Of a DNA stretch of 64,000 nucleotides, positions 1-64,000 are shown piece after piece. Under the pieces are notes generated by a model. The model made no database searches and was not told the origin of the DNA. It saw only the letters and a list, made by a program, of their open reading frames with translations. A program made the translations under genes and the position numbers. Origin of the DNA: Chloroflexota bacterium (GTDB lineage Bacteria > Chloroflexota > Chloroflexia > Chloroheliales > Chloroheliaceae); the NCBI GenBank assembly GCA_028287745.1, contig JAQBPB010000007.1:1-64000 (forward strand), read 5' to 3'. How positions within the stretch are numbered: the first letter of the stretch is position 1; each line of letters opens with the position of its first letter.

Positions 1-441
1 TAGTTTCTCGGAGGAAACGTTCTTAATTACCAAATCCTTCTTATGACGGTTATGGAAATGAACGCTTTTGTTAAAAGGGTTTTGGTCAATAAATCCCTCT
101 CTTTCAAGCCAGGAGAAAAAAACTTTGACCGTTCTGCCATAAGATACAACACTGGCAGAAGACAAATTCTTTGACCCTTCGTTTCCCCAGCGGTCTTTTT
201 GTGGGGTCTTAAGATAGCTTGCAAACTCCCTGGCCTCACTGACTCGTACATTTCTAGGATGTAGGCCCAGCTTGCTACTGTATTTTGTATAAGTGTTCCA
301 CCACCAGTAAAACTTCATAACCTTTTCAGAATAATCTTGGATTGTACGTTGTGAAAGGTCATCAATACGGCAAGAGTCTAGCCAGACTTCTATTAACTCC
401 TTTAACTCATCTTTCTGATTATCAGATGGCTTTTTACTCAT
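1..441 (-). CDS. Tyrosine recombinase / integrase, N-terminal part (cut by window edge)
   Basis: Translating the minus strand from the ATG at 439-441 gives 147 codons with no stop, so the gene continues beyond position 1. The visible part is a SAM-like, phage-integrase core-binding domain: a motif LSQRTIQDYSEKV near residue 33, a long aromatic-rich helix, then SVVSYGRTVKVFFSWLEREG and the turn IDQNPF near residue 125, which normally precedes the catalytic domain. The catalytic R-H-R-Y residues lie outside the window, so activity cannot be judged. A purine-rich ribosome binding site (AGAAAGAAGG) sits just upstream of the start. The start lies 53 bases from a truncated tRNA-Pro, as expected for an element integrated into a tRNA gene. 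The assignment rests on fold pattern and context. Confidence 0.85.
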   Translation of the reverse strand, partial: MSKKPSDNQKDELKELIEVWLDSCRIDDLSQRTIQDYSEKVMKFYWWWNTYTKYSSKLGLHPRNVRVSEAREFASYLKTPQKDRWGNEGSKNLSSASVVSYGRTVKVFFSWLEREGFIDQNPFNKSVHFHNRHKKDLVIKNVSSEKL

Positions 442-442
442 T

Positions 443-463
443 ACAACCTTCTTTCTAGGTTGT
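443..463 (-). repeat. Perfect 7-bp inverted repeat over the integrase ribosome binding site
   Basis: The arms ACAACCT (443-449) and AGGTTGT (457-463) are perfect complements with a 7-base loop, and the structure begins two bases from the integrase start codon. The purine-rich ribosome binding site of the integrase falls in the loop and one arm. It could dampen integrase translation or be a recombinase or excisionase binding site. The function is inferred from position only. Confidence 0.5.
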
Positions 464-493
464 ATTTTCTTATTACAATAGGCTAAACTCAAA

Positions 494-554
494 AGCCCGG
501 TAGCGCACCTGAATGGGGTTCAGGTGGTCGGAGGTTCAAATCCTCTCGCCCCGA
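494..554 (+). tRNA. tRNA-Pro(GGG), truncated: 3' portion only (attachment-site remnant)
   Basis: The 3' part of a tRNA is clear: D-loop remainder AGCCCGGTAGCGC, anticodon stem 508-512/520-524 with loop ATGGGGT (anticodon GGG at 515-517), T-arm around 531-546, 3' acceptor strand CGCCCCG (547-553) and discriminator A at 554; CCA is not encoded. The matching 5' acceptor strand (CGGGGCG) and the 5' half of the D-stem are absent; the bases before 494 do not fit a tRNA. It therefore cannot be a functional tRNA as it stands. It is best read as the crossover-side copy left when an element integrated in the 3' end of tRNA-Pro, the intact copy being expected at the other end of the element, outside this window. 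Confidence 0.85.
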
Positions 555-636
555 TCTTTTTATTTCATACTCCGGTTTAGCCTTACGCAGTTAGATAAAA
601 GCAAGCTACAACAAAATACGTAATGCTAAATAACAG

Positions 637-659
637 TCCCGGTTTTGCCGGGATTTTTT
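637..659 (+). terminator. Rho-independent terminator downstream of the tRNA-Pro fragment
   Basis: The arms TCCCGG (637-642) and CCGGGA (648-653) enclose a 5-base loop and are followed by six T. It is probably the original terminator of the tRNA-Pro gene, which would make the sequence to its right host chromosome. Confidence 0.85.
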
Positions 660-780
660 ATTGTAGCAGATGGTTTAAAGATAGGGTGCAAGTTAATGGT
701 ATGTTACATCAGGGACTAATTACTTTATTCGGTTCATTATTGCTACGTTTAGTTCACGAGCCGTATAAGTAGCTTGCGTA

Positions 781-1008
781 TTAGCTGCCATACTCTGGAA
801 ACTCCATCCCAAACACGCGTCTCCAATTATTTATAGCGTCTCTATGGTTACTACCAAATTCGTTAAAAATTGCTGTTTCAGAAAATGTTGCGGCCATTTA
901 CATTGCATCAGCCACTGCTTTTTTGCTTTCATAACTCATACCGTCATCGAGATTCGGACCAAATCCTTTAGGGTCCGGGCAAGGACTATATACGTACATC
1001 GGGCACAT
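781..1008 (-). pseudogene. Small unrecognised reading frame broken by one stop codon
   Basis: The minus frame from ATG 1008 reads MCPMYVYSPCPDPKG near its start and then about 75 residues of ordinary composition to TAA at 781-783. A single in-frame TAA at 898-900 interrupts it, immediately followed by an ATG. Either half could be a small ORF (942-residue numbering does not apply); the downstream half alone (897 to 781) encodes 38 residues. No family is recognised. It lies between the integration boundary and the first core gene, in AT-richer DNA, which suits a decaying remnant. The plus-strand frame opposite is rich in Cys and His and looks like a shadow. Confidence is low. Confidence 0.3.
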
Positions 1009-1171
1009 TTGGAAGAAATATTTAATTACAGATTATTATTTTTAATACTAGGAGCATATTCAAAAACCTTGTGAGCAAGTGTCTCGCAATGATAAGACCC
1101 AAAAACAGATTCGTGTTCTTTTATTTCAATATTTTAGAAGGCTTAAAGGGTTGGTTTAGTGTTCAAACTAT

Positions 1172-1218
1172 AGCAAAAAGGTTCTGGAAGGTTTTACACT
1201 TTCCAGAACCTTTTTGCT
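1172..1218 (-). terminator. Strong hairpin, terminator of the transglutaminase operon
   Basis: An 18-bp perfect inverted repeat (1172-1189 and 1201-1218) with an 11-base loop starts 12 bases beyond the stop of the minus-strand gene ending at 1230. A run of five T lies in the outer arm on the minus strand, so it can end minus-strand transcription; as the repeat is symmetric it may act in both directions. Confidence 0.75.
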
Positions 1219-1229
1219 ATTTGCCTATG

Positions 1230-4200
1230 TTAACCCTGTTTCGGGCTAAGGTGCTTGAAGCGCTGTTGGAGCAGCCGCACGAAGTCGGGTGTTACTTTGT
1301 CCAGGCGCTTTTGCTGGCGGTAGGCCAGGACGGCGGCCTGGTAGTTTTCCCAGACTACCCGCGCCGAATGGTCGTCGTTGTAGACGTCGGTATGGGCCTT
1401 GAAGAGCTGCCAGAGATCTTCCTGTTTGGCGTCGTGCCCGGTCGCTTCGATGCTGTAGAGTTTTTGCTCGGCTGACTTCAAAGCTTCTACGTGCTGCTGG
1501 TGCTTGATATCCTCCAGCTCGGGGCTTTCCGGCCCGTAGCGCCGCCTGACATAAGCCCTGGTTATCATATGGACCGATTCAGCCGCACCCGGAATATTGC
1601 GTCCCAGGTAATTGGCGTACTCGTAAGGCGTCATACCACTCCGGCCGCGCAGACCGGCTTTACGGGCCGAATGGCTCATGCGGTTGTAGATCGCCAGGGG
1701 CGACAGGTCGGGCAGGGCGTACTGCCGCTTGAGATACAGCTTGCGGCTAAAGTACAACCCCGCACCGGCCAGTATCAGGCCAAGTATCACGGCTAACCAG
1801 ACCGGGAAAGGCTTTTGCTCCGGTGTAGCGGTGGCGGCGGGTGTCTCACCGGCCGGGTTCAGTTCCGGCTTGATGAGAGGGTCCGGCCCTTCGGCGGTAC
1901 CGTCGCTGGCCGGGATAGTTACGGGCGCAGCCGGGGGAGTGCTGATAGGGGCCGGTGGGACCGCCGAAGGGTCGGCTGGGCGCTCGATATTATCCTGGTT
2001 GGGGGTCGGTTCGAAGTCCACCCAGCCGGTGTTTTTGAAATAGACCTGCGGCCAGGCGTGAGCCGCGCTGCCGCGCACCAACCAGTTATTGGCGGCTGCG
2101 TCAAACTCGCCGCCGATAAAACCGGTAACTTCGCGGGCCGGGATATCCAGGCTGCGCAGCATCAGGACCATCGCGCTAGAGAAGTGGACGCAATAGCCGC
2201 TCTTGCTGTCGAACAGGAAGAAGTCTATTTCATCGCGGCCTTCCGGGGTTGGCGGCGGGTCGGTGGTATAGTTAAGGCTGCGCAGGTAATTCTGGATAGC
2301 CATCACCTTATCGTAAGGGTTGTTCAGACCGGCGGTTAGTTCCAGAGCCTGGGCTTTTATTCCCTGCGAGAAATTGGCGGGCAGTTGCAAATAGCGCTCT
2401 TTAACCCAGTCAGGATATTCACCGGCCAGGGTCTGCCGTAAAGACTGAATGTCCGCGCCATAGCGGCGGGCCTGGGTAGCGTAGGACTCGCCGGGAGCTA
2501 CCGGCTGGGCCAGGGTGGCGCCGGTCAGGTCGTCGTAGTTTGGCTCATAACCTTCGTACTGCAAATTGGCAGGCTTACCGTTGACCAGGGTATAGGAAAC
2601 TTTGTTGCCTTTGACCGAGTCTTCTAGCTTCTTGATTTCAGCCTGGACCTTCGCGCCTACTTCGGTCGCTTCGAAACGGTTCCGGGCGCTTTCACCCCGG
2701 GCATAAGGCGATTCGAGCGTCACAAGATAGTCGCCGCTCTGGTTCAGGTAGACACTTGATTCAACTTCAATCGTTTCCCCGGCCGCATTTTTAACGGTGG
2801 CCCGGGTGAGTTTGTTGATTACTTTGGCGCCGCCCGGCTGCAAGTTCAGGGCCTTTACTTCGTCAATCGAAGGCACCTGGTAGGACCAGCCGCCGGTAGT
2901 GCCGTTGAGTGAAAAGCCCTGCGAAAGCAGCGGCACCCGGATGGGTTTGCCGTCAAGGCCCAGCCGGTATTCACCGACCTGGTAGTTATTGCCGGAGTTT
3001 ATATAGGTAAAGGCAAAGGTCGGCGGGATTGCCAGTTCATTCATCTGGCTGCCCTGCTTCAGGTACTTGATAAGGTCCAGGGCGGCCGGTGGAACGGTCT
3101 TGCCGGTCGTCTGGTCTACCAGGATGGTGCGCTTGCCGCCATTTCCATCGGGGATTTCCTTTAGCTGGAAGGCGCTCAAGGGCGCGTTAAAGGAAGTCTT
3201 GATGTAGTGGAAAGCCACCAGCGACTGGCGGTCCAGGCTAACCAGGTCGCCCAGGCTCAGCACCAGGTTGAAGTCTGGCACCAGCGGAGTCAGGGTTATT
3301 TTGCTGGTCCGCTTGCCCTGGTCGGTCGGGGTCGGCAGGGCCTGGTTGGCCGCCAGCGAAAGCTTGCGGAACAAGACATCCTCGGGGGACTTGTTCACGG
3401 CTAGCTGGTAGGTATTTATCCAGCCTTTACCGTCATACTGGTCCATGGTCTGGGTCTGGAGATAGGATGGGGCGGTGTTGTTTTCGGCGGACACTCGCAA
3501 AACCGGCTCGTTGCTCAGGCGCAGCGGCCCGCCAATCGTGAAGGAGTCGTTCAGGCTGTTGTAATTGGTATTGGAGCGGCCCTCGAACGAACCATTAGGA
3601 TTGTTGCCGCCCGTCCCGACGATATCCCAGACCCCTTTAATACCGTTAAAGGGCTGGCTGGCTTTATCCAGCACCTGGCCAAAAGTTTCGATTTGCGAAG
3701 AACTGGGGGTGGCAAAAGCGACCGCCATAACCACCAGGGCCAGGACACCGCCCACGCCCATAGCCATGCGCCAGATGCCCGGCTGAAAATAGAGCCGCAG
3801 GGAGCGCCACCGCTGCTCGTCTTGAAAAGCGTTGAAACGGACCAGCAATAAGAGCGCGAGTATCAAAAAGATCGAAAAACTATAGACCGCGTTGGGCGGG
3901 TTAAAGGACAGGTTGGTCATAAGGACTGTCCCGAGTAAAGCCAGGGTCCACCAGGACTTGTGGCTGCGGAAGAGCAGCCAGGCTGACGCGTAACCCAGCA
4001 GCCAGACCCCAAAGGTCAGGGAAGCCAGGTACACCAGGTTATTATCATGGGCCCGGCCCAAAATAGCATCTTCACACCAGCGGACCACCGTCAGGACGGT
4101 GCTGCCCAGGCGGCGGGTCCAGTCGGAATACTGGACATCCCCGTAGGGCGACACTAACAGCCCGACAAAGACCAGCCCGACACTGACAATAAACGAATGG

Positions 4201-4427
4201 GCCAGCAGGGCCGGGACAAACCGGACCCGGGCCAGGCCGAACCCGATGAAGAAACTTACCAGGGCCGCCCGGGGCAGCAGGTTGGAACCTTCGACCCAAT
4301 GGGCCCCTTCGATTGACCAGACGACGGTCATAAAAGCCAGCAGCAAAGCCAGGAAACTGAACCAGCCTTCTTCAAGCTTTAATTTTTCCCAATAATTGTT
4401 TTGAATTTTTTGTGTGCGTGTGCTCAT
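1230..4427 (-). CDS. TgpA-like membrane transglutaminase-domain protein (DUF3488 / Transglut_core / DUF4129)
   Basis: This is a 1065-residue polytopic protein. About six hydrophobic helices in the first 240 residues are followed by a long extracytoplasmic segment, a transglutaminase-like domain, a Pro/Ala-rich stretch (about 815-870), one further membrane helix (WLAVILGLILAGAGLYF) and a cytoplasmic DUF4129-type tail. The papain-like triad is visible: Cys746 in SGYCVHFSSAM, His790 in SAAHAWPQVYF and Asp in GWVDFEPTP. In the TgpA/YebA family the role is envelope-related protease or transglutaminase activity; the substrate is unknown. It is the last gene of an operon with DUF58 and MoxR, the family's standard partners. 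The length is greater than in Pseudomonas TgpA (about 670) owing to an enlarged region before the catalytic domain. Confidence 0.9.
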   Translation of the reverse strand: MSTRTQKIQNNYWEKLKLEEGWFSFLALLLAFMTVVWSIEGAHWVEGSNLLPRAALVSFFIGFGLARVRFVPALLAHSFIVSVGLVFVGLLVSPYGDVQYSDWTRRLGSTVLTVVRWCEDAILGRAHDNNLVYLASLTFGVWLLGYASAWLLFRSHKSWWTLALLGTVLMTNLSFNPPNAVYSFSIFLILALLLLVRFNAFQDEQRWRSLRLYFQPGIWRMAMGVGGVLALVVMAVAFATPSSSQIETFGQVLDKASQPFNGIKGVWDIVGTGGNNPNGSFEGRSNTNYNSLNDSFTIGGPLRLSNEPVLRVSAENNTAPSYLQTQTMDQYDGKGWINTYQLAVNKSPEDVLFRKLSLAANQALPTPTDQGKRTSKITLTPLVPDFNLVLSLGDLVSLDRQSLVAFHYIKTSFNAPLSAFQLKEIPDGNGGKRTILVDQTTGKTVPPAALDLIKYLKQGSQMNELAIPPTFAFTYINSGNNYQVGEYRLGLDGKPIRVPLLSQGFSLNGTTGGWSYQVPSIDEVKALNLQPGGAKVINKLTRATVKNAAGETIEVESSVYLNQSGDYLVTLESPYARGESARNRFEATEVGAKVQAEIKKLEDSVKGNKVSYTLVNGKPANLQYEGYEPNYDDLTGATLAQPVAPGESYATQARRYGADIQSLRQTLAGEYPDWVKERYLQLPANFSQGIKAQALELTAGLNNPYDKVMAIQNYLRSLNYTTDPPPTPEGRDEIDFFLFDSKSGYCVHFSSAMVLMLRSLDIPAREVTGFIGGEFDAAANNWLVRGSAAHAWPQVYFKNTGWVDFEPTPNQDNIERPADPSAVPPAPISTPPAAPVTIPASDGTAEGPDPLIKPELNPAGETPAATATPEQKPFPVWLAVILGLILAGAGLYFSRKLYLKRQYALPDLSPLAIYNRMSHSARKAGLRGRSGMTPYEYANYLGRNIPGAAESVHMITRAYVRRRYGPESPELEDIKHQQHVEALKSAEQKLYSIEATGHDAKQEDLWQLFKAHTDVYNDDHSARVVWENYQAAVLAYRQQKRLDKVTPDFVRLLQQRFKHLSPKQG

Positions 4428-4530
4428 AATTTAATGAATACTTACTTCCTGTTTTATATTTTCTTCGACAGGCTATTTATTATGGGTAACCGTCCCGCAT
4501 GAGCCGCTAAACCGGCCGGAGATTAGCCGT

Positions 4531-5802
4531 TTAGTGCATTTCGGCGGCTAACCGGGCCAGCTGGCTGTCCAGGGCCTGGGTAAGATCGTCACCGCGCTTG
4601 AGCAGGTATACCGGGATATTCATGGTAGTCAAAGAGCCCAGTACGAATAAGGGCGAAGCGGCCGGACCGCCAAAAGTGCTTGGCTCGACCATGACTACCG
4701 CTACTTTTACATTCTTCCGCAGCAGGAGCGGTAAGACCGCCGCCCAGCTTTCTTCGGTCGAGGACGTTATCAAAATTACGGTGTCGGAACTGCCCAGCCG
4801 GGTAATTTCGGAGGCAATCAACTGGCCGAAATCCTGGGTGCCCTGCGCCCGCAAGACGGCCAGGGCTTCCAGCACTTTGGAAAGCTGCCGCTCGCCCCGG
4901 TCGGGCGAAAGCAGTTCGTGATGCTGGCCCCAGGCGGTAAAACCGACACTCCGGCCAATATGCAAGAAGTGCCGGGCCAGGGTCGCGGCGGCGGCCACGG
5001 CGTATTCTTCGGTTGAATCGTTGGAACGGACGCCGCTGCTGGCCGGTAAAGCGGTCGAAATGCCTTTCCGGCTCAGATGGTTCAAGACCCAGTGACTATT
5101 CATGTTCATATCGAGAAAGATCTGGACATCAATCGTCGGATCGAAGTCGAATTCTTTCACAATAAGCTTGCGCTGCCGGGCCGTTGAAGCCCAGTGAATC
5201 CGGTTCAGACTGTCACCGGGCCGGTATTCCCGCAAGCCCGTAATATTGGGCGTGGTGTGGGGCGTTGGCCGGTTAGCGGTATTCCCACCGGGCAAGACCC
5301 CGGAGAGCGCGTCAAAGCGGTTGATTTCGAAGGTGGGTGGATATACCGTAATAAAATTCTTGACCGGCAAGTCAGCCTTGAAGCGGAACAGGCCGAAAGG
5401 GTCACCGGCGGTTATTGTCACCGGCCCCAGGCGGTAGCGGCCGCGCAGCGAACAGTAGGTCCTGGCCCGCCACTGGGCTTCCCCAAAAGGCTTGAGACTC
5501 TGGACGCAGTTTAAGCGGTGGCCGGGCAGTTCGGAATTATCGCGCACTTCCAGCCATAATTTGGGCAGGAAGCTGCGGTTGCGCAGGGTAAATACTTCTT
5601 CATAGTAGTCCCCAACGCTGGCCCGGTCGCCATTACCCCGGCGCTCAACTTCAATCCATTTCAGGCTTAACTTGGCCCAGACGAAAGCAAAAATCAGCAT
5701 TCCGATCAGGACGTAGTCCAGCACAAATAGCAGGCGAATACGAATTAACTGGGCCAGAACCGCGATAATGATAATGACCAGAATGAATCGAAATATCTTC
5801 AT
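4531..5802 (-). CDS. DUF58 domain-containing membrane protein
   Basis: The 423-residue protein starts with two membrane helices (about residues 3-20 and 27-43), then an extracytoplasmic-type beta domain, the DUF58 signature GLREYRPGDSLNRIHW near residue 195 and a vWA-like C-terminal half with DMNMNS. DUF58 proteins accompany MoxR ATPases and transglutaminase proteins and probably connect the ATPase to the membrane enzyme; no reaction is established. The ribosome binding site GAGG lies 4 bases before the ATG. It sits between moxR (169-base gap upstream) and the transglutaminase gene (103-base gap downstream), all in one direction, so co-transcription is likely. Confidence 0.9.
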   Translation of the reverse strand: MKIFRFILVIIIIAVLAQLIRIRLLFVLDYVLIGMLIFAFVWAKLSLKWIEVERRGNGDRASVGDYYEEVFTLRNRSFLPKLWLEVRDNSELPGHRLNCVQSLKPFGEAQWRARTYCSLRGRYRLGPVTITAGDPFGLFRFKADLPVKNFITVYPPTFEINRFDALSGVLPGGNTANRPTPHTTPNITGLREYRPGDSLNRIHWASTARQRKLIVKEFDFDPTIDVQIFLDMNMNSHWVLNHLSRKGISTALPASSGVRSNDSTEEYAVAAAATLARHFLHIGRSVGFTAWGQHHELLSPDRGERQLSKVLEALAVLRAQGTQDFGQLIASEITRLGSSDTVILITSSTEESWAAVLPLLLRKNVKVAVVMVEPSTFGGPAASPLFVLGSLTTMNIPVYLLKRGDDLTQALDSQLARLAAEMH

Positions 5803-5971
5803 TCAACCTCAAGGGAAGTCTTAACACAGCCAACCGGGTATTACGAGGGGAAAGGAGAGATTTATTTCCGGTGCGGACTGCGGCCTGGTTATGACAAACT
5901 AATTGTCAGGCAACACTTTTAATCTTTTGTACTCCGGGCCAAAAACCCGGCCGGGCCGGGTCTTTATGCCC

Positions 5972-6925
5972 TTAACGGAAACCGGCTTTAGAACCCGGTA
6001 CTTGAATCTGGTTTAAGAGACCTTCTACGACCACCTGGCTGTTGATGCCCTTCATTCGGGCGCTGGGGCTCATGATGATACGGTGAGGCAGCGTTACTAC
6101 CGCCAGGGCCTTAACATCGTCCGGGATAACATAGTTACGTCCCTGGAGCATCGCGTGGGCCTGTGAGGCCCGATAGAGCGCCAGCGAACCGCGCGGGCTG
6201 GCCCCGAGATAAACTTCGTCCTGCTCGCGGGTAGCGGCTACCAGGTTCACAATGTACTCTTTAATCAGGCCGTCCACGTAAACTTCCCGGACCGCTTCCT
6301 GGGCTTCCACCAGTTCTTCCGGGCTGCATACCTGGGTCAGGCTTTCCAGGGGATGGGTCCGCTGCAGGCGGTCGAGCAGTTCGACCTCGTTCTGGCGGCT
6401 GGGATATCCCAGGGACAACCGCAGCAAAAACCGGTCAAGCTGGGCTTCCGGCAAAGGGAAAGTTCCTTCGTACTCAATCGGGTTCTGGGTCGCCAATACA
6501 ATGAACGGGCTGGGCAGGCTGTGCGTGATACCGTCTACCGAAACCTGGCGTTCTTCCATCGCTTCCAACAGAGCGGATTGGGTCTTGGGGGTCGCCCGGT
6601 TGATTTCGTCGGCCAGGACAATCTGGGCCATGAGCGGGCCGGGCCGGAACTCAAATTGCTCATTTTTCTGATTATAAATAGATACCCCGGTGGCATCGGT
6701 CGGCAGCAGGTCGGGGGTAAATTGAATGCGTTTGAATGTACAGCCCAGCGAATGGGCTATCGCTTTTGCGAGGGTTGTTTTGCCGGTCCCGGGCACATCC
6801 TCAATCAGAATATGACCATTACATAAGAGGGCTAAAAGAGTTAGCTCAACCTCTTTATGCTTGCCAATCATGACTTTTTCGACATTTTGGACCAGGCGTT
6901 CGGCAACTTGCCAGGCAATGGACAT
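5972..6925 (-). CDS. MoxR-family AAA+ ATPase
   Basis: At 317 residues it has the usual MoxR size. The Walker A motif [13 protein letters not shown] is near residue 43, Walker [10 protein letters not shown] near residue 105, sensor 1 [18 protein letters not shown] near 150, and the C-terminal lid contains [10 protein letters not shown]. MoxR ATPases are thought to act as chaperones that mature or activate partner protein complexes, commonly vWA proteins. Here the partners are the downstream DUF58 and transglutaminase genes. A ribosome binding site AAGGAG precedes the ATG by 9 bases. This is the first gene of the operon 6925 to 1230. Confidence 0.95.
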
Positions 6926-7120
6926 CTATAAAGCTCCTTGTATTGCTGTAAAACGGTTTGCCTTTAGGCCGGATCGGCTTAAAGACTTTAAACATTATAT
7001 CACGTGGCCCGGCCCAAAATCCTTTTAGGGAGGTTATAAGTAGATTAGAACAAGGTACACAAAATAAATAGTGCTTAAAATAAAAAGCGCTATGTATATT
7101 AGGAATTCAGGCCAAAAACC

Positions 7121-8479
7121 CTAAATTTGCTCCAGATCAAATTCGAAATAGCGCAAGGTATCGGCTACCAGCGACTGCGTCCCAAAAATCAGGAGGGTCT
7201 TTACCGGACTGGCCCGCTGGTCGAGCAGGGCGCGGGCCGCCGCCATGTCCGGGGCTTCTTCGATTATGGCACCGGCCGGGAAAATCGAGCGGGCATATGC
7301 CGCCGCTTCCGCCGGGAACTTCAGCCGGGGATTTGTTACGCCGCTCAGCACCAGGTGGTCGCAGTAGGGGGCCAATTCCTGTAACACGCCCTGCCAGTCT
7401 TTATCGGCTGGAACGCCCACGATGGCGGCCAGCGGCTTTTCCAGGCGGCCGGAAAGACTCTCCAGGACCGACCGGGCCGACTGCCGGGCGACCGCGCCAT
7501 CCAGGACGGCAAACGGCTCCTGGGACAGGATTTGCATCCGACCGGGCCAGGACAACCGGGTCAGAACGTCCTGTAAATGCAATTTCTGGTAAGGTTGTAG
7601 TTCCTGTTCATCCCGGATTACTTCAATCGCGCCCAGGGCGACAGCCAGGTTTTCCGCTTCGTACAGGACCGGGATAGACAGCCGCAAATCTTCAAAAAGG
7701 TTGAAACGGCCCTGCACGGCCAGGCGCAGTACGCCGTCTTCAATCCGGGGTTCGTTAATTTGAATATCTCGCCCGGCCAGCACGAACCCACCACCCACCT
7801 GGAAGCTCCACGATTCCATAATCGCCTGGGCTTCAGGCGCTTGCGGCACACTGATACCCACGCCGCCTTTTTTAAGCAGGGCCACTTTACTGGCGGCGAT
7901 ATCCTCAACAGTCTCGCCCAGTTTATCGGGATGTTCCACCAAGACCGGCCCAAACAGGGCCAGCGGGTTATCCAGCACCACCGAGTCATCGTAGCGGCCG
8001 CCGCGCCCGGCTTCGATTACGGCAAAATCCACCTCTTGCTCGGCAAAATAGAGCGAGGCGACCGCGATAATCAGGCCGGTCGGGCTTAGATAGCGGTCCT
8101 CAGAAAGCGAGGCGATAATCTCGCGGGCCGGTCCTTCAACCCGGTTGACCAGCCGGACCAGGTCAGCCGGCGGGATAGCCTGGCCGTCCAGCCGGATGCG
8201 CTCGCGGAAGTTAACCATATGGGGACTGGTGACCAGGCCCACCCGGTAGCCCAACGCCTGGAGCAATTTGGCGGTCAGGAATGCGATAGAGCCTTTACCC
8301 TTGCTGCCTGTCACCAGGATAGATGTGAAGCTATGGTCCGGCGCGTCCAGGTTGTCCAGCAAGCGGCGAGTTAAGGCCGGGGTGCGGGTCTGGGCATCCG
8401 GACCGGACAAGCGGCTTTCCACGCTCATATATGAGCTGAAAATAAAATCTTCAGCCTGAGCTGGCGTTTCAAAAGGCAC
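7121..8479 (-). CDS. folC: Folylpolyglutamate synthase / dihydrofolate synthase family protein
   Basis: The 452-residue protein is a Mur-ligase-type enzyme. It has the FolC P-loop GSKGKGSIAFLTAKLL near residue 60, then TSPHMVNFRERIRL, a motif common to folate ligases, and the C-terminal Rossmann-like domain with LLIFGTQSLVADTL. The family adds glutamate to dihydropteroate or tetrahydrofolate using ATP in the cytosol. The expected GTNGKGS reads GSKGKGS and the DAAHN-like motif is less clear (DGAVARQSAR), so substrate specificity could differ. The start is GTG with GAGGGGAG upstream. The DUF1992 gene lies 35 bases upstream on the same strand and is probably co-transcribed. Confidence 0.85.
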   Translation of the reverse strand: MPFETPAQAEDFIFSSYMSVESRLSGPDAQTRTPALTRRLLDNLDAPDHSFTSILVTGSKGKGSIAFLTAKLLQALGYRVGLVTSPHMVNFRERIRLDGQAIPPADLVRLVNRVEGPAREIIASLSEDRYLSPTGLIIAVASLYFAEQEVDFAVIEAGRGGRYDDSVVLDNPLALFGPVLVEHPDKLGETVEDIAASKVALLKKGGVGISVPQAPEAQAIMESWSFQVGGGFVLAGRDIQINEPRIEDGVLRLAVQGRFNLFEDLRLSIPVLYEAENLAVALGAIEVIRDEQELQPYQKLHLQDVLTRLSWPGRMQILSQEPFAVLDGAVARQSARSVLESLSGRLEKPLAAIVGVPADKDWQGVLQELAPYCDHLVLSGVTNPRLKFPAEAAAYARSIFPAGAIIEEAPDMAAARALLDQRASPVKTLLIFGTQSLVADTLRYFEFDLEQI

Positions 8480-8514
8480 TAAATTGCTCCCCTCTTTTTG
8501 CGCTTGTCAATAAA

Positions 8515-9090
8515 TTAAACTCTGGGAATACCAGGGCAGGTCTTGTCGAAGTCGGCGATTGTCTGGTCAACCATAATTAAAATCTTGTGTAATTGTTGCA
8601 CCGGGCAGGCGTTGTTGAAGTTGTGGATTTTTTCATTTAATAGGTGCAAGTTCCGGGTGTGTTGCACCATCCACTGGTCGTGAAAGTCGGCCAGGCGGCG
8701 CAAGTCCCGCAGAAAGGTCTGGTAGGGGCCTTCTTTTATCTGGGCCAGGCGGCGTATCAGCCAGGTCCGGTGGCTGGCCCGCTCGCGCCGGGCTTGCTCC
8801 AGGTCGGCTAAAAGGGCTTTTTCCATATCAACCCAGGGCGGAGCGGCCCCGGCCTGCGACATAATATGGTAGGCCAGCCGCATATCTTCATCAACGTAGG
8901 GGTTGTCTTCTTCGATTTCTAGCGGTTTGCCTTCATTCTTAAGGTTACTGAACTTGCCGTCTTTCATCGCCCGCTGGATGATCGCCTCAACCCAGCTATC
9001 GGTTTGGCGGGGCGGCTGTTTGGTAGGCCGATTAAATTCGGCGTCCGAGATAGGCCCTTTTAATGTTTTTTTCTCTTTGGGTTTTGCCAT
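8515..9090 (-). CDS. DUF1992 domain protein (DnaJ homologue C28-like conserved domain)
   Basis: The 191-residue protein matches the DUF1992 pattern: WVEAIIQRAMKDGKFSNL, then NEGKPL near residue 55 and NPYVDEDMRLAYHIM. The remainder is charged and helical, probably coiled coil, and ends with paired Cys residues (ACPVQQ and TCPG). In eukaryotes the domain occurs in DNAJC28; bacterial proteins have no proven activity. It precedes folC by 35 bases. Confidence 0.85.
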   Translation of the reverse strand: MAKPKEKKTLKGPISDAEFNRPTKQPPRQTDSWVEAIIQRAMKDGKFSNLKNEGKPLEIEEDNPYVDEDMRLAYHIMSQAGAAPPWVDMEKALLADLEQARRERASHRTWLIRRLAQIKEGPYQTFLRDLRRLADFHDQWMVQHTRNLHLLNEKIHNFNNACPVQQLHKILIMVDQTIADFDKTCPGIPRV

Positions 9091-9255
9091 AATTTTGCTC
9101 CGGTTCCACTCCTGAAATCAAATGAATACCTTGTGATAATTATAACATATACGAAGTAGACCTTTAAAAAGTGTCAAAATATACGGACTTATTTACTTAA
9201 TTTGGCCCATTTCGTATAAAAATTTCAATTAGACCGGCAGCTTGCCAGGCCAGTT

Positions 9256-9957
9256 TTAAGCTTTGTAATCTACAAAGCGGTAGCCCAGGCCGCGCTCATT
9301 AAGGATGTAGCGGGGATGTGACGGGTCCGGCTCGATCTTCTGGCGTAAATACGTTATGTAAAGCCTAAGCAGTTGTTCGTCGTCGCGGTACTCCCGGCCC
9401 CAGACTTTTGTCAAAAGCTGTTCGTGACTGAGCAGTTTTCCGGCGTTGCTCACCAGGTGGTACAGCAGTTTGTATTCGGTCGGGCGCAGCTTCTGGCGCT
9501 TGTCATTCGAAATTACTTCGCGTTTATCGAAGTCTATCTGCAAATTAGCATCAATTGTGACCTGGCCTTCGGACTTGCTGACACTGCTGGGCAGGGCCGC
9601 CCGCCGCAGGACCGCTTTCACCCGGCTGACCAGTTCGCGGTGGTCAAAGGGCTTTGCCACATAATCGTCCGCACCCAGTTCCAGGCCGCGAACCTTGTCG
9701 TTCTCCGTTGCCTGGACCGTCAGCATAATGACCGGCACGTTGCTGGCCTGGCGGATTACCTGGAGGGCTTCAAAGCCATCCATTTCCGGCATCATTACGT
9801 CCAGCACCACCACGTCAGGGAGCAAATCGCGGACCTTTTCGACCGCCTGGTAGCCGTTGTGGGCTTCCACCACATTGTAGCCTTCTTTTTCCATAATCGC
9901 CCGGACCAGGTCTACCAACTTTTGCTCATCGTCAACTACCAAGACTGTCTGACTCAT
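9256..9957 (-). CDS. OmpR/KdpE-type response regulator
   Basis: At 233 residues it has a receiver domain with the acidic pair DD (9-10), phosphorylation site Asp53 in [12 protein letters not shown], Thr in IMLTV and Lys in VAKPFDH. This is followed by a winged-helix DNA-binding domain (about 135-230) ending [12 protein letters not shown], typical of OmpR/PhoB regulators. It is the last gene of the minus-strand cassette that also holds a solute-binding lipoprotein, a sensor kinase and a small protein, so the kinase at 10302-12035 is its likely partner. Confidence 0.95.
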
Positions 9958-9982
9958 TTAGCTTTTTCTCCCTCTAGTTAGC

Positions 9983-10240
9983 TTACCGGCCAGGGCTCAG
10001 ATATAATTTCGCGCCTGGGTACGCCAGGCGATAGGCCCTAATTATTTCCGTCATTTCGGTTGTGGAGGTACCGGCCCCGGCGATTTGAAAGCCGTAGCGG
10101 AACCGGTGCCAGCCACCGCCTTTTACTACCTCAAACAGCCTGACAGGGCCGGGGTTAGTCCGTTCCACTTCCCGGATGTCTACCCAGGGTAAGGCTCGTC
10201 CCTGGAAAATTCTGGTCTGGTGTTCAATCGCGGTCGGCAT
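9983..10240 (-). CDS. Unrecognised 85-residue protein between sensor kinase and response regulator
   Basis: The frame is open from 10276, but AGGAGG lies 7 bases before the ATG at 10238-10240, which gives the product beginning MPTAIEHQ. It is soluble, has no Cys and no membrane helix, and contains WVDIREVERTNPGP, RFRYGFQIAG and YPGAKLYLSPGR. No family was recognised. Its position, 61 bases after the kinase and 25 bases before the regulator, suggests a role tied to the two-component pair, but this is inference from context. Confidence 0.7.
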   Translation of the reverse strand: MPTAIEHQTRIFQGRALPWVDIREVERTNPGPVRLFEVVKGGGWHRFRYGFQIAGAGTSTTEMTEIIRAYRLAYPGAKLYLSPGR

Positions 10241-10301
10241 AATCGTACCTCCTACCTCTATTTTACCCAAATCCAAATTTTATACCAAAGGCCAAACTTT
10301 G

Positions 10302-12035
10302 CTATAACCGGCCAAAAAGCACAGGCAGATTTGCCGGTTCCTGGCGAGGCAGCGAGAAATTAAAGCTTGACCCGTTAAAATACTCTTTGCCGCTACCGGA
10401 GGAAGCCGGTTCCACCCAGATACGCCCGCCGTGCGCTTCGACTATTGCTTTGCAGATATAGAGGCCCAGACCGGCCCCCTTACGTTCGCGCACATAACGG
10501 CTATCCAGGCGGCTGAAGCGTTCAAAAATGCGCTTTCGTTCGCCTTCCGGCACTCCGATACCCCGGTCAGTCACCTTTATAATCACTTCATCACTGGTCG
10601 GTTCCGCTTCCAGGATAATCGGCCCGCCTTCCGGGCTGTACTTCACGGCGTTCTCTACCAGGTTGATAACGACCTGCTCGATTTTGTCATAATCGGCTGA
10701 AACAGCCGGGAGAGCATCATCGGGCAAAGCCAGCACTATTTTATGGACCTTGCTGACTCCCCGCATTTTAGTTGCCACCCGCCGCAACAGGCTGCCTACA
10801 TCGAGAGGTTCCCGGTGCAATTCTACACCACCGGCCTGTAACCGCGAGGCGTAGAGCAGGTTATCAACCAGCTTGCTCAACCGCTCGCTTTCCTCTTCAA
10901 TAATTTGCATCTTTTCCCGGACTTTGGCCGGGTCAAGAGGGGTCGTTACATCGGCGTACAGCCCGGCGTAACCCTTGATAATGGCGATGGGCGTCTGCAA
11001 TTCGTGGCTAATAACCGAAAGGAAGGTGGATTGCAGTTCTTCGGCTTCTTTACGGGCCGTAATGTCGCGGGCCCCCAGAATTCCGCCTAAAATCCGGTTG
11101 TCGCTGGAAAGAATAACCGAATAGGTTAGTTCTAAATCCCGGCGCTCGCCATCTTTCGTGATAATTACCACTTCGCTGCGGCGGTCCTCCTCGGCCTTGT
11201 TTACAAAAGTACCCAGCCGGATAGGGCAAAGCTTGCCGCAATGGGCATCGCCCCGGGTGGCCGAAATCTGGAGAGCTTCGTAGCAATTCTGGCCGCGTAG
11301 TTCTTCAACCGACCAGCCGCTAATCCGGGAGAAAGCCGGGTTGAACCCGACAATGTTGCACTGGCTGTCAACAATCAGGATACCGTCGGCGCTGTATTCG
11401 ATTACCAGGCCCAGCCACTGGCGCTCCTCGACCATGCGTTTAAGCAGGCTGGCATTTCGCGCCACCAGGTCGCTGTGGTCCAGGATTAAGCCGTAATGGC
11501 CGTGAACGAACCCGTCATCTTCTTCGGCCCGGTCGGGGATTACGCCCGAACCGGCGGTCGGGTCTTCACCGGGTAGAGTAACCGCCTCACCCAGGGCCGG
11601 AAAAGAGGCCACGGAAGGCTGAAGCAAGCACAGCCCGGCAATAAAACGGTCATCGGCCTGGATGGGCAGGCAAATCAGGTGCAGCGGTCCCTGTGGGGTC
11701 GGGATATCTGCCTGCAATGCCAGCAAGTCTTCGGAACGGGCGGCAACATGCCCGCCATTCGCGGTATGCACCCGGTTATGCAGCTGGGTTACCAGGTCGA
11801 AAATGACCGGCTTTAACTCGTCCTGTAAAGAATCGGCCAGGCCGTAACTTGAGAACTGGCCGGGGGCGTTCCGGGCTTCATCCCAGAAAGTCAGGACACC
11901 GGCTTTAGAGCCAATTGCCTGGACAATATTCACAATCGCCGAATTAAGAGCCGATTTCGTCTGGTCGGTAAACTCTTGCGGTGGTTTGTCCTGGCCCGCT
12001 GCTTTATCTTTAGCACTAACACGCCTGATACGCAT
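10302..12035 (-). CDS. Soluble GAF-PAS sensor histidine kinase
   Basis: The 577-residue protein has no membrane helix. Domains in order: a GAF-like region (about 20-160), a PAS domain (about 205-330: EYSADGILIVDSQCNIVGF) with a Cys-containing segment CGKLCP, HisKA with phospho-acceptor His344 in SVISHELQTPIA, and HATPase_c with NLVENAVKYSP, DRGIGVP and KGAGLGLYICKA. It autophosphorylates and passes phosphate to a regulator, probably the one at 9256-9957. The start is 11 bases after the stop of the solute-binding lipoprotein gene, with AAAGGG as ribosome binding site. A cytosolic kinase next to a surface binding protein without transporter genes is unusual. Confidence 0.93.
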   Translation of the reverse strand: MRIRRVSAKDKAAGQDKPPQEFTDQTKSALNSAIVNIVQAIGSKAGVLTFWDEARNAPGQFSSYGLADSLQDELKPVIFDLVTQLHNRVHTANGGHVAARSEDLLALQADIPTPQGPLHLICLPIQADDRFIAGLCLLQPSVASFPALGEAVTLPGEDPTAGSGVIPDRAEEDDGFVHGHYGLILDHSDLVARNASLLKRMVEERQWLGLVIEYSADGILIVDSQCNIVGFNPAFSRISGWSVEELRGQNCYEALQISATRGDAHCGKLCPIRLGTFVNKAEEDRRSEVVIITKDGERRDLELTYSVILSSDNRILGGILGARDITARKEAEELQSTFLSVISHELQTPIAIIKGYAGLYADVTTPLDPAKVREKMQIIEEESERLSKLVDNLLYASRLQAGGVELHREPLDVGSLLRRVATKMRGVSKVHKIVLALPDDALPAVSADYDKIEQVVINLVENAVKYSPEGGPIILEAEPTSDEVIIKVTDRGIGVPEGERKRIFERFSRLDSRYVRERKGAGLGLYICKAIVEAHGGRIWVEPASSGSGKEYFNGSSFNFSLPRQEPANLPVLFGRL

Positions 12036-12046
12036 GGGTTTTCCCT

Positions 12047-13537
12047 TTACTTAAGAACTTCCTTCCAGGTATTGGCCGCTTCCTGCAAGGCCGCCGCTGG
12101 CGAAGTATCGGTGGTCCAGATAGTATTCAGACCCTTATTGAGCGCCGCAAGCAGTTTCTCCCGGTTAGCCGGGGTCAGCGGGGAAGGTAAAAGTGATTCG
12201 GCCGGTTTAGCCTGGTTGAGTGACTGAGCCATAATCGAACGGGCCTGGGCTAACGGGTCATCCTGACCGGTAATAAACGAGTCGGTCAAAGCTTTCTTCT
12301 GGGTCGGCACGGCCAACCCCGAGAATTTAGCGAAAGCCAGCTGGTTGTCGGAACTATTCAAAACTTTAAGGAAGGCCAGGGCATCCTGGGGCTGGCGAGA
12401 TGCTTTGGGTATAACCCAGCCCTGAAGGTTCATCGGCAGCAGATTGGCCTTGCCCACGATATGGGGCACCACCAGCGTATCTTTATACAGCTCCGGGCTG
12501 GAATTTTTCAAACCGGGCAACAGGGGCGCGCCGTCCATTACCATAACCAGTTGATTGGCCGTGTACTTTTTGAGGGCATCGGCGTAACCCTTGGACAGGG
12601 CATCTTTCGCGAAAGCACCCTGCTTGCGCTTGGTCTGGAAATACTGCCACTTTTCAGTGGTGCCGCCGGAAGGGAAAGCGGTCTGTTTGGTGGAGCCGTC
12701 ACCACTGACGCTGTAAAGCGGCAGGTCCTCCATTAAAAACTCGCCCAGGACATCCGGCTTGAACCAGGCCGAAGTAACATCCTGGCCGGTCTTGGTAATC
12801 ATTGAGGGCAGCATGGTATCAAGTTCGGCAAAGGTTTTAGGAGGTTTAGCCGGGTCGAGAGTAGCTTGCTGCCAGAGTTTTTTATTGATGATGGTGACCC
12901 TGGTGCTGGCCTGCCAGGGCAACCCATAGTAGATTGACCCGACCCGCAAGCCTTCAAAGGTCGAGGGTACATAGTCGTCTTTCAGGGTAGTGCCGCCCAA
13001 CTGCCCGAGGTCGGACAGGTAGCCTTTCGCCCCAAACTGGTAGAGATCGCTGGCATTAAACAGCACAATATCCGGCACAGGCGTCTTTCCGGGGTTGGCG
13101 GCGGCTTCCTCAAATTTTTGGGCCAGGCCGTCCCCGTAATCCTGCCAATCGACGGTTACATTGCGATTGCGGCTCCGGTAGTTGTCAATCTGTTCGTTTA
13201 AGAATTTTTCATAATCGGTGTTACCCTTCCAACCGGCAGTCCAGATGGTCAGGACCAGGCGGTTGGTAACAGCCGGTGGGGTAGGCGTGGGCAGCGGCTG
13301 GCCGCCCGGAACACCCTGCGCCACAATACCCGATCCTGTCCCGGCTCCACCGGTCGCGACCGGAGTCGCTCCACTGGCTGCCGCCGGGCTGGATGCCCTA
13401 TTTGCCGGTGCAACAGTTTCATTCCCACAAGCACCCAGGACCAGTATACCAAGCAAGCTTAGGATTAAGAAAAGAGCCACCCGGCCGTTAGCCAGACCGG
13501 CGAATTTATGTGTCATGCTGCTAAAAATGTCGTTCAC
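12047..13537 (-). CDS. Extracellular solute-binding lipoprotein (ABC family 1 type)
   Basis: The 496-residue protein has a lipoprotein signal: hydrophobic segment LFLILSLLGILVL and lipobox LGAC with Cys37, then a Pro/Ala/Gly-rich linker to about residue 95. The mature part is a type-1 extracellular binding protein: LTIWTAGW, DIVLFNASDLYQFGAKGYL near 165, and YYGLPWQASTRVTIINKKLW near 205. Such proteins bind sugars or peptides at the outer face of the membrane. No permease or ATPase gene is adjacent; instead, a sensor kinase follows after 11 bases. It may feed a permease encoded elsewhere or serve in sensing. The ligand is unknown. Confidence 0.9.
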   Translation of the reverse strand: MNDIFSSMTHKFAGLANGRVALFLILSLLGILVLGACGNETVAPANRASSPAAASGATPVATGGAGTGSGIVAQGVPGGQPLPTPTPPAVTNRLVLTIWTAGWKGNTDYEKFLNEQIDNYRSRNRNVTVDWQDYGDGLAQKFEEAAANPGKTPVPDIVLFNASDLYQFGAKGYLSDLGQLGGTTLKDDYVPSTFEGLRVGSIYYGLPWQASTRVTIINKKLWQQATLDPAKPPKTFAELDTMLPSMITKTGQDVTSAWFKPDVLGEFLMEDLPLYSVSGDGSTKQTAFPSGGTTEKWQYFQTKRKQGAFAKDALSKGYADALKKYTANQLVMVMDGAPLLPGLKNSSPELYKDTLVVPHIVGKANLLPMNLQGWVIPKASRQPQDALAFLKVLNSSDNQLAFAKFSGLAVPTQKKALTDSFITGQDDPLAQARSIMAQSLNQAKPAESLLPSPLTPANREKLLAALNKGLNTIWTTDTSPAAALQEAANTWKEVLK

Positions 13538-13957
13538 CCTTCAATTCCGTCAACACCCGGCGGTCCACCGGGCGGTTCAAACTTACCATTAAGAAAGCTT
13601 ATAATATTAAGATTCCTGGATGGCAAACTACTCAAAGTTTAGTTTACTCTAAAGCGGCAGGCGGTTCAAGTAGGTGGTAGGAGTAGTCGGAGGCTGGAGG
13701 TCATTAGTCAGTGAACGGGGTTATTAGAGAGTGCCATTCTGGCAAAGTTATAAGAGAAAGGGATACTCTGGCAGGCCGGGCGGGATGGGTAATTCAGGAC
13801 TACCTGGCTTTTCAATTATGTGGCCTTCTTACTGCTTCCGAAAGCCCTCTTTAGTTTTAAATTCTTCTTAATATTGCCACTTTGCAGACTGGTTCTGGCG
13901 GGCGGTCTCTCTTATAATAGGGTCAAGCCATTTATAAATAAATAGGAGTAGTAAGCC
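13538..13957. other. Intergenic region between divergent genes
   Basis: This 420-base stretch separates the minus-strand binding-protein gene from the plus-strand methyltransferase gene. A TATAAT box at 13913-13918, about 40 bases before the methyltransferase ATG, is a possible -10 element without a convincing -35. A GAGG/GGAGG-rich, GT-rich stretch around 13665-13720 is low in complexity. No ORF or RNA structure was seen. Confidence 0.5.
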
Positions 13958-14647
13958 ATGAGCCATTCCGGTAAACCCCATCACTATAACCTGGCACAGT
14001 CTTCAAATTGGGAACGGGTGGACGAGAGTCTCGATACCCGCTTTTACCAGGACCCCCGCCTGGTCGTCCATGTTGATGAGCATTTCATCGCATCGCTCGG
14101 CCGGTTTTACACGGACCGGCTGCCGGAAGGCGGCGTTATACTTGACCTTATGAGCAGTTACAAAAGCCACCTGCCCGCCGAATATAACCCCGGCTTTGTG
14201 GTCGGCCACGGAATGAACGAAATCGAGCTCCAGGCAAATGACCAGCTAAATAAGTACTTTATCCAGGACCTTAACCGCGACCCGTCCCTGCCGTTCGAGG
14301 CCAACCATTTCGACTCGGTCCTTAACACGGTTTCGGTCCAATACCTGCGCCGTCCGGTCGAAGTGTTCCGAGAAGTGGGCCGGGTCTTGAAACCGGGCGG
14401 GGTGTTTATTGTCTCGTTTTCAAACCGGATGTTCCCCACCAAAGCGGTGGCCCTCTGGCGCAACCTTGACGAGCAGGGCCGGGTAGATCTGGTCCAGCAA
14501 TACTTCAATGAAAGTAAAGCCTTTGAAGCTCCCCAGCTATTTTCCGACATTGACACCCGCCATCACAGCGGCAGCATCTGGGCCAGTTTCTACGCGGCGA
14601 AAGACCCGGTGTATATTGTCTGGGGCATTAAAAAAAGCCAACCGTAA
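13958..14647 (+). CDS. Class I SAM-dependent methyltransferase (type 11)
   Basis: The 229-residue protein carries VILDLMSSYKSHLP, a variant of the SAM-binding motif I, FDSVLNTVSVQYLRRP (motif post-II) and GRVLKPGGVFIVSFSN (motif III region), as in Methyltransf_11 proteins. The normal DxGxGxG loop is altered to DLMSSYKS, so the cofactor loop is divergent. The substrate cannot be told. The start has TAGGAG 8 bases upstream. The 3' end overlaps a hairpin that terminates the opposing C39-like gene. Confidence 0.85.
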   Translation: MSHSGKPHHYNLAQSSNWERVDESLDTRFYQDPRLVVHVDEHFIASLGRFYTDRLPEGGVILDLMSSYKSHLPAEYNPGFVVGHGMNEIELQANDQLNKYFIQDLNRDPSLPFEANHFDSVLNTVSVQYLRRPVEVFREVGRVLKPGGVFIVSFSNRMFPTKAVALWRNLDEQGRVDLVQQYFNESKAFEAPQLFSDIDTRHHSGSIWASFYAAKDPVYIVWGIKKSQP

Positions 14648-14660
14648 TTCCCGGTTGGCT
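14636..14660 (-). terminator. Rho-independent terminator for the C39-like protease gene
   Basis: AGCCAACCG (14636-14644) pairs with CGGTTGGCT (14652-14660), a 9-bp perfect stem with a 7-base loop, followed on the minus strand by a run of T (14631-14635). It overlaps the last codons of the convergent methyltransferase gene. Confidence 0.8.
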
Positions 14661-14688
14661 CAGGCCGCCGTTATTCGCTAAACAGAAA

Positions 14689-15447
14689 TTACGGCAGAAT
14701 GGCGGCACTGCGGGTCATACGGCTGAAGTAAAGTTTAAGCCCGTCTAAAGGCCAGTTCTGGTTGACCTGGTTGCTACCGGCCGGGTCGGGATTCATAACC
14801 GCGACCGTATTATCCGGGTTAAGGCCGGTTGCCACGATAAAATGCCCGGAAGGAAAATAGGTCGCGTCCAGCACGTTGAGGATAACCGGGTAGCCTTGCT
14901 TGAGGTAACTCAAGACCTGTTCAAAGTGAGCGTCCAGGTTCTTATTCTCGCTGTAAGCCACTTTCAAACCATATTCGCTGGCAACCGTACTGAAGACATT
15001 ATATTTGTAAAGACCAACCGTAGATTTTATCGCGTTTTGCTGCTCAAACCGGGTTAACACATCGGTGATCCGCACCGGGTGGCCGTAGCCGCTCAAGACC
15101 GAGGAAAGCGCGGCAGCCGAGCAAGCGCTGGCGGCCCAGGTCTTCCACTGTTCCTCAGTAGCATACTGGCTTTTATCGCGCTGCCAGACCCCAGGAAACA
15201 CCAGCTTGCGGACAGCAGCCCCGGCAGTCAGGACCGGACCGGACCCAGTTGCTGGCAGCGCCGTGGCGGGCGCGGTAATCCCCACGAAGTCCACAACGGC
15301 CAACTGGTGCTGCTGCCCGGCATTGGCGGTAGAAATCCAGATGTCCGGCTCCTTTTTAGGCGCCAATAAAAAACTTAAAATAACAAAAAAGGCCAGGGCA
15401 ACCGCCCCCACCACCAGAAATTTATTCCGCATCGCTAATGAACTCAT
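14689..15447 (-). CDS. C39-like papain-fold peptidase, membrane-anchored
   Basis: At 252 residues it has an N-terminal membrane segment (about 10-28) and an extracytoplasmic domain resembling peptidase C39-like (Peptidase_C39_2) proteins. The presumed nucleophile Cys lies in AASACSAAALSSVLSGYG near residue 107, His in SGHFIVATGLN near 205 and the third residue in NPDPAG near 218. The family cleaves peptides or acts as an inactive papain-fold protein; the substrate is unknown. The nucleophile context differs from the common QCGPA type, so activity is uncertain. An extended -10 promoter lies about 90 bases upstream. Confidence 0.8.
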   Translation of the reverse strand: MSSLAMRNKFLVVGAVALAFFVILSFLLAPKKEPDIWISTANAGQQHQLAVVDFVGITAPATALPATGSGPVLTAGAAVRKLVFPGVWQRDKSQYATEEQWKTWAASACSAAALSSVLSGYGHPVRITDVLTRFEQQNAIKSTVGLYKYNVFSTVASEYGLKVAYSENKNLDAHFEQVLSYLKQGYPVILNVLDATYFPSGHFIVATGLNPDNTVAVMNPDPAGSNQVNQNWPLDGLKLYFSRMTRSAAILP

Positions 15448-15538
15448 GTCGTGTTTGTATTACGAATAAAAAACAATATTATTACTGATTGTGAACCGAA
15501 TATTTTCCGCCGGGGAAATGATTTTTTTGTTCTGGCCC

Positions 15539-15547
15539 ATTATAACA
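15539..15547 (-). promoter_or_regulatory. Extended -10 promoter of the C39-like gene
   Basis: On the minus strand the sequence reads TGTTATAAT (TGn plus a perfect TATAAT), about 92 bases before the start codon at 15447. There is no clear -35 hexamer. Confidence 0.5.
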
Positions 15548-15643
15548 GCCTTTTCTGCCACTGACCAGACCCAATCAAGGTTTTCCTTGCCCTATTTGAA
15601 GACACTATTAATTTGTTAATCTTTTGCTTTTTCTTTATTGTGA

Positions 15644-15673
15644 GAAAAGGAAACAGCCGGAATGTATTACAAT
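15644..15673 (+). repeat. 30-bp element, copy A (27/30 identical to 18405-18434)
   Basis: This 30-base stretch, ending GGAATGTATTACAAT, recurs in the same orientation at 18405-18434 with three differences. The other copy lies just upstream of dus and looks like its promoter. Copy A precedes the decayed glycosyltransferase fragment, so it may be the surviving promoter of that dead gene or part of a duplicated segment. Confidence 0.6.
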
Positions 15674-15789
15674 TATTATTTGTAACTCCTTCTAAACGCA
15701 GTTAACAATCACCTGTTTGGGGCAGAGTAACCTAATTGCAACCAAAACACCGTTCAGCCTGGGGGCCAGCCAGGATACTTTCTCACATG

Positions 15790-16018
15790 GCGCAGGCTTT
15801 AGTAGTAATAATACTTATATTGAAAGCCTCTCACAAGCTGATTTCACGGTAGGGGCCGCTTTTCTACTATTCGGTGTTTTTTATATTCTCTGGCTTGAGG
15901 AAGAAACCCCGCCTGCCTTTCGGTTGCCCTATTGGCCGCTACCCTGGGCGCCTCCATCAAGAACGAAGGATTTAGTTTCCTGGGGCTGGCTATCCTGGCA
16001 ATCATTCTACCAGCCTGA
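15790..16018 (+). pseudogene. Decayed membrane glycosyltransferase (GT39/PMT-like) fragment
   Basis: Two frames give consecutive pieces of one membrane protein. One reads ADFTVGAAFLLFGVFYILW (from 15837) and the next, about 30 bases later in another frame, reads GASIKNEGFSFLGLAILAII and ends with TGA at 16016-16018. The order of an acidic residue before a membrane helix and then a K-N-E-G motif at the start of the next helix is typical of GT-C transferases of the PMT/ArnT type. A frameshift near 15915-15930 and the lack of a start or of the rest of the protein indicate a pseudogene. It overlaps the stop of the minus-strand gene at 16002 by 17 bases. Confidence 0.5.
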
Positions 16019-18239
16019 TTTGCTGAATACCAAACGAGTAACAGTCAGGGTCGCGGCTCTCCGGCACATAGAGATAGCGGGGCTGGCAGCCTTCGACCGA
16101 ATGCATTTCTATAATATTCCGGCCCTGGTTTAAGGTTAAAGGCTTGAAAGTTACCGTCTGGACCTTTCCCGGCGAGTTCAGGCGAACGGTATCAACAACC
16201 TGCCCATTCAAACGAAGCTCCAGGGAGAGTGGCTTAAAGTAAGGCCGGGCCACCAATTGCAAGACCTGGCTCCCGGCGGCCGGGGCCTGGACCAGAAGCT
16301 GGCCGTCCTGTGAAACTATGCGTTCGAGGCTAGAGTTATCGAAATTTATTCGATGGGTTAGCCAACCGGTCCCTCTTGAAAAGCGGTAGCTGGCAGAGGG
16401 TTGGGCGGGCGCCGGATTGGACGCAACATGCCAGGCTATTACCTTTTCAGCCGGACTATCATATACCGGCACCCCTAATTGCGCCCTGAGAAACCCCAGC
16501 ATAACTTCAAAATCGGCCGGATTAAAAGCTTCATGCTGGTGCAATATTACGTATGTAATCTTTTTTTCCTGCAAGGCTGCTTTGAAATCAATATTATAAG
16601 GATAAATATCCTGACCGTAAGCAGCCGGATTCCCGGCAAGCTGCGGGTAAATAAAGGGGACCAGATAGGGCAGGTTCTCCATTGAAGTAATCATGCGGTC
16701 ACTGGTGCGGGGCGGATAGCCGCCAACTATCAGTTTATGGTGGATGGTCTGGTAAAACATATAGCTGCCCGGCGAAGGCTGTCTATCCGGCAAGTCCAGT
16801 ACCAGGCCATTTTCAGGGTCGGCGGCAATCCGGCTGTAGATAGCCGGAATCGGGACCGCCTGGCTGGGTAAAGGAAAAGACCAGGCCAGATGTTCGGCCA
16901 GTGAAGCCAGCAAAAGAGCGGTCACGCAGCCATAAAATATAAATTTAGCCCGGCGATTAAGGGCATATTTAGAGTAAAGACTCTCAAGAGCCAGGCTAGC
17001 CATAACGGCCAGTGACATAATTGAGAGAAACCCCATGCGAACCGGGGCGCGAAAAGTGGAGAACAAAGGATAATCGTACACAAGGTTATAAAACGGCCAG
17101 TTTATGACTGGATTTTCTAGAATATAAAGTTTAGGGCCAAAAGAAAGTCCAATGGATACCAGGCTCAGCACCAACCAGAAATAGGTTGCCCGGTTGCGGT
17201 GCTTCCTGGAGAAGAGAGCAGTCACAACCAGGCCCAGGGTAATATAACCCAGGTAGACGGTCTTTTCGCCCTGGTATTCAAAGGTGTTGTAGATTGGGCC
17301 GGTGAGGCCGCCAAAAAACGGGTTGGAAAAGTGGGGTAAAAAGTAAGCCGCCAGGTTGGCCGAAAGTTGCTCAGTGGTTATACCGGCGACCCGCCGCGCT
17401 TCTTCCTGCACATCCGGGTCAATTCGAAGAAACGGCAGAAGCAGGGGGACCGTAATCAGGGCGGCAATTCCGAGGGCCAGGGCAGCCAGACCCAGGTTGC
17501 GCGGCTTTAAGAACCACTTGAAATCGGTAATCAACTTTCCAAGTAGAAAAAGGGCACCAAAAGGCAGGCCAAAATAAGCTAAAAAGTAAATCTCGGAGAG
17601 TGGAATCAGACCAATACCCAGACCGGCCAGGATGGCGCTCCGGTACCCTGGTCGCCGGTAGAATACAAAAACCCGCCAGGCACAAAAAGGAATAAATTGT
17701 AAGGTGCTGAGGTTTAGAAAGCCGCCCACCCGCACCAGATGATAAGTAGAAAACGTGTAAAGGAACCCGGCCACGAAACAGGCCAATTTATTCCGGGTAA
17801 ATTCGCCTGCCAGCAAATACATGGTAAACCCGCTCAGTAAAATACTTAGTTCTATAAGCAGGTTATAAGCTCCCAGCGGAGAAAATAACCATTGAAGCGG
17901 GACTCCTACAATAGAATCAAAGTAAGAGTGGACAAAAACCTGGGCCGAAGGCAGCAAAGCAAAAATGTTGTGGGTATGAAAGGGGTCCTGGCCGGTTTCA
18001 AGAGCCTGTTTGTACCACCATAAAGTCCAGGTCTGGTAAAGCGGGTCACCCTCAGGGACAGGGCCAATAATCCACTCATTCAGGTGAAGGACCACAGGCC
18101 AGGTGATAGCTAGACTCAGCATGGTAAAAACCAGCAGGACGGTCAACCGGTCATGGCGGATAGACCATTCCTTAAGAGTAGTAAGCCTGGAATTAAGAGT
18201 AACCAAAACGGGGCTAGGGCTGGCTGGTAAGGTTTTCAT
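16002..18239 (-). CDS. Large polytopic membrane protein, GT-C-like (putative glycosyltransferase)
   Basis: The 745-residue protein has about eleven hydrophobic helices from residue 32 to about 470, and an extracytoplasmic C-terminal domain. The first loop carries acidic residues (GPVPEGDPLYQTWTLWWYK), and motifs GFLYTFSTYHLVRVGG and FSTFRAPVRMGFL resemble the bacterial YfhO/GT-C-like families that use lipid-linked sugars. The C-terminal part (600-745) looks like a beta-sandwich with paired Cys (GCQPRYLYVPESRDPDC). Exact activity is unknown. It lies next to a decayed GT-C fragment on the other strand. The start codon is followed upstream by a 15-bp tandem repeat. Confidence 0.7.
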   Translation of the reverse strand: MKTLPASPSPVLVTLNSRLTTLKEWSIRHDRLTVLLVFTMLSLAITWPVVLHLNEWIIGPVPEGDPLYQTWTLWWYKQALETGQDPFHTHNIFALLPSAQVFVHSYFDSIVGVPLQWLFSPLGAYNLLIELSILLSGFTMYLLAGEFTRNKLACFVAGFLYTFSTYHLVRVGGFLNLSTLQFIPFCAWRVFVFYRRPGYRSAILAGLGIGLIPLSEIYFLAYFGLPFGALFLLGKLITDFKWFLKPRNLGLAALALGIAALITVPLLLPFLRIDPDVQEEARRVAGITTEQLSANLAAYFLPHFSNPFFGGLTGPIYNTFEYQGEKTVYLGYITLGLVVTALFSRKHRNRATYFWLVLSLVSIGLSFGPKLYILENPVINWPFYNLVYDYPLFSTFRAPVRMGFLSIMSLAVMASLALESLYSKYALNRRAKFIFYGCVTALLLASLAEHLAWSFPLPSQAVPIPAIYSRIAADPENGLVLDLPDRQPSPGSYMFYQTIHHKLIVGGYPPRTSDRMITSMENLPYLVPFIYPQLAGNPAAYGQDIYPYNIDFKAALQEKKITYVILHQHEAFNPADFEVMLGFLRAQLGVPVYDSPAEKVIAWHVASNPAPAQPSASYRFSRGTGWLTHRINFDNSSLERIVSQDGQLLVQAPAAGSQVLQLVARPYFKPLSLELRLNGQVVDTVRLNSPGKVQTVTFKPLTLNQGRNIIEMHSVEGCQPRYLYVPESRDPDCYSFGIQQIRLVE

Positions 18240-18246
18240 TTAATGC

Positions 18247-18276
18247 TATTCACTTTTACTTTATTCACTTTTACTT
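18247..18276 (-). repeat. Perfect 15-bp tandem duplication just upstream of a start codon
   Basis: The unit at 18247-18261 (AAGTAAAAGTGAATA on the minus strand) is repeated without change at 18262-18276, eight bases before the ATG of the membrane protein gene ending at 18239. It occupies the expected ribosome-binding and leader region. Copy-number slippage could alter expression; that is inference. Confidence 0.7.
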
Positions 18277-18404
18277 AAGGAAAGAGAACACTAACAAAAA
18301 AATAAGCCAACCATTTGGCTTTTAGGATGTGGATTTGCTTTCTTTATTATAGCGGCCCGCCAATTGAAGTAAATATCCCGGGGGTGCCAAATCTAAAGGA
18401 AAAG

Positions 18405-18434
18405 GAAAAGGAAGAAGCCGGAATGTGTTACAAT
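18405..18434 (+). promoter_or_regulatory. 30-bp element, copy B; probable dus promoter
   Basis: This is the second copy of the 30-base element at 15644-15673. It ends in GTGTTACAAT, with TACAAT as a possible -10 box about 34 bases before the dus ATG at 18468. Both copies keep the same polarity relative to the gene or remnant downstream. Confidence 0.5.
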
Positions 18435-18467
18435 ATGAGGCCGGAAGCAAATTTTAAGGGAGTTAAG

Positions 18468-19463
18468 ATGGACAAGAATATAAATAAACCGACCGAAATT
18501 CAAAATAATTCAAAGAAATTTTCGTGGACCGACCTGCCGGAGGGCTATGAGTGCCTTTCACCGATGGCCGGGGTTACCGACACGGCCTTTCGCCAGATTT
18601 GCAAGCGCCATGGCGCGGACGTGGTCTTTACCGAAATGGCAAGCGCCAACATGATGCTGAACGCGCCCACCCGCAATGCCGCTTTTTTGCATTACGAGGA
18701 ATGGGAACGGCCGATTATCGGCCAGATTATGGGCGGCGATGCAAAGACCATGGCCGAGGCGGCGCGGGTAATCGAGGACATGGGCTTTGATGGGGTAGAC
18801 GTCAATATGGGCTGCCCGGAAAAGAAAATTGTGGGTAACGCCTGCGGTTCATCGTTGCTTAGAGACGCCGATACCGCTGCCCGTATTGTCGAAGCTATGG
18901 CTAATGCGGTTAATATCCCGGTATCGGTTAAAATGCGTTCGGGCTTTTACGATAGTGAAATTGTCCAGCCTCAGTTCGCCATCCGGATGCAGGAAGCCGG
19001 GGCCAAAGCGCTGGCAATTCACCCGCGCACCAAAGAACAGGCTTACCGGGGCAGCGCCGACTGGACGGTTACCCGCCTGATTGTCGAAAATGTCCAACTG
19101 CCGGTCGGCGGCAGCGGTGACGTAACCGACCGGGCCGCTATCGAACGGCTGCGGGCTGAAACCGGGGTGCAGGGTATCTGGGTCGCGCGCGGCGCGATGG
19201 GCAATCCCTGGATTTTCGAGCGGGAGCGGACCGAGCGCCCGCCGCTGGCCGATGTAATCGCGACTGCCCTGGAACATGCCCGCTTGATGGTTAAGTATAA
19301 AGGACCGCATGGCATGATTGAAATGCGCAAGCACCTGACCTGGTACTTTAGCGGGTTCCAGGGAGCCGCCGCCCTGCGGGAGCAAGTTAAAACCGTCAGC
19401 ACCTACGAAGACCTTGAGCGCCTCATCGAGGATCACCAGCTTTTAGAGCGCTTCGCAGCTTGA
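18468..19463 (+). CDS. dus: tRNA-dihydrouridine synthase
   Basis: From the ATG at 18468 (AAGGGAG 5 bases upstream) the product is 331 residues, the family's normal size; an upstream in-frame start at 18315 would add a low-quality 51-residue extension. The FMN barrel motif SPMAGVTDTAFRQ is near residue 31, the conserved VNMGCPEKKIVGNACG near 116, KMRSGF near 157, IHPRTKEQAYRG near 187 and GSGDV near 218. Dus enzymes reduce specific uridines in tRNA with NADPH. The single Cys in the GCP motif is the presumed general acid. The subgroup (DusA, B or C type) is not assigned. Confidence 0.95.
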   Translation: MDKNINKPTEIQNNSKKFSWTDLPEGYECLSPMAGVTDTAFRQICKRHGADVVFTEMASANMMLNAPTRNAAFLHYEEWERPIIGQIMGGDAKTMAEAARVIEDMGFDGVDVNMGCPEKKIVGNACGSSLLRDADTAARIVEAMANAVNIPVSVKMRSGFYDSEIVQPQFAIRMQEAGAKALAIHPRTKEQAYRGSADWTVTRLIVENVQLPVGGSGDVTDRAAIERLRAETGVQGIWVARGAMGNPWIFERERTERPPLADVIATALEHARLMVKYKGPHGMIEMRKHLTWYFSGFQGAAALREQVKTVSTYEDLERLIEDHQLLERFAA

Positions 19464-19565
19464 CCTGTCCCACGCTGGCAGCCGGAATACCAGACCCGGC
19501 TATAACAACCAAAACTAATAGATAATAATTCTTATTTAAGACTAATTATTTAAGTTGACTTTTTT

Positions 19566-19574
19566 TGCTATAAT
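19566..19574 (+). promoter_or_regulatory. Extended -10 promoter upstream of trxB
   Basis: The sequence TGCTATAAT (TGn plus TATAAT) lies 113 bases before the trxB start. A TTGACT is present at 19555-19560 but only 8 bases away, too close to be its -35. A second TATAAT at 19664-19669 lies 18 bases before the start and could give a very short leader. Confidence 0.55.
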
Positions 19575-19687
19575 AGAACCGTACGAAGTTATTGTGCCGG
19601 GGCAAATACAAGAGTGCAACTAAATTAGGAAGATTACGTAATTATATATATACAAAAATTTCGTATAATAAATCGAGAAAGGTATAG

Positions 19688-20653
19688 ATGATGAGTGAGC
19701 AGAATATGAGGGTCGTGATTATCGGAGGTGGACCGGCCGCATTAACCGCTGCAATTTATTCCAGCCGGGCAAACCTGGATACCACGGTTATTGCCGGGTA
19801 TCAATCGGGCGGCCAGCTGATGCTTACCAGTGATGTAGAAAACTTTCCTGGTTTCCCCGAAGGGATTATGGGACCGGAATTGATGGACGGTATGCGCCGC
19901 CAGGCTGAACGCTTCGGCAGTAAATTTGTAGATGCCGATGCTACCAAAGTGGACTTCTCAGGCCGGGTAAAGAGAGTTTTTGTTGAAGATGATGTTTACG
20001 AAGGCGAAGCGGTAATTGTCGCTACCGGGGCCAGCGCTATGTGGCTGAACCTGGCCAGCGAAGAACGCTTGCGCGGCCGGGGTGTTTCAAGCTGCGCTAC
20101 CTGTGACGGCTTCTTCTTCCGGGGTAAAGAGATTGCGGTAGTTGGCGGCGGTGATAGCGCTTTAGAAGAAGCACTCTTCCTGACCAAGTTCGCCACTAAA
20201 GTAATTTTGCTGCACCGCCGGGACAAATTCCGCGCTTCCAAGATCATGCAGGAACGGGTCTTTAACCATCCCAAGATTGAAGTAGTGGTAGATACCGCTA
20301 TCGACGAAATTCTGGGTGAGAACAAAGTCGAAGGCGTGCGGGTCCAAAACCTCAAGACCGGTGAGACCAGGGAAATCAACCTGGAAGGCGTCTTTGTCGC
20401 TATCGGCCACCGGCCCAACACTGACATTTTCAAGGGCTGGTTGGACATGAACGACAAGGGCTACCTGAGCGTTGTCAATGAATCCGAGACCAACATCAAG
20501 GGTGTCTTTGTCGCCGGAGACGTTTATGACTACCGCTACCGCCAGGCTATTACGGCGGCGGCCAGCGGCTGCAAAGCATCGCTGGATGCCGAACACTACC
20601 TGGAAGCCCTGACCGGTGAACCGGCGGAAATCCTGACCGCCCAGAACTGGTAA
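19688..20653 (+). CDS. trxB: Thioredoxin reductase (NADPH)
   Basis: At 321 residues it is a low-molecular-weight thioredoxin reductase. The FAD-binding motif GGGPAALTAAIY is near residue 13, the redox-active pair C136-A-T-C139 lies in SSCATCDGFFF, the NADPH motif GGGDSALEEALF is near 153 and the C-terminal FAD motif GVFVAGDVYDYRYRQ near 275. It passes electrons from NADPH to thioredoxin in the cytosol. Two adjacent ATGs (19688 and 19691) follow AGAAAGG. It is followed by a strong terminator, so it is probably transcribed alone. Confidence 0.97.
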   Translation: MMSEQNMRVVIIGGGPAALTAAIYSSRANLDTTVIAGYQSGGQLMLTSDVENFPGFPEGIMGPELMDGMRRQAERFGSKFVDADATKVDFSGRVKRVFVEDDVYEGEAVIVATGASAMWLNLASEERLRGRGVSSCATCDGFFFRGKEIAVVGGGDSALEEALFLTKFATKVILLHRRDKFRASKIMQERVFNHPKIEVVVDTAIDEILGENKVEGVRVQNLKTGETREINLEGVFVAIGHRPNTDIFKGWLDMNDKGYLSVVNESETNIKGVFVAGDVYDYRYRQAITAAASGCKASLDAEHYLEALTGEPAEILTAQNW

Positions 20654-20666
20654 TAAATACTTTTGT

Positions 20667-20700
20667 CGCCCGCTATTCATTCGAGTAGCGGGCGTTTTTT
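20667..20700 (+). terminator. Rho-independent terminator after trxB
   Basis: CGCCCGCTA (20667-20675) pairs with TAGCGGGCG (20686-20694), followed by six T. Confidence 0.95.
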
Positions 20701-20737
20701 AACTTAACTGTTTGTGAAAGGGCAAAGGCTTTACTTC

Positions 20738-21730
20738 ATGTCTACGAATCCGTTCGATAAATTTGATGGTCAGGCCCAGGGCGTCTTGACTGCCAGTTAC
20801 CAGATTTTGATGCACGCCCGCCACAGCCAGCTAGATGTCGAACACCTGCTGATGGCCCTTCTCATGCAGCCACAAGGTTTTGCCACCCTGGCCCTGGAAC
20901 AGCTAAAAGTAGACCGGGGCCTGGTCCTGCTGGCAGTTGAACAAAGCCTCGACCGGTTCCCGCAAAGGCCGGATGCCCCTAACACCAGCGGCATTAACGT
21001 GAGCATGTATTTCTCACCCCGTTTGCAACAAATTTTCAGCCAGGCTGCGTCCGGCATGCAGCAGAACCAGGCCGAATTTATCACGCCACGCGACTTATTA
21101 CTGGCGATTACCGCCAGCCCAGACGACCCGGCCGCAAACCTGCTCAAAGGGTTTGGTTTGGAGCAAGAAAGACTGGCCCAAATCCAGCCCGAAAGCCCTG
21201 TAGAGGTCAAGTTGCCCCTGGAAAACCCGGTCCAGGCCGGGCAACCGTCTGAAAGCGCCGGGCTAACCCACTTTAACGAGTCGGGCCGGGCCAGGATGGT
21301 CGATGTATCGGAAAAAGATGTAACCGGACGCCGGGCGATTGCGCGGGGCGAAATCCGGATGCTGCCGGAAACACTGGCTTTAATCCGGGAAGGCCGGGCC
21401 AAAAAGGGTGATGTGCTGGCCGTGGCCCAGGTAGCCGGGATTATGGCGGCTAAAAAGACTTCCGAAATCATCCCGATGTGCCACCCCCTGATGCTTACCG
21501 GGGTCGATTTGCGGTTTGAATATGACCTGGAGCGGTCGGCGGTATTAATCGAAGCGGAAGCAAAGACCAGCGGCCAGACCGGGGTTGAAATGGAAGCACT
21601 GACCGCCGTCAGCGCGGCCGCGCTGACAATCTATTATATGGTTAAAGCTACCGATAAAGGGATGCAGATTGAGGCTATTCGCCTGGCCCATAAAAGCGGC
21701 GGGAAAAGTGGTATTTACCAGGCCGAATAA
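20738..21730 (+). CDS. Clp N-terminal domain fused to cyclic pyranopterin monophosphate synthase (MoaC)
   Basis: From the ATG at 20738 (AAAGG 9 bases upstream; a GTG at 20714 is less likely) the product has 330 residues. Residues about 6-145 form two Clp N repeats as found at the N-terminus of ClpA/Clp[28 protein letters not shown], then [12 protein letters not shown] and [10 protein letters not shown]. After a linker (about 150-173), residues 175-330 form a complete MoaC domain: [61 protein letters not shown] and GGKSGIY. MoaC makes cyclic pyranopterin monophosphate from the MoaA product in molybdenum cofactor synthesis. No other moa gene is in the window. Clp N domains normally bind adaptors or substrates, so the fusion may place MoaC under Clp-related control or add a dimerising module; this is inference. 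Confidence 0.93.
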
Positions 21731-21748
21731 ATTATTTTAAAAAAAACA

Positions 21749-21786
21749 AAAGGGATTGAGTGATTTTGCCCGCTCAATCCCTTTTT
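21749..21786. terminator. Bidirectional terminator between the MoaC-fusion and subtilase genes
   Basis: AAAGGGATTGAG (21749-21760) pairs with CTCAATCCCTTT (21773-21784), flanked by T on the plus strand and by A (T on the minus strand) before it. It serves two convergent genes. Confidence 0.92.
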
Positions 21787-21818
21787 GCTGCCTGTCAGGT
21801 TATCTCCAGTAAGTGGGT

Positions 21819-24335
21819 TTAATTGGAAATAACTTTTAACAGGTCGGTGCCGCTCAGGCTTATCACCAGAGACTTTTGATCCTTTAACGCAGCCAAAAGC
21901 TTCTCAAGGTGGGCCGCCTCGATGCCGGGAGGGAAAGCAAACCCGGCCACGTCAGCCGGGACCGCTACCACCAGCAGCAGGATATCCGGCGCACCGGGTG
22001 AAGTATAGTAACCGGCGGTAAAAGGCCCGTTACCGACTTTAGCCGGTTTGGTGGCCCCAGGTAGCGCAAAAGTATACCCTTTTGAAATCACTAACTCATC
22101 AAGGGATGCGCTAACCACGTCTTCCGGCACGTTAGCGGCGGCAAAGTTTACTGCCTGCACCTGCGCACCTTTAACACTGAATGCGGTAGCAAACGCCTCC
22201 TTGATCGAAGGGTCAACCTCCAGGCCCACCAGGCGAGGGCTGGACTTAGCGGCTGCGGGGGCATTAGAAGGCGCCGGATAAAGCGTGCTGGTTGTTAGCG
22301 GTAAAGCCGGGTTAGGGTTTACGGCGGGAGCGGGTGTCGCGCTGGCCTGAGGGGTGACCGGACCGGGCGGTATGTTAGTTAAATCCGCTCGCCCAAAACC
22401 CATAACGGTATTCGGACCGTTAGCGGGACGTTTAACGCTTTGCAATACTACCTGGGTCAACTCGTCCGCAGTAAGGGCCGGGTTAGCGCTTTTCAAGATA
22501 GCCGCCATACCGGCTACTTCGGGAGTTGCCGCGCTGGTACCGGTAAATTTGCTCTTACCGTCCGCCGTATAAGCGGCGCTGCCTACCCCAGCCGGTCCTG
22601 AGATTTCCGGCTTAAAGCGGCCATCACTTAAAGGACCCTGGCTGCTGTAACTGCCGATAGCATCGCCTTCCGGCGGATCTACCGCGCCCACCGCGATAGC
22701 CCCTTTCGAGTCGGCGGAAGTACCAATCGACATCACCGAAGTATAGAACTGGGGAGTTATACCGGAAGTAAAGATGTGCAGGCGGAAAGAATCCTTAGAA
22801 AGCGGCGTACCATCTTTTTGCTTGGCCTTAAGATAGTAGATAGTCTTGGGTGGTATGGTGATAGCGGTTGCTTCCAGCGGGGTCCGGGCGCGCTGGTCGC
22901 CGTCGCTGGTCTTTATTACCGTCCCGGCCTGGTCTTCAATAACCAGGTCAAGGTCAGTCGCAGCCGGGTTAACATCACCATTAAGCCATTGGTCCCAGCG
23001 TAAAATCACCGAGGTTTTAACCGGTGCATCGGTCGGGTTGCCAAAAGCCATGCGGGTTACACCGGGCATCCACTGGTGCAAGCCCTGGTCATTAGGGCTG
23101 TACATCCCGGCGTAATGTTCGTCGCCTTCGTTACCGGCGGCCAGGAAAAAGAGAATACCCTTTTCTTTGCGGATTTGCTCAATTTTACGGCTGAGGTCCG
23201 AAGTGCCGTCTTCCGCCCCGGCATTACTGCCCATCGAAATTGAAATAATATCAACCTTTTGGGCTACCAGATAATCAAGGGCTTCGCTGAACTCCAGGTT
23301 TGTACCTGCGATGGAGGTTGCCACCAGTTTAGCGTCCGGCGCGACCGAATGGATAATTTCGGATACGGCCGTACCGTGAACTCCATTATCAATACTACTC
23401 TGGTCGAGCAACTTCTGGGCAAAGTCCATCACCTTGAAGTCAGTCGGTAAATCGGCACTGGCTTTCAACTCATCAATAAATTTATAGCCGCTATCAATAA
23501 TACCAACCGTGACCCCCTTGCCGGTAAACCCGGCGGCGTGCCACTTGTCGATACCCATCAACTGGACGCCCTGGTTCTTGGTTGCTTTCAGCACGTCCTT
23601 GAGGGCTTCCCGGGTAGCGGGCAAACCGCGTAACTCTTCGGTATCCTGGTCGTTGGGAAGATTAATTTCTTCGATGCCATTAAAACTGGCCAGGTCCCGC
23701 AGGAAGTTTTGTTTGTTAGTCGGGTTGACGTAGGTTACAAAAGTCTTTAAGGGAACCGTCACCAGCAAATAGGTCGTATCAACAATCTCTTCCGTATCGG
23801 CTACGGTCGCTCCAAGAGCTTTGATTTTGTCCTGGACCGGCTGAACCTGGGCGCCTTTTGCCAGGACCACTTCAAATTCAAGCTCGTTTGACTCATCCAG
23901 CGCTTCAATTAAATCGGCATACGCAAGAGCGGCCTTTAGCTTCTCATCTGGCGTACCTGTAGTGAAGTTGTATTCATCCAGTATATCAAGCAGGTCAGGG
24001 TCTGCCTTGGAAAGCGGGTCCACCGGGAAAAGAGCGGCCCGGGCTGCCGGTGGGGTGGTGGACCCGGCTGGCGTAGCCGCCGCCGTAGTCTGGGCGGCAG
24101 CGGCGGTAGTCGCCGGGGCCAGAGTGGGTGTAACCGTGACTCCTACTGTCGGGGCCGGGGCGGTAGTGACAGCCGCAGTTGTAGCAGGAGCGGCGGTAGT
24201 GACAACCGCTGTCGTACTGGCGGCGGTAGTCGCTACCGGGGTTGAAGTGGGGCTTTCACCACACGCTACCAGCAACGGGATTAAAAGAAGCAAACTTATA
24301 ATTACAGTACTAACTTGGCGGTTTCTATACCTCAT
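21819..24335 (-). CDS. Subtilisin-like (S8) serine protease, lipoprotein
   Basis: The 838-residue protein has a lipoprotein signal with Cys25 in LLVACGES, then an Ala/Thr-rich stretch of about 70 residues. A region near 140-230 resembles a pro-domain. The S8 triad is visible: Asp281 in VGIIDSGY, His320 in GVHGTAVSEI and Ser601 in GTSAATPEVAG. A second low-complexity Pro/Ala linker (about 665-710) leads to an unrecognised C-terminal domain (about 715-838). It probably works on the outer face of the membrane, cleaving peptides of unknown identity. A perfect TATAAT on the minus strand at 24421-24426 may be its promoter. Confidence 0.92.
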   Translation of the reverse strand: MRYRNRQVSTVIISLLLLIPLLVACGESPTSTPVATTAASTTAVVTTAAPATTAAVTTAPAPTVGVTVTPTLAPATTAAAAQTTAAATPAGSTTPPAARAALFPVDPLSKADPDLLDILDEYNFTTGTPDEKLKAALAYADLIEALDESNELEFEVVLAKGAQVQPVQDKIKALGATVADTEEIVDTTYLLVTVPLKTFVTYVNPTNKQNFLRDLASFNGIEEINLPNDQDTEELRGLPATREALKDVLKATKNQGVQLMGIDKWHAAGFTGKGVTVGIIDSGYKFIDELKASADLPTDFKVMDFAQKLLDQSSIDNGVHGTAVSEIIHSVAPDAKLVATSIAGTNLEFSEALDYLVAQKVDIISISMGSNAGAEDGTSDLSRKIEQIRKEKGILFFLAAGNEGDEHYAGMYSPNDQGLHQWMPGVTRMAFGNPTDAPVKTSVILRWDQWLNGDVNPAATDLDLVIEDQAGTVIKTSDGDQRARTPLEATAITIPPKTIYYLKAKQKDGTPLSKDSFRLHIFTSGITPQFYTSVMSIGTSADSKGAIAVGAVDPPEGDAIGSYSSQGPLSDGRFKPEISGPAGVGSAAYTADGKSKFTGTSAATPEVAGMAAILKSANPALTADELTQVVLQSVKRPANGPNTVMGFGRADLTNIPPGPVTPQASATPAPAVNPNPALPLTTSTLYPAPSNAPAAAKSSPRLVGLEVDPSIKEAFATAFSVKGAQVQAVNFAAANVPEDVVSASLDELVISKGYTFALPGATKPAKVGNGPFTAGYYTSPGAPDILLLVVAVPADVAGFAFPPGIEAAHLEKLLAALKDQKSLVISLSGTDLLKVISN

Positions 24336-24830
24336 AAATTCCTTCCGAACTAAACTATATTGGTAAATAAAGGTGTTGTAGATGCGAAAAGTTGAATTGG
24401 GAATAAGCCGGTTTTAAGTTATTATACCTTAAACATATTACATAAACATTACGGGATTTAATTTTATTTTCAGGCGATAGTAACCTCATCACCCTGCTGT
24501 TATTAGAAACACGTCCTCGGAAACGGAAAAACTATTAAGCATCCGGTGGCCCCTTAAAATAATAATATATAGTTATTGATTAAAGGATATAAAAGCTTAT
24601 AGTGGGAGCCTATTTTGGAATAGTGAAAGTTGCTAAAGGGTCTATTCGGGGCGTGCATTGGCGCAAATAGAAACAAGGGCAGGGCAATTTGACTTAAAGC
24701 AAAACCCGTAACTCTGGCGTGATACGGCCTGATAAAAGTATTTTTTGGAAACCTGGACTAAATTCTTTTGAAGTATAAACCAACGGTCTCGCTTATAAGG
24801 CCAGGCCGTTGGTTTAGTTTATAGAGTGTT
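24336..24830. other. Intergenic, AT-rich
   Basis: This 495-base region lies between two minus-strand genes. It contains a minus-strand TATAAT (24421-24426) that may drive the subtilase gene and a terminator (24777-24815) for the gene ending at 24831. The middle part (about 24440-24770) is AT-rich and shows no ORF, RNA structure or repeat that could be supported. Confidence 0.5.
24777..24815 (-). terminator. Terminator of the amidohydrolase-CYTH gene
   Basis: AAACCAACGG (24777-24786) and CCGTTGGTTT (24806-24815) form a 10-bp perfect stem just past the stop at 24831; the outer arm ends in T on the minus strand. Confidence 0.8.
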
Positions 24831-26819
24831 TTAGCGGGTTACCAGGACATTGTAGCCTTCCTGGATTAGCTGATCATCCGAAATTCCCAGCAGGTCCAGG
24901 ATTTCGGCGATAAGCCCGGCTTTTTTCTCGGCATCCCTTTTGGACCAGGTCCGGCTTTTTATTTCTAAAAAGTAGTCAGGCTGGGCCGGGGTCAGCATCT
25001 GGTCAATATTGATGGCAAAGTCGGTACCCTTATAACTGAAACGGTTACGGCGGCGCAGCTTGACCAGCTCGCGTTCTTCCAGCGGGTTAAGATACTCCCG
25101 GTAAAACCGTAATGACTGGTCCGGGGTAGCCGTTAAGCGAGAGCGGTTCAGGATGACCGAACGAGGAAATTCGCGCTCGGAAGCCGCGCCAATCAGGGTC
25201 AGCCGGAACCGGCTGCGGGGAGTCGGGCGGCCTTCTTCGTCCAGGTAAATATCCTCGCGCAATCGAAGCTGTTCAACGTGCTGATCGCCAAAAGCGAAAT
25301 AGGTATCGTACTGGCGATAATGCGAGGTCTTGGTAATCTTGAACAGGCTCGAGTCTTTGAGTACCGCTTCTACGCGGCCCAAATCCTCCAGTTGCGCTTT
25401 GACCTGTACCTCGAAGCTTTCTTCCTGGTTAAGGCCGCCCAGCGCCAGGAGTTTGCGCACCACGTTCCCTTCACGGGCCACCAGGAAGCGGTCGATTTTC
25501 TCGGCTACTTCTGTGGCCTGGCGGGCCAGGTCTTGTTCGTCCAGCTTCAAAAGCTGGCGGTCGCGCAAAAGCCATTCGCCGTTACAAATTACGTGCTGCA
25601 CATCGGTAGACTTGGCGACATAGACGAGTTGCGAATAAATTGCTTCGGGGTCACGGCTAAAGCGTGGGGTGTTATGCATGGGTTGCAGGTCCACCACAAT
25701 GAAGTCGGCCCGCTTGCCTTCTTCCAGCGAGCCGGTTATATCACTGATGTGGAGCGCTCGGGCGCTGCCAATAGTCGCCAGGGCCAGGGCCTCGCGGGCG
25801 GGTAGGGCGGTCGGGTCGCCGGTAAAGCCTTTTGCCAGGAGGGCAGCCAGGCGCGTTTCCTCAAACATGTCCAGGTCGTTATTGCTGGCCGGTCCGTCGG
25901 TCCCGATACCGACATTTACGCCGACCTGTAACATTAGCGGCACCGGGGCGACCCCGCTTGCGAGTTTCAGGTTGCTGGTCGGGTTATGAGCGATACCGGC
26001 CCCGGCGTGTTGCAAGGTCCGCATTTCGCCTTCATCAATATGGACACAATGGGCCGCGATTACTTTAGCATCCAGGATATTCTGGCGTTTGACCCAGGGC
26101 ACCACCGGCATACCGTTTTCTTTGCGGCTGTTCTCGACTTCCAGGGCCGTTTCAGCAATGTGAATATGCAAAGGCACATCAAATTCCTGGGCCAGGGCGG
26201 AACAGGCTTTCAGGATTTCAGGCGGGCAGGTATAGGGCGCATGCGGTCCGACCGCCGGAACGATCAGGGGGTGACCTTTCCAACGCTGGATGAATTCCCG
26301 GCAGTTGGCCAGACCATCTTCATAGGAAGCGGCGTCGGGTGTGGGGAACTTCATTATCGACTGGGCCAACACTCCCCGCATACCGGCTTCGGCGGTAGCC
26401 TGGGCAATCTCATTTTCGAAATAATACATATCGGCGAAACAGGTCGTGCCGCCTTTAATCATTTCAGCGCAGGCTATTTTTGTACCCAGCCGGACAAACT
26501 CGGGATTAACAAATTCGCGCTCGACCGGCATCATATAGCCCATCAGCCAGACATCCAGGCGCAGGTCGTCCGCCAGGCCGCGCAATAGGGTCATCGGGAC
26601 ATGGGTATGGGCATTGATAAAGCCGGGCATCAGGGCTTTGCCGGTGAAATCAATCACCTCGGCGGCCTCATAGCGGCTTTGTAACTCGGCGGCCGGACCC
26701 ACTCCAACGATTTTGTCGTCCTTTACGGCGACCGCCCCATTTTCGATCAACCTCCGGCTATCGTCCATCACAACGACGGTCCCGCCACTGAACAAATAAT
26801 TAACCTTTTCTCTGCTCAT
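24831..26819 (-). CDS. Amidohydrolase (MTA/SAH deaminase-like) fused to a C-terminal CYTH domain
   Basis: The 662-residue protein has two parts. Residues about 8-445 are a full metal-dependent amidohydrolase of the 5-methylthioadenosine/S-adenosylhomocysteine deaminase group: metal ligands His71 and His73 in NAHTHVPMT, His193 in GPHAPYTCPP, His218/His220 in LHIHIAET, His257 in AAHCVH and Asp308 in GTDGPASNND. Residues about 469-655 are a CYTH (triphosphate tunnel) domain: FEVQVKAQL, YDTYF, QLRLRED, VKLRRRNRFSYKG and FLEIKS. The family's ExExK signature reads ExQxK (E470, Q472, K474). CYTH enzymes act on triphosphates such as ATP or thiamine triphosphate. A deaminase joined to a triphosphate-binding domain suggests that nucleotide binding or turnover is linked to nucleoside deamination; the reaction is unknown. 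The start follows weak ribosome binding sequence. Confidence 0.9.
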   Translation of the reverse strand: MSREKVNYLFSGGTVVVMDDSRRLIENGAVAVKDDKIVGVGPAAELQSRYEAAEVIDFTGKALMPGFINAHTHVPMTLLRGLADDLRLDVWLMGYMMPVEREFVNPEFVRLGTKIACAEMIKGGTTCFADMYYFENEIAQATAEAGMRGVLAQSIMKFPTPDAASYEDGLANCREFIQRWKGHPLIVPAVGPHAPYTCPPEILKACSALAQEFDVPLHIHIAETALEVENSRKENGMPVVPWVKRQNILDAKVIAAHCVHIDEGEMRTLQHAGAGIAHNPTSNLKLASGVAPVPLMLQVGVNVGIGTDGPASNNDLDMFEETRLAALLAKGFTGDPTALPAREALALATIGSARALHISDITGSLEEGKRADFIVVDLQPMHNTPRFSRDPEAIYSQLVYVAKSTDVQHVICNGEWLLRDRQLLKLDEQDLARQATEVAEKIDRFLVAREGNVVRKLLALGGLNQEESFEVQVKAQLEDLGRVEAVLKDSSLFKITKTSHYRQYDTYFAFGDQHVEQLRLREDIYLDEEGRPTPRSRFRLTLIGAASEREFPRSVILNRSRLTATPDQSLRFYREYLNPLEERELVKLRRRNRFSYKGTDFAINIDQMLTPAQPDYFLEIKSRTWSKRDAEKKAGLIAEILDLLGISDDQLIQEGYNVLVTR

Positions 26820-26954
26820 TATTTGAAAACTCCTGGTCCTTTGCGGTTGTTCATTCGATAGTTACAATTTTATAGTTCAAGTTAAAAAATTGGATGACAG
26901 CATAATAGCAGATGAAGGCGGTTTTGGCTTGAAACGGCCATTTCCAACCAGGAT

Positions 26955-26984
26955 TTGCAGTATACAGGCAGCTAAAGCTATAAT
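26955..26984 (+). promoter_or_regulatory. Promoter of the GAF histidine kinase gene
   Basis: TTGCAG (26955-26960) and TATAAT (26979-26984) are separated by 18 bases, and the ATG lies at 26999. The predicted mRNA leader is under 10 bases, overlapping the AAGGA ribosome binding site, so the leader is very short. Confidence 0.6.
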
Positions 26985-26998
26985 ATAAGGACCTTAAA

Positions 26999-28927
26999 AT
27001 GAACTGTTCTGTTCCCACTCCAAATTGTAATACCGGGGGTCTGGTGCTAGACGAAATTGAACAAAGCGATATTTCTTCCAACCTGGAAGACAACCGGTTA
27101 CCTGACGAGGTGAACAGGTCCGGTTTTGCAATGCTGTCAGCTATCGCTTCTCTTCTCAATGATATTGAAAACCTCGAATCTAGCCTTGAACCCGTCCTAT
27201 CGGAAATCAGTAGTTCGCTCGGCTTGCGGCATAGCGCCCTCTGGCTGGCAAAAACCAACCAGCCGGTAATGAGCAAAGCCTCTACCTTTGGACTACCCCG
27301 CGAAATGGTCCTTTTACTAGATTCCCTGGTAGAGACTACCGAAATACCGGGCCGCAATTATGATTACGATTACACCAATTACTACCAGAACCTGACCGGC
27401 GCCCTGCAGTCCCTTTCGCATAGTTTCAAACTACCCTATACTCAATGTTTTCCCCTATTGGGTAATGGACATTTGAACGGCTTGCTGGCCTTTTTCAACC
27501 CCCTACCCTGGCCGGATTCAACGGAACTTAGCCTGTGCCTGCAAACCATTCAAGCCATGCTCGGCACGGCCATTAATCAGTCCCGGACGCTCACCCTGGA
27601 ACGGCGGCAGCGCCAGAAGATAGAACTGGCCCACCGCGATAATTTAAGCATCACCGCCTCGCTGGACCTGCCCGAAGTCCTGGAAACTATTTTGATCGCC
27701 ACCCTGAAGCTGCTGCCGGGTAAAAACGCCCATGTCTTTTTATATGATGAAGAACAGGACCGTATCACCATCGGAGCGGCTAAATGGTCCGACAACCGGG
27801 TAACGAACCGATTCACCGAGCCGCGCCGCAACGGTTTTACCTATAAAGTGGCCCGTACCGGCGAAGCCCAATGGGTTGAAGAGATGCTCAACGACCCGCT
27901 GTTTGCCGGGGCGCCGCTTGATTACAATGGGGCGCTGCTGGGTGTACCCCTGAAACTGGGCAACCGGGTGGTCGGGGTGATGAATATTGCCTACCCCTAT
28001 TCTCACAAGTTTGTCGAGTCGGAAATTAACGGGCTGGAAATGCTGGCTGCCCAGGCCGCAATCGCTATCCAGAACGCCGGGATGTTTAAGCAGGCCCAGA
28101 TGTACGCCGCTAACCTGGAAGCCCAGGTCCAAGCGCGGACAGCCGACCTGCGGGCGGCTAACGAACAGCTTAAAATCGCCCGGGACCTGGCGGACGCCGC
28201 CAACCAGGCTAAAAGTATGTTCCTGGCGAATATGAGCCACGAACTTCGCACACCGTTAAACGCGATTATAGGTTATAGCGAGCTGTCCCAGGAGGAAGCC
28301 GAGGAGCTGGACCGGCCTAAACTGGCCGCGTACCTGGGGAAAATCCAGGTGGCCGGGGGGCATCTGCTTAGTTTAATCAGCGACATTTTGGACCTATCCA
28401 AAATCGAAGCGGGCCGGATAGAGTTGTTTGTCGAAACTTTTAAAGTATCTTCGGTAGTCTACGATATCTTTGAAACCGCCCAGAGCCTGGCCCGGAAAAA
28501 TAACAATACGCTTACGGTCAAGTGTCCTGAAGATTTAGGGACAATGCAAAGCGACCTGACCAGAGTCAGGCAAGTTTTATACAATTTGTTAAGCAACGCC
28601 TGTAAATTCACGGAAAACGGAACCATTGCGCTGGAGGTAAGCAGGCAACCCCTACCGGAAACCAACCAGGACTGGCTTTATTTTAAAATCAGTGACACCG
28701 GCATCGGCATGTCGTCCGAACAGGTGGGTAAACTGTTCCAGCAATTCACCCAGGCCGATCCTTCAACTACCCGCAAATATGGAGGGACCGGGCTGGGCCT
28801 GGCGATCAGCCAGCGGTTTTGCCACCTGATGGGTGGTAATATTACGGTTCAAAGCGAACTAGGCAAGGGGTCGGTGTTTATCATAGCCTTACCCGCCGTA
28901 GCGCCTCAATTCGACTTCAGTAACTGA
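26999..28927 (+). CDS. Double-GAF sensor histidine kinase
   Basis: The 642-residue protein has two GAF-like domains (about 40-195 and 205-360; the second is clear, with [18 protein letters not shown]), a coiled coil (about 360-405), HisKA with His414 in [12 protein letters not shown], and HATPase_c with [20 protein letters not shown] and [13 protein letters not shown]. No membrane helix is present, so it senses a cytosolic signal. There is no receiver domain and no adjacent response regulator, so it is an orphan kinase. The SprT-like gene follows after 20 bases and may be co-transcribed. Confidence 0.93.
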
Positions 28928-28947
28928 CCTGACCTTAGGAAAAAACA

Positions 28948-29463
28948 ATGACCCACGCCGCCGAAATGGAACCGGCCGACCCGCCAATTTCCATTACTAA
29001 AGAACTGGCCGAAGAATTTTTCACCAGTCTTAACCAGCAACATTTCGAGGGTAAATTACCCGCCTGCCGGATTGAGGTAAGCGCCCGCCTGGTCAGGACT
29101 GCCGGTAAAATCTGGCCGCGCACCCGTCTTATCCGCCTATCGCGCTCCTATCACGAGCTTTATGGCCCGGCTGAGCTATCCAACACTATCTTGCACGAAA
29201 TGATTCACCTGTGGCTGTTCGAGCAGAACTTACCCAGCGGCCATACGCCCCTTTTCAGGCAGAAATTGCAGGAAGTAGGGTTGGATAACCGCATGAAAGC
29301 CCTGCCGGTGCCGCCCCGGCCCTACCGTTACCTGTACCGCTGCCCTACCTGCCGCTACGAAGTCCAGACGCGCCGGAAAATTAACAGTTCGTGCGGCCAC
29401 TGTGACCGGGTGTACAACCCGCGCCACCGTTTTAGACTGGTCAAGCAGCTCACCGAAAGCTGA
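28948..29463 (+). CDS. SprT-like zinc metalloprotein
   Basis: The 171-residue protein carries the zinc-protease motif His83-Glu84-x-x-His87 in TILHEMIHLW and a third His at 99 in SGHTPLF, followed by a zinc ribbon with C132/C135 and C149/C152 (RCPTC and CGHC). This is the SprT / SPRTN layout, whose eukaryotic members cleave DNA-protein crosslinks; the bacterial role is unproven. AGGA precedes the ATG. It lies 20 bases after a histidine kinase and before Nudix and dinD genes, a context that would suit DNA-damage repair. Confidence 0.9.
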   Translation: MTHAAEMEPADPPISITKELAEEFFTSLNQQHFEGKLPACRIEVSARLVRTAGKIWPRTRLIRLSRSYHELYGPAELSNTILHEMIHLWLFEQNLPSGHTPLFRQKLQEVGLDNRMKALPVPPRPYRYLYRCPTCRYEVQTRRKINSSCGHCDRVYNPRHRFRLVKQLTES

Positions 29464-29520
29464 AAAGCCCGGCCCGTCGAAGTTATAGAGGCAAACAAAA
29501 CGGAGTACCGCTAAAGTAGC

Positions 29521-29560
29521 AGGTACAGGTACAGGTATAATACTGAACAGGGACAGGTAC
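29521..29560. repeat. Short tandem repeat of AGGTAC units
   Basis: AGGTAC occurs at 29521 and 29527, then AGGTAT at 29533, and AGGTAC again at 29555, between the SprT and Nudix genes. It includes a TATAAT at 29536-29541 that could be a -10 box for the Nudix gene. Confidence 0.5.
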
Positions 29561-29672
29561 AAGAATTAGCCGTTAATGCAAACCCGGATTAAACCGGCCC
29601 AGGCTTAATTCCAGCCGTGCAATGTTCCGGCTCCAACTAAAAACTTAAGTCTAAAAGAGTAAAACAGCTATT

Positions 29673-30185
29673 ATGAATGAGATTACCTTTTGCCCGCGCT
29701 GCGGCACAAAACTGATAGAGCAAGAAAAGTTCGGTGAATTGAGGCAGGTTTGCCCTGACGCGAATTGCGGTTTTATTCACTTCCTGGACCCCAAGGTAGT
29801 AGCGGTGGTTTTGGTCGAACACCAGGGACAGCTTTTGCTGGGCCGCCGGGCGATTGACCCGGGCCGGGGCCTGTGGAGCTTTTCGGGCGGTTACGTCAAC
29901 CGGGGTGAAAGAGTGGAAGCGGCCGCCCTGCGTGAAGTTAAAGAAGAAACCAACCTGGATATAGAGCTGGGCGACCTGCTGGGAGTATACAGCGAGGAAG
30001 AAAACCCGGTAATCCTGATTGTCTACCGGGGCCGGGCCAGAACAATCGAAAACTTACGGCCCCAGGACAACGAAGTAATGGAACTAGCTTTCTTCAGCCC
30101 CGCCGAAATACCCGCGCTGGCTTTTCCTTTTGACGAAAATATTGTAGCCGCCTGGCTCAAAGCCCGCGAAAAAGATGGAGTTTAG
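29673..30185 (+). CDS. Nudix hydrolase with N-terminal zinc ribbon
   Basis: At 170 residues it starts with a four-Cys zinc ribbon (C7, C10, C27, C32) and continues with a Nudix domain. The Nudix box GYVNRGERVEAAALREVKEE is present near residue 69; the usual Gly after EEx is Asn (EETN). The layout recalls NudC-like and ADP-ribose-type Nudix proteins, which hydrolyse nucleoside diphosphate derivatives with Mg2+. The exact substrate cannot be read. No strong ribosome binding site is seen. A weak GC hairpin (30201-30220) lies beyond the stop. Confidence 0.93.
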   Translation: MNEITFCPRCGTKLIEQEKFGELRQVCPDANCGFIHFLDPKVVAVVLVEHQGQLLLGRRAIDPGRGLWSFSGGYVNRGERVEAAALREVKEETNLDIELGDLLGVYSEEENPVILIVYRGRARTIENLRPQDNEVMELAFFSPAEIPALAFPFDENIVAAWLKAREKDGV

Positions 30186-30277
30186 CACCCGATGGAGCCT
30201 GCCGGGTTAAAATTCCCGGCTTATTTCCCGGTTTCATCTGTAATACAAGACCCCTGAATAACGGCACCCTTAAATAT

Positions 30278-31132
30278 TTATTCTTCTTCGCCAAACATCG
30301 AAGACTGCGGGCCAAGGTTGGTCTTTTTCTTTTGCTGCTTTTCAAGCTCCTGGATACTCTCGACGGGCGTGGCAAGTTCCTCCGGCATGGTTCCGCCGAC
30401 TTCCTCAATAAATTCGCGCACGCGCTGGCCCATCTCGTTATGCGCCTGGTTAGCCGCCTCTTTACCTTTAATCTTCTCGCGCCTGATTTTCGCTTCGGTC
30501 TGGGTAGCTCTAAAGAGGTTGGCGGCCAGTTCCTCGGCGCCCATGTGGTCAAGAATCTTTTCATTAGGCTTCAGGCCCTTGCGCTGGTGAATATCTTTAG
30601 CTTTCTCACCACCGTACAGGCCGCTATAGCCGTGGTCCTGGAAGACCGCGAAATCGAAAGAAGTAACCACGCCCGCCCCTTTGGCGGTATCGGCCAACTG
30701 TTTATTATGACCGGCCAGTTCGCCCCGTAAGAATAATCGGCGCTGCGCTTCGGTTAACCCGGCCAGTTCGTCGGCGGCTTCCTGGCGGCGAGTCTGCGCG
30801 GCAAAGTAAGTCTGACCCAGGGCCACTATTTCTTTAGAAGGGTCGGCGTTCTGAATTACCAGGTAGCAGGCGTAACGAGATAAGTTTATATCCTCGACCT
30901 TGCGCCGGGAACCGCTGCCTAATCCCACCATTTTGCTGGTTTCAGCAAAATGGTCCGCGACTATCTGACCGCTATTTTCACAGGCAATCCTGGCTTTATC
31001 AATGGCAGTCTTAAAGTTGCGCCACTGGGAGTAATCCAGCACCCTGGCCAGGTCACGGGCCGACCAGTATTCATGCCCGGTTTCGTCTTCCCGGCGGATT
31101 GCTTCAAAAGGAGTTGTGGTTTCTTCACTCAT
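30278..31132 (-). CDS. dinD: DNA damage-inducible protein D (DinD)
   Basis: The 284-residue protein matches DinD: an N-terminal BRO-N-like part with YWSARDLARVLDYSQWRNFKTAI near residue 22, GSGSRRKVEDINLSRYACYL near 75 and the characteristic FAVFQDHGYSGLYGGE near 165. In E. coli DinD is SOS-induced and disassembles RecA filaments. Whether this copy is SOS-controlled is unclear; no LexA-type box was seen upstream, though CTGTAAA occurs twice, 18 bases apart (31143-31168). It is alone on the minus strand; two hairpins separate it from rfaE2. Confidence 0.92.
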   Translation of the reverse strand: MSEETTTPFEAIRREDETGHEYWSARDLARVLDYSQWRNFKTAIDKARIACENSGQIVADHFAETSKMVGLGSGSRRKVEDINLSRYACYLVIQNADPSKEIVALGQTYFAAQTRRQEAADELAGLTEAQRRLFLRGELAGHNKQLADTAKGAGVVTSFDFAVFQDHGYSGLYGGEKAKDIHQRKGLKPNEKILDHMGAEELAANLFRATQTEAKIRREKIKGKEAANQAHNEMGQRVREFIEEVGGTMPEELATPVESIQELEKQQKKKTNLGPQSSMFGEEE

Positions 31133-31175
31133 AAAAAACTCGCTTTACAGGTTATTTTAGTTTTACAGCAAAGTA

Positions 31176-31237
31176 CGGTGCCAGACTCCGGCACCGGCTT
31201 TAACATCCAATAGTATGGCATGCGCTAATACTATTGG
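31176..31237. repeat. Two consecutive hairpins between rfaE2 and dinD
   Basis: CGGTGCC/GGCACCG (31176-31182 and 31190-31196) and CCAATAGTAT/ATACTATTGG (31207-31216 and 31228-31237) are perfect inverted repeats. The second lies 16 bases beyond the rfaE2 stop and may terminate the wecG operon; it lacks a T run, so this is uncertain. Confidence 0.55.
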
Positions 31238-31252
31238 AAAAGTAATGGCGAA

Positions 31253-31762
31253 TTACTCAGGGGAAGATGGGCTGTAAGCCTGGAGGATATGGCGGACCAG
31301 GTCGCTGGTGGAATGGCCCGGCAAAAAGGGGATTAGCACCACCTGGCCGCCATAGGACCGCACAACCGCCGCTTCCGGTAAAGGCTTACCGGTAGCACTG
31401 GCGGCTTCGGAAGAAGAATAATCGCCGCCTTTAACATAAAAATCCGGTTGCAACTCGCCGACCAGGCTTTCGGCGGTCAAGTCTTCAAATATCACAACGT
31501 GGTCAACCGGACGCAGGGCGCTCATTACCTCGGCGCGTTCCTGCTGTCCGACCAGCGGGCGCTGCGGCCCTTTGAGCTGGCGGACCGAAGCATCACTGTT
31601 CAGGCCCAGCACCAGGATATCGCCCAGGGCGCGGGCCTCTTCCAGGTAACGTACGTGGCCCAGATGTAAGAGGTCGAAACAGCCGTTTGTAAAGACTACC
31701 TTCCGGCCGCTGGCCTGCCATTCGGCCCGCTGCGCCACTAAATCGGCCCGTGAAAGAATCAT
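31253..31762 (-). CDS. rfaE2: D-glycero-beta-D-manno-heptose 1-phosphate adenylyltransferase (RfaE2/HldE C-terminal type)
   Basis: The 169-residue protein is a cytidylyltransferase-fold enzyme with the HxGH motif His33-L-G-His36 in CFDLLHLGHVRYL, KGGDYSS near residue 115 and the RfaE2-type SALRPVDHVVIFE. It activates heptose 1-phosphate with ATP to ADP-heptose. Its start overlaps the rfaE1 stop by four bases (ATGA), so the two are translationally coupled. In enterobacteria both functions are one protein, HldE; here they are split. The sugar may go to a surface polymer rather than LPS, as no LPS genes are seen. Confidence 0.93.
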   Translation of the reverse strand: MILSRADLVAQRAEWQASGRKVVFTNGCFDLLHLGHVRYLEEARALGDILVLGLNSDASVRQLKGPQRPLVGQQERAEVMSALRPVDHVVIFEDLTAESLVGELQPDFYVKGGDYSSSEAASATGKPLPEAAVVRSYGGQVVLIPFLPGHSTSDLVRHILQAYSPSSPE

Positions 31763-32751
31763 AACCCCAGTTTTTCCAGTTCTTTCTGTAATTCATCAAT
31801 TTGAATGGTCACGTTACCCTGCTTGCGAATGACTACCCCGGCGGCGGCGTTAGCCAGTTGCGAGGCTTCCAGGAGGCTGGAACCGGCCACCAGGCCCAGG
31901 GTCAAAAGCGAGATTACGGTATCACCCGCGCCGGTCACGTCAAAGACCTCGCTGCGGTTAAAGGCGGGCATGTGATAGAGCTGGTCGCGGCTGTCCAGGC
32001 AGGAAATACCTTCGCCGCCGCGCGTCAAGACCACCATGTGCACACCCAGTTCTTCTTTGAGGTCGCGCAGGGCCTTTTCAAAGTCCAGGTCCGTCCGTAA
32101 ATCGCGCCGTAAATACTCACGAGCCTCGTTATCATTGCACTTGACCAGGGTACAGCCTTTGAACTTATCCAGGCCGCCTTGCGAGTCGACCGTGATAAGT
32201 TTGCCGGAAGTCCGGCCAATCTGCAAACCTTCGGCAATCAGCCGGTCGTTAACTACGCCGGTTTTGTAGTCGGAAAAGAGGATCGCATCGACATGCGGCG
32301 CGACGGTATGCAGGTAATCCACCGCCTGCTGCTCCACCGCGCCGGTAATCGGCGTGCGGTCCTGGCGGTCCACCCGGGCGACCTGCTGCGGAAAGATATG
32401 CTGGGCTTCGGCCACAATCCGGGTCTTGGTGGTAGTCGGCCGGTTTGGGTCAACCACCAGGCCGGTTATATCAACGCTGCGGCCGCCCAGGAGTTCCTGT
32501 AATTCTCGCCCGGCCTGGTCTTCGCCGATAACGCCCAGCATAAAAGCCTGTCCACCCAGGGAACTGATGTTACAGGCCGGGGCGGTCGCCCCGCCCGGCA
32601 CATTGCGCTGGGCGGAAAATTCAAGCACGGGAATAGGTGCTTCCCTGGAAATCCGGCTGGGCCGCCCGATGATGTACTCATCCAGGTAAAGATCGCCTAC
32701 CACAAGTACTTTGCGGTCTTTGAAGAGCGGCAGATAGCGAGTAAGTGACAT
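31759..32751 (-). CDS. rfaE1: PfkB-family heptose kinase (RfaE1/HldE N-terminal type)
   Basis: The 330-residue protein is a ribokinase-fold sugar kinase. It begins with VLVVGDLYLDEYIIGRPSRIS, has GGATAPACNISSLGG near residue 52 and the PfkB anion hole DVTGAGDTVISLL near 263. In the HldE family it phosphorylates D-glycero-beta-D-manno-heptose 7-phosphate at C1. It lies 2 bases after the zinc-finger gene and overlaps rfaE2. The isomerase GmhA and phosphatase GmhB needed for a full pathway are not in the window. Confidence 0.92.
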   Translation of the reverse strand: MSLTRYLPLFKDRKVLVVGDLYLDEYIIGRPSRISREAPIPVLEFSAQRNVPGGATAPACNISSLGGQAFMLGVIGEDQAGRELQELLGGRSVDITGLVVDPNRPTTTKTRIVAEAQHIFPQQVARVDRQDRTPITGAVEQQAVDYLHTVAPHVDAILFSDYKTGVVNDRLIAEGLQIGRTSGKLITVDSQGGLDKFKGCTLVKCNDNEAREYLRRDLRTDLDFEKALRDLKEELGVHMVVLTRGGEGISCLDSRDQLYHMPAFNRSEVFDVTGAGDTVISLLTLGLVAGSSLLEASQLANAAAGVVIRKQGNVTIQIDELQKELEKLGL

Positions 32752-32753
32752 TA

Positions 32754-33776
32754 TTATTTCTTGAGTCTGAATACCGCAAAGGCAATGCCGATACCCCAGA
32801 AAATTAAGATACCAAGACCATTACCGTTGAGTTGCTGTCCAATAGTAGTGAGAGTTACCCCTAGCAGCCGGTCCAGCGGCGGGAAGGTGCCGTAAACCGA
32901 ACTGTACATTCGCGCTCCCAACGTCAGTATACTGACCAGGATACCGGCCACAACGGCCAGACCCCCGATTAGCTGCAAGCCCCGGCCGACTCGGTTCTGA
33001 GTTACCCTGGCAATAGCTTCCCCGACCAGCACCCCTAAAGCAATTTCGGGCAACAGGTGGATTGACGACTGGACCGCTCCCGAAATCTGGCTGACCCAGA
33101 ATTCATTATTTTGAAAAAGAGCCTGAAGCTGGTTCCGACCGGCTACCCGGGCCAGACCCCGCGAAGCATCCATCAGGAAACCCCAGACCAGGCCCAGACC
33201 TATTGCGGTGCCTAAACCGGCCAGGATTGCCAGTAAATAATGCCGGGCGAAAACCTTCTGGTACGCCTGTCCCTTGCTCCAGTAATTGCGAAAACCGGTA
33301 TCGGCCTGGGGCGGTTTCTGGCCCCGGGCGGCTGCGGCGGCTCTTTCAGCCTCCAGGCCAACCGTCCGCTGCGGGTTGGCTGCGCAGTCAGGGCAGCGAA
33401 TACCTACCCCACTATGCACCATACAACGCGGGCAAATCGGCGTATCGCAGCGGCCGCAGCGCAGCATTGTTTCCACCTGGGGATGGCGGGCGCAATAGAT
33501 AACCGGTTCCGTAGCATAATAAGCTTCTCTCGCCGAGTCAAACCGGGCAGCCTCGGAACCGGCAGACAGGACCACACCTTCAACCGGTTGAGTGCGGTTG
33601 GCCGAAGCGGTGGCGCCAAAGCCGGAATTTATATTTGCCATACACTCGGGGCAGCGCGGGCCCTCCCCGGTCAGGGTCATACAGATAGTACAAATCTGGG
33701 TACCGCAGTCGCCGCACATCAGGCGGGCTTCTTCATTGGGGTGGCGGTTGCACCGTAAAAGTTGATTAGTGGACAC
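32754..33776 (-). CDS. Membrane protein with two N-terminal B-box-type zinc fingers
   Basis: The 340-residue protein has two similar zinc-binding units: residues about 9-46 (CNRHPNEEARLMCGDCGTQI then CTIC and CPEC) and about 95-133 (CARHPQVETMLRCGRCDTPI then CPRC and CPDC). They look like an internal duplication. The C-terminal half has about four membrane helices (LLAILAGLGTAIGLGLVWGFL, GVLVGEAIARV, LIGGLAVVAGILVSILTL, LGILIFWGIGIAFAVF). The function is unknown; such B-box/rhomboid-like zinc-ribbon proteins are seen in several bacterial phyla. Tight spacing in the wecG-rfaE1-rfaE2 operon suggests a role in envelope glycan assembly. Confidence 0.85.
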   Translation of the reverse strand: MSTNQLLRCNRHPNEEARLMCGDCGTQICTICMTLTGEGPRCPECMANINSGFGATASANRTQPVEGVVLSAGSEAARFDSAREAYYATEPVIYCARHPQVETMLRCGRCDTPICPRCMVHSGVGIRCPDCAANPQRTVGLEAERAAAAARGQKPPQADTGFRNYWSKGQAYQKVFARHYLLAILAGLGTAIGLGLVWGFLMDASRGLARVAGRNQLQALFQNNEFWVSQISGAVQSSIHLLPEIALGVLVGEAIARVTQNRVGRGLQLIGGLAVVAGILVSILTLGARMYSSVYGTFPPLDRLLGVTLTTIGQQLNGNGLGILIFWGIGIAFAVFRLKK

Positions 33777-33791
33777 AACTAAACTCCTGGT

Positions 33792-34613
33792 CTATTTCCG
33801 TAAAACCCGCCGTAATCTTTCAATCAGAATTAATAAGGCGAATTGTGGGAGGGCTAACTGGCGGCGCCAGCGCCAGGGTTCTTTGTAAAGCCGATAAGCC
33901 CATTCCAAACCCCATTGCCTCAGACGGAGCGGGGCCAAGGGGACCCGTCCGGCTTTATAATCGAGGACGCCGCCCACTCCCAGGGCGACGGCTGCGCCGC
34001 TTATAGTTAAATTACGTACAGACCACCAATCTTGTTTCAACATGCCGTAAGCCACCAGTATGACCTCGGCCCCGGCCTGCCGGATGCGTTCAACCGCTTC
34101 CTCGTCACCTTCCGGCCCGGCCTGTCCGGCCCAGGTCCCGGCGATTTGAATACCCGGGTACTCCTGGCGCAATTTCCCGGCGGCTTCTTCCGCCACGCCC
34201 TCCCGGGCCCCTAGCAGAAACAGCCGGGGGCCGTCAGCCTGGGCCGAACTCTGGAATAATTTCTCGCACAAAGCCACCCCCGTGACCCTGGACCGGAAAT
34301 GTTGGCCCAAAATCTTGCCCGCCGCGATTAACCCGGCGCCATCAGGCGTGACCATAGCGGCCGAATTGACTACCTGCCGGAAAGCCGGGTCGCGGCGAGT
34401 GGCGATGACATACTCCGGATTAAGAGTTACGATTAAACGGGCCGGGGCGTCCGCCGCTTCCCGGCGCTGGCGCACCCAATCCACCACCCTATCAGCGGCC
34501 TGGTCCAGTGTAATATCGTCAACCTTAATTCCCAGCAGTGTTATTTGCGGGCGGGCCAAGCCGGACGAAAAATCAGGGTTTTGCTTGTTTTTTGAATTGG
34601 TTGATTTGCTCAC
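33792..34613 (-). CDS. WecG/TagA/CpsF family (GT26) glycosyltransferase
   Basis: At 273 residues it shows the GT26 features ITLLGIKVDDITLDQA, LNPEYVIATRRDPAFRQV, VTPDGAGLIAAGKIL and LFLLGAREGVAEEAAGKL, then GVGGVLDYKAGRVPLAPLR with the conserved lysine-arginine rich end. WecG/TagA enzymes transfer ManNAc or ManNAcA from UDP-sugar to a lipid-linked acceptor on the inner face of the membrane. The start is GTG. It heads a four-gene operon. The UDP-sugar dehydrogenase at 45000-46307 could supply its donor. A TATAAT box lies only 7 bases before the GTG, so the mRNA is probably leaderless. Confidence 0.93.
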   Translation of the reverse strand: MSKSTNSKNKQNPDFSSGLARPQITLLGIKVDDITLDQAADRVVDWVRQRREAADAPARLIVTLNPEYVIATRRDPAFRQVVNSAAMVTPDGAGLIAAGKILGQHFRSRVTGVALCEKLFQSSAQADGPRLFLLGAREGVAEEAAGKLRQEYPGIQIAGTWAGQAGPEGDEEAVERIRQAGAEVILVAYGMLKQDWWSVRNLTISGAAVALGVGGVLDYKAGRVPLAPLRLRQWGLEWAYRLYKEPWRWRRQLALPQFALLILIERLRRVLRK

Positions 34614-34620
34614 GCCGGAT

Positions 34621-34629
34621 ATTATACCA
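34621..34629 (-). promoter_or_regulatory. Extended -10 promoter giving a probable leaderless wecG mRNA
   Basis: The minus strand reads TGGTATAAT, followed by 7 bases and the GTG start at 34613. Transcription from this box would begin at or within a base or two of the start codon. Confidence 0.6.
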
Positions 34630-34706
34630 CTCCGCTCTTGCTTTCACTTTATCAAGGTAGGATAATTCGGGGTAAAGAAGATAGAAGGAGTCTAAAAAGG
34701 TGGCGG

Positions 34707-36242
34707 ATGGCAATGCTGAATAATCCAGGTGAAACTTTTCCAAACTGGCTGCTGGAACAGGTTAGATTTAGGCCGGATAGCCAGGCGGTCCAGGCGGGAC
34801 CGGAAGCCCTGAGTTTTAAAGATTTGTACGCGCGAGCGGCCGGGCTGGCCGTCCGGCTGCGGGCGGCGGGTGTGGTTAAATTCAGCCGGGTTGCTTTACT
34901 GCTGGGAAACAGCCTGCAATTTGTAGAAGTAACCCACGCCTTGATGCAATTGGAAGCGGTCCTGGTACCCCTGAACTTGCGGTTGACCCCAGCAGAGTTA
35001 AACTGGCAGCTAAACGATGTCGGGGCTAACTTCCTGCTAACCGATAATAAACAGCTTGAAAAAGCAGCCGAAGCCGGGACCGGTTTAGCGCCGGTACGCC
35101 TGTTAAATTTAGCTGACCTGGCTAATTCACCAGCCCCGGACTATGTTTTTACCCCGCCAGCCGCTTACCGGGCCGGGGATTTGCACACCATTATTTATTC
35201 TTCCGGCACTACCGGCCAGCCCAAAGGCGTAATGCTAACCTACGGCAACCATTATTTTAACGCGTTTGCGTCTTACCAGAATTTCCAGGCCGGGCCGCAA
35301 GACCGCTGGCTGGCGGTCCTGCCCCTTTTTCATGTGGGCGGCCTGGCGATTGTCCTGCGCGGCTTGTTTTACGGCATGCCGGTGGTAGTCCACGAAAGCT
35401 TTGACCCGGCCGCTGTAAACCAGGCGATTGACCATGAAGGCATCAGTGTCATTTCAGTCGTGACCAATATGCTGGCCCGCATGTTGGACCAGCGCCAGGA
35501 TAAAGCCTACCCGGCCACCTTGCGTTCGATTCTAATCGGGGGCGGGCCGGTCCCGCCGCCGCTGCTGGACCGCTGCGCCCGGTCCGGTATCCCGGTGGTC
35601 CAGACCTACGGCATGACCGAAACTGCCTCCCAGGCGGTAACGCTGTCCGACCAGGACGCCCTGCGCAAACTTGGTTCGGCCGGGCTTCCACTGCCGGGGG
35701 TCGAGCTTAAAATCAGCCCCGATAATGAAGCGGCCGGAGAAACGCCGGGCGAAACCGGGCTGGCCGGGGAAATCCTCTTGCGTGGCGGGAATATCACGCC
35801 CGGTTATGCCGGTCGCCCTGCGGAAACCGCCCGGGCCTGGCGGGACGGCTGGTTCCACACCGGCGATATTGGCCGGGTGGACGAAGAAGGCTATTTGTAT
35901 GTGCTGGACCGCCGCAACGACCTGATTATCTCCGGCGGTGAGAACGTCTACCCGGCCGAAGTGGAAGCAACCCTGCTCTCCCATCCCCAGGTTGAAGAAG
36001 CGGGTGTAATCGGGCGGTCGGACGCTCAATGGGGCCAGGTAGTGATTGCTTTCGTCAAAACCCGGCCGGGTGCCGCCCTGACCGAAGAGGCCCTGTTAGC
36101 GTATTGCCATGAGCGGCTGGCCCGTTACAAGCTGCCGCGAAAAATCTATTTTGTGGAAGAAAGCCTGCCCCGCAACGCGACCGGGAAACTGTTACGGCGC
36201 AGTTTGCGCGAGATTTTAGCCGGTTATACCACTTCCCACTAA
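34707..36242 (+). CDS. Acyl-CoA synthetase, o-succinylbenzoate-CoA ligase-like
   Basis: From the ATG at 34707 (AAAAAGG 6 bases upstream) the protein has 511 residues. The AMP-binding motif YSSGTTGQPKGVML is near residue 170, YGMTETASQAV near 300, GWFHTGDIGRVDEEGYLYVLDR near 385 and the C-terminal lysine motif NATGKLLRRSL near 495. The enzyme adenylates a carboxylic acid with ATP and forms a CoA thioester. Its size and the GMTETAS motif fit MenE (menaquinone synthesis) or a related fatty-acyl-CoA ligase; no other men gene is nearby, so specificity is open. It diverges from wecG with under 100 bases between them. Confidence 0.88.
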   Translation: MAMLNNPGETFPNWLLEQVRFRPDSQAVQAGPEALSFKDLYARAAGLAVRLRAAGVVKFSRVALLLGNSLQFVEVTHALMQLEAVLVPLNLRLTPAELNWQLNDVGANFLLTDNKQLEKAAEAGTGLAPVRLLNLADLANSPAPDYVFTPPAAYRAGDLHTIIYSSGTTGQPKGVMLTYGNHYFNAFASYQNFQAGPQDRWLAVLPLFHVGGLAIVLRGLFYGMPVVVHESFDPAAVNQAIDHEGISVISVVTNMLARMLDQRQDKAYPATLRSILIGGGPVPPPLLDRCARSGIPVVQTYGMTETASQAVTLSDQDALRKLGSAGLPLPGVELKISPDNEAAGETPGETGLAGEILLRGGNITPGYAGRPAETARAWRDGWFHTGDIGRVDEEGYLYVLDRRNDLIISGGENVYPAEVEATLLSHPQVEEAGVIGRSDAQWGQVVIAFVKTRPGAALTEEALLAYCHERLARYKLPRKIYFVEESLPRNATGKLLRRSLREILAGYTTSH

Positions 36243-36401
36243 GTGGGACGACAGGAGGCGCTTTTATTGCTCTCTTTTAGCAAACTGTTAGAGCGCTACC
36301 TTTCAACTTTTGCAACGGAACCTTTTATAATACAAGCATTGAGCTCGGAGTTCCAGGCATTCAGCACAAGGCTACATCCTAAAGATAGTTAGTTTGTTGA
36401 A

Positions 36402-39065
36402 CTACCTACTATAAATATATATATTATTAACAGGATCACTATAGATGATCTTCATAAGATCCTTAAATTTTGATAGAGCTTCTATTGAGTAATTCTTTGG
36501 AGCCTGCCCATCAGGGGTAAAACTTCGGGTACCGTTTTCCACTTGCCCTACAAAGACATAGCGTACATTGTACTTATTGAGCAACGCTAATGCAGTAGCC
36601 TTATCTGTTGTTTTATAAATCTGGTCCATGTCTAACCAGGGTTGCCAGATTTGTAAAGGATCAAGGTAACTACGCCACTGTAGTTCGTGGTAAGGCCAAC
36701 CTACAATTGTTGGGAGGCCAGTAAATGTGCTAACACGGTTAGCCCAGGTATAGTTAAAACCATTTGCTTCCAGGACAATTCCATAACGGGCCGGATCGAT
36801 CCTGGTATATTGCCTCAACCAGGCCATTGCTGGATATTCGGATGGAAACTGCCTGGCATACCAGCCTTCACCACTAAGCCCCACCCGATCAGTATAATGG
36901 TTAGCACGTTGCCAATAACCCAGAGTGGCTGTTGCTGATGCCGGTATCATCAGAACTACTAACAAAATCACTAATGATTTTTTCCCGACTTTCGTTACTC
37001 TTGAAATATAAGTCCAATATGATGTTGGAGTTAAAGTAAAGCTTTTGCTTTGTTGCTGCTCTACTAACTCATTTGACCATTTTAATCTGCTAATACGCCA
37101 TAAAAAATAAAGCGCCGACATTCCATATAAAATCCAGACCTGATACCAGAACTTCCACATTCCAAAAGCCCGTGAATCATAATAGTCAGGCAGGTAAAAT
37201 ATTTCGCAAAAAAGGACTAATGCGCCGGCTATGGTTGTTGCAATCAGAACAAAAAAGTCTGTAGTAGTCTGAGTTGTACGAAGCTCGGCATTTATAATAA
37301 CAGGCCATTCTTTTTGTAAGAGGCGTAAGGGCAAATATAACAAAATTAAGGCAGGTCCAAGTAATTCAAAACTCAAAAACGGCCCTATCGTAAAAAGCAG
37401 GAGGGCTGTTAATCCTTCCAGCGTTAAACGAGGGTAACGTCTTAAGGCTTGAATCCCCCCAGGCCATAGAAGCCACCCAGATCCAACAACCAAAGCCAGG
37501 GGGATGATTATAGTGTCCAATTTGACATTATTATTTGTAACAGTCGAAATGTTGAGACAGAATATATAAACTGCCAGAATTAACATGACGAGTCCGGTTA
37601 ATCGCACCGCAAGCAAGGTCATCATTGAAAGTTGTTTGATTTTTCCAACTTCTTCCGCCTTCGACAACTGAATCAACCTTAAAAGGAAAAAAGTTAGAAT
37701 GGGTATCAAAAGAAGGCCAAATTGGGTTAAGAAGTCACTTAAACGGGTACGGTCTGCTGGTACAAGTCTGATGAACTTTTCCCAGAACCTGTGTGCATCG
37801 GCTCCTCCAGGGCTAGCTGCCTTTGAATTAGACTTGCTCAGAACCTCAATAAAATAAAAAGCATAGACTAACCCGGTGGAAATTACTAAACCTATAGATT
37901 GCACGGCCCAACGACCTACAATTGGTTGCCAACTCTGTTCCTCTCTCAGGATTATCTCTCCCAGTCCTATTGCAAGTACTACGAAAAATAGGTAGATAAG
38001 AAAATCTAATCCATTAATAAATGCCAGGGCGCCTACCAGGAAACCCGCCGTAAGAAACTTACCGAGTGTTAAGAAACCCAGGGTTGGTCGTACCAGCACC
38101 CACTTTTCGCGGGCACCTAAAAGATTTAAGCCAAAGCTAATGGTCATCATTACAAAAGGTAAGTCCATCATGTGGGCATGAAGGTCTCCCATCAAAAAGC
38201 TGTAAATGGGAGTTTCAGAAAGAATCATACTTGAATGTTGCTGCTGGGGTACCCAATCCCAGATCATCCTAGCGCTTTTAACCCAATCTACTTGCAGTGG
38301 AAAATTAGGGTTGCCAATTGGGAGAAGTTGACCATCAAGCAGTTGGCGCAGGGGATACAGGTTACCAAGTACAAGCAGGAAAATCACCCCTAATAGTCCG
38401 GCGCTGAGACAAGTACAACTTTTCTTTTCACCTGCCTTTCTAACTAAATTAGTAACAAGCCCAAAACCGGTTATTACAGCCAGGGCAAAAAACAGGGCCA
38501 GGGCAATATTGTAAGCTGTACTTGTTTGAGTACTACTCATTTTGGTCATAACGGCGGTCATAAGCTGACCACCGTAATAATAATGCATATGTTGACCCTG
38601 GTACCAGGGATCGGGAGGTGGCAAGGAAGGGGAAGCGACAATTGCGTTAATAAACGAAAGATCAAAGAACTTTTCGTCACCGGATAAATCAGGAAAGAAG
38701 GAGCGTGCATTAAGAAGAAAGCTATAACCACTCAGAAATAAAGCCTCCCCGGTAAGGAGGAGCCACCAGTTCAGTTTTACACTAAACCATTCTCGTAACA
38801 TCTCACGCAGTTTACGACTTTTCAATAGTATTATTAAGTTGACTAAACCCAGGAATGCCAGGACTAAAAAACAGGTTGTTTGATTGAAAGGTAAAAGCTT
38901 AAAACAACAGAGTATCCAGACCACTATACTAGTTAATAGAAGACCGAGCGGTTTACTGTAGGTTATACCTTTATCTGGCAGGTGGGGAAAGATGTGGAAA
39001 CAAAGTGGAAGTACAAATATCCCAGCCAAAGCTATGAGGAGGTACCAAACAATAATGTCAAGCAT
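36402..39065 (-). CDS. DUF2298 (Chlor_Arch_YYY) polytopic membrane protein
   Basis: The 887-residue protein has about 18 hydrophobic segments and the YYY motif of the family in QHMHYYYGGQLMTAV near residue 160, preceded by acidic loop residues PDLSGDEKFFDLSFINA. A C-terminal extracytoplasmic region (about 745-887) contains AMAWLRQYTRIDPARYG and RYVFVGQVENG. The family is found mainly in Chloroflexi and archaea and probably contains GT-C-like glycosyltransferases. The gene is visibly richer in A and T than its neighbours, as are its flanks, which suggests acquisition or different history. The neighbouring genes are not clearly linked to it. Confidence 0.88.
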   Translation of the reverse strand: MLDIIVWYLLIALAGIFVLPLCFHIFPHLPDKGITYSKPLGLLLTSIVVWILCCFKLLPFNQTTCFLVLAFLGLVNLIILLKSRKLREMLREWFSVKLNWWLLLTGEALFLSGYSFLLNARSFFPDLSGDEKFFDLSFINAIVASPSLPPPDPWYQGQHMHYYYGGQLMTAVMTKMSSTQTSTAYNIALALFFALAVITGFGLVTNLVRKAGEKKSCTCLSAGLLGVIFLLVLGNLYPLRQLLDGQLLPIGNPNFPLQVDWVKSARMIWDWVPQQQHSSMILSETPIYSFLMGDLHAHMMDLPFVMMTISFGLNLLGAREKWVLVRPTLGFLTLGKFLTAGFLVGALAFINGLDFLIYLFFVVLAIGLGEIILREEQSWQPIVGRWAVQSIGLVISTGLVYAFYFIEVLSKSNSKAASPGGADAHRFWEKFIRLVPADRTRLSDFLTQFGLLLIPILTFFLLRLIQLSKAEEVGKIKQLSMMTLLAVRLTGLVMLILAVYIFCLNISTVTNNNVKLDTIIIPLALVVGSGWLLWPGGIQALRRYPRLTLEGLTALLLFTIGPFLSFELLGPALILLYLPLRLLQKEWPVIINAELRTTQTTTDFFVLIATTIAGALVLFCEIFYLPDYYDSRAFGMWKFWYQVWILYGMSALYFLWRISRLKWSNELVEQQQSKSFTLTPTSYWTYISRVTKVGKKSLVILLVVLMIPASATATLGYWQRANHYTDRVGLSGEGWYARQFPSEYPAMAWLRQYTRIDPARYGIVLEANGFNYTWANRVSTFTGLPTIVGWPYHELQWRSYLDPLQIWQPWLDMDQIYKTTDKATALALLNKYNVRYVFVGQVENGTRSFTPDGQAPKNYSIEALSKFKDLMKIIYSDPVNNIYIYSR

Positions 39066-39631
39066 AAAGTTATACCCTGTCTAATTTAGAGGTACCCTGA
39101 TGACTTTATAATTATTTCGGGTGGCAATTCAAACCGGGGTAATCAGAATCTTTAAAGAAGGTTGAGAATTACCGTTCTACTAAACACGAAAATCAAATTT
39201 AATCTAAATATTTAACATACCTGGCACAGCGCGGGTAGGAGAATGTGTATTACTATTGTTGAAGGAGGTAGTAAATATCCGAATTTAACTGAAAATCAAA
39301 ACCGCTAACTGATCTGAAAATCCGATTAGGTTCTAATTGCATCTTTACAAACCACAGGGAGTTTGTGCAGTAACTTTTATTCTTTTCTTTGGTAAGAACC
39401 CTACTATTTTAATTGGTTCTTTTACCATGTCTAACTAAACATTAAAACTACTTTGAGCGAACGAAAGCAAAGATGAGAGAACATTCCAGTTAAGTATAAT
39501 TACTAATTATTATTAAATCCTGGGACTATTGACTAATACTTTAAGCTAATACTTTAAGCTAATTCTTTATTGAGACAAAAAATTATAGTGGGGTCCACCG
39601 GGTACTCCTGCAATAGGATGCTAAAGATTAT
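39066..39631. other. Low-GC intergenic region
   Basis: This 566-base stretch continues the low GC content of the gene to its left. It contains a perfect GGAGGT at 39263-39268 with no start codon at a suitable distance, a hairpin with arms AAGAACC (39394-39400) and GGTTCTT (39415-39421) followed by T, and a short tandem repeat at 39533-39569. No ORF was found. Confidence 0.5.
39533..39569. repeat. 13-bp tandem repeat, two perfect copies plus a degenerate third
   Basis: The unit CTAATACTTTAAG occurs at 39533-39545 and 39546-39558, followed by CTAATTCTTTA at 39559. It lies 60 bases before the nucleotidyltransferase start. Confidence 0.7.
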
Positions 39632-40429
39632 ATGGCAGCAACCTTATATCCTGAAATTAACAACTTGCTCGATACGTTACTGGCGCGAATGCAAGCTGTA
39701 CTTGGTAAAAGATTGGCCGGGTTATATCTTTTTGGCTCGCTGGTCTGGGGTGACTTTGACTATGAGGCCAGTGATATTGACCTGCTGGCGGTTACGACTA
39801 CCGGCATTGACGATAACGAATTCACCCAACTTGAAAAGATGCATAATGAAGTGACAGGCCTTTTTCCCGCCTGGTACGACCGTATCGAGATAGCCTACCA
39901 GTCCCTTGAGGCCCTCTGGACATTTAAGACCGTCCGGAGCCCCATCGCGGTCATCAGTCCAGGCGAGCCCTTTAACCTGAAGGAAGCGGGCCGGGATTGG
40001 CTGTTAAACTGGTACGTGGTGCAAGAAAAGGGGCGGGCCCTTTACGGCCCCGCGCCCGGCACATTGATTGACGCAATTTCAAAAGAAGAATACGTGCAGG
40101 CGGTCAGGGAACAGGCCGAAGAATGGCGCGATTATATAATTCACACCCGACATTCGCGGTCCTATCAGGGGTATGCTATTTTAACAATGTGCCGGGCGCT
40201 GTATGCTATTAAGAATGGCGAGCAAGTTTCAAAAAACCAGGCAGCCCGGTGGGCGCAACAGCATTTACCCGAATGGTCGGACCAGATTCAGAAAGCGCTC
40301 CAGTGGCGGCAGGACCACCGCAACAGGCAGATAGACCCCGAAGCCACTTACCCCGAAACAGTAAAATTCGTTACCTTCGTAATTGACTGTATAAAAGCCG
40401 AAAACCGGCCGGTAATGCCAGGAAACTAG
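39632..40429 (+). CDS. Nucleotidyltransferase, AadA-like (DUF4111-type C-terminal domain)
   Basis: At 265 residues it carries the polymerase-beta-type nucleotidyltransferase motif GSLVWGDFDYEASDIDLL (about 32-50) with the two catalytic aspartates in DID, and a helical C-terminal domain with YIIHTRHSRSYQGYAILTMCRALYAIKNG (about 170-200), as in aminoglycoside 3''-adenylyltransferases of the ANT(3'') type. Those enzymes transfer AMP from ATP to streptomycin or spectinomycin. Whether this protein confers resistance or modifies another small molecule cannot be told. It is a single gene at the edge of the low-GC region. Confidence 0.88.
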   Translation: MAATLYPEINNLLDTLLARMQAVLGKRLAGLYLFGSLVWGDFDYEASDIDLLAVTTTGIDDNEFTQLEKMHNEVTGLFPAWYDRIEIAYQSLEALWTFKTVRSPIAVISPGEPFNLKEAGRDWLLNWYVVQEKGRALYGPAPGTLIDAISKEEYVQAVREQAEEWRDYIIHTRHSRSYQGYAILTMCRALYAIKNGEQVSKNQAARWAQQHLPEWSDQIQKALQWRQDHRNRQIDPEATYPETVKFVTFVIDCIKAENRPVMPGN

Positions 40430-40459
40430 AACTGTTCCTGGTACAACCGGCCGGTTTTC
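40401..40459. terminator. Bidirectional terminator between convergent genes
   Basis: AAAACCGGCCGGT (40401-40413) pairs with AACCGGCCGGTTTT (40446-40457), and CCAGGAA pairs with TTCCTGG within. It overlaps the end of the nucleotidyltransferase gene and lies just beyond the stop of the small gene at 40470. Confidence 0.9.
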
Positions 40460-40469
40460 TCCACGGTAA

Positions 40470-40565
40470 CTAGGACTGCTTGTTACCGGCCTTTTTGTCC
40501 TCTTTCGGTTTAGGTGGTTTTTTCTTCTCCGGTTTAGGTCGATTACCTTTGAGTTGCATTGACAT
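40470..40565 (-). CDS. 31-residue Lys/Pro-rich small protein
   Basis: The minus strand has AAAGGAG eight bases before an ATG at 40565, and a frame of 31 codons to TAG at 40470-40472. The product begins MSMQLKGNRPKPEKKKPP and is followed by KPKEDKKAGNKQS: about one third lysine with several PK pairs, no hydrophobic stretch. The strong ribosome binding site, an isolated frame with own terminator, and composition unlike the opposite-strand shadow make it plausible. It is too short to assign a family. A highly basic short protein may bind nucleic acid or ribosome, but that is speculation. Confidence 0.6.
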   Translation of the reverse strand: MSMQLKGNRPKPEKKKPPKPKEDKKAGNKQS

Positions 40566-40610
40566 AGGAATTCTCCTTTCGCTGTAATTATAATGACCGG
40601 GAACCCGGTG

Positions 40611-41456
40611 CTAGACTAATAAAAGATAAAGTACAATGGCCGCCGCTGCGCCTATGGCGGAACTGCAAAAATTAACTGCGTCATTGTTCATAAACGGCCA
40701 CCCGCGCCGGAAAACATTGGGCTGGCCCTGGCTGTCGAGCTTTTTCTCGGTCTCTTTACCGGTACCGGCCTGGCTGTACATTGCCTGGACCGTGGCACCC
40801 ATTAAACTATCCGAGAGCGAGCCGACCAGGCCGCCCAGGGTCGCGACCGATAGCACCCACCAGTACCCGGCCCAGTTGGTGCCAGGTTGCAGCCAGGCCC
40901 GGCCCAATACTAAACCCCAGACGGTCAGGCCGATGGCTAACCCGCCAAGAGTCGTTGCCAGGGTTCCCAGGACTGTAATGCCGCCACTGGTGCCGGGCGG
41001 CACTCTACGGCCGCTGGTAATCAGGCGCGGCCCTTGCTTGCTTAATACCCCAAGCTCGGTAGCCCAGGTATCGGCGTTGACAGTTGCCATCGCTCCGATG
41101 AACCCGGCGAAAAGCCACTGGCTGGCCGGATTTAGAAAATAAAGCACCGCCAGAACCGCGCCCACCCCACCGTTCGCCAGGGCCTGACCCAGGTCGCGGC
41201 GGCTGCCTTTTTCGAATTTCTCGGCCGCCAGGTGTTCCTTTTGCTTTTCCTTGAACCGGGATAATAGCGTCCCGTAAACGAAAAAAGCCATTAAAGTCAG
41301 GCCCCAGGTCCAGCCGCCGAAGCCAAAAATAGCCGTCCCGGTTATAATCGCGCCCCACACCCCGCTTTTGGAGAGCGCCTGCTTGCGGTACGCTACCACC
41401 CCGATAATAGAGCTGAGGACCAGCCCCGCCACCAGTCGCAAAATTTCTGGGTTCAT
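40611..41456 (-). CDS. DUF92 family membrane protein (phytyl-phosphate kinase-like)
   Basis: The 281-residue protein has about six to seven membrane helices and the DUF92 pattern: SKSGVWGAIITGTAIFGFGG near residue 30, SRRDLGQALANGGVGA near 105, NADTWATELGVLSK near 150 and RVPPGTSGGITVLGT near 172. Plant and cyanobacterial members (VTE6) phosphorylate phytyl phosphate; bacterial ones are related to CDP-alcohol-type or polyprenol kinases. Precise substrate is unknown here. It is transcribed toward the small Lys-rich gene and away from GH57, 45 bases downstream of the GH57 stop. Confidence 0.9.
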   Translation of the reverse strand: MNPEILRLVAGLVLSSIIGVVAYRKQALSKSGVWGAIITGTAIFGFGGWTWGLTLMAFFVYGTLLSRFKEKQKEHLAAEKFEKGSRRDLGQALANGGVGAVLAVLYFLNPASQWLFAGFIGAMATVNADTWATELGVLSKQGPRLITSGRRVPPGTSGGITVLGTLATTLGGLAIGLTVWGLVLGRAWLQPGTNWAGYWWVLSVATLGGLVGSLSDSLMGATVQAMYSQAGTGKETEKKLDSQGQPNVFRRGWPFMNNDAVNFCSSAIGAAAAIVLYLLLV

Positions 41457-41500
41457 AGGGCTAAGAGTTGGAAAGGCGATAACTTCCCAACTCTTATTAC

Positions 41501-43603
41501 TTACCTTTCTGCTACGTTCTCACGCTCCCGGAAGAATAACGGGTCGATTTCCGGGAAAGGATTGTCCAGGCTGTTAAAGTTGCGGGCGGCTTCCAGCACT
41601 TCCGGGGCCAGGCCGTGGCCGTTCGAGCCCATCAAGCCGTCAGCCAGGGTGTTAAACCTTTCGGTATGCTGCTCGAAACGCAATACAGCGTAATCTTTAG
41701 CCTGGCCGGTGGTGATCAGGAAGGGCCAGTCGCTGCTTTCCAGGAGCAAAAGTTCGCGGGCGGCTTGCTGCAGCACGAACTGTTTATCCGGATCCGGGTC
41801 GCTGCCGTATTGCTCGACTAATTTTTCCATGCGGCGCTCGGCGGCGTGAATGGGCTGCCAGATCCAGGCATTTTCGTCGTTCAACCAGACAAAATGAGTA
41901 CCCTGCTGGCCCCAGCTGCTTTCGGGAATCGCCATTACCACTTCTGGCGGGTGCTTTTCAAGCCAGGCGCTGGCTGTAGTTATGTCAACTGTTTCGCTGC
42001 TGGCAAGACCGCGTAAGACTTCTTTGAGCCAGTCTACTCCTTCAAACCACCAGTGGCCGAACAACTCGGTATCATAATTACAGGAAATCAGGCCCGGCTT
42101 CTGGTTGGTGTCGTAATACTCCTGGAGCTGCTGCTCGACCAGCCCGATAAAGTGGTTGGCATGTTCCCTGACCCGGTAAGGCACCCATTCCGGGTGATAG
42201 TAATCCTTCTGGCCCAGGTCCACTTTAGGCCCGGTAATCCGCCAGTACTGCAAGCCGCTGCCGCTATCCTTGCTGTGAAACTCGCGGTAATCTTTATCGC
42301 CGGGGTAGCCGTTTTCGGACGACCAGACCTGCATACCCGTCCGGTTGTTGCGGCCGATCACCGCCACGTCCGGCCTTACCACCCAGTAAGGATTGAAGGT
42401 TGTATTGTTGGTGCGTGGGAACTCCTCCGCCGCCGGAATGACATAGCGCCGGGTGATAAAGCTGTAGGGGCCGATTATATTCTCTCCGGCGGCTTTGCCG
42501 ACGGGGACACCGCCCTCGATAGTATGGGTTTCACTGAAAAACAGCGAAATGCCCTGCTCGGCTAAAAAGTCCTCGATGCCCGGTTTAAGGTACTGATTGC
42601 CCTGGGCGTCCGTAGCATAATAAGCGGGACGGTAGGCGCATTCCGGCAGCCAGATGGCTTTAGGTTTGCGGCCAAAGTTCCGCTCGTAACTCTGCACGCC
42701 GGTGGCAAGCTGGGCGAAAATAGTTGAGTCGCGTTCGACCAGCGGCAAATAGCCGTGAGTCGCGGCGCAGGTAATAATTTCGATCAGACCCTCGTCCTGG
42801 AGAGTGCGAAACGCCCCGATAATATCGCTGTTATAGCGTTCCAGGAAAGAAGTTTTGATATTGGTGTACCAATCGCAGTAATACTGGGCCAGGTTGTAAC
42901 GCTGTTCGGCCGGTACCGGCGAGTTGTCTTCATCCGGCTCGCTGACTTCATCCACCGCCTGATCAATAGCTTCCTCGGCTTTTACCAGGTCAACTTTCTG
43001 GGCCTGGACCGTAAGATGGGACGCGTCCGCTTCAACGGGCTTCCCGGTCTGCCTGGCGACAAGGTCCAGGGCGGCTTCTTGCTTGATTATAGAGGCCGCC
43101 GCCAGGGCTTGCTTCCCGGTCAGAATGGCCGAAAGTGGTTTAATGGCCGGGGCGGTCGGGTGGGTATCCCCGGCAGGAGTCGCTTCCTGGGCTTTGGCCT
43201 GGGCGTCGGCAGTGGTGCGGGCGGCTTCGGCCCTGAACTGCTCCTCGGCTTCGGCGGTAGCTTTTACGGCCGTCTGGCGAGCGTCATCACGCGCCCGGGT
43301 CATTCCTTCGGAAGAGAAGCGTAAAATATCCTTTTTGGCTGCGGCAATACGTTCATCCAGGTATTCCACAAAATTTTGCTTGATAAGAGGATCAACCAGT
43401 TGTTCGGTTAAAATTGGGGTAATACCAATCGTCAGCTTAAAAGGCACCTTCTCTTGACGCAAGTCGTACATGGCGTTAAGCAAAGGCAAGTAGGTTTCCG
43501 CCGCCGCTTCATGAATCCATTCTTCCCCATGCGGCCAGCGCCCGGCCTGCCTGCAATAGGGCAGGTGGCTGTGTAAAACAAAAGTGAATCCGCCAGATTT
43601 CAT
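41501..43603 (-). CDS. Glycoside hydrolase family 57 protein (1,4-alpha-glucan branching enzyme type) with DUF1957-like part
   Basis: The 700-residue protein begins with the GH57 motif FVLHSHLPYCRQAG. It has ATHGYLP near residue 282, the nucleophile region WLPECAYRPAY with Glu321, and NYDTELFGHWWFEG near 515 with the acid/base Asp. These are the marks of the branching-enzyme group, which forms alpha-1,6 links in glycogen. An Ala/Glu/Lys-rich insert of about 130 residues (about 100-233) interrupts the barrel and is not part of the family core. Ribosome binding site GAGGGA precedes the ATG. DUF92 lies downstream. Confidence 0.92.
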   Translation of the reverse strand: MKSGGFTFVLHSHLPYCRQAGRWPHGEEWIHEAAAETYLPLLNAMYDLRQEKVPFKLTIGITPILTEQLVDPLIKQNFVEYLDERIAAAKKDILRFSSEGMTRARDDARQTAVKATAEAEEQFRAEAARTTADAQAKAQEATPAGDTHPTAPAIKPLSAILTGKQALAAASIIKQEAALDLVARQTGKPVEADASHLTVQAQKVDLVKAEEAIDQAVDEVSEPDEDNSPVPAEQRYNLAQYYCDWYTNIKTSFLERYNSDIIGAFRTLQDEGLIEIITCAATHGYLPLVERDSTIFAQLATGVQSYERNFGRKPKAIWLPECAYRPAYYATDAQGNQYLKPGIEDFLAEQGISLFFSETHTIEGGVPVGKAAGENIIGPYSFITRRYVIPAAEEFPRTNNTTFNPYWVVRPDVAVIGRNNRTGMQVWSSENGYPGDKDYREFHSKDSGSGLQYWRITGPKVDLGQKDYYHPEWVPYRVREHANHFIGLVEQQLQEYYDTNQKPGLISCNYDTELFGHWWFEGVDWLKEVLRGLASSETVDITTASAWLEKHPPEVVMAIPESSWGQQGTHFVWLNDENAWIWQPIHAAERRMEKLVEQYGSDPDPDKQFVLQQAARELLLLESSDWPFLITTGQAKDYAVLRFEQHTERFNTLADGLMGSNGHGLAPEVLEAARNFNSLDNPFPEIDPLFFRERENVAER

Positions 43604-43901
43604 GTTTCCCTCAATCTCTACTCAATTGCATTCAAAGTTAAAGATGTACCCCGGATTAGCCGTCTATCCATCCGGCTAAGCCTGGTAACGCGCAAGGGTC
43701 GTGCCAACCCCGGATAAGCGTAGTAAGTGAGGGTTTCCATACAGATTGGCCCGGCTGGCCTGATTTAATAATAACCGGGTTCCCCGGACCTTCTCAAGAA
43801 GGAATTAAGTCAATTTTACTCCAAACCGGGATTGAAATAAAAACCGGGTTACGATTTATCCTGCAAGTGAAGTTCGAAACGTCCCGGTGGGCGCCTGCTG
43901 C
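43604..43901. other. Intergenic region upstream of the GH57 gene
   Basis: About 300 bases between two minus-strand genes. A 7-bp inverted repeat TTAGCCG/CGGCTAA lies near 43658-43681. No convincing terminator for an upstream gene or promoter for GH57 was identified, and no ORF. Confidence 0.4.
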
Positions 43902-44780
43902 CTAGGATTGGACCGTTGGCACTACCGCAGTGGCAAACCCGCGCTCGTTCAACTGACCGGCGATGGCCCAGGCGTCAGCTTCATCGTGCAGCAGGGTGTA
44001 GATAGTCGGCCCGCTGCCCGAAACCCGCACATAATCGGCCCCGGCTTCGACCATAGCCTGCCGGAAATAGTCCATGCGAGGAAAGCGCTCGTAAACCACC
44101 CGCTCAAAGCTGTTGAAAAAGAGCGATTGAGAGGGGCGCTCTTGCCGGGAGATAGCCCGCACCAGGGCGCGGGTGACGCCGCCGCTGCTAAAGTCATTGC
44201 GGTCGAGCATCCGGTATAGCTCACGGGTTTTGTTTTCAGGCAGGTCAACCTGGGGAAAGAGCAGGACCAGCCAGGAAGGGGTCAGGTCCGGCAAAGGTTC
44301 CAGCCGTTCGCCCCGGCCCTCGGCCAGGGCCGTACCGCCACGGATAAAGAAAGGCACGTCCGAACCCAATTGGCCGGCCAGTTCGACCAGGTGCGCTTCA
44401 CTTAATTCCAGCTTCCAGAGCCGGTTCAGGGCGACCAGGGTTGCCGCCGCGTCGCTGCTGCCGCCGCCCAGTCCGGCCTTGACCGGGATGACCTTTTCCA
44501 GGTAAATATCGGCCCCGCGCTGCTGGCCTTCGCCGCAAAGTTCCAGCATCAAAAGAGCGGCCCGCCAGACCAGGTTTTCTTCAACGACCAGTTCCGGCTG
44601 ATTGCAATCGAACTGTAAATCGTCGGCCAGGCTCACGAAAAGTTTATCGGAAAGTCCTATAGTCTGCATTACGGACATAACTTCGTGAAAACCGTCCGGA
44701 CGCTTATTCAAGACTTCCAGACTGAGGTTAATTTTAGCGTGGGCGTGGTAAATCTCTTGCTCGGATGGGTTCTCTGCCAT
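43902..44780 (-). CDS. ispE: 4-diphosphocytidyl-2-C-methyl-D-erythritol kinase
   Basis: The 292-residue protein is a GHMP kinase of the MEP isoprenoid pathway. It has AHAKINLSLEVLNKRPDGFHE near residue 13, the ATP loop IPVKAGLGGGSSDAAATL near 96, GSDVPFFIRGGTALAEGRGE near 137 and the C-terminal VSGSGPTIYTLL near 255. IspE phosphorylates CDP-methylerythritol at the 2-hydroxyl with ATP. AAAGGAG lies 12 bases upstream. The gene diverges from the UDP-sugar dehydrogenase gene. Confidence 0.97.
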   Translation of the reverse strand: MAENPSEQEIYHAHAKINLSLEVLNKRPDGFHEVMSVMQTIGLSDKLFVSLADDLQFDCNQPELVVEENLVWRAALLMLELCGEGQQRGADIYLEKVIPVKAGLGGGSSDAAATLVALNRLWKLELSEAHLVELAGQLGSDVPFFIRGGTALAEGRGERLEPLPDLTPSWLVLLFPQVDLPENKTRELYRMLDRNDFSSGGVTRALVRAISRQERPSQSLFFNSFERVVYERFPRMDYFRQAMVEAGADYVRVSGSGPTIYTLLHDEADAWAIAGQLNERGFATAVVPTVQS

Positions 44781-44905
44781 GCCTGGGCCAGCTCCTTTAA
44801 ATCATTCCAGCTTTTGCGGTTTCTGGCAAAAGTATACCACAACCTTTTATGGTCCTGGTTCATTTAACCCTGTAAAGGTGCTTTATCTTAACCTGACAGC
44901 TAATA

Positions 44906-44914
44906 TGGTATAAT
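44906..44914 (+). promoter_or_regulatory. Extended -10 promoter of the UDP-sugar dehydrogenase gene
   Basis: TGGTATAAT lies 86 bases before the ATG at 45000. No canonical -35 at proper spacing. Confidence 0.55.
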
Positions 44915-44999
44915 TTGCTAGTTTTAGGCGAGCTTCGTACTCTCCAGTAAGTTAGGAGCGATTTTTTCGGACCCACCAAGTGAGGAATGAGAATAAATA

Positions 45000-46307
45000 A
45001 TGTTAATTGACAAAATAAAATCGAAGCACGCCAAAATCGGTATAATCGGGTTAGGCTATGTTGGTTTGCCTATCGCGGTGGCTTTCGCGGACAAAGGTTT
45101 CCGCGTAACCGGTTTTGACATTGTAAAAGAAAAAGTCGCTCAATTAAAGCGTGGTGAAAGCTATATCGGCGATGTAGGCGGAGAACGCTTGCTGCCGCTT
45201 AGCGCGGCTGGCCGTTTCCAGCCGACCACCGATTTTAGCGCCCTGGTGGCCCAGGATATAATCATTATCGCGGTCCCCACACCGCTTAACCAGACCCGCG
45301 ACCCTGACCTGACCGCGGTACGGGCAGCGACCGGACAGGTCGCGAAGTACCTGCAAAAGGGCCAGCTTATTATCCTGGAAAGTACCACTTACCCCGGCAC
45401 GACCGAAGAAATATTGCAGCCTATCCTGGAAGCAGGCGGCCTGAAACTGGGCGAGGATTTCCACCTGGCCTTCTCACCCGAACGGATTGACCCCGGCAGT
45501 AACAACAGCAAAGGCTGGAACTTTGGAAATACGCCAAAAGTGGTCGGCGGAGTTACCCCGAAATGTCTTGAACCGGCGGTCGCGCTCTATTCCCAGGTAG
45601 TGGAAAAGGTCGTTCCGGTCTCCTCGGCCCGGGTCGCCGAAATGTCCAAGCTGTTTGAAAATGTCTTCAGGGTGGTAAACGTAGCCCTGGTTAACGAAAT
45701 GAGCCTGCTGTGCAACCGCATGGGCCTGAACGTCTGGGAAGTGCTGGAAGCCGCCGGGACCAAACCATACGGCTTTATGAAGTTTACGCCCGGACCGGGC
45801 GTAGGCGGCCACTGTATCCCGGTGGACCCTTTTTACCTGACCTGGAAGGCGCGCGAGTACGAGTTTAACACCCGCTTTATTGAACTGGCCGGGGAAATAA
45901 ACTTGCAAATGCCCCGCTATGTCCGGGAACTGACAATCCAGGCCCTGAACCGCCACCGCAAGAGCCTGAACGGCTCTAAAGTTTTGCTATTGGGTGTGGC
46001 TTATAAAAAAGATGTGGCCGACCTGCGCGAGTCACCGGCGATCAAGATTATTGAGCTCCTGGAACAGGATGGGGCCGAAATCAGCTACTGCGACCCGCAT
46101 TTGCCGGGACTGCAGGAAGGCAAGCATAATTTAAAGGCGGTTGAGCTGACCCCGGAAGCCCTGTCCGGTAGCGATTGCGTGATTATAGTTACCGACCACA
46201 GCGCCTTTGACTATGAGTTGATTGTAAAGTATGCGCCGTTAATCGTTGATACGCGCAACGCCCTGGCCGCTGTTCGCGAAGGCCGCGAAAAAATAATTTT
46301 ATTGTAG
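45000..46307 (+). CDS. Nucleotide-sugar dehydrogenase (UDP-ManNAc/GlcNAc 6-dehydrogenase type)
   Basis: The 435-residue protein has the NAD-binding motif IGIIGLGYVGLPIAVAFADKG at residue 13, PTPLNQTRDPDL near 92, ESTTYPGTTEE near 125, FSPERIDPG near 160 and the catalytic Cys272 in GVGGHCIPVDPFYL. It oxidises a UDP-hexosamine at C6 to the uronate using two NAD+. The PERxxPG and HCIPVDP motifs fit the WecC/Vi-antigen (TviB) type rather than UDP-glucose dehydrogenase. The product could feed the GT26 enzyme at 33792-34613. The GT39-like gene follows after 19 bases. Confidence 0.92.
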   Translation: MLIDKIKSKHAKIGIIGLGYVGLPIAVAFADKGFRVTGFDIVKEKVAQLKRGESYIGDVGGERLLPLSAAGRFQPTTDFSALVAQDIIIIAVPTPLNQTRDPDLTAVRAATGQVAKYLQKGQLIILESTTYPGTTEEILQPILEAGGLKLGEDFHLAFSPERIDPGSNNSKGWNFGNTPKVVGGVTPKCLEPAVALYSQVVEKVVPVSSARVAEMSKLFENVFRVVNVALVNEMSLLCNRMGLNVWEVLEAAGTKPYGFMKFTPGPGVGGHCIPVDPFYLTWKAREYEFNTRFIELAGEINLQMPRYVRELTIQALNRHRKSLNGSKVLLLGVAYKKDVADLRESPAIKIIELLEQDGAEISYCDPHLPGLQEGKHNLKAVELTPEALSGSDCVIIVTDHSAFDYELIVKYAPLIVDTRNALAAVREGREKIILL

Positions 46308-46326
46308 AGTTGGAGTTCTGAATTTT

Positions 46327-48624
46327 TTGAGGGTGAAAGAAAAGACTGTTACCGCACTGCAAGTTAATGGAATTACCGCGCCCGGCCTGAATGGCCGGCT
46401 GCGTGGCGGTTTTCAAAAGCTGGATTGGGCCTTATTAGGCATACTTGGCCTGGCCTTCCTGGTCCGCCTGTACGCCTGGTGGCAGGCTCCGCGCCAGGGT
46501 TTTGTTATTGATGAAGCCGAATATTACCAGATCGCCAGCCTGCTGGCCGATGGCCGGGGTTGGGGTTTCTACGACACGGCGACCTGGGTCCGCCCGCCTC
46601 TCTACGTAATGCTGCTGGGCGGGATTTTCCGCTTCTTCGGCCCCAACCTGGAAATTGTCCGGCTGGTGCAGGTTTGCCTGAGCGTAGCGACGGTCTACCT
46701 TCTCTACCGCCTCGCCTGGCGGACTTTCGGGCGCAAGACCGGCCTGGTGACGGCCCTGCTGGCGGCGGTAGCCTGGCCCTTCGCGGTCCTGTCATATCTT
46801 TTGCTTTCAGAAACGCTGTTTATCTTTCTTTTTCTGGTGGCCCTGAATTTCCTGGTGGAATACCTGGGATTCTTGCCCGGTTCGCTGCCGGAGAAACCCG
46901 CCAAACAAAACCGCCTGCTGCGCTTTTTGCCGCCGCCGAACCTCTGGCTGGTCGCCGGGGGCTTCATCCTGGGGCTTTCCGCCCTGACCAGGGGCCAGGT
47001 GTTGAGTTTTGTACCGTTTATCGTCATGTGGATTTTACTCTCAAGAGGCTGGCGCAACTGGCGTAACTGGTTACCGGCCAGCGCGGTGCTGGTCGCGGTA
47101 TTTGTCATAACCATTTCGCCCTGGGCCCTACGCAACTACCAGACCTACGGCCGCCCTTTTATCGACACTACCGGGGGCTATAACTTCTACCTGGGAGCCT
47201 TACACGGCCGGAACGGGGCGCTGGTCTCGCAGACCCTGGAAGCAGTTAAAAACCACGCCGAACGGGAGAACCTGGGCTACCAGAAGGGCCTGGAAGTCCT
47301 TTTCAAGAACCCGGCCAACTTCGTCAGTAAAGGCATTAAAGAAACTACGGACTTCTGGAGCCTTAATTTTGGAGCGGACGAGCGGCTGGAAGGGGGTTAC
47401 ACCAGGGGTTTTATTTCCCCGTCCTGGCTTATTCCCGACCAGTTACTGGGCGATACGCTCTATATAACAGTGGTGGCCCTGGCCCTGTTGGGCCTGGTGA
47501 CGGCACCGCGTTCGGCCAATGGCTTTAAGAGCTTTGTAGTAATCTGGCTGCTATATAATATGGCGCTATCTTTTGCCTTTTTCGCCGTAACCCGCCTGCG
47601 CCTGCCAGTCTATTATTTACTCTTTCCGTTTGCGGCTTATACCCTGACGCACCCGCGTGAGATTTTGGCGTGGCTCAGGCAGCCCTTCAAACTGCCCGGC
47701 CGCCCGCTCAAAGTTAAGGGCCTGGGCTGGCTGGCCGGTTTGGCCCTGCCGGTGATCTTCCTGTTTATCGTACTGCCGGGCTATTTACCGGCGGATGGTT
47801 TTATAATTAAAGATGGCGGCTCCCTGGCCCAGACTAAAATCGGCCTGGATGCCTGGGTAGTCCAGCAAAATACCGCCAGGGGCGACGAATTGCGCAAGCA
47901 AGGCCACTATGACGAAGCAATTAAAGCTTATTCGCAGGGCCTGGACTATGCCCCGGCCACCCAGATTGGCCTGGGCCTGACCGAAGTAATGCAGGGCAAG
48001 TATGATGATGCGATTGGCCGGATTGGCCGCGCCAGCCAGGATATAGCACAATCTCACCTGGCCCTCGGCTGGATTTACCTGCGCCAGGGCAATGAAGATT
48101 ATGCGCATAGCGAGTTCCGCAGCCGCCAGATTGCCCTGGATGTCAACTCCGCCACCTGGGCCTGGGATAACCTGCCCGCCACTCCGCTGCCGGACAATTT
48201 ACTGACGCTCGGCGAATTCGACTGGGGCTACGTCAAAGGCTTTCATATCTATGAGAAAGAAGACAGCAAAGCCGGTTCTCCCTATTTCCGCTGGACCAAC
48301 TGGCGCGGGGAAGACGGCCGCCAACCGGCCAGTTTGCGGTTCCCGCTTGCGCCCGGCACCCGCCCGGCCTCAGTTTCGGTTAGACTGAACGGCTACCGCC
48401 CTGACAGCCTGACGCCACCCAGTGTTGAAGTATTTGCCAATGGTCGCTCCCTGGGCAAAGTGCAGACCACGCGCACCTGGCAAACCTTCACGCTGGCGCT
48501 CCCTGCCGACCTGAACCCGGGCCGGGAAATAAAAATCGACTTGCTACCGTCGAATACCTTCGTACCGGGGGCGTTTTCCCGGCGTGAACTGGGCGTGATG
48601 GTCCAGTGGGCCAAACTAAGCTAA
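46327..48624 (+). CDS. GT39/ArnT-like membrane glycosyltransferase with TPR domain
   Basis: The 765-residue protein has about eleven membrane helices to residue about 490. The first loop contains the catalytic acidic pair in GFVIDEAEYYQIA near residue 59, followed by WVRPPLYVMLLGG as in ArnT/PMT transferases that use polyprenyl-phosphate sugars on the outer face. Residues about 515-600 hold two to three TPR-like repeats (GHYDEAIKAYSQGLDYAP, GKYDDAIGRI, LALGWIYLRQGNEDYA), and the end is an outer beta domain. A TTG at 46327 is the probable start, with GGAG 12 bases upstream. It follows the UDP-sugar dehydrogenase gene by 19 bases. Confidence 0.88.
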   Translation: MRVKEKTVTALQVNGITAPGLNGRLRGGFQKLDWALLGILGLAFLVRLYAWWQAPRQGFVIDEAEYYQIASLLADGRGWGFYDTATWVRPPLYVMLLGGIFRFFGPNLEIVRLVQVCLSVATVYLLYRLAWRTFGRKTGLVTALLAAVAWPFAVLSYLLLSETLFIFLFLVALNFLVEYLGFLPGSLPEKPAKQNRLLRFLPPPNLWLVAGGFILGLSALTRGQVLSFVPFIVMWILLSRGWRNWRNWLPASAVLVAVFVITISPWALRNYQTYGRPFIDTTGGYNFYLGALHGRNGALVSQTLEAVKNHAERENLGYQKGLEVLFKNPANFVSKGIKETTDFWSLNFGADERLEGGYTRGFISPSWLIPDQLLGDTLYITVVALALLGLVTAPRSANGFKSFVVIWLLYNMALSFAFFAVTRLRLPVYYLLFPFAAYTLTHPREILAWLRQPFKLPGRPLKVKGLGWLAGLALPVIFLFIVLPGYLPADGFIIKDGGSLAQTKIGLDAWVVQQNTARGDELRKQGHYDEAIKAYSQGLDYAPATQIGLGLTEVMQGKYDDAIGRIGRASQDIAQSHLALGWIYLRQGNEDYAHSEFRSRQIALDVNSATWAWDNLPATPLPDNLLTLGEFDWGYVKGFHIYEKEDSKAGSPYFRWTNWRGEDGRQPASLRFPLAPGTRPASVSVRLNGYRPDSLTPPSVEVFANGRSLGKVQTTRTWQTFTLALPADLNPGREIKIDLLPSNTFVPGAFSRRELGVMVQWAKLS

Positions 48625-48692
48625 GAATTTCCTTTCTTGTTCTAACGCAGAACGTTTATCGTTTCTAAAGATTGATTAGAAAAGGAGCAAAG

Positions 48693-50126
48693 ATGTCAGC
48701 AAAGACCCAAACCGGCAAATGGGCTCTCTCGCCCGACCGGTGTTTTGATGCTAACCCGGTCCAGCGAAAGCTGGCCCACCGGATTTATGCGACCGTCCAG
48801 GACCTGCCGATTGTCAGCCCTCACGGTCATGTTTCACCCGCTTTGCTATCCGACCCGAACGCTCGCTTTGGCTCCCCGGCCGACCTTTTCATAATCCCGG
48901 ACCATTATGTCTACCGCCTACTTTACAGCCGGGGCATCAACCTGGCTGACCTGGGAGTGCCGACCCGCAAAGGCCCGGTAGAAGGCGCTGACCACCGCAA
49001 AATCTGGCAGGTCTTTGCTGAAAATTTCTATTTGTTCCGGGGCACTCCCACCGGCCTATGGCTGGCCGATGAGTTAACTTCCGTCTTTGGCGTAGACGAG
49101 AAGTTGAACGGCGCTAACGCCCAGGCCATTTACGACCACCTGGAGAGGCAGCTAGCTCAGCCCGAATTTTCACCGCGTGCCCTTTTCAAACGCTTTAATA
49201 TTGAAGTCCTCTGCACCACTGACGCCGCCAGCGATACCCTGGCCGAGCATAAATCTTTACGCGCCGAAGGCATCACCAATGTCCGCCCGACCTTCCGCCC
49301 GGATGCCGTAATAAACCTGGAAGCTGAAAACTGGTCCAAAAATATTGAAAAGCTGGCCGAAGTCAGCGGTTATGAAATAGATAGTTACGCTACGTTTATC
49401 CGGGCCCTGCAAGAGCGGCGGGCCTTCTTCAAAATGATGGGCGCGACTTCGACCGACCAGGCCGCCCTGGACCCCTATACCGAACGATTACCGGAAGACA
49501 AAGCCGAAAAGATATTCATCCGGGCGCTGCGCGGCAAGCTTAAAGAAGACGATGCAGCGCGTTTTATGGCCCATATGATTATAGAGATGGCCCGCATGAG
49601 TACCGAAGATGGGCTGGTAATGCAGCTTCACGCCGGGAGTTTCCGCAACCACAATGCCGGGCTTTTCGCGGAATACGGGACCGATAAAGGGGCCGACATC
49701 CCGGTCCAGGTCGAATGGACCCATAACTTATATAACCTGTTGAACGAGTTCGGCAACGACCCCCGCCTGACCCTGATCCTGTTTGGCCTGGATGAAAGTA
49801 CCTACAGCCGGGAACTGGCCCCGCTGGCCGGGCATTACCCGGCCGTTTTGCTTGGCCCGCCCTGGTGGTTTCACGACAGCGTAAACGGGATGGTGCGTTA
49901 CCTGGACCAGGTGACAGAAACCGCCAGCCTGTATAACACTTCCGGCTTTAATGACGACACGCGGGCCTTTGTTTCGATCCCGGCCCGGCATGATGTCTGG
50001 CGGCGCGTGACCAGCAACTGGCTGGCCGGTCTGGTTAATAAGGGCCTTATCGACCTGGCCGACGCCCTGGAAATGGCCCAGGATACCAGCTATCGCCTGG
50101 CTAAACGGGCTTATCGCCTGGAATAA
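48693..50126 (+). CDS. uxaC: Glucuronate isomerase
   Basis: With AAAGGAG six bases before the ATG at 48693, the product has 477 residues, as usual for UxaC. Characteristic motifs are LPIVSPHGHVSPALL near residue 38, HYVYRLLYSRGI near 70, CTTDAASDTLAEH near 177, MQLHAGSFRNHN near 310 and PARHDVWRRV near 430. It interconverts D-glucuronate and D-fructuronate (also galacturonate and tagaturonate). The short-chain dehydrogenase gene begins 13 bases after its stop, so the two are probably co-transcribed. Confidence 0.95.
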   Translation: MSAKTQTGKWALSPDRCFDANPVQRKLAHRIYATVQDLPIVSPHGHVSPALLSDPNARFGSPADLFIIPDHYVYRLLYSRGINLADLGVPTRKGPVEGADHRKIWQVFAENFYLFRGTPTGLWLADELTSVFGVDEKLNGANAQAIYDHLERQLAQPEFSPRALFKRFNIEVLCTTDAASDTLAEHKSLRAEGITNVRPTFRPDAVINLEAENWSKNIEKLAEVSGYEIDSYATFIRALQERRAFFKMMGATSTDQAALDPYTERLPEDKAEKIFIRALRGKLKEDDAARFMAHMIIEMARMSTEDGLVMQLHAGSFRNHNAGLFAEYGTDKGADIPVQVEWTHNLYNLLNEFGNDPRLTLILFGLDESTYSRELAPLAGHYPAVLLGPPWWFHDSVNGMVRYLDQVTETASLYNTSGFNDDTRAFVSIPARHDVWRRVTSNWLAGLVNKGLIDLADALEMAQDTSYRLAKRAYRLE

Positions 50127-50139
50127 AAGGAGAAAATCA

Positions 50140-50937
50140 ATGACTAACCAAACCAATTCCGGCGGGCTTTTACAGGGTAAAAGCGGGTTAATTATTGGCG
50201 GCACCTCGGGCATGGGCCTGGCGACCGCGCAACAGATAGTCAACTGGGGCGGTCGGGTCATTCCGGCCTCGTCCAACCCGGAGAAAGTTAGCGCGGCTCT
50301 GCAAGGGCTGGGCCAGGCCGAAACCTTCCCGGCCCTGACCGTGGATGCCAAAGACCGCCAGTCGGTGGTAAATTGTGTCAACCAGGCAGCCCAGGCCCTC
50401 GGCCGGTTGGATTTCCTGTGCTACTACGCCGGGATGCTGCGCTCCGGCCCGGTAGACCAGCTGGACGAAGCTTTGCTGGATGAGGCATTCGCTCTCAACG
50501 CCAAGGGCGCTTTGTGGGCCGCGCAGGCGGCTTTCCCCTATATGAAAGAACAGGGCGGCGGAGCGATTGTCATTATCGGTTCAATGTCCTCGCACTTCGG
50601 TTGGGGCGGCGTCCCATCCTACAGCATTACCAAACACGCCACCCTGGGCGTGGCGATCAACCTGGCAAACGAATGGGGCCAATACGGCATCCGGGTGGTG
50701 CCGGTATCGCCGGGCGTGATTGTTACGGACTTAAACCGGGAAATTTTGAAAAAGAATAAGCCCAGGACTGATAGCTTCCTGAACCGCACACCGCTGGACC
50801 GCCTGGGGGAAACCCACGAAGTTGGTTCTGTAGTGGCTTTCCTTTGCTCCGACGCCGCCAGCTATATGAGCGGCTCGCCGGTATTTGTGGATGGCGGGAT
50901 GTCGGTCCGTGGTGCTAATCCTTTGAAGTTTGATTAA
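50140..50937 (+). CDS. Short-chain dehydrogenase/reductase, possibly a fructuronate (mannonate) oxidoreductase
   Basis: The 265-residue SDR has the cofactor motif IIGGTSGMGLATA near residue 18, AYxN-equivalent CYYAGML near 95, catalytic Tyr-x-x-x-Lys in SYSITKHATLG near 160 and SPGVIVTDL near 190. It reduces or oxidises a hydroxyl with NAD(P)H. As it directly follows uxaC, it may reduce fructuronate to mannonate in place of UxuB; this is inference from position. AAGGAG lies upstream of the ATG. Confidence 0.9.
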   Translation: MTNQTNSGGLLQGKSGLIIGGTSGMGLATAQQIVNWGGRVIPASSNPEKVSAALQGLGQAETFPALTVDAKDRQSVVNCVNQAAQALGRLDFLCYYAGMLRSGPVDQLDEALLDEAFALNAKGALWAAQAAFPYMKEQGGGAIVIIGSMSSHFGWGGVPSYSITKHATLGVAINLANEWGQYGIRVVPVSPGVIVTDLNREILKKNKPRTDSFLNRTPLDRLGETHEVGSVVAFLCSDAASYMSGSPVFVDGGMSVRGANPLKFD

Positions 50938-51002
50938 TACTCAACCTTTTCGGCAAAAGCAGGTCGGGAAAAGCCGGATAATCCAAATATAATCAGGTAA
51001 AA

Positions 51003-51734
51003 ATGGAAGTTGAGCAAGGCCGGGTTAAAAGCGGCGCGGTCGAGTTGAATTACATGACGGCGGGTCAGGGCCAGGTGGTGGTGCTGGTGCATGGGTTGTC
51101 TGGCTCAAACCACTGGTGGCACAAGACCCTCCCTGCTCTGGCCGCCCATTACCGGGTTTATGCCCTGGATTTAGCCGGTTTTGGCGGGAGCCGCACCGGA
51201 CCCAGTTTTGAATTGCGGACAGCAGCCAACCAGCTTATCGACTTTTTAGATAAGCTGGGGGTTGAAAAAGCCAGCCTGACCGGCCACTCAATGGGCGGTT
51301 TTATTGTGGCTGACCTGGCGGCGCGCCACCCGGATCGGGTCGAAAAGCTGGTGCTGGTTGACGCAGCCGCCTTACCATTTGAAAATAGTTTCCTGGACAG
51401 GGGTCTGGGCCTGGCCCTGGCCGCATGCAAAATCCCCCCAGCATTCTGGCCGGTCTTCCTGGCTGACGCCTACCGGGCCGGACCGCGCACCCTCTGGCGG
51501 GCGGCCAACGAACTGATGGCGGCCGATATCGCGCGTGACCTCGAATTGATACAGGCCGAAACCCTGGTAGTCTGGGGCAAGCAAGATCACCTGGTCCCAC
51601 TTTCGCTGGGAGTAGAATTGACCCGCCGTCTGCACCACGCCCGGTTTGAAATTATCCCGGGAGCAGCGCACACTCCCATGCTGGAGCGCCCGGCCGAATT
51701 TAACCGGCTGCTGCTGGACTTCCTGCGGAAATAA
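51003..51734 (+). CDS. Alpha/beta hydrolase
   Basis: The 243-residue protein has the fold's standard marks: oxyanion region VVLVHGLSGSNHWW near residue 26, nucleophile elbow GHS96MGG, Asp in VVWGKQDHLVPL near 198 and His in GAAHTPMLERP near 225. It may act as an esterase, lipase or C-C hydrolase; the substrate is unknown. No clear ribosome binding site is seen. Its stop lies 12 bases from the stop of the convergent small gene. Confidence 0.93.
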   Translation: MEVEQGRVKSGAVELNYMTAGQGQVVVLVHGLSGSNHWWHKTLPALAAHYRVYALDLAGFGGSRTGPSFELRTAANQLIDFLDKLGVEKASLTGHSMGGFIVADLAARHPDRVEKLVLVDAAALPFENSFLDRGLGLALAACKIPPAFWPVFLADAYRAGPRTLWRAANELMAADIARDLELIQAETLVVWGKQDHLVPLSLGVELTRRLHHARFEIIPGAAHTPMLERPAEFNRLLLDFLRK

Positions 51735-51745
51735 CGGCCCGGGCA

Positions 51746-51892
51746 TCAGCTTTCAGGGTGCGGCCCTTTTTTGTCATCCGGTTGCCAGACATCATCGTTT
51801 CCACCGCTTTTGCTGGTTACCTTCATTACGAAAAAAGCTCCTAGAATCACTACGCCGATTAGCACCAGCGCCATTATTACCAGTGTATCCAT
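51746..51892 (-). CDS. 48-residue single-helix membrane protein
   Basis: A minus-strand frame from ATG 51892 to TGA at 51746-51748 encodes 48 residues: one membrane helix (about 4-23, VIMALVLIGVVILGAFFV) followed by a short polar tail with NDDVWQPDDKK. AAAGGAG and GAGG precede the start. The amphipathic split, single helix with an N-out or N-in short end and charged tail, looks like a real small membrane protein. No family is recognised. It is convergent with the alpha/beta hydrolase gene. Confidence 0.6.
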   Translation of the reverse strand: MDTLVIMALVLIGVVILGAFFVMKVTSKSGGNDDVWQPDDKKGPHPES

Positions 51893-52249
51893 ACGCCTCA
51901 CATCTCCTTTATCCTTGCAATTAAACCCTACAATATTTACTTCACGCTAACTATTCTGCACGTTTTATTCCAGGGTTACTGGCGTTTTTGTCCGGTTGAC
52001 CGGGTGTCGTAGTGGACTACAGTCACAGTTGGTTTCAACCGGCAGCGTCCTTCAAGAATTAACCTTGCTACCATGCACCGCCCAGGCCCGCGCAATCAGC
52101 GGTATGGAGGAAATGCAATGATTAATAGAAGCTTAGTAAAAAACCCGAACGGCCCTGAAACCCGGCCAGAAGAGATTTTCAGCAGCCCATGTTTGTAGTA
52201 TATTAACCCGGTAAGAGAAACCACCTGAAAACTTTTAGATAGGAGTCTC
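51893..52249. other. Intergenic region with a doubtful 26-codon frame
   Basis: These 357 bases separate the small membrane protein gene and the inositol monophosphatase gene. A frame at 52118-52198 (ATG 7 bases after GGAGG at 52106-52110) encodes 26 residues of no recognisable type; the good ribosome binding site is its only support. No promoter or terminator is clear. Confidence 0.4.
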
Positions 52250-53032
52250 ATGTATAACCAATACCTGGAAGTAGCAAAAGAAGCGGCCAGGGCGGCCGGT
52301 GCTATTCAATTGGCCGGATTGCGCCGCCAGTTGCGGATTGAGACCAAGAGTAGTCCAATTGACCTGGTGACGGAAGTTGACCGCATGTGTGAAGCTGAAA
52401 TTGCCCGGCTGCTCAACCAGAATTTTCCCTCGCACCAGTTATTGGCCGAAGAAGGTACGGTCGGCGGTGACGCCCCGGACTTCCGCTGGATTGTTGACCC
52501 GCTGGATGGAACCACCAACTACACTCACCGTTATCCCTTTTTCTCGGTCAGTATCGCCCTGGAACACAAAGGCCGGTTAGTGGTGGGTGTGGTCTATGAC
52601 GCGGTCCACGATGAAATGTTTGAAGCGGTGGCCGGGGGCGGCGCTTTTCTCAACGGCCAGCCTATCAAGGTATCCGATACTCCAACCCTGAGCCAGTCCC
52701 TGGTCTGCACCGGTTTCCCCGGAGACCAGGCGGGCAATCAGCAGGTCCTGACCGCCTGGGAGAAAATCAGCCTGCGCTGCCACGGCGTCCGGCGCGACGG
52801 TTCAGCCGCGCTGGACCTGTGCTATGTGGCTTGCGGCCGCCTGGACGGTTTCTGGGAACGGCTCAACCCCTGGGACATGGCCGCAGGTTGGGTGCTGGTT
52901 AGCGAAGCGGGGGGCCGGATTTCTAACTTCCAGGAAGACCCCTTCGACCTGTATAAAAGAGAGATAGTGGCGACAAACGCCTCAATTGGGCCGGAACTGG
53001 TCGCCGTTTTAAAAGAGACCTTACAGGTCTAA
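52250..53032 (+). CDS. Inositol monophosphatase family protein
   Basis: At 260 residues it carries the family's metal-binding residues: Glu67/Glu68 in LLAEEGT, Asp83, Asp86 and Gly-Thr in WIVDPLDGTTNYTH, and the second signature WDMAAGWVLVSEAGG near 208. It hydrolyses inositol 1-phosphate or related phosphate esters with Mg2+. AGGAG precedes the ATG by five bases. The amidase gene follows after 39 bases. Confidence 0.95.
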   Translation: MYNQYLEVAKEAARAAGAIQLAGLRRQLRIETKSSPIDLVTEVDRMCEAEIARLLNQNFPSHQLLAEEGTVGGDAPDFRWIVDPLDGTTNYTHRYPFFSVSIALEHKGRLVVGVVYDAVHDEMFEAVAGGGAFLNGQPIKVSDTPTLSQSLVCTGFPGDQAGNQQVLTAWEKISLRCHGVRRDGSAALDLCYVACGRLDGFWERLNPWDMAAGWVLVSEAGGRISNFQEDPFDLYKREIVATNASIGPELVAVLKETLQV

Positions 53033-53071
53033 ACGCCCGACCCGGCCTGGCATACTAAAGAAAGAGCTTGA

Positions 53072-53953
53072 ATGCAGTTAAAAGCACCACATTTCATGAT
53101 TATTTTCACATTACTGATCCTATTTTTACTGGCCCTGGTAACCGGTAGTGAAAACAAGCCTTCTACCATTGCCAATACTGCTACCCGGGCTTCGTTAAAC
53201 ATAAACGAAACCGCCCTGGCCTTTAACTCTGCTACACCAACGCCGGTCCCGCCGACCAGCACGCCGGTACCCCCGGCCCACATTGTTGTGATTGACCCCG
53301 GTCATGGAGCCGACGACTGGGGTACTTTTCACAGCGATGCCAGCGGCAAACCCGACCTGCTGGAAAAAGAGGTGGTCCTTAAAATCGGGCGAAAAGTGGC
53401 CGACCATATTGACCCAACCATCAAGGTGGTGCTGACCCGCACTACCGATATTTCACCCAATACCCCTCCCCAGGATTTCAATCACGATGGCAAAATTGAC
53501 CAGGTTGACGATTTACAGGCCCGGATTAATATTGCCAACCAGAACAAAGGCGACCTGTTTCTATCCCTGCATATCAACAGCAGCGAACTGGGTAACGATG
53601 TAAGCGGGCTGGAAACCTGGTACACCCTCAACCGGCCTTTCGGCTTGCAGAGCAAAAAATTTGCCCAGCTAATCCAGGATAAAAGCCTGGAAAGTCTGAA
53701 CGCGGTAGGGTACAAGGCCCAGAACCGGCGCGTTGAAGATGATTTGAAGCTGGACAACAATGGGGAGCATATTTTTGTGCTAGGGCCGAACGTGGGCAAC
53801 CACACCGCCGCGACAAATATGCCGGGTGCGCTGGCCGAAACCCTGTTTATCAGCAACGACCACGAAGCGGCCCTGCTGGCCGATGCAAAGGTCCAGGATA
53901 AACTGGCGAGCGGTTTCGCGAACGCGATTGAAGAATATTTCGCCAATCCGTGA
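53072..53953 (+). CDS. N-acetylmuramoyl-L-alanine amidase (Amidase_3) with an EF-hand-like insert
   Basis: The 293-residue protein has an N-terminal membrane segment (about 8-24), a Pro/Thr linker (about 54-68), and an Amidase_3 domain: zinc ligands His78 in IDPGHGADD, Glu98 in LLEKEVVLK and His167 in LSLHINSSE, and catalytic Glu in LAETLFISND near 258. It cleaves the amide between muramic acid and L-alanine in peptidoglycan on the outer face of the membrane. Residues 135-146 match the calcium-binding loop of EF-hands position by position (D135-F-N-H-D-G-K-I-D-Q-V-D146), an insertion in the loop before the LQARINIAN helix. Calcium could tune activity or stability; this is inference. Confidence 0.93.
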   Translation: MQLKAPHFMIIFTLLILFLLALVTGSENKPSTIANTATRASLNINETALAFNSATPTPVPPTSTPVPPAHIVVIDPGHGADDWGTFHSDASGKPDLLEKEVVLKIGRKVADHIDPTIKVVLTRTTDISPNTPPQDFNHDGKIDQVDDLQARINIANQNKGDLFLSLHINSSELGNDVSGLETWYTLNRPFGLQSKKFAQLIQDKSLESLNAVGYKAQNRRVEDDLKLDNNGEHIFVLGPNVGNHTAATNMPGALAETLFISNDHEAALLADAKVQDKLASGFANAIEEYFANP

Positions 53954-53983
53954 TGGCCCGGAACTGTCCTGGCTTGACTCATT

Positions 53984-53992
53984 TGATATAAT
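53984..53992 (+). promoter_or_regulatory. Extended -10 promoter upstream of the DnaQ-UvrC gene
   Basis: TGATATAAT lies 55 bases before the start codon at 54047. A TTGACT at 53974-53979 is too close to be its -35. Confidence 0.5.
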
Positions 53993-54046
53993 CACTAAAA
54001 CATCTGTTTCAATCTATTAGATCACATTGTACAAACTTTTATCTGA

Positions 54047-56290
54047 ATGGTAATAAACGAAGCACAAAATCCGGCGGCTGAGTCCGGCTATGAACATCTG
54101 GCCCGGCGAGCCCATCTTTACCTGGAACAACACGGCGGGCGGGCGCGTGAAGAAGTACTGGTCCAGCAGGTCTTTGGAGTGCGCGGAAAGATTGAGGTCT
54201 GGGGCGGAATTCTGTCCCATGTCCTGGCCGACACCGCGCGGTTCCGGCAGTTGCCCGGCGGCGAATGGTGCCTGGCCCGCTATAACGAGGCCGTGCATGC
54301 CCTGACCGAGTTGGAATATGTCGTAATTGACACTGAAACTACCGGCCTCAATCCCCAGCGAAACCGTGTAATTGAAATCGCCGCGATCAAGGTAAAGAAC
54401 GGCCAGCCGGTCGAAACTTTTCAAACACTGCTCAACCCGCACCGGCGCATTCCTGACTTTATCTCTAAATTTACCGGCATTAACAATGAGATGACCTCGA
54501 CCGCGCCCGGCTTCAGCCAGGTAGCCGATAAACTGCTGGCCTTCCTGGGTCAGACAATTATTGTCGGGCACAATGTACCGTTTGATATCCGGTTCCTGGA
54601 TTATGAGCTGCACCGGTTGGGCCGCCCGGCCCTCTTGAACGAAACGGTTGATACAATCAGCCTGGCGGTCAGGCTACATCCCGGCTTGCGGCGGCCCAAC
54701 CTCGACCGGCTGGCCGCGATGCTCGACCTGCCGGTTACAACGCGCCACCGGGCCATGGCCGACGCGTCGCTGACTACCGAAGCCTTTTTGCGGCTGCTGG
54801 ATAAAGCCCATGCCCAGGGCTACCATACCCTTGGCGATCTGCGGGCGGGCCGCACCCGGCTGACCAGGGCCCCGGCTTTACCGGGACTGCCGGAAGAAGC
54901 CGACGCCCCGCCAACCAAAACTCTTTTCCAGATGGAGATTGAGCTGCCGGACGGGCCGGACGTAGACGACAATGATATTGATACCGGGGCACCGGCTCCC
55001 TGGGAAGAGCCTTCCACCGAGTCGCAGGAAATCGAAAGACCGGACCGGATCAAGTTAAAACGGGCCTCATACCGCGACCCCGGCCACGGCCTGACCAACC
55101 GGGCGACCGCCCATGGCCGCGATGTCCTTTCCAAAGATTTACTGAAGGGCTTACCGCACCGGCCAGGCGTCTACCTGATGAAAGACAATACCGGCAAGGT
55201 AATCTATGTCGGTAAAGCCAAGAACCTGCGCGACCGGGTATCGTCATACTATAGCGAACCGCTCGGCTACACCCGCAAGATGGACGGCCTGACCGAAAGT
55301 ATTGCCCGGATTGACCATATAGTTACCGGCAGCGAACTTGAAGCATTGCTGCTGGAGTCGCGGCTGATTAAAGAATACAAGCCGCGCTACAATAAACAAC
55401 TGCGCAATTACGAGGCTTATCCTTTCATCAAGATAGACCTCAAGCAGCGCTTTCCACGCGTCACCAGTGTCCGGGAAGTAGTGGACGATGGTGCGCGGTA
55501 CTTTGGGCCGTTTAAGAACCGGCGGGCAGTCGATACAACCGTCGAAATTATCGAGCAACTTTTCCCGGTCCGCAACTGCACCCGCTCTTTTGAGCCGCCT
55601 CCGCCGGACAAAAAGAAACGCAAGCAAGCGCCACCCTGCTTGCGGCTGTCAATGGGGCGCTGCCCCGGCCCTTGCGTGGGTAACGACAGCGAAAGCGATA
55701 ACCAGCTCTATCTTGAAAAGACCATCGAGGAAGTAATAAGTTTTCTTAGCGGCGAGAAAGAAAACATGCTGGATACCATCTGGGCCAAATTGAACCGGTC
55801 GGTCCAGAGCCGCAATTTTGAGAAAGCCGCCGAACTGCGCGATATTGTCTCACAGGTCGAAAAGATTGTTTCCAGCCAGCAATTCCTGGCGGCAGCCGTA
55901 GAAGGCAACCACGCGCTGATTTGCCTGCCTTCCAGCCAGACCGGGGCGGTCGAACTACTGTGTATTTACCGGGGCCGGTTGGGCCGTCAGGTCCGGCTGT
56001 CGCTGGAACTGGCGCCAGCGGAAGCGGCCGACCTGCTGGATAGCGCCTGGCAAGCCCTGGCCGAAGAAGAAGCCCGCCTGGCGGCCACGCAACCGGGCTG
56101 GGGCAAACACGGCGGCCGGGTCATCGGGCAGGAAGCGGTAGACGAAATAAATATTATTTCCAAATGGCTTTTCGCCCATAACGGCCACCCGGCGATTATC
56201 CCGATCCCCACCGGACCGCCGGAGCCGGGGTTCTGGCACGGGGTCGCCCGTGAGATTCCCACGCGGCTGGAAATTTCGTCATTAGACTAA
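54047..56290 (+). CDS. DEDDh exonuclease fused to the N-terminal half of UvrC (GIY-YIG and UVR domains)
   Basis: The 747-residue protein has an N-terminal helical region (1-85), then a DnaQ-type DEDDh 3'-5' exonuclease: Asp95 and Glu97 in VVIDTETTG, Asp180 in GHNVPFDIRFL, His234 and Asp239 in HRAMADA. An acidic Pro-rich linker (about 262-362) leads to the GIY-YIG nuclease (LPHRPGVYLMKD, VIYVGKAKNLRDRV, ESRLIKEYKPRYN), a four-Cys cluster (C511, C531, C539, C543) like the iron-sulfur site of UvrC, and a UVR motif (about 573-608). The C-terminal RNase H-like nuclease and helix-hairpin-helix of full UvrC are missing, as in Cho-type proteins. It probably makes the 3' incision and trims DNA in nucleotide excision repair. 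The ribosome binding site is weak. Confidence 0.93.
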   Translation: MVINEAQNPAAESGYEHLARRAHLYLEQHGGRAREEVLVQQVFGVRGKIEVWGGILSHVLADTARFRQLPGGEWCLARYNEAVHALTELEYVVIDTETTGLNPQRNRVIEIAAIKVKNGQPVETFQTLLNPHRRIPDFISKFTGINNEMTSTAPGFSQVADKLLAFLGQTIIVGHNVPFDIRFLDYELHRLGRPALLNETVDTISLAVRLHPGLRRPNLDRLAAMLDLPVTTRHRAMADASLTTEAFLRLLDKAHAQGYHTLGDLRAGRTRLTRAPALPGLPEEADAPPTKTLFQMEIELPDGPDVDDNDIDTGAPAPWEEPSTESQEIERPDRIKLKRASYRDPGHGLTNRATAHGRDVLSKDLLKGLPHRPGVYLMKDNTGKVIYVGKAKNLRDRVSSYYSEPLGYTRKMDGLTESIARIDHIVTGSELEALLLESRLIKEYKPRYNKQLRNYEAYPFIKIDLKQRFPRVTSVREVVDDGARYFGPFKNRRAVDTTVEIIEQLFPVRNCTRSFEPPPPDKKKRKQAPPCLRLSMGRCPGPCVGNDSESDNQLYLEKTIEEVISFLSGEKENMLDTIWAKLNRSVQSRNFEKAAELRDIVSQVEKIVSSQQFLAAAVEGNHALICLPSSQTGAVELLCIYRGRLGRQVRLSLELAPAEAADLLDSAWQALAEEEARLAATQPGWGKHGGRVIGQEAVDEINIISKWLFAHNGHPAIIPIPTGPPEPGFWHGVAREIPTRLEISSLD

Positions 56291-56321
56291 ACGGTTTTAA
56301 TATCTTTTTTTCTAAAAAGTT

Positions 56322-56362
56322 AAAAGAGGTCCGGTGAGAAGAACTTTCACCGGGCCTCTTTT
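56322..56362 (+). terminator. Rho-independent terminator after the DnaQ-UvrC gene
   Basis: AAAAGAGGTCCGGTGA (56322-56337) pairs with TCACCGGGCCTCTTTT (56347-56362) with one mismatch, 32 bases beyond the stop. Confidence 0.9.
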
Positions 56363-56378
56363 AAAGTTGCCCTGACGG

Positions 56379-56415
56379 GAATCAAAAAGGAGAGCTTAAC
56401 ACTCTCCTTTGATTC
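56379..56415 (-). terminator. Hairpin, probable terminator of the L,D-transpeptidase gene
   Basis: GAATCAAAAAGGAGAG (56379-56394) pairs with CTCTCCTTTGATTC (56402-56415) apart from a two-base bulge; a T run is present in the outer arm on the minus strand. Confidence 0.7.
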
Positions 56416-56490
56416 CCCGAATAAAGTTTAACATGGCAGGATTCTGACCTTTGAATAAGCCACAACCCTGCCATTAAAGGGCCGGTCTAC

Positions 56491-58095
56491 CTAAAATACG
56501 TCTACGACTGTACCGACCGGAAGCCGCCAGATGAGACTGGCGTCATAGACCGAAGCGTTGACGCAGCCGTGGCTCTGGGGCGCAATACCGTACTTGGTGT
56601 GCCAGTAGCTGCCGTGAATAGCGTAATCCCGGAAGAAATAAGTTACATAGCGTACATCCAGCAACTTATACTCCGTATCAGCCGCCCGGTTACCGCCCTG
56701 CATGGTCTGGGTGGCCGGCCGGAAGCCGCCAATAGCCCCAAAGACCCCCTTAACGGTCGAGAAGTCCTTGTCACCCACGCCGGGCCGCCCGGTCGCAACC
56801 AGCGTCTGGTAAATCATTTTATCGCCGTTAAAGACAGCCATCTGCTGCTTTTCGGTCGAAATCGAAACCCAGATGCCGGGGTGCTTGCGTGGTACGGCCG
56901 GGTAAGCGCCCAGGTTGGCCTTTTTAAGGTATTCGGAATAGACAAAAATGTCCGGCTTTTCGTAAACCTGGTACCAGGTATTATTGCCGGGCGTAATCTC
57001 TTCACCCGGTACCGACCGGATTACCTGGATGGTATCACCCGGCTGCATCTGAGTGACGAAAGGCGTTTCGGTAGCATTGGGGGGGTGGGGAGCCTTGGAA
57101 TTCGGGGCGGTCCGCAAGTTCAAGACTTCCGTCGAGTTGTACCACTGGTAAGTGGGGCTGACAAACATACTTTCAATCGGGTTGCTGTACTGCGGCATTT
57201 TGCCGTTATAGCGCCACTGCAAATAATGTAACCCGACGTTGCCCATTTCGACCTTGTACTCTTCCGAATTGGTCGGAGTATAGGTCAACAGGCGGCGCTC
57301 GAAAGCCTGGACCATTACATCTTTTTCTTTGCCGCCGACTTTTACCTTTGTCCAGTAAGCTTCGGTCACCGGGTAGCCCACCGCGAAAAGCCAGTTGCTG
57401 ATGGTATCCTGCTGGTAACGGCCCTGGTTAAAGATTACACCCTGGCGGTTAAGGTAGTTCCAGAAGGCACCTGGGATGCTGAAGCCATTTTGAGTGCTGG
57501 CGATTTTGGTGGCCGGGTCACTGGTAAAGGTATTGATGAAATTGAGGCCCTCGGAAGTTAACTGAGCTTTGACAATATCGCCGGTCCGGGCGTTGCCGGG
57601 CTGGTTATAGTAAGAGGTCAGGTCCTTGTAGGTCGGATAAACGTTGTCGTTATCACCGGCGATAGGCACCCCGGCCGCGCCTTTATTAATGAAGCTGCCG
57701 TCTCCGATCTGGAGTTTACCGGTAAGTAGTTCCACTACCAGCAATCCGTTGCTGACGCTGGCCTGGTCCGGGTTGGTTAGCTCCATGCGGGCTTTATCAA
57801 AATACTGGACCATTCGCTTGCCAAAAGGGGACTGGTCATAGTCTTCATAAAAACCCAGGGCTTTTGGTTCGGGTCCCCAGTACCAGCTCCGCGAGGTCCG
57901 CTGAGCGGCAATCGGCAGGTCGGTGCGCTGCCAGGTCTGGTAAAACTGGCTGGTGCCAAAGCGGTCCTGGGAAGCAGCACCAGGGGCGGTCTGCGCGGCG
58001 GCGGGCTCCGGTATAATATTAAATACACACACCAGCAGGGGTAAAACCAGGTAAACAAAAAAAGCCAGGCTGAGCTTTTTACTTTTCAAGAACAT
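56491..58095 (-). CDS. L,D-transpeptidase (YkuD), secreted
   Basis: The 534-residue protein has a signal peptide (about 1-36, ending AAA|QTA), a large central region with a clear repeated lipid-anchored-like or binding fold containing SNGLLVVELLTGKL and YLQWRYNGKMPQYSN, an SH3-like segment (about 325-395: NLRTAPNSK, MQPGDTIQVIR), and a C-terminal YkuD domain: HGSYWHTKYGIAPQ then SHGCVNASVYDASL with nucleophile Cys511. The enzyme makes 3-3 crosslinks or anchors proteins in peptidoglycan. Length exceeds the usual 200-350 residues because of the central region. AGAGG lies before the ATG. Confidence 0.92.
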   Translation of the reverse strand: MFLKSKKLSLAFFVYLVLPLLVCVFNIIPEPAAAQTAPGAASQDRFGTSQFYQTWQRTDLPIAAQRTSRSWYWGPEPKALGFYEDYDQSPFGKRMVQYFDKARMELTNPDQASVSNGLLVVELLTGKLQIGDGSFINKGAAGVPIAGDNDNVYPTYKDLTSYYNQPGNARTGDIVKAQLTSEGLNFINTFTSDPATKIASTQNGFSIPGAFWNYLNRQGVIFNQGRYQQDTISNWLFAVGYPVTEAYWTKVKVGGKEKDVMVQAFERRLLTYTPTNSEEYKVEMGNVGLHYLQWRYNGKMPQYSNPIESMFVSPTYQWYNSTEVLNLRTAPNSKAPHPPNATETPFVTQMQPGDTIQVIRSVPGEEITPGNNTWYQVYEKPDIFVYSEYLKKANLGAYPAVPRKHPGIWVSISTEKQQMAVFNGDKMIYQTLVATGRPGVGDKDFSTVKGVFGAIGGFRPATQTMQGGNRAADTEYKLLDVRYVTYFFRDYAIHGSYWHTKYGIAPQSHGCVNASVYDASLIWRLPVGTVVDVF

Positions 58096-58438
58096 TCCGA
58101 ACCTCTAGATATCGCCGTAAAGCAAAAAAAATTGCTATGATTTTGGAACTTCAATAGGGTTACTACGTCAGGGATAATACTTTTGTTGGGCCTGATGAGA
58201 ACTTAAACGGCAAAAGTAACAAGGTAACAAGGGTCAATAGCAGGTTGTAATCCGCATTTAATGAGAAGATAACCGGATGCGGACAGAATCAAAATTCCCT
58301 TTGTCGGATAAACGTTATCCCTTTAACTTAACGTTTAACGCCCGGGGAAAGTTGTAATTTTTAAACCTTACTTTGCTGCACCAGACAATATTATGGGTAA
58401 ACCAAAGAGTTGTCAATCCAAAAATAATTAAAATGAGG
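58096..58438. other. Intergenic region with an operator-like inverted repeat
   Basis: These 343 bases lie upstream of the L,D-transpeptidase gene and downstream of the MocR gene, both on the minus strand. A perfect 9-bp inverted repeat TAAACGTTA/TAACGTTTA (58309-58317 and 58329-58337) has arms 20 bases apart, as in dimeric regulator operators. A 7-bp repeat TCCGCAT/ATGCGGA lies at 58251-58283. No ORF. Confidence 0.5.
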
Positions 58439-60043
58439 TTAAACCGCTGTAATAAAAGGTGGTCCAGGCGGCTGGCTGTAGGGGCGTCCGGTCAGGGAAC
58501 GCAGGGTCTTGCCCAGGCGGCGGCAGGCTTCTCGCAAGCGTTGCGGCGAATTATCACCAAAGCTTATCCGCACGGTATTCAAGCGACTTTCGCTCATTAC
58601 AGGGTAGTAAATCGACCCTGGCAGGACTCCCACCCCGTTGTCGGCGGCGGCCAGGTGAAACTCCTCACCCCGGATATCTTCGGTCAGGGTGAGCTGGATA
58701 CTAAACCCGCCTTCACATTTGGTCCAACTGCACCCGGCCAATTCGGCTTCAAAACCGTCCAGTAAAGCGTCACGCCTTTCGCGATAACCTTGCCGGGCGG
58801 TAGCCAATTCTTTTTCAAAGGCCGGTGCCCCGGCAAATTTCATGACCGTTCGGGCCAGCGGCAGCGAAATGCCCCGGTCGAAAACCGCTTTGGCTTCGGC
58901 CAGTTTTTCCATGAGCGGTCTTTGCGCGGTTATCAAACCGAACCGTACTGCCGGAAAGATTAGCTTGCTGAAACTTTTCAGGTAGATTACCCGGCCCGGT
59001 GTATCGTAGCTTTTAATAGTGGGCAGGGGAGTTTCGCTTTCATAATAGAACTCGTTACAGGTGTCGTCCTCAATTATCCAGAAATTGTAACGGTCGGCCA
59101 GGTCGACCAGCTTTTTGCGCCGCTCCGCCGCCAGGGTAATCCCGGTCGGGCTCTGGGCGGTTGGAATAGTATAGAGCAGGCGCGGCCGGTAACGCTCGGC
59201 CAGCCGTTCGACCTGCTCAACTATTATGCCCTGGTCGTCCATAGGCAAGGGCAGCCAATTAACTCCCCGGTTCTCAAAAATCTCCAGGGCCGAAACATAC
59301 GAAGGGCATTCGATCATGACATTATCACCGGGCCCGGCCAGCACCCGGCTGATAAGGTCCAGCGCCTGCTGGCTACCGGTGGTCAGGAGAATTTCGTCAG
59401 GGTCGGATTTAAAGCCAAAGCGGTCCATGTAACCGGCCACCCACTGCCGGGTGGCGAAGTCGCCCAGGGCCGAACCATATTGGAATTGAGCGTTGCCGTA
59501 TTGCTGGCTTTCCTGCTCAAAGCTTTCCCCGGCCTGGTTCATGGCGCTTCGCCAGCGGTCCAACTGGATAAACTCCTGGGCGGGAGCGCCGCTGGTCAGG
59601 ACAATCATATCCTGGCCGCCTACCGCCTGGTATCGCGCCAGCGACGTGTTCAAGGCCCGCTGGACCTGCAAAGACCGGCTGATTTTGTAATAAAACGGCA
59701 AATCAAACGCCGCCGGGGAAAAAGCCGGACGGGGCGGCAGGACGGCCACCGGGACTTCGAATGACCCGGTATGGTCCACCGGTTCAGGCCTGGCTTGCGG
59801 CAAGCGGGCATAAGTGCCGCGCCCGACCTGGCCGACCGCGAACCCTTCGGCCCCCAGTACTTCATATGCCTGGGTGGCGGTGACCGGGCTGACAGCCAGC
59901 TTTTCTTTCCAGGCCCGGATTGGCGGCAGCTTCTCGCCCGGCTGTAAGTCACCACGCCGGATGGCGGCTTTAAGCTGCTCGGCCAGCTGCCGGTAGAGAG
60001 GGGCGCTGTCGGATTTATCCAGTTTTATTTTTTCGAAGTTCAA
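58439..60043 (-). CDS. MocR-type regulator (GntR winged helix plus PLP aminotransferase domain)
   Basis: The 534-residue protein has an N-terminal GntR winged helix (residues about 10-80: PLYRQLAEQLKAAIRRGDLQPGEKLPPIRAW) and a class I aminotransferase-like domain (about 130-520) with the PLP lysine Lys360 in SFSKLIFPAVRFGLI, TTGSQQALDLISRVL near 210 and EDDTCNEFYYE near 325. MocR regulators use PLP or a derived aldimine as effector; members such as PdxR control vitamin B6 genes. The start is TTG. It is divergent from the GNAT and PNPOx-like genes and shares a 113-base promoter region with them, so it may regulate both sides. Confidence 0.93.
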   Translation of the reverse strand: MNFEKIKLDKSDSAPLYRQLAEQLKAAIRRGDLQPGEKLPPIRAWKEKLAVSPVTATQAYEVLGAEGFAVGQVGRGTYARLPQARPEPVDHTGSFEVPVAVLPPRPAFSPAAFDLPFYYKISRSLQVQRALNTSLARYQAVGGQDMIVLTSGAPAQEFIQLDRWRSAMNQAGESFEQESQQYGNAQFQYGSALGDFATRQWVAGYMDRFGFKSDPDEILLTTGSQQALDLISRVLAGPGDNVMIECPSYVSALEIFENRGVNWLPLPMDDQGIIVEQVERLAERYRPRLLYTIPTAQSPTGITLAAERRKKLVDLADRYNFWIIEDDTCNEFYYESETPLPTIKSYDTPGRVIYLKSFSKLIFPAVRFGLITAQRPLMEKLAEAKAVFDRGISLPLARTVMKFAGAPAFEKELATARQGYRERRDALLDGFEAELAGCSWTKCEGGFSIQLTLTEDIRGEEFHLAAADNGVGVLPGSIYYPVMSESRLNTVRISFGDNSPQRLREACRRLGKTLRSLTGRPYSQPPGPPFITAV

Positions 60044-60059
60044 ATTCTTTTCGCTTCTA

Positions 60060-60117
60060 TTGACAAATTGTAATTGTTTGTTATTATTACATTATCATAA
60101 CTATTGGTTTTAGTCAA
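60060..60117. promoter_or_regulatory. Divergent promoter region, MocR / GNAT-PNPOx
   Basis: Plus strand: TTGACA (60060-60065), 16 bases, TATTAT (60082-60087), toward the GNAT gene. Minus strand: TTGACT (60112-60117), 15 bases, GATAAT (60091-60096), toward the MocR gene. The two promoters face each other and overlap, so one regulator bound between could affect both. Confidence 0.6.
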
Positions 60118-60156
60118 CATTGTTATTAAGTACATTACCAGGAAGGTAGAGAAGTT

Positions 60157-60771
60157 ATGAAGATCGCCCCGGTTACCTTAGAAGGCCAGCACATTATATT
60201 GGAACCGCTCACCGAGGAACACGCTCCCGACTTATTCGAAGCCGCCCAGCATGATGACCTATGGCGTTATGTAGCGATTCCCCGTCCCCAGAGCCTGGTT
60301 GAAATGCAGGCGATTATTCACGGGGCACTCGGCCAGCAAGCCGCCGGGCACCGCCTGCCTTTCGCGATTATTGACCGCCAGAGCGGCCGGGCGATTGGCA
60401 GCACCAGTTACCTGGATATCCAGCCTCAAAATAAGTCACTTGAAATCGGCTGGACCTGGCTGGGCAAGCCATACTGGCGGACTCCGCGCAATACCGAATG
60501 TAAATATTTGTTATTAAAATATGCTTTTGAAGTTCAACAGGCTATCCGGGTCCAGCTAAAGACCGACAGCCGCAATTATATTTCCCAGAATGCTATTCAG
60601 CGAATCGGTGGGGTTAAAGAAGGCGTTTTACGCAACCATATGATTTACCCCAGTGGCTATATTCGCGATACGGTCTATTTTAGTATCCTGAACCGGGAAT
60701 GGCCGGAAGTTAAAGCCCGGCTGGAAGCCAGGATGGCCGGTTCCGCCGGGGTAAGCGCCGGGAAGGAGTAA
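60157..60771 (+). CDS. GNAT-family N-acetyltransferase (RimJ/RimL-like)
   Basis: At 204 residues it shows the RimL/acetyltransf_3 pattern: LEPLTEEHAPDLFEAA near residue 15, AIGSTSYLDIQPQNKSLEIGWTWLG near 75-100 and YWRTPRNTECKYLLLKYAFE near 105, where the acetyl-CoA loop lies, then NYISQNAIQRIGG near 145. It probably acetylates an amino group of a protein or small molecule using acetyl-CoA. Three bases separate its stop from the next ATG, so it is co-transcribed with the PNPOx-like gene. Confidence 0.9.
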   Translation: MKIAPVTLEGQHIILEPLTEEHAPDLFEAAQHDDLWRYVAIPRPQSLVEMQAIIHGALGQQAAGHRLPFAIIDRQSGRAIGSTSYLDIQPQNKSLEIGWTWLGKPYWRTPRNTECKYLLLKYAFEVQQAIRVQLKTDSRNYISQNAIQRIGGVKEGVLRNHMIYPSGYIRDTVYFSILNREWPEVKARLEARMAGSAGVSAGKE

Positions 60772-60774
60772 CCG

Positions 60775-61335
60775 ATGAGCCAGGGAACCCTGCGCCGCCA
60801 GGACAAGGCGATGGAGCAAGCCGAAATAGAGCACTTGTTGAGGACGGCCAAAGTCGGCCACTTTGCCACGGTCAGCAGCGGTGGGGAGCCTTATGTGGTG
60901 CCTAACCTGTTCGTTTACGAAGAGGGAAAGATATATACCCATAACGCCAGGATTAGCGGGCATTTCAAGCAGAACGTAGAGCGGCAGCCGCGAGTCTGCT
61001 TTGAGGTAGCCGAAATCGGCCAGGTCTGGCCCTATGGCGAGTTTGAATGTGACACCACGACCAGCTATAACAGTGTGATTGCCTTCGGGTCAGTCCGGAT
61101 CGAAGCCGACCCGGCTAAAAAAGCCCTGTTCTTCGACCGCTTTATGGCAAAGTACGCTGACCCGGCCTGGGAACGGCCAAAAAGCTTCTACCCTCGCCTG
61201 GAAGCGGTGACGGTCTACTGCATTGAGGTGGAGCAGCTAACCGGCAAGAAAGGCGCGATGCCAGCCCTCGACGAGCAGTGGCCTGCCAAAAACAAAACGC
61301 TCTCACCACAGGCGGTGCCGCCCGACCGGAAATAG
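60775..61335 (+). CDS. Pyridoxamine 5'-phosphate oxidase family flavoprotein
   Basis: The 186-residue protein resembles the split-barrel FMN-binding PNPOx-like (MSMEG_5717 / nitroimidazole-resistance-like) family: MEQAEIEHLLRTAKVGHFATVS near residue 12, GEPYVVPNLFVYEEGKIYTHNA near 40 and CFEVAEIGQVWPYGEFECDTTTSYNSVIAFG near 80. Members bind FMN or F420 and oxidise or reduce small molecules. GGAAGGAG precedes the ATG. Close coupling to a GNAT gene and to a PLP-responsive MocR gene suggests a link to PLP metabolism, as inference. Confidence 0.9.
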   Translation: MSQGTLRRQDKAMEQAEIEHLLRTAKVGHFATVSSGGEPYVVPNLFVYEEGKIYTHNARISGHFKQNVERQPRVCFEVAEIGQVWPYGEFECDTTTSYNSVIAFGSVRIEADPAKKALFFDRFMAKYADPAWERPKSFYPRLEAVTVYCIEVEQLTGKKGAMPALDEQWPAKNKTLSPQAVPPDRK

Positions 61336-61403
61336 TGGCGGGAAGGCCGGTAGTTCCCGGCCAATTGGAAATAATTCTGTTCATACTTTTAACCTTTAAC
61401 AAT

Positions 61404-61431
61404 GGCGGCTTGCTTCAAAGCCGCCTTTTTT
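61404..61431 (+). terminator. Rho-independent terminator after the PNPOx-like gene
   Basis: GGCGGCT (61404-61410) pairs with AGCCGCC (61419-61425), followed by six T. Confidence 0.95.
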
Positions 61432-61538
61432 ATCGCTTTTTCAAGAATAGGCTGTTCAGGCTATTGTCCGGGTTGAAGCAGCACTGCTAAACTAAATGTA
61501 TTGTCAGTTTCAGGCCCGACCCCGAAGCCGGGGGAGTA

Positions 61539-61547
61539 TGCTATAAT
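61539..61547 (+). promoter_or_regulatory. Extended -10 promoter upstream of yqeY
   Basis: TGCTATAAT, with no obvious -35 hexamer. Confidence 0.5.
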
Positions 61548-61657
61548 TTGAGCCGGTTTAATGTAAGGGCAAGACCCGAACAGCGGGCTTTGGTATAACA
61601 CCTTTAAGGTAACTTGAATCTCAGGAAACGAAAATTATTTAGACGGGAGATAGAATA

Positions 61658-62119
61658 ATGGGTCTGAAAGAGCAGTTAGTAGAAGACATGAAGACGGCCA
61701 TGAAGAGCAAAGAAACCGGCCGGCTTGATGCAATTCGGCTGCTGCGGGCGGCTATCCAGCGGCTTGAAGTAGACCGGACCGACCGTAAGAACCCTAACTA
61801 TGGGCAGGAAATCACCGAAACCGATTACATCGGGGTCATCCAGAAAGAAATCAAGCAGCGCCGCGATTCAATAGAAGCCTTCGAAAAAGGCAACCGCAGC
61901 GACCTGGCCGATAAAGAGCGGGCCGAGCTGGTTATTATGGAACATTACCTGCCCCGCCAGCTTACCAGGGAAGAGATTGTAGCCGCCCTGACCCCGCTGG
62001 TAGAGCGGGAAGGCAAAGATTTCCGTAAAATAATGCCGCTGGCTTCTAAAGAGTTAAAAGGCAAGGCCGAAGGCCGCCTGATCAATGAAGTGGTCAAAGA
62101 GTTAACCGGCCAGGCCTAA
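61658..62119 (+). CDS. yqeY: GatB/YqeY domain protein
   Basis: The 153-residue protein is a stand-alone YqeY protein: MGLKEQLVEDMKTAMKSKETGRLDAIRLLRAAI, the KEIKQRRDSIEAFEKGNRSDLADKE helix and YLPRQLTREEI in sequence. The domain is related to the tail of the GatB subunit of the tRNA amidotransferase and may bind tRNA. GGGAG precedes the ATG. The following unknown gene starts 23 bases after the stop. Confidence 0.95.
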   Translation: MGLKEQLVEDMKTAMKSKETGRLDAIRLLRAAIQRLEVDRTDRKNPNYGQEITETDYIGVIQKEIKQRRDSIEAFEKGNRSDLADKERAELVIMEHYLPRQLTREEIVAALTPLVEREGKDFRKIMPLASKELKGKAEGRLINEVVKELTGQA

Positions 62120-62142
62120 TTAGCCCAGGATCTTGAAGGATT

Positions 62143-63003
62143 ATGAAGCAAACCAGGCCGCCGGTCTTACCACCTGATAAGGCCCAGCCTTCCACCAAGA
62201 GTAAGGCCGCCGTAGCCAAACCGTCCACCGGCCGTAAGGTCGCCAGCCCGAACCGTAAGGTTGCCGAGCCGGTGGCCGAACCGAAAGTAACCCTCAGCCT
62301 GCAACAAAAAGTTTTAGGCGGGTTAGCCCTGGCGGTGGTGCTGGGCCTCTTCATAATCCTGGCGCTGCAGCCGCAGACCAGGCTCGACCGGCTCGACCAG
62401 AACTATGCCCTGGGTACGGCCCTGGCCGCGACCGGAGTAACGCCGCCGCCAACTATTATTCCCGGGTCGGATTTTGGGGTAGACCTGGTAGTTTACAGTA
62501 TTAAAGATTACATCCCGGTAGTGCCCAATGAAAAAATAACTTTTTTCATTAATAACAAACGCGAGAAATCTTTGTATGTCAGTAAGTGCGATGGAACTAT
62601 TTTGCAGCGGTTTATTGGCACCAACCTTAAAGATAAAGCCCAGTTTTTGGACCTCAATAACTGGGTGAATATCGCGCCGGGCGGGTATGGTTTCTGTGTA
62701 CCGAACGGTGGGCACCAGTCGGTCCGTATTCCACCGGGCGCAAACGCCGACGCTTCCTTTCCCTTTAATCTCAAACAAACCCGGCCTTACCAGGGTCAAG
62801 ACTGGAACATTCCAGGCGACTACCGGCTGTTAATCCAGTATTACCTGCTCTGTCCGGCGGGCAGCCAGTTTATTCAGGATTGTACCGACCGCCATTATAG
62901 CTGGTCGAATAGCTTCCGGATTGTCGCCCCACAGTATGTAACGGTTGCGCCAGGCACTACGCCCCTTTCCCCAACGGCTTCTCCCACGCCTACCCCTGAG
63001 TAA
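62143..63003 (+). CDS. Unrecognised membrane-anchored protein with a Cys-containing outer domain
   Basis: The 286-residue protein has a basic, Pro/Lys-rich N-terminus (1-45), one membrane helix (about 56-77, VLGGLALAVVLGLFIILAL) and an outer domain of about 190 residues, probably beta-rich, with Cys in YVSKCDGTIL, YGFCVPNGG, LLCPAGS and QDCTDRHYSW that could form disulfides. It ends in a Thr/Pro tail. No family was recognised. AAGGATT precedes the ATG. It follows yqeY and precedes the MscS gene. Confidence 0.75.
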   Translation: MKQTRPPVLPPDKAQPSTKSKAAVAKPSTGRKVASPNRKVAEPVAEPKVTLSLQQKVLGGLALAVVLGLFIILALQPQTRLDRLDQNYALGTALAATGVTPPPTIIPGSDFGVDLVVYSIKDYIPVVPNEKITFFINNKREKSLYVSKCDGTILQRFIGTNLKDKAQFLDLNNWVNIAPGGYGFCVPNGGHQSVRIPPGANADASFPFNLKQTRPYQGQDWNIPGDYRLLIQYYLLCPAGSQFIQDCTDRHYSWSNSFRIVAPQYVTVAPGTTPLSPTASPTPTPE

Positions 63004-63045
63004 CGCTGTAATTTGGACTGGAAACAATAGGAGGAAAATCTTTTT

Positions 63046-63879
63046 TTGGAAGTATTGTGGGATCGCTTATTAAAGCTGATTGATCAAAACCAGCTGGTTG
63101 AACTGCTGGGAAAAACAATCTTAAGTTTGTTACTGCTGGCCCTGTTCCTGGTATTGGGCCGGGTCTTGCGCACCTCTGTCCGGAAAGTAGTAAACCGGAC
63201 CAGCCGCAACGCCAACCTGCCGATTCTGCTCAGCAACCTGGTCTATGTGGCCCTGATTATCGTGGCGGCGCTCTCTATCCTGAGTATTTATACCGGGGCC
63301 GGTCTTTCGACCTTATTGACCCTGTTTGGCCTTGTAAGTTTAGCGGTCAGCCTTTCAATTCAGGATATTTTAAAGAATTTCGTTTCGGGGGTCTATCTCT
63401 TACTTGAGCAACCCTTCAGTATTGGCGACCGGATTAAAGTGCGCGATGTGGAGGGCCAGGTAGAGAATATTGAAATTCGGACCACCCAGCTCCACACCGA
63501 TGACGGCGTGCAGGTATTTATTCCAAATAGTATTGTATTCTCGGAAGTAGTAACCAACCGGACGGCTTACCGCCAGCGCCTGACCACTATCCGGTTTACA
63601 ATGCCGATTACGGGCAAGAGCTTTGAAGAGTTTAGCCAGGAAATCAAAGGATGCGTCGGGGAGTTTGAAGCCAATAAAGTCAGTAAAGATCCCGGCCCCC
63701 AGGTCTTTGTGGAGTCGGTTAACGCCCTGACGACTAACTGCAAGTTGGACCTGTGGAGTCCGACCAGCGCCCCGGCCACTACCGCCACCGATGTTATCCT
63801 GGCGCTGGTCAAAAAATTGCCGGAAATGGAAGTGACCGGTGTAACCGCCGCTGCCGCCGCGCCTGCCACTGCCAAGTAG
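63046..63879 (+). CDS. MscS-family small-conductance mechanosensitive channel
   Basis: At 277 residues it contains the MscS layout: three membrane helices (about 20-115; pore helix with LFGLVSLAVSLSIQDILKNFVSGVYLL) and the cytosolic beta domain with PFSIGDRIKVRDVEGQVENI and IPNSIVFSEVVTN. The channel opens under membrane tension to release solutes. The start is TTG with AGGAGG 11 bases upstream. It ends with an Ala/Thr-rich tail. Confidence 0.93.
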   Translation: MEVLWDRLLKLIDQNQLVELLGKTILSLLLLALFLVLGRVLRTSVRKVVNRTSRNANLPILLSNLVYVALIIVAALSILSIYTGAGLSTLLTLFGLVSLAVSLSIQDILKNFVSGVYLLLEQPFSIGDRIKVRDVEGQVENIEIRTTQLHTDDGVQVFIPNSIVFSEVVTNRTAYRQRLTTIRFTMPITGKSFEEFSQEIKGCVGEFEANKVSKDPGPQVFVESVNALTTNCKLDLWSPTSAPATTATDVILALVKKLPEMEVTGVTAAAAAPATAK

Positions 63880-64000
63880 AATGTTGAACGGGGAATGAAT
63901 AAAGCAGCCTGTACAGGCTAAAACGGGTTACGCGGCAAAATAAACGATTTTTGATATTTACCCATATTTCGTTATACGTTCTACGTATTACGTTCCACGT

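What the first reader, a model, noticed from the sequence alone, without database searches (positions are those of the whole stretch)
20738..21730. Clp N-domain fused to MoaC
A complete double Clp N repeat is joined to a complete MoaC with all conserved motifs. Clp N domains are known as docking sites of AAA+ unfoldases or, alone, as adaptor-like proteins; MoaC is a hexameric enzyme of molybdenum cofactor synthesis. I know of no described function for this pairing. It may tie cofactor synthesis to Clp proteolysis or use the domain to bind partners of the pathway.
Basis: partly seen in the sequence, partly recalled or inferred. Interest (0 to 1): 0.8.

Follow-up and report, generated by a model that had tools for sequence, protein, structure and literature searches.

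The report
Clp N-domain–MoaC fusion enzyme
In two groups of Chloroflexota bacteria the MoaC enzyme of molybdenum-cofactor synthesis has independently gained the protein-binding N-domain of a Clp unfoldase, which suggests a real but untested link between cofactor synthesis and protein quality control.

Summary
The fusion is real. One 330-aa ORF (20738-21730, +) encodes a two-repeat Clp N-domain, a disordered linker and MoaC, and it is the genome's only MoaC. All three genomes of the genus carry it; the two sampled sister genera of the family (probably Chloroheliaceae) have plain MoaC. Five species in another Chloroflexia family (one probably Kallotenue papyrolyticum) have the same architecture. 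Trees reject a single origin for the N-domains (p-AU 1.8e-5) and for the MoaC domains (9e-5). The window's N-domain was copied from a lineage-specific ClpC-type unfoldase. In both sets the N-domain is under purifying selection, has lost residues that anchor it to the AAA+ ring or bind phosphoarginine, and keeps a hydrophobic client groove. Best reading: a MoaC oligomer with peptide-binding arms, client unknown. The active-site Asp (E. coli D128) is Tyr, one base away; 154 other aligned MoaCs keep Asp. This is an assembly error or a loss of activity. moaA, moaE and molybdoenzymes are present. No held paper describes the pairing. New variant of known parts; mechanism inferred.

The parts
20738..21730 (+). 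Clp_N-MoaC fusion gene, 330 aa, ATG start (a GTG at 20714 is the longer mechanical start), stop included
   Evidence: ORF list; Pfam; orthologues in two congeners start at the same place
20816..20950 (+). Clp_N repeat 1
   Evidence: PF02861, 42.8 bits
21056..21181 (+). Clp_N repeat 2, degenerate
   Evidence: PF02861, 22.5 bits, cut-off 20.7; helices in the model
20765..20767 (+). Asp10, at the place of ClpC Thr7 (ring anchor / pArg2 pocket)
   Evidence: alignments; T7D phenotype in PMC12583610
21089..21091 (+). Arg118, at the place of ClpC Glu106 (pArg1 pocket)
   Evidence: alignments; PMC12583610
21188..21262 (+). Linker, low confidence in the model
   Evidence: pLDDT below 50 over residues 153-180
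21296..21703 (+). MoaC domain
   Evidence: PF01967 1-136/136, 192 bits; only match in the genome; TIGR00581 205 bits, cut-off 141.5
21635..21637 (+). Codon TAT (Tyr300) in place of the active-site Asp (E. coli MoaC D128)
   Evidence: 154 other aligned MoaCs have Asp; 1eks is the D128A variant
20667..20704 (+). Intrinsic terminator between trxB and the fusion
   Evidence: 12-pair stem and T run
19688..20653 (+). trxB, thioredoxin reductase; conserved upstream neighbour in congeners, not part of the Moco pathway
   Evidence: TIGR01292; synteny
18315..19463 (+). dusB-like tRNA dihydrouridine synthase (the mechanical start is too long); conserved neighbour
   Evidence: PF01207; synteny

Best explanation
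A genuine two-domain protein. The C-terminal MoaC is the cPMP synthase of molybdenum-cofactor synthesis (shown: family membership and, in seven of eight species, every active-site residue checked; its hexamer is inherited knowledge of the family). The N-terminal double Clp_N domain was copied from a Clp unfoldase gene (shown for the window lineage: a ClpC-type paralogue special to this bacterial family; in the second lineage another, ClpC1-like source). It no longer serves an AAA+ ring (inferred: ring-anchoring and phosphoarginine residues are degenerate in both lineages) but keeps the hydrophobic groove with which ClpB and ClpC N-domains bind unfolded protein (inferred from sequence). On flexible linkers around a MoaC oligomer these arms would capture a partner or client protein. 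Which client (a Moco-pathway protein, an apo-molybdoenzyme, or a general unfolded client) is unknown.
For: Intact fusion in eight species of two families. Two origins: one clade rejected for N-domains (p-AU 1.8e-5) and for MoaC domains (p-AU 9e-5). N-domain under purifying selection in both sets. Sole MoaC of the window genome beside moaA, moaE and molybdoenzymes. Model matches ClpB N-domain 1khy at TM 0.89-0.90 and MoaC structures. Groove positions stay hydrophobic in all eight but one cell (G045 F2->S), while T7, K85 and/or E106 are replaced. That groove binds unfolded protein in ClpB/Hsp104 and casein in ClpC (PMC12583610).
Against: No binding data. The N-domain evolves much faster than MoaC (47-57% against 89-92% identity), as a loosely constrained appendage would. 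The two sets share no obvious linker or surface motif. MoaA shows no matching tail. The window copy lacks the active-site Asp. Hydrophobic positions could be kept for folding alone.
Confidence: 0.4

Rival explanations
1. Proteostasis coupling: the Clp_N arms act as a decoy or sensor that titrates Clp adaptors, phosphorylated substrates or N-domain-binding peptides, or bring MoaC to ClpCP, so that Moco synthesis follows proteolysis load.
For: Free Clp_N proteins can act as sponges: mycobacterial ClpC2 binds cyclomarin and shields ClpC1 (PMC10030653). ClpS is present in the window family. Set B keeps both phosphoarginine Glu residues.
Against: T7, K85 and, in set A, E106 are replaced. ClpS is absent from the f11 genomes searched, so it is no common partner. 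McsB was not found, but the control failed too.
Confidence: 0.2
2. Hitchhiker: the Clp_N domain was added by duplication, is tolerated, and at most helps folding or stability of MoaC.
For: Fast divergence of the N-domain and linker; absent from most relatives; no Moco-related neighbours.
Against: Two independent gains of the same domain at the same end; dN well below dS with open frame and fold kept.
Confidence: 0.22
3. Tether to MoaA: Clp_N holds MoaA so that its labile product passes straight to MoaC, as the MOCS1A-MOCS1B fusion may do in animals.
For: MOCS1A-MOCS1B fusions exist and a MoaA-MoaC complex has been proposed (PMC3602415); moaA is separate and single-copy here.
Against: MoaA of fused and unfused species shows no distinguishing tail.
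Confidence: 0.1
4. In the window species the MoaC part is dead (D128Y) and the protein survives only as a Clp_N-bearing oligomer.
For: Tyr where 154 other aligned MoaCs have Asp; the equivalent Asp137 contacts GTP in M. tuberculosis MoaC2 (PMC3602415); 1eks is the D128A variant.
Against: It is the only MoaC while moaA, moaE and molybdoenzymes are kept; the other active-site residues are intact; one base in a draft assembly of 137 contigs can be an error or a rare allele.
Confidence: 0.08

Closest known systems
MoaC, cyclic pyranopterin monophosphate synthase (PF01967, TIGR00581)
   Same: Full-length domain over the curated cut-offs; K51, H77, E112, E114, K131 kept
   Different: Extra N-terminal Clp_N domain; window copy has Tyr for the active-site Asp
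Clp_N domain of ClpC/ClpB unfoldases (PF02861)
   Same: Two-repeat fold, ClpB N-domain TM 0.89-0.90; 51% identical to the N-domain of the own-genome ClpC-type paralogue
   Different: No AAA+ modules; ring-anchor and phosphoarginine residues changed
ClpC2-type partial ClpC homologues (M. tuberculosis ClpC2)
   Same: Clp_N domain on a non-AAA+ protein
   Different: ClpC2 has an N-terminal four-helix dimer domain and acts as repressor and cyclomarin sponge (PMC10030653); here the partner is an enzyme at the C-terminus
Bifunctional MoaC fusions (MoaC/MoaB, MoaC/MobA, MoaC/MOSC; animal MOCS1A-MOCS1B)
   Same: MoaC joined to another module in one chain
   Different: Those partners are Moco-related; here the partner comes from protein quality control

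Membership tests
MoaC (cPMP synthase) | Curated model cut-offs | tested here: met
   PF01967 189.7 bits (cut-off 27); TIGR00581 205.3 (cut-off 141.5)
MoaC (cPMP synthase) | Active-site Lys51, His77, Glu112, Glu114, Lys131 (E. coli numbers) | tested here: met
   All kept in the window copy
MoaC (cPMP synthase) | Active-site Asp128 | tested here: not met
   Tyr in the window copy only; Asp in the seven other fusions
MoaC (cPMP synthase) | Hexamer and cPMP-forming activity | not testable with these tools
   Needs biochemistry
Clp_N domain (PF02861) | Two repeats over cut-off with the N-domain fold | tested here: met
   42.8 and 22.5 bits; ClpB N-domain match
Hsp100/Clp unfoldase | AAA+ modules | tested here: not met
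   No AAA+ match; only Clp_N and MoaC
ClpC N-domain function | Ring-anchor and phosphoarginine residues T7, K85, E32, E106 | tested here: not met
   Set A: D, Q, E, R; set B: S/A, Q/G, E, E
ClpC2-like protein | N-terminal four-helix dimer domain before Clp_N | tested here: not met
   Clp_N starts within about 10 residues of the N-terminus
Named bifunctional MoaC fusions (MoaC/MoaB, MoaC/MobA, MoaC/MOSC) | Second Moco-related domain, model cut-off reached | tested here: not met
   All three models match only over MoaC and stay below cut-off

The most novel reading that the evidence does not exclude
The Clp N-domain was twice recruited onto MoaC to make an ATP-independent, oligomeric client-binding enzyme: a regulated link between protein quality control and molybdenum-cofactor supply, for example holding apo-molybdoenzymes or tuning Moco synthesis to folding stress.
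Probability: 0.25. Interest if true: 0.75.

Novelty: new variant of a known kind. Interest (0 to 1): 0.5.

Why it matters
A Clp N-domain on a cofactor enzyme, gained at least twice and kept under selection, would be a substrate-recognition module working without its AAA+ motor, and could show how Moco synthesis is tied to protein folding or turnover. One carrier is probably a cultured type strain (Kallotenue papyrolyticum), so it can be tested.

Tried and rejected
Frameshift or assembly join: rejected, intact in two congeners and five species of another family. Merger of adjacent genes: unfused relatives G003 and G004 have no Clp_N beside moaC and no free Clp_N gene among their hits. Other long MoaC frames in about 500 Chloroflexota genomes: no Clp_N; most look like upstream frame read-through. 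MoaA tail as the partner: no difference. Moco operon context: none. McsB: inconclusive, the control failed. Papers on the pairing or on MoaC D128A activity: none held.

Full report
What is there. The window ORF 20738-21730 (+) is 330 aa: two Clp_N repeats, a linker and a full MoaC domain. It is the only MoaC in the genome. A strong intrinsic terminator separates it from trxB upstream; the order dusB, trxB, fusion is kept in the two congeners.

Spread. Same genus: G001 (contig MKTJ01000077.1, strain 54-19) and G002 (CADDZM010000016.1) carry 328-aa orthologues. Other genera of the family: G003 (matching Ca. Chloroheliaceae L227-5C) and G004 have plain MoaC of about 160 aa and no Clp_N beside it. 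In the class survey (158 genomes) long frames pointed to family f11: G045, G092, G093, G094 and G095 are fused, G091 is not. G045 (4.5 Mb, 4 contigs) is probably Kallotenue papyrolyticum JKG1 (4,475,263 bp in 4 contigs, PMC4669399); this rests on size and contig number only. No other fusion was seen in about 340 further Chloroflexota genomes (the match list was truncated, so coverage is incomplete), and a full-length profile found only G000 and G045 in a 400-genome sample. In GTDB only the two congener contigs matched over the whole length, but that scan reaches close relatives only.

Two origins. N-domains of the window lineage lie within a clade of ClpC-type paralogues special to this family (98/95). 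The own-genome copy (C108:110013-110408, 879 aa) has AAA+ modules and a UVR motif and, by eye, an LGF motif where ClpC has its ClpP loop. The f11 N-domains lie with canonical ClpC and free Clp_N proteins. One clade for all fusions is rejected (p-AU 1.8e-5). The MoaC domains also do not form one clade (p-AU 9e-5): the window MoaC groups with its unfused family relatives (99/95), the f11 ones lie elsewhere. The same pairing therefore arose at least twice.

Constraint. Among congeners the Clp_N part is 47-57% identical (dN 0.33-0.53, dS 0.94-1.87) and MoaC 89-92% (dN 0.04-0.06); in f11 the N-domain dN is likewise below dS. dS is near saturation, so the ratios are rough, but well under 1.

Structure. 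In the AlphaFold model (16 sequences) the N-domain and most of MoaC are confident, residues 153-180 and 183-196 are below pLDDT 50 and pTM is 0.49, so the relative placement of the domains is not defined. Fold matches: MoaC structures, and ClpB N-domain 1khy (TM 0.89-0.90, about 1.9 A).

Residues. In ClpC the N-domain anchors to the ring through T7, R9 and K85, reads phosphoarginine through E32 and E106, and binds unfolded protein in a hydrophobic groove (PMC12583610). Set A fusions: T7 to D, E106 to R, K85 to Q (already Q in the donor). Set B: T7 to S or A, K85 to Q or G, both Glu kept. Groove positions F2, V13, F80 and L88 stay hydrophobic in all eight but one cell (G045, F2 to S). The column labelled E32 in the table is shifted by one; the invariant Glu is E35 of the window protein. 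I infer a domain freed from ring docking that can still bind hydrophobic segments.

Active site. Window MoaC has Tyr300 where 154 other aligned MoaCs, E. coli included, have Asp (D128); K51, H77, E112, E114 and K131 are kept. The equivalent Asp137 of M. tuberculosis MoaC2 contacts GTP in a superposed model (PMC3602415), and the D128A variant of E. coli was crystallised as 1eks. From memory, D128A was reported inactive; I could not check that paper. GAT to TAT is one base; error and real change cannot be told apart here. moaA, moaE and molybdopterin oxidoreductases are present, so Moco is evidently used.

Mechanism. Best supported: a MoaC oligomer with Clp_N client-binding arms. Shown: fusion, two origins, constraint, fold, residue pattern. 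Inferred: oligomer, groove binding, benefit. Unknown: client. ClpS occurs in the window family but not in the f11 genomes searched, so a common ClpS role is unlikely. MoaA shows no matching tail.

Verdict. Real, not described in the searched library, a new architecture of known families. Interest is moderate because the mechanism is open; convergent gain is what lifts it above a curiosity.

Noticed in passing
window 21635-21637: Tyr codon in place of the otherwise invariant active-site Asp of MoaC (E. coli D128); one base from Asp. Real change or assembly error cannot be told.
   Followed up: partly
G008:C202:17810-19480: A 643-aa frame with at least six Clp_N repeats; an unusual tandem Clp_N array.
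   Followed up: no
G001:C93:3309-4171 (L163) and G002:C1:12086-12463: Free double Clp_N genes (about 130-150 aa) next to clpC, two in tandem in G001.
   Followed up: no
G001:C58:425501-425881 (L164): A 208-aa frame in which a short N-terminal stretch that looks like a ribbon-helix-helix or CopG-type DNA-binding segment by eye precedes a double Clp_N domain, reminiscent of the self-regulating ClpC2.
   Followed up: no
G000:C108:110013-110483 (L149); G000:C44 and G001:C22: Family-specific ClpC-type AAA+ paralogues with a distinctive N-domain (one on a plasmid of Ca. Chlorohelix); donor group of the window fusion.
   Followed up: partly
G000:C60:6213-7754 and the same family in G001, G002, G045, G091, G092, G095: Molybdopterin oxidoreductase frames of about 1,050-1,160 aa with one in-frame TGA; possibly selenocysteine formate dehydrogenases.
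   Followed up: no
window 24831-26819: Amidohydrolase (Pfam residues 63-416) with a long C-terminal extension that looks CYTH-like by eye (no Pfam match); conserved beside the fusion in congeners.
   Followed up: no

Follow-up and report, generated by a model that had tools for sequence, protein, structure and literature searches.

The window analysed here (64,000 nucleotides of contig JAQBPB010000007.1) carries a gene for a deaminase of the MTA/SAH/adenosine type fused to a C-terminal domain with the predicted CYTH/triphosphate-tunnel (TTM) fold. As judged from alignments, the catalytic metal site 2 of this tunnel has been removed, and the site 1 glutamate and the triphosphate-binding Arg and Lys residues have been kept. 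Proteins of both component kinds were already known, and what is new is the CYTH-deaminase fusion and, throughout the family, a specific alteration at the catalytic site.

The gene forms one unbroken frame of 662 aa, with 0 internal stops in the copy from the window's own genome, and its coordinates are exactly those of the preliminary description, which had proposed a fusion within a single open reading frame. The gene, its domains and its flanking signals are located as follows:

24831..26819, minus strand: whole gene, 662 aa, with the ATG at 26819 and the TAA at 24831-24833
26830..26834, minus strand: AGGAG, ribosome-binding-site-like sequence 5' of the ATG
25485..26819, minus strand: amidohydrolase (deaminase) domain, residues 1-445
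25470..25538, minus strand: long bridging helix between the domains, residues 428-450, from DSSP of the full-length model
24834..25433, minus strand: CYTH/triphosphate-tunnel domain, residues 463-662, from Pfam on relatives, AlphaFold with Foldseek, and profile alignment
24778..24814, minus strand: perfect 9-bp hairpin directly 3' of the stop, a candidate terminator with a weak T run that was not flagged by the terminator scan

In the window's own protein, residues 63-416 were matched by the Pfam family Amidohydro_1 (PF01979; E 2.9e-76). The N-terminal domain shares 39-42% identity with solved structures described as MTA/SAH or adenosine deaminases (PDB 3lnp, 4f0r/4f0s, 4dzh and 4gbd), some of which include nucleoside ligands, e.g. 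inosine or methylthio-coformycin. When the predicted model of this domain was compared using Foldseek, it was superimposed on 4f0r, 4f0s, 3lnp, 4dzh and 4gbd at 1.2-1.6 Å (TMt 0.95-0.97). The following residues are invariant in all 71 of the aligned fused proteins:

26601..26609, minus strand: HxH metal ligands H71 and H73
26520..26549, minus strand: W91...E100, also kept in the alignments with 4f0r and 3lnp
26241..26243, minus strand: H193, active-site His
26151..26162, minus strand: H220 (metal ligand) and E223 (general acid/base)
26049..26051, minus strand: H257, metal ligand
25896..25898, minus strand: D308, metal ligand within GTDGxxSNN

We take W91 and E100 to be the counterparts of the ribose-binding Trp and Glu in TM0936-type deaminases, and H193 is presumably H173 of TM0936. 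The metal ligands and the W...E pair are common to the fused N-terminal domain and the known MTA/SAH/adenosine deaminases (4f0r, 4f0s, 3lnp and 4gbd; TM0936; M. jannaschii DadD). However, the known enzymes are stand-alone proteins of ~440 aa, whereas members of the fused clade always include the C-terminal CYTH domain. The N-terminal half is classed as a metal-dependent 6-aminopurine nucleoside deaminase of the MTA/SAH/adenosine type and probably has this activity, in agreement with the preliminary description, which had assigned it to this type with every metal ligand present. As the score against the best NCBIfam model, PRK09045 (484.2 bits), is under the equivalog cut-off of 540, the domain ranks as a close relative and not as an equivalog, and its precise substrate does not follow from the family to which it belongs.

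For the C-terminal domain, only the amidohydrolase was found by Pfam in the window's own protein, CYTH (PF01928) not being detected, and a profile of the C-terminal domain alone matched 0 chains among the PDB sequences. As the C-terminal third was invisible to both searches, evidence from the fold was needed for the CYTH assignment. PF01928 was matched by 26 of the 71 aligned relatives when counted at E <= 1 (best E 2.7e-10), and a whole-genome search identified fused proteins above the Pfam CYTH cut-off in several genomes. An AlphaFold model built on the family alignment (pLDDT 89.7; full-length pTM 0.86) predicts an eight-stranded tunnel fold for the C-terminal domain. The best Foldseek matches of this domain in the PDB were the CYTH/TTM proteins PH1819, SaTTM (with triphosphate, ATP or pyrophosphate bound), Y. 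pestis CyaB, AtTTM1, human ThTPase and AtTTM3, with tunnel subunits of Mediator interleaved among the CYTH/TTM matches (E 2e-7 to 1e-3). A profile-profile alignment to 26 stand-alone CYTH proteins from the same class gave an E value of 4e-5 at 17% identity. Together, the fold and profile evidence rules out a chance resemblance, and the domain search in relatives and the structure prediction both bear out the CYTH fold proposed earlier. The pTM of the full-length model, which spans 445 + 200 residues, suggests that the two domains are docked in a defined orientation.

The tunnel motifs were counted over 109 distinct fused proteins and compared with those of the 26 stand-alone CYTH proteins. The latter were picked by script using ExExK, so that the ExExK column of this comparison is not independent, but the other columns are. 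The positions concerned are:

25398..25412, minus strand: ExQxK (E470, Q472, K474) in place of the CYTH ExExK, 109/109 fused; E, E and K in 26/26 stand-alone proteins, which were picked by this motif
25299..25307, minus strand: DxY (D505, Y507), kept, 109/109
25257..25265, minus strand: R519 and R521, triphosphate-binding arginines, kept, 109/109 fused and 26/26 stand-alone
25191..25199, minus strand: TLI (541-543), with the tunnel Lys of TLKG lost; 543 mostly I, T or L in fused, K in 26/26 stand-alone
25137..25145, minus strand: R559 and R561; R561 in 106/109 fused, E in 26/26 stand-alone
25047..25061, minus strand: K587, R589 and R591, basic tunnel residues, 109/109
25002..25004, minus strand: D606, tunnel Asp, kept, 109/109 fused; D in 26/26 stand-alone
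24957..24965, minus strand: ExK (E619, K621) in place of the CYTH ExE, with E619 kept, 109/109 fused; E and E in 26/26 stand-alone

The preliminary description had already read ExQxK for ExExK in this protein, and this reading is correct for the whole family; its occurrence in every fused protein indicates that it is neither a sequencing error nor local decay. The same description considered both domains complete by motif, which holds for the deaminase but not for the CYTH half, where ExE has become ExK and a third acidic residue has changed too.

Metal site 1 of YgiF and AtTTM3 (Glu160/Glu169) is where substrate and metal bind as a complex, and metal site 2 of YgiF (Glu4, Glu6 and Glu162) is catalytic and activates the nucleophile; mutation of Glu6 or Glu160 impairs activity (PMC4641920, Martinez et al.). 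When YgiF was mapped onto the fused tunnel via the profile alignment (17% identity), Glu160 corresponded to E619, identifying the latter as the site 1 Glu, and Glu4, Glu6 and Glu162 corresponded to E470, Q472 and K621. In the same alignment R561 takes the place of an acidic-patch Glu (Glu90 of AtTTM3), and three positions of the four-residue acidic patch have become non-acidic (Q, R and K) in essentially every member, with E470 also kept in 109/109. As E619 and the phosphate-gripping residues stay and Q472 and K621 are replacements, site 1 appears to have been kept and site 2 dismantled. In the C-terminal domain some 30 alignment columns show no variation, among them K474, D505, Y507, R519, R521, K587, R589, R591, D606 and E619, which indicates that the pocket is under selection and not decaying. 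The replacements themselves are strictly invariant, which points to a new role favoured by selection. Other long open reading frames (520-790 aa) with intact CYTH domains were also seen in the same class (loci L118, L127 and L131-L134).

With three of the four acids of the patch replaced in essentially every member, the aligned residues make it unlikely that the tunnel hydrolyses triphosphate through the usual mechanism with two metals. The preliminary description had offered triphosphate sensing or hydrolysis, and sensing or binding is the part that fits better, whereas hydrolysis does not agree with the loss of most of the acidic patch. An active triphosphatase or adenylate cyclase joined to the deaminase is thus very improbable: the CYTH fold and most of the basic tunnel residues are present, but the site 2 metal ligands are not. 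The class IV adenylate cyclase motif HFxxxxExExK and the thiamine triphosphatase (ThTPase) motif W/YxRxR (PMC8233210) are also both absent; residues 464-465 are N and Q and are followed by ExQxK, and residue 517 is Q in the window's copy and R in 80 of 109 relatives.

On balance, it is somewhat probable that the protein is a deaminase with a tunnel that has turned from a hydrolase into a non-cutting, ligand-binding domain that signals to the deaminase. The tunnel Arg and Lys residues and the site 1 Glu would hold a triphosphate-metal complex and, with the second metal site lost (E to Q472, E to R561 and E to K621), the attacking water would no longer be activated. A ligand with a triphosphate (ATP or another NTP, tripolyphosphate or polyphosphate) could then be bound with one metal and remain uncleaved. 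The ligand signal would be passed to the docked deaminase, where either activation or inhibition is possible, and the breakdown of SAM-derived or adenine nucleosides would be tied to the nucleotide or polyphosphate state of the cell. That the tunnel is a sensor of a phosphate ligand (ATP, tripolyphosphate or polyphosphate) acting as an allosteric gate on a purine-nucleoside deaminase is plausible but falls a little short of probable. If true, it would represent a new class of nucleotide/polyphosphate sensor domain that is a fixed part of nucleoside turnover in much of the Chloroflexota.

Another way to account for the kept pocket is a bifunctional enzyme, in which the tunnel catalyses a different phosphate reaction (pyrophosphate hydrolysis, or phosphotransfer or polyphosphate chemistry as in Vtc4p) that is coupled to deamination. 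Pyrophosphate hydrolysis has been reported for AtTTM1 and AtTTM2, which have neither ExExK nor ExE (PMC8233210), and motif loss is therefore no proof that hydrolysis has been lost altogether. Vtc4p has basic residues at all four acidic-patch positions and keeps the site 1 metal (PMC4641920); the fused tunnel is partly Vtc4-like, with Q, R or K at three of the four patch positions and E619 kept, and the DxY motif, which places water in the tunnel (PMC8233210), is invariant. However, the patch residue E470 is still present, deaminase chemistry needs no phosphate reaction, and no conserved polyphosphate-related partner gene is found in the neighbourhood, and we consider a second catalytic activity of this kind unlikely.

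The invariance of the phosphate-binding Arg and Lys residues, the site 1 Glu and DxY also bears on whether the domain is a ligand-free tunnel scaffold with a structural or oligomerisation role, as a pure scaffold needs none of these residues. The precedent is Med18/Med20 of Mediator, two subunits with this fold that are apparently no longer catalytic (PMC4641920), and Mediator chains were among the Foldseek matches. An invariant RFYREYF helix and a TWSxxDA segment in the fused domain could form an interface. However, Med18/Med20 are eukaryotic structural subunits, and in the fused domain it is the phosphate-binding residues that are invariant; a scaffold role is judged improbable.

The proposed non-cutting, ligand-binding tunnel can be compared with characterised CYTH systems. 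The tunnel fold, site 1 Glu, RxR, DxY, Asp and basic residues are common to the fused domain and YgiF, AtTTM3, SaTTM, ThTPase and CyaB, but the fused tunnel differs from these in having ExQxK and ExK, in lacking the TLKG Lys and site 2, and in the replacement of a patch Glu by Arg. AtTTM1 and AtTTM2 (PDB 7z67) are likewise TTM domains fused to an enzyme with degenerate ExExK and ExE motifs. However, their partner is a phosphoribulokinase-type kinase, they are found only in Viridiplantae and Amoebozoa, and they keep the W/YxRxR motif, which the fused domain does not. The CYTH fusion partners recorded in a survey are HD hydrolase, exopolyphosphatase, nucleotidyl kinase and CHAD domains, with no amidohydrolase or deaminase (PMC8233210); these fusions are likewise multidomain nucleotide/phosphate proteins. 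Nothing relevant to CYTH combined with an amidohydrolase or deaminase was found in the open-licence literature. CYTH proteins have been studied as hydrolases and cyclases, and the fused clade would be a natural case of a tunnel reused as a sensor. This would suggest a link between the turnover of SAM by-products or adenine nucleosides and the phosphate or nucleotide state of these bacteria. It would also be a caution for annotation against naming the fused tunnel domain a triphosphatase.

The distribution of the fusion was examined in a sample of 400 genomes from across the phylum Chloroflexota. The C-terminal domain was found in 89 of these genomes, representing 41 of 225 genera, and nearly always within a frame of 650-840 aa. 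Searches with the C- and N-terminal domains found both halves together in 88-89 of the 400 genomes and neither half alone. With the N-terminal domain as query, fused proteins were retrieved from 78% down to 51% identity, followed by stand-alone proteins of 440-483 aa at 38-41%, and all 80 of 80 further loci from GTDB genomes were also fused (655-740 aa). There were two apparent exceptions. In G142, the gene is split over two contigs, and locus L192 runs from the end of the deaminase into CYTH; in G387, the match lies at a contig end. As none of these genomes was found with one half only, separate genes or independent expression of the two parts, which the preliminary description had named as a test of its proposal, can be rejected, and the fusion stands.

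In a phylogenetic tree, the fused N-terminal domains are split from their stand-alone relatives by a branch with support of 98/96, which is consistent with a single fusion event, the stand-alone branches being long and the position of the root uncertain. The fusion is old and strict across the Chloroflexota. The fused protein was also seen in MAGs labelled as Acidobacteria (L079 and L083, and G478). Two Acidobacteria-labelled MAGs nest within the Anaerolineae part of the fused clade, and the domain is present in 2 of 124 genomes from the phylum of the L083 genome, suggesting that these copies are due to rare transfer or mis-binning.

To narrow the physiological substrate, genes for related pathways were considered. 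SAH hydrolase homologues were found in 394 of the 400 Chloroflexota genomes. The copy from the window's genome has the signature HxTxE, as do those from 17 of 20 genomes carrying the fusion, the other three having been read in the wrong frame. HxTxE is the signature of SAH hydrolases that prefer SAH, and HxExK that of SIH hydrolases (PMC10978960). As the readable SAH hydrolases are HxTxE and not the SIH-preferring HxExK, a role in an SAH-to-SIH pathway is not supported, and SAH as the specific substrate, one of the candidates named earlier, is not favoured. Of 301 genomes, 238 carry MTAP-family genes; the window's own genome is among them, as are most of those with the fusion, and the genes are widespread both with and without it. 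The TDYDxW segment is kept in the aligned MTAP-family proteins (row L201 is mis-framed). MTAN was seen in few genomes (10 of 301). Neither the MTAP nor the MTAN presence pattern explains the fusion, and the idea that the enzyme stands in for MTA phosphorylase or MTA nucleosidase was rejected. As SAH hydrolase homologues and MTAP are widespread and MTAN is rare, disposal of SAH or MTA does not obviously require the fusion enzyme, and 5'-deoxyadenosine or adenosine is as likely as MTA to be the substrate.

In the window, the fusion gene lies between a secreted subtilase gene downstream and a divergent GAF/histidine kinase gene upstream and therefore looks monocistronic. Comparison of 77 loci revealed no conserved operon and no pathway-indicating or conserved polyphosphate-related partner genes around the fusion, its neighbours varying apart from a CinA-family gene. 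The CinA-family gene was upstream of the fusion at 42 of the 77 loci, e.g. in the Anaerolineae locus L075 (coordinates 3697-4857). An anti-phage role was not supported by PADLOC (0 matches), and no plasmid carriage was found. The adjoining subtilisin-like protease gene (PF00082; coordinates 21819-24335, minus strand) encodes a protein that begins like a lipoprotein and has a long N-terminal segment rich in Thr, Ala and Pro. An unusual pairing of an N-terminal Clp_N domain (PF02861; 2.5e-15) with the molybdenum cofactor domain MoaC (PF01967; 2.8e-56) was seen in one open reading frame (coordinates 20714-21730, plus strand). A BRO-N protein (PF02498) similar to the DNA-damage-inducible DinD is encoded at 30278-31132 (minus strand), and a glycoside-hydrolase-57-like protein whose N-terminal third contains an insert rich in Ala, Lys and Glu was recognised from the list of open reading frames at 41501-43603 (minus strand).
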